Virus record (IMG/VR): IMGVR_UViG_3300034954_000840 | Location: 1 to 28,421 of that record | DNA from: a virus | Length of the DNA stretch: 28,421 bases | Reading direction: 5' to 3' (one strand) | In this document: positions 1 to 28,421 of the stretch, piece after piece | How positions within the stretch are numbered: the first letter of the stretch is position 1 | Layout of the letters: every line of letters starts with the position of its first letter | Made by a program: the position numbers and the translations under genes | Notes under the pieces: model-generated | The model's input: the letters and a program-made list of their open reading frames with translations, nothing else | The model's database searches: none | Told to the model about the DNA's origin: nothing

Positions 1-3000
1 CTACACTTAAACTTGCCTGTGAAGTTGATGTTGTGGTGGTTGCAGTAAGAGTACCTGTGGTAAATCCACCTGACAGATCTGCTACAGCCGTACCTGCCAC
101 AGTTAAGTTAGGATCTGAAGATGATGTTGTTTTTGAAACTTTAACTTTGTTTGTGTCTTGTACTACTGCACCAACGTTGGTAATACCTGCATCATTGATT
201 TGCTGTACAACTTCAGCGACAGTTAGTGCCGCCGTAGTTGATGTTGTTGTGTTATCAGATCCTACGTGGGTTAATGTTCCACTTGATGGGAATGTTGTAC
301 CAGCGTTGTCAACTTCTGCATTGCCTGTGCCTGCTCCAATGGTTAGATCTTTGTCACTAGCTGTTCTACCACCTCTTGTTATTGTAAGTTGATTGCTTAC
401 CAAAGATGCTGTAACATTTGTAATACCTGCAGAGGTAATTTTGTTTACAATCTCTGTTGCTGAATACGTTTTAAACTGTGTGTCTGCTTCTGACATAACA
501 ATAATAGTGCCGGATATAGCAGTAGAATCGTTTGCAGATGCTGTTAACCAAACATGTATATCATCTGTGTATGTGCTTAAATTAAATGCATTTTGTGTGG
601 TTGTCTCATCTGCTCCATTTACAGGAGTTGAGCCACTTAAAACATCTGCAGTCACATAACTTGTTCCTGCTTTTTCGTTAATTATGGTTACATCTTGTGT
701 AAGGAATGTTAAAATATGTCCTTGTAGTGTGGCGTTACCAGTTGCACCATGTTCAGTAACCAGCACACTTGTATCAAAACCTGCTTCACTGGCGTTCAAG
801 TAAGTGTCAAGTTTTGTTCTAGTAGAAGCGTTACCATACACACTTTGAAGTGAATTTCTTAAATTTGTCCAGGCTGTAATTCTATCTGCGGCCGTTACAC
901 TTGAAACAGTTGCACTGGTCATTTGATCTCCAACACAGTAGTTCCAATCTCTGTTAACTGTGATTGCTTCTGTGTCATTGAATGTTACAGTAGTACCATT
1001 AATAATCAATGTTTTTGTGGCACTACCTACAATGGATGGATTAACTGTGCTACCTGCTACAGCAAAGTCTGGATACGTTGTTGTTGTTTCAGATTTTGCA
1101 AATGTAATTGTTATTCCGTCTAGTATCAATGTGTCTCCACCATTTACAACAGGTGATGCATTTGATGTAACATCGATGGCGTTGTAAGTAACAGTGGTAA
1201 CAGGATTAGTTAAATTGATTGTGTTACTGTCAATCACGAGTGTACCGCCTGGTAGTAACACCGGATTGTTTACAGTACCATTCCATGTGATTGGATTTCT
1301 TGTTGTATCGAAGCCTGTAGCATCTACATTACATTGATACACATATTCCTGGTATCGCACTTTGTCGCCCAGCTTGTAACTGGTTGTGTTATCCCATGCA
1401 AGAATGGTTGCATAATCTTTTGTTTCGTCGTATAATGTTGATATATCATCGATTGTTAGTGCCTGTTCATCTACTTCAGTTATTAACGGATAGCCTGCAT
1501 TCTTTAACCAATCATCAAATTCTGTAAATGTGCTATCAGTTTGGTAATAGTAGTTGTTGCCCAATGTAAACTGATTAGGTGATGTAAGTTTGGTTACAAG
1601 TCTTTTGTCGTCTTGCTGTAGTGTTAGAATTTCATCATTAAGATTATCAGCATTACCATCATTTTTAATTTTCACACCCTGTGGATTACCTTGAACTAGA
1701 TCATCATTAAATTCTAGTTCAATATGTGTTCTATTATTACCAGCAAAGTTGCTTGATTTTAACAACCATTGATCATTGATATCAAAAGAGTCTGTGGCAG
1801 AATTTACAACTTCTTCGTGCCTGCTCAATGATTTTAAATTTTCTTTTGTACCTTTAGTGGCAATAGCACTACGATAAAAATCAAATGAGTTATCTTCAGA
1901 CACAGGCAGTTCTTGTGCCCATTCAGGTTTATTATATCCAATGGATGTTTGTGCAATTTTTCGCTTTTCTGAATTCAATGCATTACTGTCAATCACAAAA
2001 TAATCATCTTCAACTTCTCTAACACTTGAATCATAGTTTTGTCTTAGTCCTGTATTTTCTACTAGGTAACCTTTTGTGCTAGGATCACCTGTCCAATTGA
2101 TTGTTCTTCTACCTTCTAGTTTATATGTTTCAAATCCCATACCTATGTCTGGTCTATACACAATGTCATTGAATGTGGTTTTATTTTCCAACACAATGAG
2201 ATGTTCCCATTGTACAAAATTAATACTCATTCTTAGAATTGCTAGACCATCGTTTGTGTAAATTCTTGTTCCGTCTGTGTTTCTAGTTGCTTTAATATTA
2301 CTCAGTTGCGATTCAGCAGTTTTTGATGTTTCTGTTCTATCTTCAACCAGTACAGTTTTATTTGTTGTGAATATACTGTCACAGAATCTATCAAGGCTGT
2401 CTTTGAATAATAAGTCATTGCCTCCATGTGCAAAATATATACTGTTGAGCGATGCTGTTGAGGCCCATTCCAGCAATGAGTTTACAACTCCACGATAGTT
2501 AAATGTTTTAAGCCCTTTGTCGATTAACCATTCTGTTCTTCCTGCAACAAAATTAGCCAGGTCTCCTATGTTTGTAAACAGGTAATCATAATCGATTTGC
2601 TCTGGAGTTGCTCTAGAATCCCATTTATCAAATATGTCAGCAGATAGACTTCCGTAAGTTATGGTTGTTGTACTGCCTTGATTTGCATTGAAATACTCAA
2701 AATATTTTTTATCAGGTTCAAAACCTGACACTCGATAACCGCCTGATAGTTTAACTATTTTAACTGCACTGAAATTAAATTTTACTTTTGCAGAGCTTTT
2801 GTGCAGAGCTAATTCTATATCGTTGTCTTGCATTACAAATGGAGACTTGACACTATTACCTAGTGTTCTTACTCGTATAATATTTTTATCTGTATAACCT
2901 TCTACGTTAATGACTGGCTGTGCTGAAGTTAATTGATTTCTAGCATGTATATCTACAGTAAATTGTGATGATGTGTTCTGTAACCAAATCAATGCCAATA

Positions 3001-6000
3001 GTCCTGTTGTTCTGTATATACTGCCTTTTTTAACTGAAACAGTAGTAACAGCACCAGAACCTGTTGTGTCTGTGATTGTTAAACCAGCATTGTTGTATCC
3101 ATATCCGCCATTGGTTATTTTAATGCCTTTGATTACACCACCAGATACGATTGCTACCGCTGTTGCTCCAATGCCGTCACCTGTAACTGTAACAGTAGGA
3201 GATGAACTGTATCCTACACCACCATTGGTTACAGTAATTTTATCTAATGTGCCTTTGTTAATTGGTGATCCATAAACTGGATCAGTAACAGCAGGACGAG
3301 ATTTTGTTTTGTTATTAATAATATTGTTAGGTATAACACTACTTGGATCATGGAACTGTTGCCAAAATGTGTGAGGTGCATTTCTAAATCCTGCTTCTAC
3401 TAGTGCAAATTTATACGCACTTGTTTTCTTAAATTCATCTTCTGCTACTGTACCATCACCGATAACAAAATCTTTTGTTGTAACGCCTGCTGTGGCCCAA
3501 CCTGCTGTAACAATATCTTGTTGAACTCCTGCCACGGTAATCAAGTTTCCAATTGGTTGTTTTACCACATATTTTCTATCTGTTCGCTCTGTGCCCGCTG
3601 GATTTGTGTACATGCCTTTGTTGAGTGCTACCAACAAGGCGGCTCGTTTGGCATCACTACCACCATTTGCAGAATCTTTCCAATCATAGTTTGAATTCCA
3701 CCATGTTGGACGACTTCTATAGCCTAACATTTCCCATGGGTTATTCAGAGGATCAGCAGTTCCACAATAGTATTCAATTACACCAGATTGTGTTCCAGGT
3801 AGCGTAACACCGTCTGAATCAGTTTGGTTACTGTAGTTTGCCGCACCACCAGAAGCCAAACTTGGATATTCTTTATTGTTGCTGTCTAACCAATATTCAA
3901 ACACAGCTCTGTAATTTTTGGCCCATTGTGTGCGTGTGCCTTGTCCGTGTATGTATCCGCCTGGATGTCTTGGATTAAATTCTTTTACATCATTGTAGTT
4001 GCGTACCTGAACAAAACCTGCATACACTCGTTTTTCAAGTTCCCAAAGTATTGCAGTGGTAACATCATAGTTTACCTCTTGTGGTCTGTATAAGTTGTCC
4101 GTTTCAGCACTGGTTACTGTCATTTGAGCACCATCATGTCCAGTTAATATCGTACCACCTGCATCTATTTCTGGTTCAACTGGTTGAAGGAAATTAAGTT
4201 TACATGCTGACCAAGGAACAAAACTGTTTCCATATTTGCTGTAATAGTCTATGGATAATACTGCTGGTACGTTTGCATTTAAATTCACAGCAGAAGAAAG
4301 TGTAAGTTTGTTTCCGTCTAATGTGTAATCTCTGTCTCTTATCAACATCTTTTCTACATAAGCAGAAACACTAGCATCATAATCTTTAAGATATACGTAC
4401 ACATGATCTTCACAATTTGTGGTTGTGTAATCATAGTTTTCTGTGTTCTCTAAGAAAAATTCTACAGTGGTATCTGATACTGTGATGTCCTGTTTTTTAC
4501 AGTTGTAAAAGAAACACATACCTGATGTAGCATATCTAAATGTATTATTTCTACCTACATTCAATTGATTCATAGTTTCATTGAATAATTCTCTAGTGGT
4601 TGTGAATGTGTCTGTATTGCTTACCTGCTTGGCTTTGTTAACCAATTGATTTTTAAAACGATCATAATCGTTCATTACATTGCGAATACCAAGCACAGTA
4701 TTTCTATTGTTTTCTTTGATGTATTGTGATATGTTCTGTGCAGGGTTACCTTGTAATATAGTCCCGCCAAAATCAGTTTGCTTACTGCTGACATAATAAT
4801 TGCTAACCCCACCTACACTTGCATGTTCGCCTGGTAGACTGCTAATTTTATCGCCAAAATGTCTGCGTAGGTCAGCATGTGTATGTTCACCTAGCACAGT
4901 ACCAATTGGATTGTATTGGAAATTAATGCCTGTTGCCCAGTTGCTGGTTGTTTGTTTTGCACCTTTAGGAGCATAACGCAATTCAATTACATCACCAACA
5001 TCAAGATCACCAACAATCACATTTTCTGCACCCAGCGTATAATTTTCTGTTCTTTCTCCGTTTTTGTAAACAGTATGTTTGAACTGAATAAAACTGCCGG
5101 CATTTCCGGCATAGCCTGTGTCTTCGTCTACAATGTACACTTTGCCCATAGCACCTGATCCAGATCCACTGGCTTTGTATTTGCACACTCTATCATAGTT
5201 TGCACTATTTGAATCAATAGCAACGCTGAGTGTTGCGCCATTGTCTGTTACTGTGATACCAGGAGCAGATGTGGTGCCATCTGTTTCTTTGACAAATGTT
5301 AGATCTGTTTCTGTGCTATCATAATCTTTACGTATGGTTACAGTTGTTCCTGCAAACAAATATACATTTGGATTAAATCCTACAAGTCCATGATAGTTTT
5401 TAGGAGTGTCTTGATCTTTTTCAAACACGGTCCATTTGTTTTGCATGTATGAAAAAATAAATTCATCAGCATGTTTTTGTATATGATTTTGTCCTACCGG
5501 TATTGTGGCTGTGTTTGCATCGTCAACAGTTACCACTGCGGTTTCTGTTGCATAATATGTTTTGTCCAAATTTTGGGCTCGTAAAAAACCTTCTGCATAA
5601 GTTGTTGTGTTATCATTGGCAGTTGTACGTTTAGCAAAATACATCAAGCCTGTAATATCCTTAGGATTTGTGTTTAAATCATACTGATAAGTTTTTGATA
5701 CCAATGGGTGTTCAAACATCAGTTCACTGGCACCAGCAATTGAATTGTATTTTGCTTGAAACCCTAGTGTTGTGTCTTCAGTGGCGGCTGAATTAATAAC
5801 ATAGTTAAAAATTGTACTGCCTTCAAAATCATTGTTTGCATAATGCGTGGCAATTTCATTGTTGCTAGAATCAAACAGATCAAATTTTGGTGCTTGACCT
5901 TTGCTTTCTTTTTGCTGTGGTCTGGTCCATTCACCATCATAATACACTAGGTCAGGACCATTATAATTTTCTGGGTATGTTGGACCCATGATTGTGTGTA

Positions 6001-7897
6001 CTTTATCATTGTATGTAGGATCTAATACCTGCTGTAGAGCAATGGCTGAACCTACACCACTGACTCTAAATACTCTATTATCATATGTTGTATTTCCTGT
6101 GTTTAAAAACAGTATGGTATCATTGTCTTGAATGCCTTTGTCGTACACTCTTTTCCAATTTGTTGTGTCTACAACCAAGTCTGCATCTAATGGATCATTG
6201 TCTAGGTTCTTGGCTACCTTTGATTCAAAATACCAATAACTTCCGCCCACTAACTCTCTTACTACATCACCTATAGCATATTCTGTAGCTGATGACCAAT
6301 CAACAACACCAGTGAAAAAGTTATAATTGGTTTGACCTATAATATCTGTGCCTGTAAATCTTTTTGTTATAAAATCTACATTGCGTGTATGATAAGGATA
6401 CTTTTGTCCAACAGTTGGATGACCACCATAGTTGTATAGAATTATATCTTTTTCAAATTCAATGATAGGACGTTTTGCTCTATTAGAATCTGAAGCATAA
6501 GTTGTAAAATCTTCTCCAGTTAGGCGACAAGATTCAACAATAGCATTATAGTGTTGCCATTGATTTACTCTGCTCCATGCATTGGCATCCATGGCATTTG
6601 ATTCCATACAAACATATTCATGTCTTCTGTTTTCAATTTCTGTGTAATCATAAGGTTTATCGTCCAGCGGATCCATATCAAATCCACTTGGTTGATGCAC
6701 ACTATACAACATCATTCTGCTGAGTATGGTTTTGCCATTTTCATCTTGTGTTTGCATCAATTCAATTGAATCGCCTACATTATGAACTATGTAAGTGTTA
6801 CCATAGTAATTTATATCAGTCATTCTAAAGTGTAACACTTCCACAATGTCTCCGGTGTCTGGAAAATTGCCATGTGTGAATGTTAATGCTGTACTGTTAA
6901 TTGCATAATGAGTGGTAACAGTTTTTCTTGTTCCACCAACCAATACTACAACCAACGAATAACCTGTGTTTGCTAGTGTAAACTTGCCACCTGTTTTTGC
7001 TGTACCACCTGATGAATATGCTGTGTAGGTTGTACCGTTGACACTTGCAGTTAATCCTGAATCTGTGTACAGAGCAAATGTGTTTGGTGTTAGTACATCA
7101 ATGTAATACACATTGTTATTCAATTGTGTCATACCAACTACACCTGTGATGTTGATAAGTTCACCATCTGCTAATCCGTGGTTAGCACTTGTCTGAATCA
7201 CAACAGGATTAGCACCAGTGGCACCAGAAATTGATAAGTTGACAGATGTGCTTGTAAAGTTTTCTGTGACTTCAGGTGCAAATTTAATTTTCATTCCGCT
7301 TAGAAAATCAATATCACCTATATCGCTTGTGGTAAGTTTGTAGCGAGTTTGTCCTAGCATATCATCTGGATCAAAGTTTGTATTAGGTTTTACATTTATA
7401 ACTGGTAGATCATCTTTACACCAATAATAGTTTGAGTAGTTTACAAATTTATCATAGTCAATTGGTGGTGAATAGGTGTATCCAAAGTTTGACCCATTGG
7501 GTCTATTACCTTCATAATTTAAATTATCAATGTCAGACAGCATGTCTGTGTATGTGTAAATTTCACTGATAGAATCTGTGAGAGCTGGATTTTTAACAAC
7601 CAATCCAGGAGAACCATTGTAAAAACGTTTGGCTGTGTCACTGGTGCCTACCATGTGATCTTTGTCTTTATTGTGATGGCCACCTTTGATTTTACCAACC
7701 CAGTTGTCTAGAGTTTCAAATGATGCTTTACTGATCATTTGATCTAGTGTGCTTTGTAATAGTTTTTTGTTTACTGTGGTATTAAGGTACTGAGGTAGAT
7801 AATCAGAACTTTTGATTTCTTCTACTTTTTTAATTTTACCAGGCTGGTTGCCAGGTAATTGTTCTTTTACCGACTTTGCACTATAATCTTCAGCCAT
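1..7897 (-). CDS. Giant baseplate/fibre structural protein, gp7 position (3' end outside window)
   Basis: An ATG at 7897-7895 opens a minus-strand frame that I read without a stop to base 2, more than 2,630 codons; the 3' end is beyond the window. Its start overlaps the gp6 stop as TAATG. T4 has gp7 (about 1,030 residues) directly after gp6, so this is probably the wedge-initiator equivalent, but that is inference from position. Visible modules: a HGL..G/GM..LN type beta domain (residues about 219-285), two chitin-binding-like modules with the W..T..Y..GD.V..Y pattern (about 532-583 and 2162-2206), a Gly/Thr-rich beta-solenoid-like stretch (about 1547-1617), three short GxTLxIxGxTxTF repeats (about 2215-2320) and an 80-codon tandem repeat at the window edge. 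The Trp/Tyr/Asn/Thr-rich composition and Ser/Thr-rich beta repeats suit a surface-exposed baseplate or fibre protein. Several plus-strand ORFs over this region are shadows of it. Confidence 0.85.
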   Translation of the reverse strand, partial: MAEDYSAKSVKEQLPGNQPGKIKKVEEIKSSDYLPQYLNTTVNKKLLQSTLDQMISKASFETLDNWVGKIKGGHHNKDKDHMVGTSDTAKRFYNGSPGLVVKNPALTDSISEIYTYTDMLSDIDNLNYEGNRPNGSNFGYTYSPPIDYDKFVNYSNYYWCKDDLPVINVKPNTNFDPDDMLGQTRYKLTTSDIGDIDFLSGMKIKFAPEVTENFTSTSVNLSISGATGANPVVIQTSANHGLADGELINITGVVGMTQLNNNVYYIDVLTPNTFALYTDSGLTASVNGTTYTAYSSGGTAKTGGKFTLANTGYSLVVVLVGGTRKTVTTHYAINSTALTFTHGNFPDTGDIVEVLHFRMTDINYYGNTYIVHNVGDSIELMQTQDENGKTILSRMMLYSVHQPSGFDMDPLDDKPYDYTEIENRRHEYVCMESNAMDANAWSRVNQWQHYNAIVESCRLTGEDFTTYASDSNRAKRPIIEFEKDIILYNYGGHPTVGQKYPYHTRNVDFITKRFTGTDIIGQTNYNFFTGVVDWSSATEYAIGDVVRELVGGSYWYFESKVAKNLDNDPLDADLVVDTTNWKRVYDKGIQDNDTILFLNTGNTTYDNRVFRVSGVGSAIALQQVLDPTYNDKVHTIMGPTYPENYNGPDLVYYDGEWTRPQQKESKGQAPKFDLFDSSNNEIATHYANNDFEGSTIFNYVINSAATEDTTLGFQAKYNSIAGASELMFEHPLVSKTYQYDLNTNPKDITGLMYFAKRTTANDNTTTYAEGFLRAQNLDKTYYATETAVVTVDDANTATIPVGQNHIQKHADEFIFSYMQNKWTVFEKDQDTPKNYHGLVGFNPNVYLFAGTTVTIRKDYDSTETDLTFVKETDGTTSAPGITVTDNGATLSVAIDSNSANYDRVCKYKASGSGSGAMGKVYIVDEDTGYAGNAGSFIQFKHTVYKNGERTENYTLGAENVIVGDLDVGDVIELRYAPKGAKQTTSNWATGINFQYNPIGTVLGEHTHADLRRHFGDKISSLPGEHASVGGVSNYYVSSKQTDFGGTILQGNPAQNISQYIKENNRNTVLGIRNVMNDYDRFKNQLVNKAKQVSNTDTFTTTRELFNETMNQLNVGRNNTFRYATSGMCFFYNCKKQDITVSDTTVEFFLENTENYDYTTTNCEDHVYVYLKDYDASVSAYVEKMLIRDRDYTLDGNKLTLSSAVNLNANVPAVLSIDYYSKYGNSFVPWSACKLNFLQPVEPEIDAGGTILTGHDGAQMTVTSAETDNLYRPQEVNYDVTTAILWELEKRVYAGFVQVRNYNDVKEFNPRHPGGYIHGQGTRTQWAKNYRAVFEYWLDSNNKEYPSLASGGAANYSNQTDSDGVTLPGTQSGVIEYYCGTADPLNNPWEMLGYRSRPTWWNSNYDWKDSANGGSDAKRAALLVALNKGMYTNPAGTERTDRKYVVKQPIGNLITVAGVQQDIVTAGWATAGVTTKDFVIGDGTVAEDEFKKTSAYKFALVEAGFRNAPHTFWQQFHDPSSVIPNNIINNKTKSRPAVTDPVYGSPINKGTLDKITVTNGGVGYSSSPTVTVTGDGIGATAVAIVSGGVIKGIKITNGGYGYNNAGLTITDTTGSGAVTTVSVKKGSIYRTTGLLALIWLQNTSSQFTVDIHARNQLTSAQPVINVEGYTDKNIIRVRTLGNSVKSPFVMQDNDIELALHKSSAKVKFNFSAVKIVKLSGGYRVSGFEPDKKYFEYFNANQGSTTTITYGSLSADIFDKWDSRATPEQIDYDYLFTNIGDLANFVAGRTEWLIDKGLKTFNYRGVVNSLLEWASTASLNSIYFAHGGNDLLFKDSLDRFCDSIFTTNKTVLVEDRTETSKTAESQLSNIKATRNTDGTRIYTNDGLAILRMSINFVQWEHLIVLENKTTFNDIVYRPDIGMGFETYKLEGRRTINWTGDPSTKGYLVENTGLRQNYDSSVREVEDDYFVIDSNALNSEKRKIAQTSIGYNKPEWAQELPVSEDNSFDFYRSAIATKGTKENLKSLSRHEEVVNSATDSFDINDQWLLKSSNFAGNNRTHIELEFNDDLVQGNPQGVKIKNDGNADNLNDEILTLQQDDKRLVTKLTSPNQFTLGNNYYYQTDSTFTEFDDWLKNAGYPLITEVDEQALTIDDISTLYDETKDYATILAWDNTTSYKLGDKVRYQEYVYQCNVDATGFDTTRNPITWNGTVNNPVLLPGGTLVIDSNTINLTNPVTTVTYNAIDVTSNASPVVNGGDTLILDGITITFAKSETTTTYPDFAVAGSTVNPSIVGSATKTLIINGTTVTFNDTEAITVNRDWNYCVGDQMTSATVSSVTAADRITAWTNLRNSLQSVYGNASTRTKLDTYLNASEAGFDTSVLVTEHGATGNATLQGHILTFLTQDVTIINEKAGTSYVTADVLSGSTPVNGADETTTQNAFNLSTYTDDIHVWLTASANDSTAISGTIIVMSEADTQFKTYSATEIVNKITSAGITNVTASLVSNQLTITRGGRTASDKDLTIGAGTGNAEVDNAGTTFPSSGTLTHVGSDNTTTSTTAALTVAEVVQQINDAGITNVGAVVQDTNKVKVSKTTSSSDPNLTVAGTAVADLSGGFTTGTLTATTTTSTSQASLSV
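20..490 (-). repeat. Tandem 80-codon repeat inside the giant protein
   Basis: The identical 12-mer gtaatacctgca occurs at 180-191 and again at 420-431, exactly 240 nt (80 codons) apart and in the same reading frame. The translated units match around it: E[IV]V..I..AGITNV followed by a short beta-rich run and a Leu-Thr pair. The DNA is diverged elsewhere, so this is an old protein-level duplication. More units may lie left of the window. Confidence 0.6.
3045..3255 (-). repeat. Beta-solenoid-like Gly-rich module in the giant protein
   Basis: Residues about 1547-1617 carry the pattern ITVTNGGVGY..PTVTVTG.G.GA.A.A.V..G, then I.ITNGGYGY. This is a repeat type seen in phage tail and fibre proteins. 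A closely similar module lies inside gp6 at 9478-9690. Confidence 0.6.
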
Positions 7898-10800
7898 TAG
7901 TAACTGCTCCCGCCACCACCGGAGCTACCTCCACTATTGCCACTGCCTAGTCCACTACCACCTGATGTTGAACTGTACAATCCTGTTGCAACGCCACTGG
8001 TTTCTGAGCTATTAATAAAACTACCTGTTGTACTCTGTAAATTAGATCTAGACAAGTTATCTACAATTTCAACTTGGCTTGTGTTTGCTCCATTGATAAA
8101 CAATTCATCACTGTTACATGTGATTTGAAATAAACTACCAAATACACTTTCTGTGTCTTGTGGTACAATAACAAAACTAGCAACCGTACCTGCCAATGAT
8201 TGATGAATGTACGCACTTAGTTCTGTAAAATAAAAAGTTTCTCCAAACTCCCAGCGAGTTGGATCAAAATAAATGTTGATAGCATTTATTACAGTACTTC
8301 GTATTTCTGTATCAGTCATGCTAGTACCAGGCACTTTAACAACACGGAAAGTTGCTTTCAAGGCCGAATCAGCATAATCTCCAAACAGTACTTTGTATTT
8401 GACTGGTCTGTACACTATGGTATCACTTGCACTTTTCTTGTTTTCTAAAGTTGAAAATTGTCTTCGTAAATCGTCGATACTAGGCTGTAATGGTTTAGTA
8501 TTTTCAGATTGGCTCGTTGAGTTTACCCAATTTTTAAAGTCTGTGTGATAGGATTGTGTTAACACAAATACATCCATTATGTTAGTAGATGCTGGATCTA
8601 TTCTTTTATCTGTGGTTGCAACATGCTGATATCTAAAATCAAGTGTTGTTCTACCACTGGCAGTTGTGCTACCTGTACTTGAATATCTTGTATAATCATA
8701 TCCATCTTCTTTGACTGTACCTAGTGTAATTGTATCACTGCCAACAACTTTTGTAAAAGCATCAGGAATATCTGGTAAGTTGCCATTGTCAGGATTACCT
8801 AGTGTAAGTCTAACTTTTTTAGGATCTGTGTGTCCATCTTTTTCAATAAAGTTTCCATAAAAGTAAAATGTATAATCTGTTCCTAACCGTGCAACACTGG
8901 TGCCTGACTTGTTATTAATTTTAAGTATTTTGATATTATCTCTTTTTGGTTTACCAGTGATAGCATCTAGTTTTAAACGTTCATTGCTGTTATAAAATTT
9001 TGTGCTACCTTCAGTTTCAAAAACATACTGTACGGTTCTAGCCATAAATCTTCTACGTAGAGAGGAGTAATCGCATCTTAGAATCCAACTTTGATCCAAG
9101 TTTGCACCACTGGTATCTCCAGCATTGGTTAAACTCCAGTTGCTGACTGCATTGTTTGTTTTGGTACTGCTAGGTATATTATTTGTTGTTACCACTTCCC
9201 ATTTGCTGTTAAGTGTGTCATAGCGTAAGCCAAACGTTTGATTCAATGATAGTGCAGAACTAATTGCTGTTTTTTCTGCAGAACTAAATCTTGTATTCCA
9301 CACAGGCCATACTGCTCTCAATCTTGCATTGTTGCTAACCTCTTTGTTAAAAACTATTGCTCCAAGACCATTTTCGTTTATACCTGTGCTGTTGCCATTG
9401 GTGTCATTTGCACCCAAGCCATCTGCCACTACATTTGTAACTCTAGCCCATATGGTTTCTAAACTGCCTACGTTTACTTTTACGCTACAGCCAGCACCTG
9501 CACCTGAATCAGTGATCTTTGCCACTGTAAATTCATCATATCCTGAGCCTGGGTTAGTTACTGTGATACCTGTGATAGCACCACTCTGTACAGTTGCAGT
9601 TGCAGTTGCACCTGTGCCTGCTCCAATTATATCAACTGTTACAGTTGAATATCCTGAACCTTGATTGACAACAGAAATACTGCTGACCTCTCCTTCAACA
9701 AAGTTTTTGTCTGTGCTGGTGTCTACAATAAATTCACACAAACTGCCTGTTTTAAGATAACGCAAGTTTCCTGAAGCACCAGTTGACACTCGTTGCACAC
9801 TATTTGCAACACCTGAAATCAAATAACCTGTACTACCACTTTGTTTTTGCCATTTGTATGCGTTTGTACCATTGCTGGTGGTTGCTTTGGTATAGTTAAA
9901 TGTTTTTGTTGAAAATTTTGTATAGTAAAAATTTATTACTTCTGCATCACCTAGGTATGGCTCAATGTATTTTTCAATGATACCAAGACTGTTCAATGTA
10001 GAAGGCAATGCTAATTCAGTGGATTTTACTTTACCTTCATTGTATATAATACCATCATTTCCAAAATGCGTAATGTCTTGATAGTTTCCAGTTGGATCTA
10101 TGTTGTCAACAAATCTGCTGTGACCACTGTGTGTTCTATTAAGTGCTTTTATCTTTTTAATATTACTACTGACGCTGTAAGGATAAACTGTATAATCTTC
10201 TGCACTTACCATACGATCTTGAGAAGTATATGTTTGTGGTGCATTCAGTCTTATATCAGCATTTGTTTCACCTGAACTTGCTGTGCTGATATTTTCTTTA
10301 AGCTGAATGCCAATGGTAGCTGTGTAGCTGTTGCCATCAGCACCTGTATAGTCCATGGTAATTGTTTGTTTACCTACATCAACTGGTCGTAGTGTGTATG
10401 TTTCATTCCTGCTTGTTCTAAACCAAATTCTGGTTGTGCCTTGCGGAATATTACCAAAATTACCATCACTGAATTTGATACTTACTGCATTTTCACTTCT
10501 ACTTTCTGTGCTAAAAATATTTCTATCTGAATTGACCAAACTGTTATAAATCACGTTGTTACCAGTTAATGCACTTACATTGGTCCAATCTGCAGAAACT
10601 GTTCCGTTTTGGTTAATACTTTGTACAAATACATCTGTATCATTGATATTTGGTGTGTTAATATCAATGATTTTGTTCATCTGTGGAGATGTGATTCCGT
10701 AGTCTTCAAACGCAAGTGTGCCTTGTTTAAGGCCTATAAAAAATCCTGTGTTATCACCTGCTATACCTGTATTGTTATTTCTGTAAATGATATCAGTTCC

Positions 10801-11493
10801 GGCCGCTGGCGATGGTATAGATTCTCGGATTGAATCATTGTTGCTGTCATATCTCAAACCTACAAATTCAAAATTGTCTGTCTGACCATTTGCTGTAGCA
10901 CTAAATTTAAATACTGGCTGACCTACAGAACTGTTCATTCTATAAAAGTCAAACTTTTCTCCAGATATTGTTTTGCTACTGGTAGGTGAACCAAATGGAG
11001 TTGTACTCTGTAGTACAGCATTCATGATTGTAATAAAGTTTTCATATTCAGTTGCGTTTTCAAAACTTACTTTACTGTTCTGTAAGTTTGTACCATTGAT
11101 GTCATACACAATTTCATTGGTTTGTATGTCAACTATTTTTGCAAAACCAAATGCTGGTAGATTGCGTCTTACTCGATAGTTAATTAGATTAGATTGTCTA
11201 ATCAAACTTTCACGTCTTTGAGCTGTGCCAAAGAAGTTTTCTCTAGTGGCATAGTCTAATCTAAAAGCAAGGTTGTGTCCAAAGTATGACACAAGATCCA
11301 TCAATGCAACAAATTCAGAACTTTGAATCCAGTCATTGTATTCTTCTGGGTAAGTGTTCTGCACATAGTTTACCATTGCTGAGCGTATGGTATCAAAATC
11401 ATATGCTTTAAAATTACTGTTTGCAAAACTTTCGTAAACTACTGTAAAATCTTCAGCCGCAAATAATGTGTTTTGTCTAGTTCCTTGTGCCAT
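7897..11493 (-). CDS. gp6: Baseplate wedge protein gp6 (enlarged)
   Basis: At 1198 residues this is about twice the length of T4 gp6 (about 660). The N-terminal 120 residues carry the gp6-type signature: an LVSYFGHNLAFRLDYATREN stretch, then FFGTAQRRESLIRQ and YR.RRN. In T4, gp6 dimers form the ring that ties the wedges together. Residues about 601-672 are a Gly-rich beta-solenoid-like insertion with the motif G.GY..VTV...G.G.GATA.A.V. The C-terminal third has the VNAINIYFDPTRWEFGETFY type segment expected of a baseplate J-like domain. The last 25 residues are nearly all Gly and Ser. The ATG shares its A with the gp25 stop (TAATG), and its own stop overlaps the next start in the same way. Identification is confident; the extra domains are described from sequence pattern only. 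Confidence 0.92.
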   Translation of the reverse strand: MAQGTRQNTLFAAEDFTVVYESFANSNFKAYDFDTIRSAMVNYVQNTYPEEYNDWIQSSEFVALMDLVSYFGHNLAFRLDYATRENFFGTAQRRESLIRQSNLINYRVRRNLPAFGFAKIVDIQTNEIVYDINGTNLQNSKVSFENATEYENFITIMNAVLQSTTPFGSPTSSKTISGEKFDFYRMNSSVGQPVFKFSATANGQTDNFEFVGLRYDSNNDSIRESIPSPAAGTDIIYRNNNTGIAGDNTGFFIGLKQGTLAFEDYGITSPQMNKIIDINTPNINDTDVFVQSINQNGTVSADWTNVSALTGNNVIYNSLVNSDRNIFSTESRSENAVSIKFSDGNFGNIPQGTTRIWFRTSRNETYTLRPVDVGKQTITMDYTGADGNSYTATIGIQLKENISTASSGETNADIRLNAPQTYTSQDRMVSAEDYTVYPYSVSSNIKKIKALNRTHSGHSRFVDNIDPTGNYQDITHFGNDGIIYNEGKVKSTELALPSTLNSLGIIEKYIEPYLGDAEVINFYYTKFSTKTFNYTKATTSNGTNAYKWQKQSGSTGYLISGVANSVQRVSTGASGNLRYLKTGSLCEFIVDTSTDKNFVEGEVSSISVVNQGSGYSTVTVDIIGAGTGATATATVQSGAITGITVTNPGSGYDEFTVAKITDSGAGAGCSVKVNVGSLETIWARVTNVVADGLGANDTNGNSTGINENGLGAIVFNKEVSNNARLRAVWPVWNTRFSSAEKTAISSALSLNQTFGLRYDTLNSKWEVVTTNNIPSSTKTNNAVSNWSLTNAGDTSGANLDQSWILRCDYSSLRRRFMARTVQYVFETEGSTKFYNSNERLKLDAITGKPKRDNIKILKINNKSGTSVARLGTDYTFYFYGNFIEKDGHTDPKKVRLTLGNPDNGNLPDIPDAFTKVVGSDTITLGTVKEDGYDYTRYSSTGSTTASGRTTLDFRYQHVATTDKRIDPASTNIMDVFVLTQSYHTDFKNWVNSTSQSENTKPLQPSIDDLRRQFSTLENKKSASDTIVYRPVKYKVLFGDYADSALKATFRVVKVPGTSMTDTEIRSTVINAINIYFDPTRWEFGETFYFTELSAYIHQSLAGTVASFVIVPQDTESVFGSLFQITCNSDELFINGANTSQVEIVDNLSRSNLQSTTGSFINSSETSGVATGLYSSTSGGSGLGSGNSGGSSGGGGSSY
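9478..9690 (-). repeat. Beta-solenoid-like Gly-rich module in gp6
   Basis: Residues about 601-672 read ISVVNQGSGYSTVTVDIIGA, then GTGATATATV..GAITGITVTN and PGSGY. Both the order and wording match the module at 3045-3255 in the next gene, suggesting duplication or exchange of a module between neighbouring baseplate genes. Confidence 0.6.
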
Positions 11494-11849
11494 TACTGTA
11501 TATCTCTTTCATATGCGAGGAAAAGGTCCTCTTCTTGTCTATTTAGATATGACACTTTTAACTGTACAGTCAAATTGTTATTATCTTCAATTATGTTCAA
11601 ATCTATTAGACTCCATCTAGGATCCAACCCAATGATCCTTTCAACATCTGCTTGTATTTCTGATATGCTTAAATCATCCATTGGTTCAAAAACCATCATT
11701 GGAATAATGCTTCCAAAGTCAGGATCCATCACACGTTCGCCTATGCGTGTAAAAAAATGATTTTTTAGATCCTGAATGGCAAGGTCCTTGTCATGCAAAA
11801 TCTTAGGCACTAATGGCTGATCAACGGTTGTATATCCTACAAATCTCAT
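11493..11849 (-). CDS. gp25: Baseplate wedge protein gp25
   Basis: The 118-residue product has the gp25/lysozyme-like wedge pattern: a helix with AIQDLKNHFFTR, the GER..DP.FG segment, then a helix ending in R.I...DPRW and two beta strands (LTVQLKVSYLN). In T4 (132 residues) gp25 joins gp6 and gp53 at the sheath-initiation surface. I chose the ATG at 11849 because MRFVGY leads directly into the conserved part; a TTG six codons upstream lies inside the promoter-like sequence and is unlikely. No Shine-Dalgarno sequence precedes the ATG, while a CATAAATA octamer sits only 6 nt upstream, so a leaderless late transcript is possible. The stop overlaps the gp6 start. Confidence 0.9.
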   Translation of the reverse strand: MRFVGYTTVDQPLVPKILHDKDLAIQDLKNHFFTRIGERVMDPDFGSIIPMMVFEPMDDLSISEIQADVERIIGLDPRWSLIDLNIIEDNNNLTVQLKVSYLNRQEEDLFLAYERDIQ

Positions 11850-11854
11850 ACATT

Positions 11855-11862
11855 TATTTATG
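11855..11862 (-). promoter_or_regulatory. Late-promoter-like octamer before gp25
   Basis: The minus strand reads CATAAATA, one mismatch from the T4 late consensus TATAAATA. It lies in the only real gap (32 nt) of the baseplate operon. Transcription would begin at or next to the gp25 ATG. Confidence 0.45.
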
Positions 11863-11881
11863 AGCAAAAAAAGTGGTGTTT

Positions 11882-12616
11882 TTACGTTGTGTAAGAATCA
11901 GTTTTATACAAAGATGCAACTTCTCTTTGACGCATTTCACTCATATTTGGCAGAAACTTTTGTGTTTCTCTATAATAGCTGTGTTCTGCTTGTCTTTTAT
12001 TGTATCCATTAATGATGAATGAATATTTCCTACGCAACCTTTGTATGCCTTGGTTTCTTAGAAACACTCTGCTGTTTAAATATCCATAGTCGCCCAATAT
12101 CATTATGGTGCCTGCCTGTTGATTTAAATTAAAATCTCTTTTGTCATTGATGATCATACTTGCCACTGTTTCCCAATCTTTAGCAAGTATTTTTTCTTTG
12201 ACATCATAGATACCAGTTGTGGTTTGCACTTTATTGACCTGTCCGGTGGTAATAAAAAATATTACCAGTGCATCATATTGTGCTTGTGTAATGTAAAACT
12301 CTTTGGGCAAAATATTTTTAAGGCTTTTTTCTTTGTTTTTAACACTAATAATCCAATCACTGAATGCATCAGCTTCAGTTATGCCATATGGGTATTTGTC
12401 ATCATTGTCTACTGTGATATATCCAAGCACACCTTTTTCTGTGTGCATTTTAAATGTGTATGTCTGTAACAGTCTGCTAACAGCTTTTGCACTCAATTCT
12501 CTGTTCTCAATAACTTCTTCATTGGCTGTGTCCAGCGTGTTGCGAATTGTAAATTCACTCCATTCAATCAATGAACTTGTAGGAAATACGGTGCTCGTGT
12601 TTGTCAGTCTTGTCAT
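11882..12616 (-). CDS. Degenerate phage-lysozyme-like baseplate protein
   Basis: A 244-residue protein between gp5 and gp25. Its middle resembles a GH24 (T4-lysozyme-type) fold: a TEKGVLGYITV stretch where GH24 has the D..G..TIG.G hairpin, ITEADAFSDWI where the domain has its Ita.eA..... helix, TQAQYDALVIFFITTG matching the Q.DALVSF.FN.G helix, then a DW..VASMI..D.R..N......I...GDYG tail. The catalytic Glu and Asp positions of T4 lysozyme seem to be replaced, so I expect a structural role. In T4 the lysozyme domain is the middle of gp5; here the adjacent gp5 lacks it. The start overlaps the gp5 stop as ATGA. The T4 gene order would also allow a gp53 role at this place, but a small LysM protein elsewhere in the operon fits gp53 better. 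The fold match is by eye and moderate. Confidence 0.55.
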   Translation of the reverse strand: MTRLTNTSTVFPTSSLIEWSEFTIRNTLDTANEEVIENRELSAKAVSRLLQTYTFKMHTEKGVLGYITVDNDDKYPYGITEADAFSDWIISVKNKEKSLKNILPKEFYITQAQYDALVIFFITTGQVNKVQTTTGIYDVKEKILAKDWETVASMIINDKRDFNLNQQAGTIMILGDYGYLNSRVFLRNQGIQRLRRKYSFIINGYNKRQAEHSYYRETQKFLPNMSEMRQREVASLYKTDSYTT

Positions 12617-13866
12617 CTTGGACCTGCTCCGCCTGATTCGGCACCTCCTGCCGATGGGGCCGCCTTAGTTTCTCTACCAAGCCAAGGTTCATGCTCAGGA
12701 ACTCTGCCCGACACACTTTCTTTTACACCTGTGTTTTGGGCGTGAGCAACAGGTACAGGCTTTTCTGCCTTGTCGGCTGTTGGTCCATTCCAATCAATTC
12801 TTGTTGCTGTAGCTCGAAGGTTGCCTCCAAAGTTTAGATTGCCATTTGCATCTGCACTAATGGTAACATCAGTTGCACTATGCATTTCAATTTTGCCTGT
12901 GGCACTTTCCATTTTAATTCCGCTCTGCATACTTTTCATATTGATTGCACCTGCTTCTACATTGAAAGAACCGTCTGTTTTAAAATTAATTCCTGCTTCA
13001 GCGTGTACACTAAATGTATCATGACTGTAGACGTCAATGTGTCCTGCGGCATCTATTTCAATGTATCCAGCACCATTGGCGCCTTGTATGTAAATTATTT
13101 CTGCTTCATCATGCAACAGAATCTGAGCACCATTGGCTGTTCTAATTCTAATAGAACGATCTGTGCCTGATGCTCCTCCATCATCCATTGTGATGCTGTG
13201 TCCTGATTTTGTAGTAAAACCAAATGCATTATTCACAGTATCTCTACGCATACCACTACTGCTTAGGCCTCTAATGTAATCACCACCCAGTCCTGCTTCT
13301 GCAATGTTGGCGGTCATTGGATGAGCCGCTCTTATTTTTTTATTAAAATCTTTTGTGTTAGGATTAAGTTCGCTCGATGGAGCTCTAATAGGAGGTTCTT
13401 CTTGCACCAATGCATGAGGTAATCCGGACAAGGTGTAGTTTCTATCTTTATCAAAAATAGCACCTAGTAGAAATCCTTCTTTTTGTTCTTTGACAAATGC
13501 TACTATCACAGTGGCTCCTATTGGTGGTGCTTGAGGCGTCATACCAAACGAACTTTGACTGGTTGCATAATTTTTGTTATCTGTTGCACCATCTACTGAG
13601 GTTGTTCCGCCAAATGGTGATGTTGGTATTATGGTTTTAATGCCAATTAAATCTTCTGGATTTTTTCCTGGATCGTTAGAAGGAATTGTATCATCCAGCA
13701 GTTCTACATTGAAACGTCCGTTGTATTCTTCATCGATATTCTGTACAACTCTTGCAAGATAAACACCATTCAATGTGTTCTCGCGAGGATTTATATGTTC
13801 ATATGCTCGTTTTTCTGCAAACCCTTGTGCTATATCTCTTGTTCTAATCGTTGATAGTCGTTTCAT
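12613..13866 (-). CDS. gp5: Baseplate hub/needle protein gp5, without lysozyme domain
   Basis: The 417-residue product has an N-terminal OB fold (about residues 33-130, with VYLARVVQNIDEEYNGRFNV and later GATVIVAFV...GFLLGAI) and a long run of short beta strands at about 215-345 (HSITMDDGG, SIRIRTANGAQILLHDEAEI, YIEIDAAGHIDVYSHD and IKMESATGKIEMHSATDVTI) typical of the VgrG/gp5 trimeric beta-helix needle. T4 gp5 carries a lysozyme domain between these two parts; here the linker is only about 80 residues and holds no such domain. The C-terminal tail is rich in Pro, Ala and Gly. It would form the membrane-puncturing spike at the centre of the baseplate. The start overlaps the hub gene stop (TAATG). 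Confidence 0.85.
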   Translation of the reverse strand: MKRLSTIRTRDIAQGFAEKRAYEHINPRENTLNGVYLARVVQNIDEEYNGRFNVELLDDTIPSNDPGKNPEDLIGIKTIIPTSPFGGTTSVDGATDNKNYATSQSSFGMTPQAPPIGATVIVAFVKEQKEGFLLGAIFDKDRNYTLSGLPHALVQEEPPIRAPSSELNPNTKDFNKKIRAAHPMTANIAEAGLGGDYIRGLSSSGMRRDTVNNAFGFTTKSGHSITMDDGGASGTDRSIRIRTANGAQILLHDEAEIIYIQGANGAGYIEIDAAGHIDVYSHDTFSVHAEAGINFKTDGSFNVEAGAINMKSMQSGIKMESATGKIEMHSATDVTISADANGNLNFGGNLRATATRIDWNGPTADKAEKPVPVAHAQNTGVKESVSGRVPEHEPWLGRETKAAPSAGGAESGGAGPR

Positions 13867-16800
13867 TATCCTAGTCCTATATTATTTTCTTGTGCCTTAT
13901 TGTAATATTCATTTAAAATTCTACTAGACTGTGATTTTCTAGATTTTGTTTCGTGGTTACCAGCAACATTGTAATCTTTGAATCGTTCGTAATATGTAAA
14001 TGCTTCTGCGGCCGCTTGTTCGTTAGTTGCGTTCTTCAATCTATTCCATGCACCAGATTCAGATCCGCCACCATATGCACCACTGCCTTTTAATTCATGC
14101 ATGATGAAATCTGCTTGTGTATTTAAATCTAAATGACTGACGCCTCTATTGGCCGCAAATGCTTTGAGGTTGTCTGCTCTAGTACTATTCCATTGTGCTA
14201 TACCAATACTGTCACTTCCATCGTTACCATCTCCTGGATTTCTAGCACCAGTTCGCAACGCACTTTCTTTGTTGAGGTTACCTACAATACCTGCCGCCTG
14301 AGCAGGTGTAAGTCCATGTTCGTTTATCAATCTATCCATCACTTGTTGTTCTCTGCCAGAAACTGTAGCAGGTACTTCACCAGCTGGGGCGACTGTTGCT
14401 CCATCTCCTGCTACATCATTGAGTCCTTCATCGCCAGTTTCACTTGATGGTTTTACTGCTTCTCCTTTTCCAACCAACGTTGGTTTTAACGCCGCAACTA
14501 ACATCATCACATTGGTTGTTGTTATACTAGTATCTCTAACGCCTGTAAGGAATTGTGTAAACTGACCTGCACGAAATTGATGTATCACAGTCATTGTTTT
14601 ATAAACACCAGCATACAGTTTGTTAAAATAGGGCTTACTGCCATGTTCTGGATCTGGAAAAGACATATTGAATAAAAATATTGGAGGACCAATATCATAG
14701 TCTACCAACTCTGTGTCATTAATTTCAAAGGAATTAGAACCAGTAGAAGTATAACCAGTCTTTGAAGAAGGAGGACCTAACCAATAAGGATCTCCCCTAA
14801 TGCCTATTTCTATGTTAAGCATATCACCACCGGTATTTTCTAAATTTTGTTTTGCTACTTCTCTCAGTGAACTATTATTAGATTGATTAACACGTTTAGC
14901 AAAAGTAGGAAGATATTTTCTAGTAACATTGTTGGCTTTGTATCCTTGAATATCTCCTAGATATTGACGTTCTGTACTATCTCCAATACCTATGCTATCA
15001 GCATAAGACTGTGACAATCTATCAGCTTTTTGATCAGATAGCTGATCCAACAATGCATCTGCTTCAAGTCTTATTGCACGTTGTTTTTTGGCTTCTGTTT
15101 CCAGTTTAAGTACATCAATTGGTATTTGCATTCCTGATTCTCCAGACTCCAATCGACGATTTAGGCCTTCCATTATGGTATCTCGTCTAGCCAGCAGTTC
15201 TTGTTCTTTTTGGCCAGCTTCTGTTCTAATTTTTAATTGGTCATTGATTTGTTTCTGAAGACGTCCTAGTATAGCCGCTTCAGATGATGGATCAGGAATA
15301 TCACTAGGATCTTCGGGTATGTCGGCTTCTTTTGCTTTTACATTGTAGGATGTTCTACCACCATAAGCAACTTCAGGTTGAAAAAATGCCATATCCAATG
15401 TTGCATCGAACTGTAAAACTTCTGTGTTTAAACCTGTGTGAAGATAATCATAGCGTTTCGTCATTAGATTTAATTCTTTGATTCGTGCGAGTTTTTGCTT
15501 TTGTATTTTAACGCTGTCTGCAATCTGTTCATAACGAGCCTGTTTCTCTGGAGGCGGTTCATTGAATGGGCAAATGGAGTAGGTACAATCTTCATTGAAT
15601 TTTTTCTGTGCATTATTCCATAACATGCCAATTTCTACAGAAGTTTTAATTTTAAAATATTTGATGTAAAAATCTTTGACATGATCAAGTTTTTCTCTGG
15701 TGTCAATTTTAATATCCACACCTGCTGTATCTAATCTATCTTCCATTTCTTTTGTGTGTAGTATGAGCTTTGTCATAAAATCTTTCACAGAACTACCAGC
15801 ATCTAATGTCCAGTCGCTTTTCTCAGGTTTGTTTGTGTTGGTTGAACTACCTGTTGGAGGTAGCATTTTCCATGAAGCCCAACCTTCAGTTCCTTCATCA
15901 AATTCTATTTTTACTGTGTCTGGTTTTGAAGAACTCTGTAATGCTTTTCTGTTGTGATATTTGTTAAGTTGTTCTTCAAGTCCTTTCATTGCTTCGCCTA
16001 GCGTAGAACATTGTGTAACTGTGATTGTTTCGTTAGGGTTATTCCACGATGCTTTTGCCGCCGTGTTTGCCAGATGAACTGATCTAAAATTATAGGTACT
16101 ACCATCGATGCCATGCTTTGTTTGTACATCTGTTACTGCAAGATTATACACCCATGTTTGTTTTGACATTTTTGGATCGCCAGTTATTTTATCTCTGCCT
16201 TTGAATCTTAGTTCAAGTGCATATCCGGCCTCCGCCACAGCATCTATTCCTTTGGCTTCGCATATGGCCATCAACTTGGGAAAAAATGCGGCACCGTTAG
16301 GTTCTGTAAGTGTAAAAGTTATTTCAGGTGCAAGGTTTGTGACTGCATGAGATCCGCCTGTAGGTGAAGCAATTTCTACATTATCAATGTGAAAATATGT
16401 GGTAGAACCAGTTTCAGCAATAATAACACCTTGATTTTCGTATAATCCTCTGTTCACAAATTGTTTGTTATCTATGTACAGAGTGAAATGATATGTGGCA
16501 TTATCCATATCATTGAGTGTGTTTGGTAACCAATCACCTATCATGAATGGCGGTTCTTCAGGAGTAGTTTTATTCTGTCTGTGTCTGAATCCTCGCTGGT
16601 TCATTACCTCAAGGTCACCATCAAACCTCTCACCATAAAGATGACTAACGTCTTTCTCATTGGGTAAGTCTGGCACATAAATGCCATCATCGGTAACATT
16701 TTCTAAATCCGCTGGCTGTATACGATCATTCTTAGGAGTATACGTCTGATCTTGGTTCATTATGTCGTTTACTTCTTGTTGATCTCTCCTCCATTGTTCC

Positions 16801-17006
16801 CATAATGGATTAGCATTATCATCCGTAAAGTAAAAATTATTTCCAGGATCATACATCATACCTTTGTGTGGTCCGTATATAGAAATATTATTTTTATCGA
16901 GTAAATTGCCTTCGACCCAGCGTCCTGAATTACTACCATCATTTATGTATTGTTGATCAGTAGTTGTACCGGAATCAGATTTACCAAAAAGCCAGTTAAG
17001 AACCAT
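13866..17006 (-). CDS. Large baseplate hub protein with C-terminal tail-lysozyme domain
   Basis: A 1046-residue protein directly upstream of gp5, so a likely hub subunit carrying the needle (the T4 gp27 role), though no clear gp27 similarity was seen. Residues about 150-335 are beta-rich (FMIGDWLPNTLNDMDNATYH, then a YLYID-like strand pattern) and resemble a hub beta domain. Residues about 615-690 are a charged, coiled-coil-like stretch (QKQINDQLKIRTEAG...ELLARR). Residues about 900-1040 match the phage tail lysozyme pattern: LTPAQAAGIVGNLNKESALR, then DSIGIAQWNSTRADNLKAF, with the Glu of NKES as probable catalytic acid. This peptidoglycan-cutting domain probably replaces the one missing from gp5. 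It lies 3 nt after the stop of the gp53-like gene. Confidence 0.75.
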   Translation of the reverse strand: MVLNWLFGKSDSGTTTDQQYINDGSNSGRWVEGNLLDKNNISIYGPHKGMMYDPGNNFYFTDDNANPLWEQWRRDQQEVNDIMNQDQTYTPKNDRIQPADLENVTDDGIYVPDLPNEKDVSHLYGERFDGDLEVMNQRGFRHRQNKTTPEEPPFMIGDWLPNTLNDMDNATYHFTLYIDNKQFVNRGLYENQGVIIAETGSTTYFHIDNVEIASPTGGSHAVTNLAPEITFTLTEPNGAAFFPKLMAICEAKGIDAVAEAGYALELRFKGRDKITGDPKMSKQTWVYNLAVTDVQTKHGIDGSTYNFRSVHLANTAAKASWNNPNETITVTQCSTLGEAMKGLEEQLNKYHNRKALQSSSKPDTVKIEFDEGTEGWASWKMLPPTGSSTNTNKPEKSDWTLDAGSSVKDFMTKLILHTKEMEDRLDTAGVDIKIDTREKLDHVKDFYIKYFKIKTSVEIGMLWNNAQKKFNEDCTYSICPFNEPPPEKQARYEQIADSVKIQKQKLARIKELNLMTKRYDYLHTGLNTEVLQFDATLDMAFFQPEVAYGGRTSYNVKAKEADIPEDPSDIPDPSSEAAILGRLQKQINDQLKIRTEAGQKEQELLARRDTIMEGLNRRLESGESGMQIPIDVLKLETEAKKQRAIRLEADALLDQLSDQKADRLSQSYADSIGIGDSTERQYLGDIQGYKANNVTRKYLPTFAKRVNQSNNSSLREVAKQNLENTGGDMLNIEIGIRGDPYWLGPPSSKTGYTSTGSNSFEINDTELVDYDIGPPIFLFNMSFPDPEHGSKPYFNKLYAGVYKTMTVIHQFRAGQFTQFLTGVRDTSITTTNVMMLVAALKPTLVGKGEAVKPSSETGDEGLNDVAGDGATVAPAGEVPATVSGREQQVMDRLINEHGLTPAQAAGIVGNLNKESALRTGARNPGDGNDGSDSIGIAQWNSTRADNLKAFAANRGVSHLDLNTQADFIMHELKGSGAYGGGSESGAWNRLKNATNEQAAAEAFTYYERFKDYNVAGNHETKSRKSQSSRILNEYYNKAQENNIGLG

Positions 17007-17009
17007 GGA

Positions 17010-17306
17010 CTACATCCTCATGTCAATTGAACTACGTTGAGCAACAGGAACTATAATAGTTTTGCCTGCTGTAAAGTCCATTATAGGGTCTTTCAGTATG
17101 TTTGGATTAAAGTGCATGAATAACCACCACAGTCTTTGATTGCCATACAACTGGTTTGCTAATAAATCAGGTCGGCGATTATGTTGGTCTTCAATCACTA
17201 ATTCAGTGGTATCAGCTGTGAACATATCATTGCCTGGTTCATACAGTTCTGTAAATTTTGAATTCACTCGAGTGTTTGCTAAATGACTGTCAGTTCTATA
17301 TTGCAT
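17010..17306 (-). CDS. Small gp53-like LysM baseplate wedge protein
   Basis: A 98-residue protein whose C-terminal half, RPDLLANQLYGNQRLWWLF followed by HFNPN...DP..DF.AGKTIIVP, is the LysM-like pattern of T4 gp53 and related baseplate proteins (D.la...YG...LWW.i...N...dP...l..G..l.vP). T4 gp53 is about twice as long, so this is close to the core domain alone. The start shares one base with the stop of the tube-cap gene (TAATG). Confidence 0.75.
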   Translation of the reverse strand: MQYRTDSHLANTRVNSKFTELYEPGNDMFTADTTELVIEDQHNRRPDLLANQLYGNQRLWWLFMHFNPNILKDPIMDFTAGKTIIVPVAQRSSIDMRM

Positions 17307-18001
17307 TATACAAATCCTCTATCAAGTAAGCTACCATTGGCCATTTCACTAAGACTAAAATCTTTTCTCGTTGACATAAGATCTGGTTGGTACCTTAGAT
17401 CAATAGCAATAAACATCTGTGCAGGTAGAATCACATTGCTTCTTCCAACTCCACCTATTCTTGCTAAGCCTTGTTGAAGGCCTACATCTTGGTTTCCTAG
17501 TTGCTGTGATATACTTTGAGATCCTGATTCAACATAGTCTATTTCACTATCAAGTGTGTAAGAAACGTTTGCAACCACACACGGCCAATTACTAAATTGA
17601 TTTGCACCATAGGCACTAAACAATAGCACAGGAGGTGGTGTTCCTCTGTGTGTATCTTTTTCACCAAAATGAGACAAACTGGCCATTCTTAAAAAATGCA
17701 AACAACCTTGTGTGTAACGCAATTCATCTTCTGTTTGATTTGTAAACAGGCCTGTAACCTGCACAGTAGGTGAAGCGGTGTTTTGATAATACACAGGTTG
17801 ATAATTTGTGTGAGGCAGATCGTATGTTCCATAGTTAGCACCTCGTTGATATGTGATGGTTGGTGTGTATGGAAAAACCATAGCACCTGTACGACCAGTG
17901 TTAGATTTTAACGCTCTAGCAGGACCTCCAAACAGTAAATTGTTTACCTTTTGGCCTCCAGTGCCTTTTGGTTTAAGCATGGGTCTAGCATCAGTTCGCA
18001 T
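17306..18001 (-). CDS. Baseplate tail-tube cap/initiator protein (gp48/gp54 type)
   Basis: A 231-residue protein with the typical order of this family: a FPYTPTITYQRGANYGTYD start, NYQPVYYQN, a VQVTGLFTNQTEDELRYTQG strand and helix, CLHFLRMASLSHFGEKD, GTPPPVLLFSAYGANQ, and NWPCVVANVSYTLDSEIDYV. In T4, gp48 and gp54 sit on the hub and start polymerisation of the tail tube; both are longer (about 320-365 residues), and I cannot decide which one this corresponds to. It starts 11 nt inside the end of the nucleotidyltransferase gene. Confidence 0.8.
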   Translation of the reverse strand: MRTDARPMLKPKGTGGQKVNNLLFGGPARALKSNTGRTGAMVFPYTPTITYQRGANYGTYDLPHTNYQPVYYQNTASPTVQVTGLFTNQTEDELRYTQGCLHFLRMASLSHFGEKDTHRGTPPPVLLFSAYGANQFSNWPCVVANVSYTLDSEIDYVESGSQSISQQLGNQDVGLQQGLARIGGVGRSNVILPAQMFIAIDLRYQPDLMSTRKDFSLSEMANGSLLDRGFV

Positions 18002-18599
18002 TTAATCTTCCATTTATAAAATTGTAAACACCGTCATCAAACTTGCCAAAGAATTTTTTAAACACCTGTGCTTTTGCTTGATCTGTGTTGTTTGGATCGC
18101 TCATTGCTGATCTAAAATCGCTGGCACTCATACCACCTTGCATTTCAGGAGCAACATAAACGTATGCTCTATCATCACTGGCTGGTTGTAGTTCTCCATC
18201 TTTGTATGGTTGTAACACTCCACCAGTGCCAAGTCGTCCGGCATCTTTTGCACTATACACCACAACGATTGCTGTTTTGTTAGGATCTCTGCCTATCTTG
18301 GCAAGATCTGGTCTGTATGGATTTGTGTCAATGATCTTGTCTGCAGGAATGCCATGCATTTTGGACATGATAGATTTCTTCTCATCAAACGTAAAAGGAT
18401 CACTGCTGAAGTCTTTCATTGCATGTGCCTTTTGTGCTTTTTGACTGAAAGTTGTAGCGATAAATACATTAGCGGTCCCAAACTTTGATACTAAATGATC
18501 ATAAACTTGTTGATGTGCTATATGCATAGGTTGAAAACGACCGCCATAAAAAACTGCGATGTTGTCTGCTACTGCTTCTGTAATTTCACTAAATCTCAT
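17991..18599 (-). CDS. Cytidylyltransferase-like nucleotidyltransferase
   Basis: A 202-residue protein with the nucleotidyltransferase signature GGRFQPMHIAH near the N-terminus (residues 19-29; His26 and His29 form the HxGH-type pair, with Ala in place of Gly). A MSASDFR segment near residue 160 matches the ISaTxiR motif that closes the nucleotide site. These enzymes transfer a nucleotidyl group from CTP or ATP to a small acceptor; the substrate cannot be told. It is the first gene of the leftward baseplate operon, preceded by AGAGG at good spacing. T4-like marine phages are known to carry such a gene near baseplate genes, where its role is unclear. Confidence 0.8.
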   Translation of the reverse strand: MRFSEITEAVADNIAVFYGGRFQPMHIAHQQVYDHLVSKFGTANVFIATTFSQKAQKAHAMKDFSSDPFTFDEKKSIMSKMHGIPADKIIDTNPYRPDLAKIGRDPNKTAIVVVYSAKDAGRLGTGGVLQPYKDGELQPASDDRAYVYVAPEMQGGMSASDFRSAMSDPNNTDQAKAQVFKKFFGKFDDGVYNFINGRLNAN

Positions 18600-18618
18600 A
18601 CAAAACCTCTGTTACATG

Positions 18619-18626
18619 TATTTAGC
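18619..18626 (-). promoter_or_regulatory. Weak late-promoter-like octamer for the baseplate operon
   Basis: The minus strand reads GCTAAATA, 6 of 8 bases of TATAAATA, 20 nt upstream of the nucleotidyltransferase ATG. It is the only candidate in the divergent region facing left. Position supports it; the match alone is weak. Confidence 0.35.
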
Positions 18627-18640
18627 CTGCAGAAAAACCG

Positions 18641-18669
18641 TTGACTTTTGTACGCAGACATACTATACT
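18641..18669 (+). promoter_or_regulatory. Sigma70-type promoter for gp55-gp47-gp46
   Basis: TTGACT at 18641-18646 and TATACT at 18664-18669 are separated by exactly 17 nt, close to the bacterial consensus. Transcription would begin near 18676, before an AAGAGG ribosome site (18683-18688) and the gp55 ATG at 18693. A host-sigma promoter fits genes needed before late transcription starts. Confidence 0.75.
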
Positions 18670-18692
18670 AACATAAATCTGAAAGAGGTTCA

Positions 18693-19550
18693 ATGGCAAA
18701 AAGAGTAAATTATTTAAACAACAAAGACCTATTAGCAGAGATTCACAAGAGCAAACTGAGTTTCTGTTGGTTTCAAGATGAAGAAAATACAGTATATGAT
18801 ATCATCATAGGCAAAGACGATAAGATTACCAGAAGTGTTTTGAAAGAAGCAAGGCAGAATCGTGCAACGAGACAAGAGAAACGCATGTACGAAGAAGCCA
18901 TGTTAGACTGGGAAACAAACAATGGTAAACGCAGTCAACGACCTAAACAAAACCAATTCAATGTGGATCCAAAGTCAATCAAAGACGATGAATTAGTTAT
19001 CAGAGTCATGACATTTGATCACATACCACTGGAGCAACGTAAAAATAAACCAAAAACTGTGGCAGATCATCATTCAAGATGTAACTATCCACCATTCAAA
19101 CATGTTAGACTGAAAGAAGGTGAATGGGAAGAAGTGCTACGCAGTCATTGGGAAGGCGGAATAGGCAACGGACATTTTAGTGTGGATCATGGAACAATAA
19201 CACCTAAACTAGCAAAAATGTTCATGATGTTGTGTCATCGTTACAGTATGCGAAGTAACTGGCGAGGATATACATATGTAGATGAAATGCGTTCGCAGGC
19301 ACTACTGCAACTATCTCAAATAGGTTTGCAGTTTGATGAAAGCAAATCACAGAATCCATTTGCATATTACACAGCCGCCATTACAAACAGTTTTACAAGA
19401 GTTCTAAATTTAGAAAAACGTAATCAAAACATAAGAGATGATCTGTTGATAGAAGCAGGACAAAATCCAAGTTGGACAAGACAGATTGAACACGAAATGA
19501 AAATGAAAGAACTTGACGAACATACTACAGTACCATCAACAAACAGGTAA
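18693..19550 (+). CDS. gp55: Late-transcription sigma factor gp55
   Basis: A 285-residue protein. Residues about 190-245 match the sigma region-2-like part of gp55: YVDEMRSQALLQLSQIGLQF, FDESKSQNPFAYYTAAITNSF and TRVLNLEKRNQNIRDDLL. gp55 binds host RNA polymerase and directs it to the TATAAATA late promoters, octamers of which are seen in this window. It is about 100 residues longer than T4 gp55 (185), the extra being a Lys/Arg/Gln-rich N-terminal region of unknown role. It precedes gp47 by 6 nt. The order 55-47-46 agrees with T4-like phages. Confidence 0.85.
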   Translation: MAKRVNYLNNKDLLAEIHKSKLSFCWFQDEENTVYDIIIGKDDKITRSVLKEARQNRATRQEKRMYEEAMLDWETNNGKRSQRPKQNQFNVDPKSIKDDELVIRVMTFDHIPLEQRKNKPKTVADHHSRCNYPPFKHVRLKEGEWEEVLRSHWEGGIGNGHFSVDHGTITPKLAKMFMMLCHRYSMRSNWRGYTYVDEMRSQALLQLSQIGLQFDESKSQNPFAYYTAAITNSFTRVLNLEKRNQNIRDDLLIEAGQNPSWTRQIEHEMKMKELDEHTTVPSTNR

Positions 19551-19556
19551 ATTAAA

Positions 19557-20579
19557 ATGCAATTCTTTGAGAAAGTGGCGTGCTTCACTGATATTCACTT
19601 TGGCAATAAAAACAACAACAGAACTTACAACAATGATTGTGAGGCATTTGTCAAATGGTTTTGTGAAGAAAGCAAACAACGTGGAGCAGAAACCTGTATA
19701 TTCTTAGGCGACTGGCATCACCACAGAGCTACATTGAACACCAGCACATTAAACTATAGTGTGAGCAATGTAGGCTTTTTAGCAGAAACATTTAAAAATG
19801 TATACATGATCATGGGCAACCACGATCTATACTATCGTGAAAAACGTGAAATAAACAGTATGCCCTATGCTGGATTGCACCATAATGTACACATGGTAAA
19901 TGATGCTATGTTGGAAGAAAATGGTGTTGCACTGGTTCCATGGTTAGTAGGCGATGAATGGAAAAACATGAAGAAGATCAAATCACGTTATGTGTTTGGA
20001 CATTTTGAGTTGCCCTATTTTAAAATGAATGCTATGGTAGACATGCCTGATCATGGAGAACTAAAAGCAGATGATTTTGCACACCCTGAATATGTGTTTT
20101 CAGGACACTTTCACAAAAGACAAAGCAAAAAGAATGTACACTATTTAGGTTCACCTTTTGGACACAACTATGCAGATGCTTGGGATCATGAACGTGGTGC
20201 TATGTTTTTGGATTGGGGTGGTGAGCCTGAGTATGTAAACTATGCAGGACCCAAATATATCACTATACCACTGAGTCAACTAGTTGACAAACCAGAAGAA
20301 TATCTAGATCATAATGTGTATGCTCGTGTGTCTATGGATGTAAATGTCAGCTATGAAGAAGCAAACTTTCTCAAAGAAACACTCACAAAGGATTACAACC
20401 TACGTGAATTCAGTCTTGTGCCTGTTAAACGTGATGATCATGCAGTTGATTGGGCTGAAGAGGCAAATATAGAGGTTGAAAGTGTTGATCAAATAGTGTA
20501 TAATCAATTAAACTTGGTTGACAGCGAGTTTATAGACAAGAAACTACTAACGGATATCTATCAAGGATTAAATGCTTAA
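19557..20579 (+). CDS. gp47: Recombination endonuclease subunit gp47 (SbcD/Mre11-like)
   Basis: A 340-residue metallophosphoesterase with all the Mre11/SbcD motifs visible: DIHFG (residues 12-16), GDWHH (about 51), GNHDLYY (about 87), GHFELP and GHFHKRQ. These bind two metal ions for DNA cleavage. With gp46 it resects double-strand ends for recombination-dependent replication and repair. The length equals T4 gp47 (about 339). Its stop overlaps the gp46 start by 8 nt, consistent with equimolar expression. Confidence 0.95.
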   Translation: MQFFEKVACFTDIHFGNKNNNRTYNNDCEAFVKWFCEESKQRGAETCIFLGDWHHHRATLNTSTLNYSVSNVGFLAETFKNVYMIMGNHDLYYREKREINSMPYAGLHHNVHMVNDAMLEENGVALVPWLVGDEWKNMKKIKSRYVFGHFELPYFKMNAMVDMPDHGELKADDFAHPEYVFSGHFHKRQSKKNVHYLGSPFGHNYADAWDHERGAMFLDWGGEPEYVNYAGPKYITIPLSQLVDKPEEYLDHNVYARVSMDVNVSYEEANFLKETLTKDYNLREFSLVPVKRDDHAVDWAEEANIEVESVDQIVYNQLNLVDSEFIDKKLLTDIYQGLNA

Positions 20580-22347
20580 ATTAAAAACTATCACAATGAA
20601 GAACTTCATGAGTGTTGGCAATGTCACTCAGGCTGTTCACATAGATCGCAGTGGCCTTACACTAGTGTTGGGCAACAACTTGGACTTAGGCGGAGATGGT
20701 TCTCGTAATGGTACAGGTAAAACTACTATTATCAATGCACTCAGCTACAGTCTGTATGGCCTAGCTCTATACAACATCAAGAAAGACAACCTTATCAACA
20801 AAACCAATGGTAAGCACATGGTGGTTACTGTGGAGTTTGAAAAGGATGGTGTTGAATACAGAGTAGAACGAGGTCGTAGCCCACGTTTCTTTAGATTCTA
20901 TGTGCAGAATCATCAATCTGGTGAAGATGCCACAGATGAACAACAAGGCGAAGGCAGAGAAACACAAAAAGTCATTGACAGACTATTGGGTATGAGTCAT
21001 GACATGTTCAAACATATTGTGGCACTAAACACATACACAGAACCTTTCTTGAGCATGAAAAACAATGATCAAAGAGATATCATTGAGCAGTTGTTGGGTA
21101 TCACAATGCTTACAGAAAAAGCAGAACGACTCAAAGAACAACAGAAAACTGTGCGTGACAGCATCAAAGAAGAAGAAATTAAAATATCAGCTGTCAAAGA
21201 AGCAAACGAACGTTTTGAAAAAAGCATCAGCGATATGGAACGTCGACAACGCATGTGGATTAAAAAACGTGATGATGACATAGTTGATATTGAAAAAGAA
21301 ATATCAGTCATGGAATTGCTAGACATTGATCAAGAAGTTGCAAAACACACAGAACTTGAAGAATGGAACACAAACAACAATAAACTGACAGAAACAAAAC
21401 GTTGGCTAGACAATATTGTCAGTGAATATAAAAAGTATGACAAAACAGTAAACAAACTTGAAAAAGAAATTGAACTGTTAAAAGATCACAAGTGTCATGC
21501 TTGTGGACAGGATCTGCATGATGACAGTCAAGAACAGATACTGCGTAACAAAGAAGAACAGTTGGGCGAAGCAAGAAACAATTTGTTAGAAAGTGAAGCA
21601 CAACAAAAAGAACACAATGATGTTATTGCAAACATTGGCACGTTAGGACAAATGCCAGTAACGCACTATAACACGTTAACAGAGGCCCTACAACATCAGA
21701 ACACACTAACAACTTTACGTGCAGAAGTAACAAAACTACAAGACACAGTTGATCCATACAGTGAACAAATAGATCAAATGCGTAATGAAGGGTTACAAGA
21801 AGTCAATTGGGACACAATGAACGAACTGGTAAAAGTGCGTGAACACCAAGACTTTCTGTACAAACTGTTGACAAACAAGGATAGTTTTGTTAGAAAACGC
21901 ATCATTGAACAGAATCTAATATTCTTAAACAACAGATTAGGCTACTATATTAATCAGTTAGGATTGCCACATGATGTTATGTTCCAACCTGATTTAGAAG
22001 TAAGCATACAGCAACTAGGACAAGACTTAGACTTTGATAATCTGTCTAGAGGTGAACGCAACAGATTGATATTGAGCTTGAGTTGGGCTTTCCGTGATGT
22101 GTTTGAAAGCATGAATCATCCAATTAACTTTATGGCCATTGATGAACTTATAGACAGTGGTATGGATAGTGCTGGTGTTGACAATGCATTGAGTGTTTTG
22201 AAGAAAACAGAAAGAGAACGCAATAAAAACATACTGTTGATTTCACACAAAGAAGAACTGGTGGGCAGAGTAAACAATGTACTACAGGTTACAAAAGAAA
22301 ATGGCTTTACTACGTTTGATGTTGACGTGGAGGCATTTGATGTCTAG
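20572..22347 (+). CDS. gp46: Recombination endonuclease subunit gp46 (SbcC/Rad50-like)
   Basis: A 591-residue SMC-type ATPase. Walker A is NGTGKTT (about residues 45-51). A long charged coiled coil with many Glu, Lys and Gln residues surrounds a zinc hook CHAC (Cys308, Cys311). The ABC signature is LSRGE (491-495), Walker B is FMAIDE (about 520-525), and LLISHKEE follows near the end. Length and order agree with T4 gp46 (about 560). It partners gp47 in end resection. The following gene starts 8 nt before its stop. Confidence 0.95.
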   Translation: MLKLKTITMKNFMSVGNVTQAVHIDRSGLTLVLGNNLDLGGDGSRNGTGKTTIINALSYSLYGLALYNIKKDNLINKTNGKHMVVTVEFEKDGVEYRVERGRSPRFFRFYVQNHQSGEDATDEQQGEGRETQKVIDRLLGMSHDMFKHIVALNTYTEPFLSMKNNDQRDIIEQLLGITMLTEKAERLKEQQKTVRDSIKEEEIKISAVKEANERFEKSISDMERRQRMWIKKRDDDIVDIEKEISVMELLDIDQEVAKHTELEEWNTNNNKLTETKRWLDNIVSEYKKYDKTVNKLEKEIELLKDHKCHACGQDLHDDSQEQILRNKEEQLGEARNNLLESEAQQKEHNDVIANIGTLGQMPVTHYNTLTEALQHQNTLTTLRAEVTKLQDTVDPYSEQIDQMRNEGLQEVNWDTMNELVKVREHQDFLYKLLTNKDSFVRKRIIEQNLIFLNNRLGYYINQLGLPHDVMFQPDLEVSIQQLGQDLDFDNLSRGERNRLILSLSWAFRDVFESMNHPINFMAIDELIDSGMDSAGVDNALSVLKKTERERNKNILLISHKEELVGRVNNVLQVTKENGFTTFDVDVEAFDV

Positions 22348-22747
22348 TGAAGAACACATCAAACAACAGATGGATCCAAGGCACGATCAAAGTGCATTTA
22401 AACCTAAAAAAATATATGAATCACCTGATGGTGGTAAAACTGTGTACGAAAGAGATTTTGGTGCACCGCACACAGAAAGGACATTAATTGTGGGCAATGA
22501 TGATTATATGACAGATACATTGAGTGTTGACCTATCAAACCACTTAGATGAAATGGGTATAGTTGATAGCTATTATGAAGATGATACTGTGAGCATTGCA
22601 GATGTAACTGATCTTACTTCGCTTACATCTTCAACTCCAACTGTAACAATAGGTGGTTGGGACCAACCTTATGAAAACAACAAAATTAGAAAATGTAAGA
22701 AAAAATTACCAAAAGATCTATACAAAAAGTACGGAATCACTGACTAA
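22340..22747 (+). CDS. Unknown 135-residue protein coupled to gp46
   Basis: I place the start at ATG 22340 because GGAGG at 22329-22333 lies 6 nt upstream; the frame is open further up but would overlap gp46 by 70 nt. The product is acidic in the middle, with a Thr/Ser-rich stretch (TDLTSLTSSTPTVTIGG) and a Lys-rich C-terminus (KIRKCKKKLPKDLYKKYGI). No signal peptide, membrane segment or known motif is seen. The strong ribosome site and 8-nt overlap suggest co-expression with gp46, perhaps as an accessory factor. The function is unknown. Confidence 0.7.
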   Translation: MSSEEHIKQQMDPRHDQSAFKPKKIYESPDGGKTVYERDFGAPHTERTLIVGNDDYMTDTLSVDLSNHLDEMGIVDSYYEDDTVSIADVTDLTSLTSSTPTVTIGGWDQPYENNKIRKCKKKLPKDLYKKYGITD

Positions 22748-22784
22748 GAAGTCTTACCATACACACAGGTAACATAAACATAAA

Positions 22785-23222
22785 ATGTGGACATACAAAG
22801 GCAAAGCCGTAGATACTGTTTCAGAAGACTACGTTGGCTTTGTTTACTTAATCACAAACAAAATTAATGGTAAGAAGTATATAGGCAAGAAACTTGCCAA
22901 ATTTAAAAAAACTAGACCACCATTAAAAGGCAAGAAAAACAAAAGAAGAACTACAGTAGAAAGCGATTGGCGTGAGTATTGGGGTAGTTCAGATCACTTA
23001 TTGGCAGACGTAGAACAATTAGGCTCAGAAAATTTCACCAGAGAAATACTTTATTTTTGCACAACACGAGGCGAACTTAGTTACTTAGAAGCACAAGAGC
23101 AATTTGCTAGACAGGTGCTACTAACAGACGATTACTACAATGGCATAATAAATGTACGAGTCGGCAGTTCCAAGGCCCTTAAAGAAAATCTCCAAAAACA
23201 CAAAAACATATCCTCTCTATAA
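22785..23222 (+). CDS. GIY-YIG nuclease domain protein
   Basis: A 145-residue protein with VYLITN at the GIY position, YIGKK at the YIG position, the basic stretch KKTRPPLKGKKNKRR, EYWGSS, and SYLEAQEQF with the probable metal-binding Glu. This is the pattern of free-standing GIY-YIG endonucleases of phages. There is no recognisable DNA-binding module after the nuclease, so it may be a repair or small homing nuclease. No strong Shine-Dalgarno precedes the ATG (only AGGTAA at 22769-22774). It lies directly before the 350-nt RNA-like region, and its stop codon is inside a TATAAAAA octamer. Confidence 0.75.
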   Translation: MWTYKGKAVDTVSEDYVGFVYLITNKINGKKYIGKKLAKFKKTRPPLKGKKNKRRTTVESDWREYWGSSDHLLADVEQLGSENFTREILYFCTTRGELSYLEAQEQFARQVLLTDDYYNGIINVRVGSSKALKENLQKHKNISSL

Positions 23223-23225
23223 AAA
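23218..23225 (+). promoter_or_regulatory. Late-promoter-like octamer before the RNA region
   Basis: TATAAAAA, one mismatch from TATAAATA, overlaps the stop of the GIY-YIG gene. Transcription would begin near 23232, exactly at the start of the structured non-coding stretch. Confidence 0.4.
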
Positions 23226-23562
23226 GCATTGAGATTGTATACAAGCTGTACCGTCGGATCTTGCTTGAGGAAAGCAAACCAAATGACCAGGCTCTACTGC
23301 GCCATTGTAACCTGGAAGTAGCCCGAATGTCGTCATCATGGCTTAGGGTGGTCTTGCGTTGATAAAGATGTACGTAAAGGGGTATCGCTCAACCGCCTCT
23401 GCCGTAAGGTTGTACAATGATGATGCGTCGGTTCCGAGACAAATGGACCAGTTGTGCTTTGCCGTAACAGGCTAAGTGCGACTGAACCAAAGCCAAATAG
23501 ACTAAGTATAACAAATGATTCGAGTCTTTAGACGAAGAATCCGATGAACTTGTTCATCGTTT
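23226..23562 (+). ncRNA. Candidate structured RNA, class unknown
   Basis: No plausible ORF lies here, and by hand count 23281-23460 is about 49% G+C, against about 38-40% in the genes around. Helices found by reading: 23261-23266 with 23272-23277 (6 bp); 23287-23291 with 23311-23315 (5 bp); 23331-23339 with 23417-23425 (9 bp), enclosing 23346-23352 with 23392-23398 (7 bp) and a GUAA-capped hairpin at 23401-23410; 23444-23489 (long hairpin); 23517-23541; and 23542-23559. The helices are nested and do not clash, as expected for a real fold. It could be a free RNA made from the 23218 promoter or a long leader of the ATP-grasp gene. It does not match tRNA, tmRNA or RNase P RNA as far as I can judge. 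Confidence 0.65.
23444..23489 (+). ncRNA. Strongest hairpin of the structured RNA
   Basis: Bases 23449-23457 pair with 23476-23484 over 9 bp, including three G-U pairs. The helix continues 23458-23463 with 23470-23475 with a single U-U mismatch, closed by a 6-nt loop (23464-23469). A 3-bp helix, 23444-23446 with 23487-23489, adds to the base. The G-U pairs make the partner strands unlike an ordinary DNA palindrome and favour function as RNA. Confidence 0.7.
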
Positions 23563-23567
23563 AGGAG
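23542..23567 (+). promoter_or_regulatory. Stem-loop next to the ATP-grasp ribosome site
   Basis: CGATGAA (23542-23548) and TTCATCG (23553-23559) form a perfect 7-bp stem with a CUUG loop, ending 3 nt before the Shine-Dalgarno AGGAG (23563-23567). No U-run follows, so it is not a terminator. It may protect, present or control the ribosome site. Confidence 0.5.
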
Positions 23568-23574
23568 ATTTTAA

Positions 23575-24477
23575 ATGTGGTTGGGCGATGAACAGTTTTC
23601 GCATCATTGCGAGAACTTGGAGTTAACTCCTTCTGTCGATATTCCTTTGCACGATCCTGATGCTTTAGATTTAAATCCTACTCTTGAATGGATGTTTGAC
23701 AAAAGGCGTATTCTGGATATACAGAACATGAAATGGTTTCCGCATGGAAAACTTACTCCTGACTTTTTACCTTGCTTTTCAAAGCCTTTGCAGAACATAT
23801 GGGGCATGGGCATAAACACTTCACATTGTGTGGACAAAGAAGATTATCTAAAAAACTACTACCCAGCACACATTTGTATGGAAGTATTAACAGGTGAACA
23901 CAGTACATTTGATATTGCTCTGGATCAATGCAAAGTGCTTGATTGGAGATGCACAGTAGGATATTCAATAGGGGATGGTAGATTTTCGCATTGGCAAAGC
24001 ATACCAATACATGAATCACCCAATGAAGTTGCAACATTCAACAGAAGAAGATTCATTCTAGAATTTATAGATAATCATCTGCAAGAGTATACAGGCATGT
24101 TGAATTTTGAATTTATAGGAGACAAGTGCATAGAAGTACATCCTCGTTGTAACACAGAAATGATGTGTGCGTGGGGACCACAGTATATCAAACAGGTTAA
24201 ATACTTTTATGAACAGGGCACCTGGCATGCTATCAAAGACTTCAAAGAAGGTTGTACTGTTCCTGTTTGGGGTAAACTGAACAAAAAATACAAAATGAAA
24301 TTGGCAGATAGAGTCAAGTTTTCGGTTGCAGATGGCGTAAACTTCGTGTACTATGATATCGACAACATAGAAGATTCTAATCCTCCAGGAGGTCAACGAC
24401 TTGCCTTTGTGGCAGGCCACGATTATGAAAAATGTAGAGAACATGCACAAAAACTTAGTGATTACTTCAATGGATGA
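23575..24477 (+). CDS. ATP-grasp-like ligase domain protein
   Basis: A 300-residue protein, start supported by AGGAG 7 nt upstream. ATP-grasp features by reading: LPCFSKPLQNIWGMGI (65-80) resembles the Lys and Gly-rich loop that binds ATP; CMEVLTGEHSTFDIAL (101-116) resembles the E..GxE.S.D strand; GMLNFEFIGDKCIEVHPR (174-191) resembles the G..N.EFI......E.NPR metal-binding end, with Glu179 and Glu187 as likely ligands and His in place of the usual Asn. The usual N-terminal pre-ATP-grasp domain is absent or very short. Such enzymes join a carboxylate to an amine or thiol using ATP; the substrate is unknown. The next gene overlaps by 8 nt. It is not a T4 core gene. Confidence 0.55.
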   Translation: MWLGDEQFSHHCENLELTPSVDIPLHDPDALDLNPTLEWMFDKRRILDIQNMKWFPHGKLTPDFLPCFSKPLQNIWGMGINTSHCVDKEDYLKNYYPAHICMEVLTGEHSTFDIALDQCKVLDWRCTVGYSIGDGRFSHWQSIPIHESPNEVATFNRRRFILEFIDNHLQEYTGMLNFEFIGDKCIEVHPRCNTEMMCAWGPQYIKQVKYFYEQGTWHAIKDFKEGCTVPVWGKLNKKYKMKLADRVKFSVADGVNFVYYDIDNIEDSNPPGGQRLAFVAGHDYEKCREHAQKLSDYFNG

Positions 24478-24937
24478 ACAGATCCGTTCTTGGATCACTA
24501 AATTTGTAAGCAAACCAAATCCATTACTGAACAACTTTCCTCCATGTCCTTTTGCAAAAAAGGCTCTGTTAGATGAACGAGTAAGCATACAAAAATTTAC
24601 CAATTGGGACGAACTCAGTCATGTGGCGGCAGATTGGGACGACAGTTTAGATGTTGCCATATGGTGGTTCTATGACAAACCATTGGAAGCTATGTTGAAG
24701 ACCAAACTGCAATTCAATGATGTATGGCAACCACATGACATGTGGCTGTTGATGGATCATCCAGATCATTATGAATTGGTAAGTGGTGTTGAAATGAATT
24801 TTGGTATTGCTGGTTTGTTGCTGTTACAGAGATATAGTGCTTTGGTTGATGCAAGTAAAACACTTGAACGACAGGGTTATTATAACAGTTGGAGTGATGA
24901 CGATAGAGCGTTTGTGCATAGACGCAACAGATTATAA
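24470..24937 (+). CDS. Unknown 155-residue partner of the ATP-grasp gene
   Basis: The ATG at 24470 overlaps the ATP-grasp stop by 8 nt; the frame is open upstream but a longer start would lie inside that gene. The N-terminus reads MDEQIRSWITKFVSKPN, then LLNNFPPCPFAKKALLD, with Cys26 in a PCPFAKKA motif like the CPFA motif of some small bacterial families such as DUF1415; that likeness covers a few residues only. The rest is rich in Trp, Asp and His (DVAIWWFYDKPLE, DVWQPHDMWLLMDHPDHYEL). No membrane segment or signal peptide is seen. The overlap suggests it works with the ATP-grasp protein, as substrate, carrier or second enzyme. It ends convergently, overlapping the opposing small ORF by 6 nt. 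Confidence 0.65.
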   Translation: MDEQIRSWITKFVSKPNPLLNNFPPCPFAKKALLDERVSIQKFTNWDELSHVAADWDDSLDVAIWWFYDKPLEAMLKTKLQFNDVWQPHDMWLLMDHPDHYELVSGVEMNFGIAGLLLLQRYSALVDASKTLERQGYYNSWSDDDRAFVHRRNRL

Positions 24938-25180
24938 ACTCACAGATTTTTTACCAGACGCAGATTGTCTTGCCATAGTTTCTTGTTCTATCTTATTAGT
25001 AAATCTTTCAATCATTATCTGTATCTCATTGGGCTCCATCATAAGCAAGTCGTGATAAGAAAATGCACCGTCGGTGTATAATATAGAATCCATGACATTG
25101 GCAATTAATTGTTTTCTTTCAGCATCTATTTTTTCCTGCGCCGCCCTAACCTGCTGGTAGTCACTCTGAGAGACGCTTAT
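24932..25180 (-). CDS. Small ORF after gp26 without a normal start codon
   Basis: An 82-codon reading frame with gene-like content (SQSDYQQVRAAQEKIDAERK, ILYTDGAFSYHDLLMMEPNE, MIERFTNKIEQETMARQ), predicted helical with an acidic/basic coiled-coil look. From the preceding stop to the first ATG, 53 codons before the end, there is no ATG, GTG or TTG. Possible explanations are an AUA start at 25180-25178 overlapping the gp26 stop as ATAA, or -1 frameshifting out of gp26 on the heptamer at 25183-25189. The place after gp26 is where T4 has gp51, a hub assembly factor, but no gp51 similarity can be claimed. It is too short to show up as a long ATG-started ORF. Confidence 0.6.
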   Translation of the reverse strand: MSVSQSDYQQVRAAQEKIDAERKQLIANVMDSILYTDGAFSYHDLLMMEPNEIQIMIERFTNKIEQETMARQSASGKKSVSL

Positions 25181-26007
25181 GCGAAAAAATGCGATTGATC
25201 CACTACCAATGGTTGATCAAAAGGTGTACTACATTTGACACATTCGCCATGCACTGACACTTTCATTACAACAGACTGAATCTCCATTAATTTGTCCATA
25301 ATAGTATTGAATGTTACAACATCAATGTTATTAATCCATTCGGTAATATGCTCAGGATCTTCAATTCTGGTTTTGTCTGGCATTTCTACAATGTAAACAC
25401 ATCTTGAAATAATTTCTGAATTACTGTCTGCAATGGTTTTCATGCTGTTTTGAAATGCTGAGATCTGATCATGATTGCCTTCATAGGTTGAAAGTGTTTC
25501 ATTGATTTTTACTTGTTCTACTGCTTGAATTTGTAATTGTGTTGTAGACTGTAAATCGATTGGTTTAATATAAACTGTAAGATCACCAACTTTGATTGTG
25601 TATGTATCTTCTAATATAGGAATCTGTGCAAGTACAGGATCAAGTTCTTTGATGTATTCTTGTTCATGACCACACTCAGGATTTTTACATTTTACTGGCA
25701 CATTAAGTTCATTGCCGTATGTGGCTCTGCGTATTGCCAACAGCACAACATCAACATCATTGTAAGGCATTTCTTTAGGATCTTTGATGCGTGGACAACA
25801 ACTTTGTAATACTCTGTATGTGGCTTCTCCATTGAATAGTGCATCAGGAACTTTCAATGCAATTTCATCTGCACTGGTCATAGCTCGCACACCTATTTCT
25901 CCGTCATCTGTTAGATCTGGCTTTTGTTTATAGAAATTTCCTTTGCTAGGCAACGAAACAAAAACAGTTTCTTGTCGCATATGCGACATTAATGGGTTAT
26001 TCGACAT
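25177..26007 (-). CDS. gp26: Baseplate hub subunit gp26-like, with zinc ribbon
   Basis: A 276-residue protein (T4 gp26 is 208). The N-terminus reads VFVSLPSKGNFY, followed by GEIGVRAMTSADEIALKVPD and a VLQSCCPRIKDP segment, the usual opening of the T4 gp26-type baseplate family. Two cysteine pairs, CKNPECGHEQ near residue 105 and CVKC near residue 260, form a likely zinc ribbon. The ATG at 26007 has AGAGG 6 nt upstream and an exact TATAAATA 47 nt upstream. It stands apart from the main baseplate operon, next to the tape-measure-like gene, and its stop overlaps the small downstream ORF. Confidence 0.8.
   Translation of the reverse strand: MSNNPLMSHMRQETVFVSLPSKGNFYKQKPDLTDDGEIGVRAMTSADEIALKVPDALFNGEATYRVLQSCCPRIKDPKEMPYNDVDVVLLAIRRATYGNELNVPVKCKNPECGHEQEYIKELDPVLAQIPILEDTYTIKVGDLTVYIKPIDLQSTTQLQIQAVEQVKINETLSTYEGNHDQISAFQNSMKTIADSNSEIISRCVYIVEMPDKTRIEDPEHITEWINNIDVVTFNTIMDKLMEIQSVVMKVSVHGECVKCSTPFDQPLVVDQSHFFA
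25183..25189 (-). promoter_or_regulatory. Candidate -1 frameshift heptamer at the end of gp26
   Basis: In the gp26 frame the minus strand reads CA[T TTT TTC] GCA TAA, a canonical X XXY YYZ slippery heptamer (U UUU UUC) one codon before the stop. A -1 slip leads directly into the downstream small ORF. Eight nucleotides further on, a small hairpin (GTCTCTCAGAGTGAC, one U-U mismatch) could act as a modest stimulator. Confidence 0.45.
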
Positions 26008-26018
26008 GATTTTCCTCT

Positions 26019-26026
26019 AATAAATA
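26019..26026 (+). promoter_or_regulatory. Late promoter for the tape-measure-like gene
   Basis: AATAAATA on the plus strand, one mismatch from TATAAATA, 46 nt upstream of the ATG at 26072. Transcription would start near 26033 and run through the opposing promoter. Confidence 0.5.
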
Positions 26027-26053
26027 CATTGTGTATCTTTGGTTATACACAGT

Positions 26054-26061
26054 TATTTATA
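26054..26061 (-). promoter_or_regulatory. Exact T4-type late promoter for gp26
   Basis: The minus strand reads TATAAATA, all 8 bases of the gp55 consensus. It faces gp26, whose start is 47 nt downstream. Confidence 0.7.
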
Positions 26062-26071
26062 TAGGTGTTTA

Positions 26072-28348
26072 ATGGCAACAATTAGTATAAACGGCGAGAA
26101 TGTACAGATACCTGACTTTGCAATGGAGGCCACTCTGCAGAGAGTAGCCAATGCAACCGGTATGTCACAGGGCATATTGACTTCAATCATGCGTGGTAAC
26201 AAAATATCTGCCGCAGGTTTGCAGAAAATGGAATCACATCTTTCATCAATTAAGACTGAGACCAAGCAAGGCAATCAAGAGCAAAAAGTCTCAAACAGAA
26301 AAACTGAAGCACAAGTAAAAGCAGAAGCAAAAGCAAGACGACAAGAATATGCCAAACTTGGTGCAGGAATAAGTCAAGGATTTAATGCTCTAGCAAAAGG
26401 CAACACATCATTAACAGCCACACTAGGGCCTGCATTAACTGGATTCAGTTCGGCTGGAAAAGCACTATCTGAAACATTTGGCGACAAAGGCGTTGGAAAG
26501 TTTATAGGTGGACTTACAAGTGCTTTTACTAAGGCCGCGGCCGCAGGCGGTGGTTTTGCACTAGGTATTGCAGATACTTTTGCACAAGAAGCCAAAAAAA
26601 TGGCACAGATATCAGGTGGCGGATTATACGGCAACATGTTGGATTTAAGAACAGCGGCCGGCGATGCAGGTTTATACCTCAGAGATCTAACCAATGCACT
26701 AGAACAGAGCAGTAGAAGTGTTTCAGTACTAGGTGGTAGTGTTGATGGCGGAATGAAAAGATTCACTGATTTAAGTTCATCATTTGCAGGTGTCACCAGA
26801 CCATTTGGTGATTTTGGTTTTGCTGTAGCAGAATTAAATTCAGTGATGTTGGAAGAAATTGAAATCATGCAAAGAATGGGCATGAGTCAAGAACAAGTCA
26901 ATCGCCAATTACAAGGAACCAATGAAGGTCTAGGCAGAATGCTGTATGAAACTACAGCAATGGCAAATCTTACAGGTGCTGATAGAAGAGAAATGATCAG
27001 AGCTAGAATGGCAGAAAGACGATCAGCTGTAGGTGGTTTACGTTTTGCAGGCATGGATGCTGATGAACAGGCCAGAGCAATGAATTCGGCAAATGTTGTA
27101 CAGGCTATGCTAGGAGATGAATTAGGACCACGGTTAACAGAAATTGCAAATGCCGCCGCACAGTCAGGCATGAGCATGGAAGTGGCTCTAAAACAAATGG
27201 CCCCAGAATTAGTACAAGCTGGTCAATTGATGCAACAACAAGGTGGTCCTGCTTTTGCAGATATCATGAGAGCATACATTGCCAATGATGTAGGTGCAAT
27301 ATCAGGCATGGGTGATCAAATGCAGTCACTAATGGGAAATCAAAACTTCATTCAACAGATGACACAATTGGTAGTTGGAGGGTCTAGTGCGGCCGGAGGT
27401 GCTAACACAGTTCTTTCATCAATACAACAATTAAATCAGTCTATGCAAGCCTTACGAGGGCAAGATCTAAACAATTTACAATTACAAAATTTAAGTCAGG
27501 CTGAAGCATTAGGTACTAGAGATAGAGACCTGCAGAAGTTTATAAGTCAACTGTTAACCAAGATGGCAAACACAGAGATTATGGGATTTACACCAGGTGA
27601 TGCAGAAGCCACTAATGCTTTTGCACAGTCAATAATTGAAAGACTAGGAACTACTATGGGATTAGGCGAAGGAAATCTTGCAGAAGGATTTGATGCCGCC
27701 GAAGTTACGGCCGCAGTTGCATTTCTTGTTGCTCAACAAAGCATGATGGGTGGTGGAGATGGCGATGGTGGCGGTGATTCATTCAGTTTCTTTGGTGGCG
27801 GAGATATTGGTGACGGCAAAGGCAAAGGTAAAGGCAAGGCTTCCCCAGGTAAGACAGATAAATGGTGGAAAAACTTGGCACGAAAAGTTGCAGGTGGTAC
27901 TGCTTTGTCTGTCATTGCCAGAGGCGCAGGCACGTTAGCTGTAACCTTGGGTAGTATGGTAATGGGAACTTTCAGTCTTCCAGTAATACTTGGTGCATTA
28001 GGAGTCGCGGCTGTGGGCACAGCAGGATATTTTGGTTACAAAGCTCTTACCGGCGATGAAGCACCAGAAGAAAAGACAAAAATTGAAACAGCAAACAAAC
28101 AAGCCCTTCAATCAGTTAATGCTATTAAACGAAGTAGTCTGGGCAGTATTATGGCTGGGTTTGATCCAGCAAATGGTGAAGCAGATTTAATGACTAGATT
28201 GGGTGTGATTATGGAAAAAGCAGGCACAGCCACAGTGGCTGAGCTTAAACAAATTCAATTGAATACTTTTATTGCCAATGGAAAACTTCAACAGAGTCTT
28301 GATGCAGATGAAAAATTCTATAGAGATCAAGCTCTACAGCAAGGTTAA
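26072..28348 (+). CDS. Structural protein, probably tail tape measure/hub (gp29-like role)
   Basis: The ATG at 26072 (MATISINGENVQI) follows a weak AGGTG; a TTG at 26039 is in frame but would lie at the transcription start. The 758-residue product is Ala/Gly/Gln/Met-rich and largely helical. Residues about 60-100 are a charged Lys/Glu/Ala helix, 100-200 include Gly/Ala-rich hydrophobic helices, and the middle has many Met and Gln. A Gly/Asp-rich then Gly/Lys-rich linker (about residues 562-592) precedes two hydrophobic segments (GGTALSVIARGAGTLAVTLG and LPVILGALGVAAVGTAGYFG) near 603-655. This composition suits a tape-measure protein that is later ejected into the membrane. The T4 tape measure gp29 has 590 residues; no direct gp29 signature was recognised, so the role is inferred from composition and the gp26 neighbour. 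Confidence 0.5.
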   Translation: MATISINGENVQIPDFAMEATLQRVANATGMSQGILTSIMRGNKISAAGLQKMESHLSSIKTETKQGNQEQKVSNRKTEAQVKAEAKARRQEYAKLGAGISQGFNALAKGNTSLTATLGPALTGFSSAGKALSETFGDKGVGKFIGGLTSAFTKAAAAGGGFALGIADTFAQEAKKMAQISGGGLYGNMLDLRTAAGDAGLYLRDLTNALEQSSRSVSVLGGSVDGGMKRFTDLSSSFAGVTRPFGDFGFAVAELNSVMLEEIEIMQRMGMSQEQVNRQLQGTNEGLGRMLYETTAMANLTGADRREMIRARMAERRSAVGGLRFAGMDADEQARAMNSANVVQAMLGDELGPRLTEIANAAAQSGMSMEVALKQMAPELVQAGQLMQQQGGPAFADIMRAYIANDVGAISGMGDQMQSLMGNQNFIQQMTQLVVGGSSAAGGANTVLSSIQQLNQSMQALRGQDLNNLQLQNLSQAEALGTRDRDLQKFISQLLTKMANTEIMGFTPGDAEATNAFAQSIIERLGTTMGLGEGNLAEGFDAAEVTAAVAFLVAQQSMMGGGDGDGGGDSFSFFGGGDIGDGKGKGKGKASPGKTDKWWKNLARKVAGGTALSVIARGAGTLAVTLGSMVMGTFSLPVILGALGVAAVGTAGYFGYKALTGDEAPEEKTKIETANKQALQSVNAIKRSSLGSIMAGFDPANGEADLMTRLGVIMEKAGTATVAELKQIQLNTFIANGKLQQSLDADEKFYRDQALQQG

Positions 28349-28369
28349 TTAATAAGGTTGACAGGTTAC

Positions 28370-28377
28370 CATAAATA
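28370..28377 (+). promoter_or_regulatory. Late-promoter-like octamer before the next gene
   Basis: CATAAATA, one mismatch from TATAAATA, in the 64-nt gap between the tape-measure-like gene and an ATG at 28413. No terminator hairpin was seen in this gap. Confidence 0.5.
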
Positions 28378-28412
28378 ACATACAATAGAACGATACAAAT
28401 ACGGAAAATTAT

Positions 28413-28421
28413 ATGAGTTGG
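28413..28421 (+). CDS. First codons of a further gene (partial)
   Basis: An ATG 36 nt after the late-promoter octamer is preceded by a weak CGGAAA at suitable distance and followed by AGT TGG to the window end. Nothing can be said of the product. Confidence 0.35.

Follow-up and report, generated by a model that had tools for sequence, protein, structure and literature searches.

What occupies the gap that lies 3′ of a GIY-YIG nuclease gene in this T4-like phage? An earlier note on the DNA had proposed a structured, new RNA of about 330 nt, and we followed up this proposal by comparing the gap with its relatives. The window, by which we mean the whole 28,421-nt stretch analysed, has no ORF of at least 50 aa within 23223-23574, as had been noted. 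The reported enrichment in G+C (about 49%) was also reproduced (49.5% at 23300-23499 against 36-39% around it). Based on the block conserved in relatives and on the covariance model R1 (match at 23326-23504), a non-coding structured RNA was delineated at 23205-23562 on the + strand, with approximate ends. It begins about 20 nt further 5′ than had been proposed (about 23205), so that the GIY-YIG ORF runs ~18 nt into it. The RNA measures ~350 nt in the window and up to ~450 nt in relatives. With no match in Rfam and with compensatory changes in homologues, the central proposal is supported. Comparative DNA evidence indicates that the window RNA is real, conserved, structured, and largely undescribed, and argues that it is a gene in its own right.

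Known families did not account for the window RNA. No Rfam family matched the window at the gathering score, and a relaxed search (E up to 10) returned only two chance snoRNA scraps. ARAGORN and Rfam gave no tRNA or tmRNA in the RNA, RNase P had no Rfam match in the window, and the group I and group II intron models were unmatched there at either threshold. The earlier note had likewise found no match to tRNA, tmRNA, RNase P, or group I intron cores. GOLLD and ROOL had no Rfam match in the window or in the relatives searched. The covariance model for Polynucleobacter-1 (RF01718) also left the window RNA unmatched at its gathering score, but it matched the first ~140 nt of eleven distant relatives with E-values of 1e-14 to 1e-25 (L035, L044, L095, L109, L113, L114, L118, L127, L130, L133, and L138). 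Polynucleobacter-1 has been listed as ‘Burkholderiales, fresh water/estuary’ alone (Weinberg 2010, PMC2864571). These matches show that RF01718 represents the 5′ portion of a larger RNA, carried mostly by phages, and the window version is too different for an RF01718 match. The description of the RNA as new holds for the window itself, where Rfam matches are absent, but must be qualified, given that the 5′ third of relatives matches Polynucleobacter-1. Rfam included only this third, from some relatives and under a bacterial name.

The folding energy of the window RNA on the + strand was marginal, being only weakly better than that of shuffled sequence (z=-1.68; 6 of 100 shuffles as good). Proof of the fold consequently comes from covariation rather than energy, and covariation settles against a chance fold. 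The opposite strand was rejected as the folded one. Its fold was poorer (z=-0.30), and the excess of G-U over A-C cells (139 versus 19) assigned the + strand.

The RNA is present in well over a hundred stretches sampled from uncultured T4-like phages. Among near relatives, its nucleotide identity is 97-99% (95% for the partial L006). In comparison with L004, the RNA is 97.4% identical, while segE is 84.8% and the downstream ORF 88% identical; 28 of 41 fourfold-degenerate sites in segE are unchanged. Purifying selection on the non-coding RNA sequence is evidently strong. More distant copies (63-66% identity) were found at the same place in L012, L013, L020, and others, and the core is nearly invariant among phages from different habitats. 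Many viral contigs end inside the RNA (including L008, L009, L015, L018, L048, L052, L054, and L056), which looks as if its conservation disrupts metagenome assembly; more copies may be hidden.

To define the structure, window-group helices were registered by hand across 15 sequences. A second alignment (A1) held 62 cores of another type, with pairs counted against a stated pseudoknotted structure. The 5′ hairpin h0 (23214-23234) pairs UCUC (23214-23217) with GAGA (23231-23234), and exchange of UCUC/GAGA for CCUC/GAGG in relatives provides a compensatory U-A to C-G change in its stem. This hairpin contains TATAAAAA, previously read as a late promoter. At its position, relatives have TATGAAAA (L020), TACAAAAA (L117), or no TATA-like sequence at all (L149). 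As TATA is not kept among relatives and the element sits within a compensated hairpin, a late promoter was rejected. A hairpin at 23261-23277 (UUGCUU-GAGGA-AAGCAA), supported by fold and alignment, is partly kept in relatives. Hairpin h3 (23287-23315; CCAGG 23287-23291 with CCUGG 23311-23315) has compensatory changes in three of five pairs (GUGGG/CCCAC), and its homologue in other types is the GGCUCUGAGAAAAAGCAACC hairpin.

Helix a (23321-23349) pairs GCCCGAA (23321-23327) with UUAGGGU (23343-23349). Within the window group, compensatory changes were present in 5 of 5 tested pairs and 37 of 40 cells were paired, while none of 1000 shuffles was as good. Pseudoknot 1 (PK; 23332-23424) has its 5′ arm in the helix a loop, where GUCAUCAU (23332-23339) pairs with AUGAUGAU (23417-23424). 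All 40 PK cells were paired in the window group, with compensation in three pairs, and all six pairs were compensated among the 62 distant relatives. Even at 98% identity to the window, L008 has a U-A to A-U swap in PK. Helix b, or pseudoknot 2 (23358-23393; GUUGA 23358-23362 with UCAAC 23389-23393), varies within the window group among GUUGA/UCAAC, GUUGU/ACAAC, and GUUUU/AAAAC; in the 62 distant relatives it was 98.7% paired, with three of five pairs compensated. Helix c (23369-23416) joins UGUAC (23369-23373) to GUACA (23412-23416). It is replaced by UGUAU/AUACA in L004, AGCG/CGCU in L012, and AGUG/CACU in L149, and was compensated in 4 of 4 pairs in distant relatives. Helix d (23379-23399; GGGG 23379-23382 with CCUC 23396-23399) encloses the most conserved loop (GGUAYCG...ACCGCCUCU) and is itself near-invariant, with a single compensation (A-U to U-A in L035). 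A GUAA-capped hairpin at 23401-23410 (GCC-GUAA-GGU), identified from sequence and alignment, is a variable extra hairpin among relatives.

Further 3′, helix f (23451-23482) is a 13-pair hairpin of GUUGUGCUUUGCC and GGCUAAGUGCGAC, corresponding to the G-U-rich hairpin described previously. It has a C-G to U-A compensation in L149 and compensation in three of eight pairs in distant relatives. Two hairpins assigned from the fold complete the RNA. The stem of the first (23517-23541; GAUUC-GA-GUC-UUUA-GAC-GAA-GAAUC) is broken by G-A steps, and other types are arranged similarly. The second (23542-23559; CGAUGAAC-UU-GUUCAUCG) directly precedes AGGAG (23563-23567), the ribosome-binding site of the next ORF. 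The helices listed in the earlier note were present in the fold, including the 15-position hairpin at 23451-23482 and both 3′ hairpins, but its nested topology was incorrect. With PK extending from the helix a loop and helix b crossing helices c and d, two pseudoknots are present in the core. The ‘9-bp closing helix’ exists (23330-23339/23417-23426), but as PK.

In A1, two-sided changes were found in 26 of 37 pairs, and 94.2% of cells were paired compared with 80.2% after shuffling. The covariation score was 0.431, versus 0.172±0.007 for shuffled alignments. Sliding the structure reduced these values to 36-48% and 0.05-0.11, a control biased in favor of the A1 structure as this was drawn from the same sequences. 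Compensatory changes were thus clear within the window group and also among the 62 distant relatives. Model R1, a core covariance model, was built from A1 with window-type sequences excluded, making it an independent check on the A1 structure. Searching the 28-kb window with R1 gave a sole match at 23326-23504 (23.7 bits, with a rough E-value of 4e-4), and R1 found most other types where expected. Among the features that define the family, helices a, c, and d and pseudoknots PK and b were all present in the window RNA and show compensatory changes across relatives, with just one for helix d.

Exactly one R1 match was found in 14 of 16 whole phage records; the two others, of divergent type, had none. 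In L017, L026, L028, L040, L065, and L068, the RNA is of strongly divergent types that differ in their 5′ domain (GUUUGAUCGGGGUAGCUCGAUCC... or AAGGUUGGCGGGCC...). Most of these have the core element GUCGACGUAGGUUGGGAAAGGUCAGAGCCC, and some match R1 weakly. A blastn search of the phage collection placed the RNA in no isolated phage, and R1 revealed no credible RNA in Melnitz, P-SSM2, or phiM12. The Melnitz match (13.9 bits, E=0.34 genome-wide) was antisense to annotated genes and was rejected as chance.

Helix f is flanked by a twin motif, with copy 1 at 23438-23448 (GACAAAUGGAC) and copy 2 at 23492-23502 (GCCAAAUAGAC) on the + strand. Copies 1 and 2 of the window have G(A/C)CAAAU(G/A)GAC in common, and 5-6 common letters of the twin 7-mer are kept (CAAAU plus flanks). 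In general, the 3′ hairpin lies between CUC-N7-G and UCU-N7-A. Within an RNA, the two 7-mers were identical in 90 of 92 cases tested, while 17 versions occur between RNAs. For A1, N7 was the same in both copies of all 62 sequences (nine versions), against a shuffled mean of 11.6 and maximum of 25. Other types agreed in 28 of 30 cases, including RNAs without segE and chromosomal RNAs. Antiparallel pairing of the two copies was only weakly above shuffled (0.77 versus 0.68 at the position tested) and was rejected. The complement of the 7-mer within the same RNA locus was no more common than with swapped 7-mers. The twin motif would be accounted for if a single partner bound at two equivalent sites, or if homology were required. 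The rule of identical 7-mers in many versions is a sharp, testable clue to the partner of the RNA.

The usual phage gene order is gp47-gp46-(cargo)-segE-RNA-(cargo)-baseplate-hub gene, with the last on the other strand (gene names rest on Pfam and PHROGs matches). To assess the cargo, we took the first ORF on the strand of the RNA, at a distance of up to 250 nt, and compared it with the other ORFs of the loci, using a capsid-targeting pattern composed from general knowledge of T4 signals. Such a start was present in 27 of 49 downstream ORFs and in 27 of 859 ORFs elsewhere in the loci. Counted by family, the proportions were 11 of 20 and 14 of 184 (p=8e-7, for loci that share ancestry). With a stricter pattern, applied earlier, the counts were 24 of 58 and 21 of 816. 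The window's own downstream ORF did not fit the pattern. T-even internal proteins are diverse counter-restriction proteins which are alike in such a targeting sequence alone (PMC3012670). A second protein family that looks capsid-targeted (M[KR]I.EIL.E...LDEGP..NK.G..VG) was seen 1.6-1.9 kb after the RNA in L094, L044, L162, L167, L169, L178, L197, and L202. Judging from position, the RNA may be linked to the phage head.

The RNA also occurs in bacterial chromosomes. A pattern scan combined with R1 detected it in 7 of 237 genomes of a Methylococcaceae family, with up to three copies per genome; a wider scan, covering 369 genomes from the class, recovered the known one alone. The Methylococcaceae copies have a ~405-nt block of 84-95% identity with unrelated flanks. 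RNA islets in these MAGs comprise L223 (38-2311), L246/L251, L247/L250, L249/L252, L224, L225, L226, and L228, some adjoining tRNA genes, integrases, or defence-type genes. Those of L246/L251 (contig of 152,914 bases) and L247/L250 (228,625 bases) are surrounded by ordinary chromosomal genes, making mis-binned phage unlikely. In L223, 2.1 kb are enclosed by a 96-bp direct repeat whose start falls inside the 3′ end of tRNA-Cys, as would be expected of integration sites. Several islets have in common a small basic protein, encoded divergently from the RNA, together with a small protein of ribbon-helix-helix-like type (a fold read by eye), and minimal islets contain little beyond the RNA and two small genes. 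The small protein begins MK/RIxEL... and matches the capsid-targeting pattern partly (fully in L224 alone). Islets L225 and L250 also carry defence-type genes (TIR/CAP12, MmeI, and NYN/HEC-09). Overall, the islets look like phage satellites or defence islets.

What might the RNA do? At the level of DNA, our comparisons demonstrate its fold, strand, homology across types, single detected copy per record, and independence from its neighbors. We consider it probable that the RNA is an autonomous, trans-acting RNA gene of a large group of uncultured T4-like phages, associated with proteins inside the head and having a late, head-linked, or satellite-linked role. A + strand transcript would form a compact two-pseudoknot core, followed by a strong hairpin between the twin motifs and then by the terminal hairpins. 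Acting in trans, this RNA may scaffold a particle of RNA and protein (or of RNA only), in which the twin motifs would be two equal binding sites for one partner. More weakly, it may have a role in the late programme around the phage head. This is suggested because the adjacent cargo gene often has a capsid-targeting-like start, and because the satellite- or defence-like islets pair the RNA with a small protein of similar start.

Alternatively, the RNA could be transcribed in infection to neutralise a defence of the bacterium, for instance by serving as a decoy, and in islets be carried to interfere with, or protect against, competing phages. Its position at the cargo site of genes resembling the T4 internal proteins (PMC3012670) and the defence-type genes of islets L225 and L250 agree with this. 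However, arms-race decoys usually diversify, while the core is nearly invariant across habitats and the twin motif universal, which renders a counter-defence RNA unlikely.

A structured transcript might instead act in cis, priming replication or marking DNA for packaging. Replication of ColE1 is primed by RNA II. An element of this kind would require a satellite to have merely its own DNA copy, consistent with the common ~405-nt block between unrelated flanks, with the minimal islets, and with one copy per phage. Nevertheless, the RNA shows no tie to an origin or packaging site, and several segE-bearing T4-like phages have no detectable copy. We regard a cis-acting replication or packaging element as improbable.

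It is conceivable, though doubtful, that the RNA and a capsid-targeted protein form a module common to lytic T4-like phages and minimal (~2 kb) islets, which would live off, or fight, T4-like phages. The RNA would let an islet be recognised by the phage replication or head-filling machinery. The twin 7-mers, changing only together, would be equivalent sites that a single partner recognises, as when strand exchange or homology is required.

The remaining explanations tie the RNA to adjacent genes. The upstream gene (22785-23222, + strand) was confirmed as GIY-YIG by Pfam (PF19835, SegE_GIY-YIG; E=3.2e-35). The downstream gene had been called ATP-grasp, but this 300-aa ORF (23575-24477, + strand) matches no ATP-grasp model, and having nothing above the curated cut-off in Pfam and nothing in PHROGs, it was not assigned to a family. 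Elsewhere in the window, a putative cytidylyltransferase-like gene lies among tail and baseplate genes (17991-18599, - strand; PHROGs phrog_395, E=1e-7). A motif search and a segE search showed that most SegE-like genes in these viral contigs have such an RNA next. This arrangement, with the RNA directly 3′ of the SegE-like gene at most loci, could reflect a guide or partner RNA of the nuclease, like the omega RNA of IscB. The nuclease is also short (PF19835 spans residues 2-122 of 145). Yet the two also occur apart. A PDDEXK_15 gene replaces segE beside the RNA in L111 and L097, the RNA lacks an adjacent nuclease in L107 and L173, other genes intervene in L032, L037, and L128, and segE is divergent from the RNA in L096. 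Conversely, P-SSM2, phiM12, and Melnitz have a SegE-like gene without detectable RNA. Near relatives have no hypervariable, guide-like segment between them, and HEARO was unmatched in the Rfam search. An RNA-guided SegE is therefore very unlikely. Such changing neighbors, which fit the observation that exchanged segments are often bordered by nuclease genes (PMC10448857), argue against a segE UTR, a leader, or a fixed partner of the nuclease. Although the window RNA lies between same-strand genes and 12 nt before the next start codon, a segE 3′ UTR or riboswitch leader is scarcely credible, as the upstream gene is variable, absent, or divergent and, at 57 of 103 loci, the gene that follows is convergent.

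If the RNA acts in virion assembly, replication, or counter-defence, it would join a programme usually treated as protein-only. The methanotroph islets may permit its study in cultivable bacteria.

The RNA has features in common with several known systems. The upstream gene belongs to the same Pfam family as the SegE-type homing endonucleases of T4-like phages, but the RNA lies outside the endonuclease gene and persists without it. In common with HEARO, the omega RNA of IscB, it is a structured RNA adjoining a nuclease gene, but here the nuclease has another fold, Rfam gives no match, and the RNA is separable from the nuclease. Polynucleobacter-1 resembles the 5′ ~140 nt of eleven distant relatives, although its Rfam model leaves out the pseudoknotted core of ~250 nt as well as the terminal hairpins and the hairpin with the twin motif. 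GOLLD and ROOL are large, elaborately folded, phage-borne RNAs of unknown function (PMC12286853). While the window RNA is about half their size or less, with neither an Rfam match nor a tRNA in the window, it is likewise large, elaborately folded, and phage-borne.
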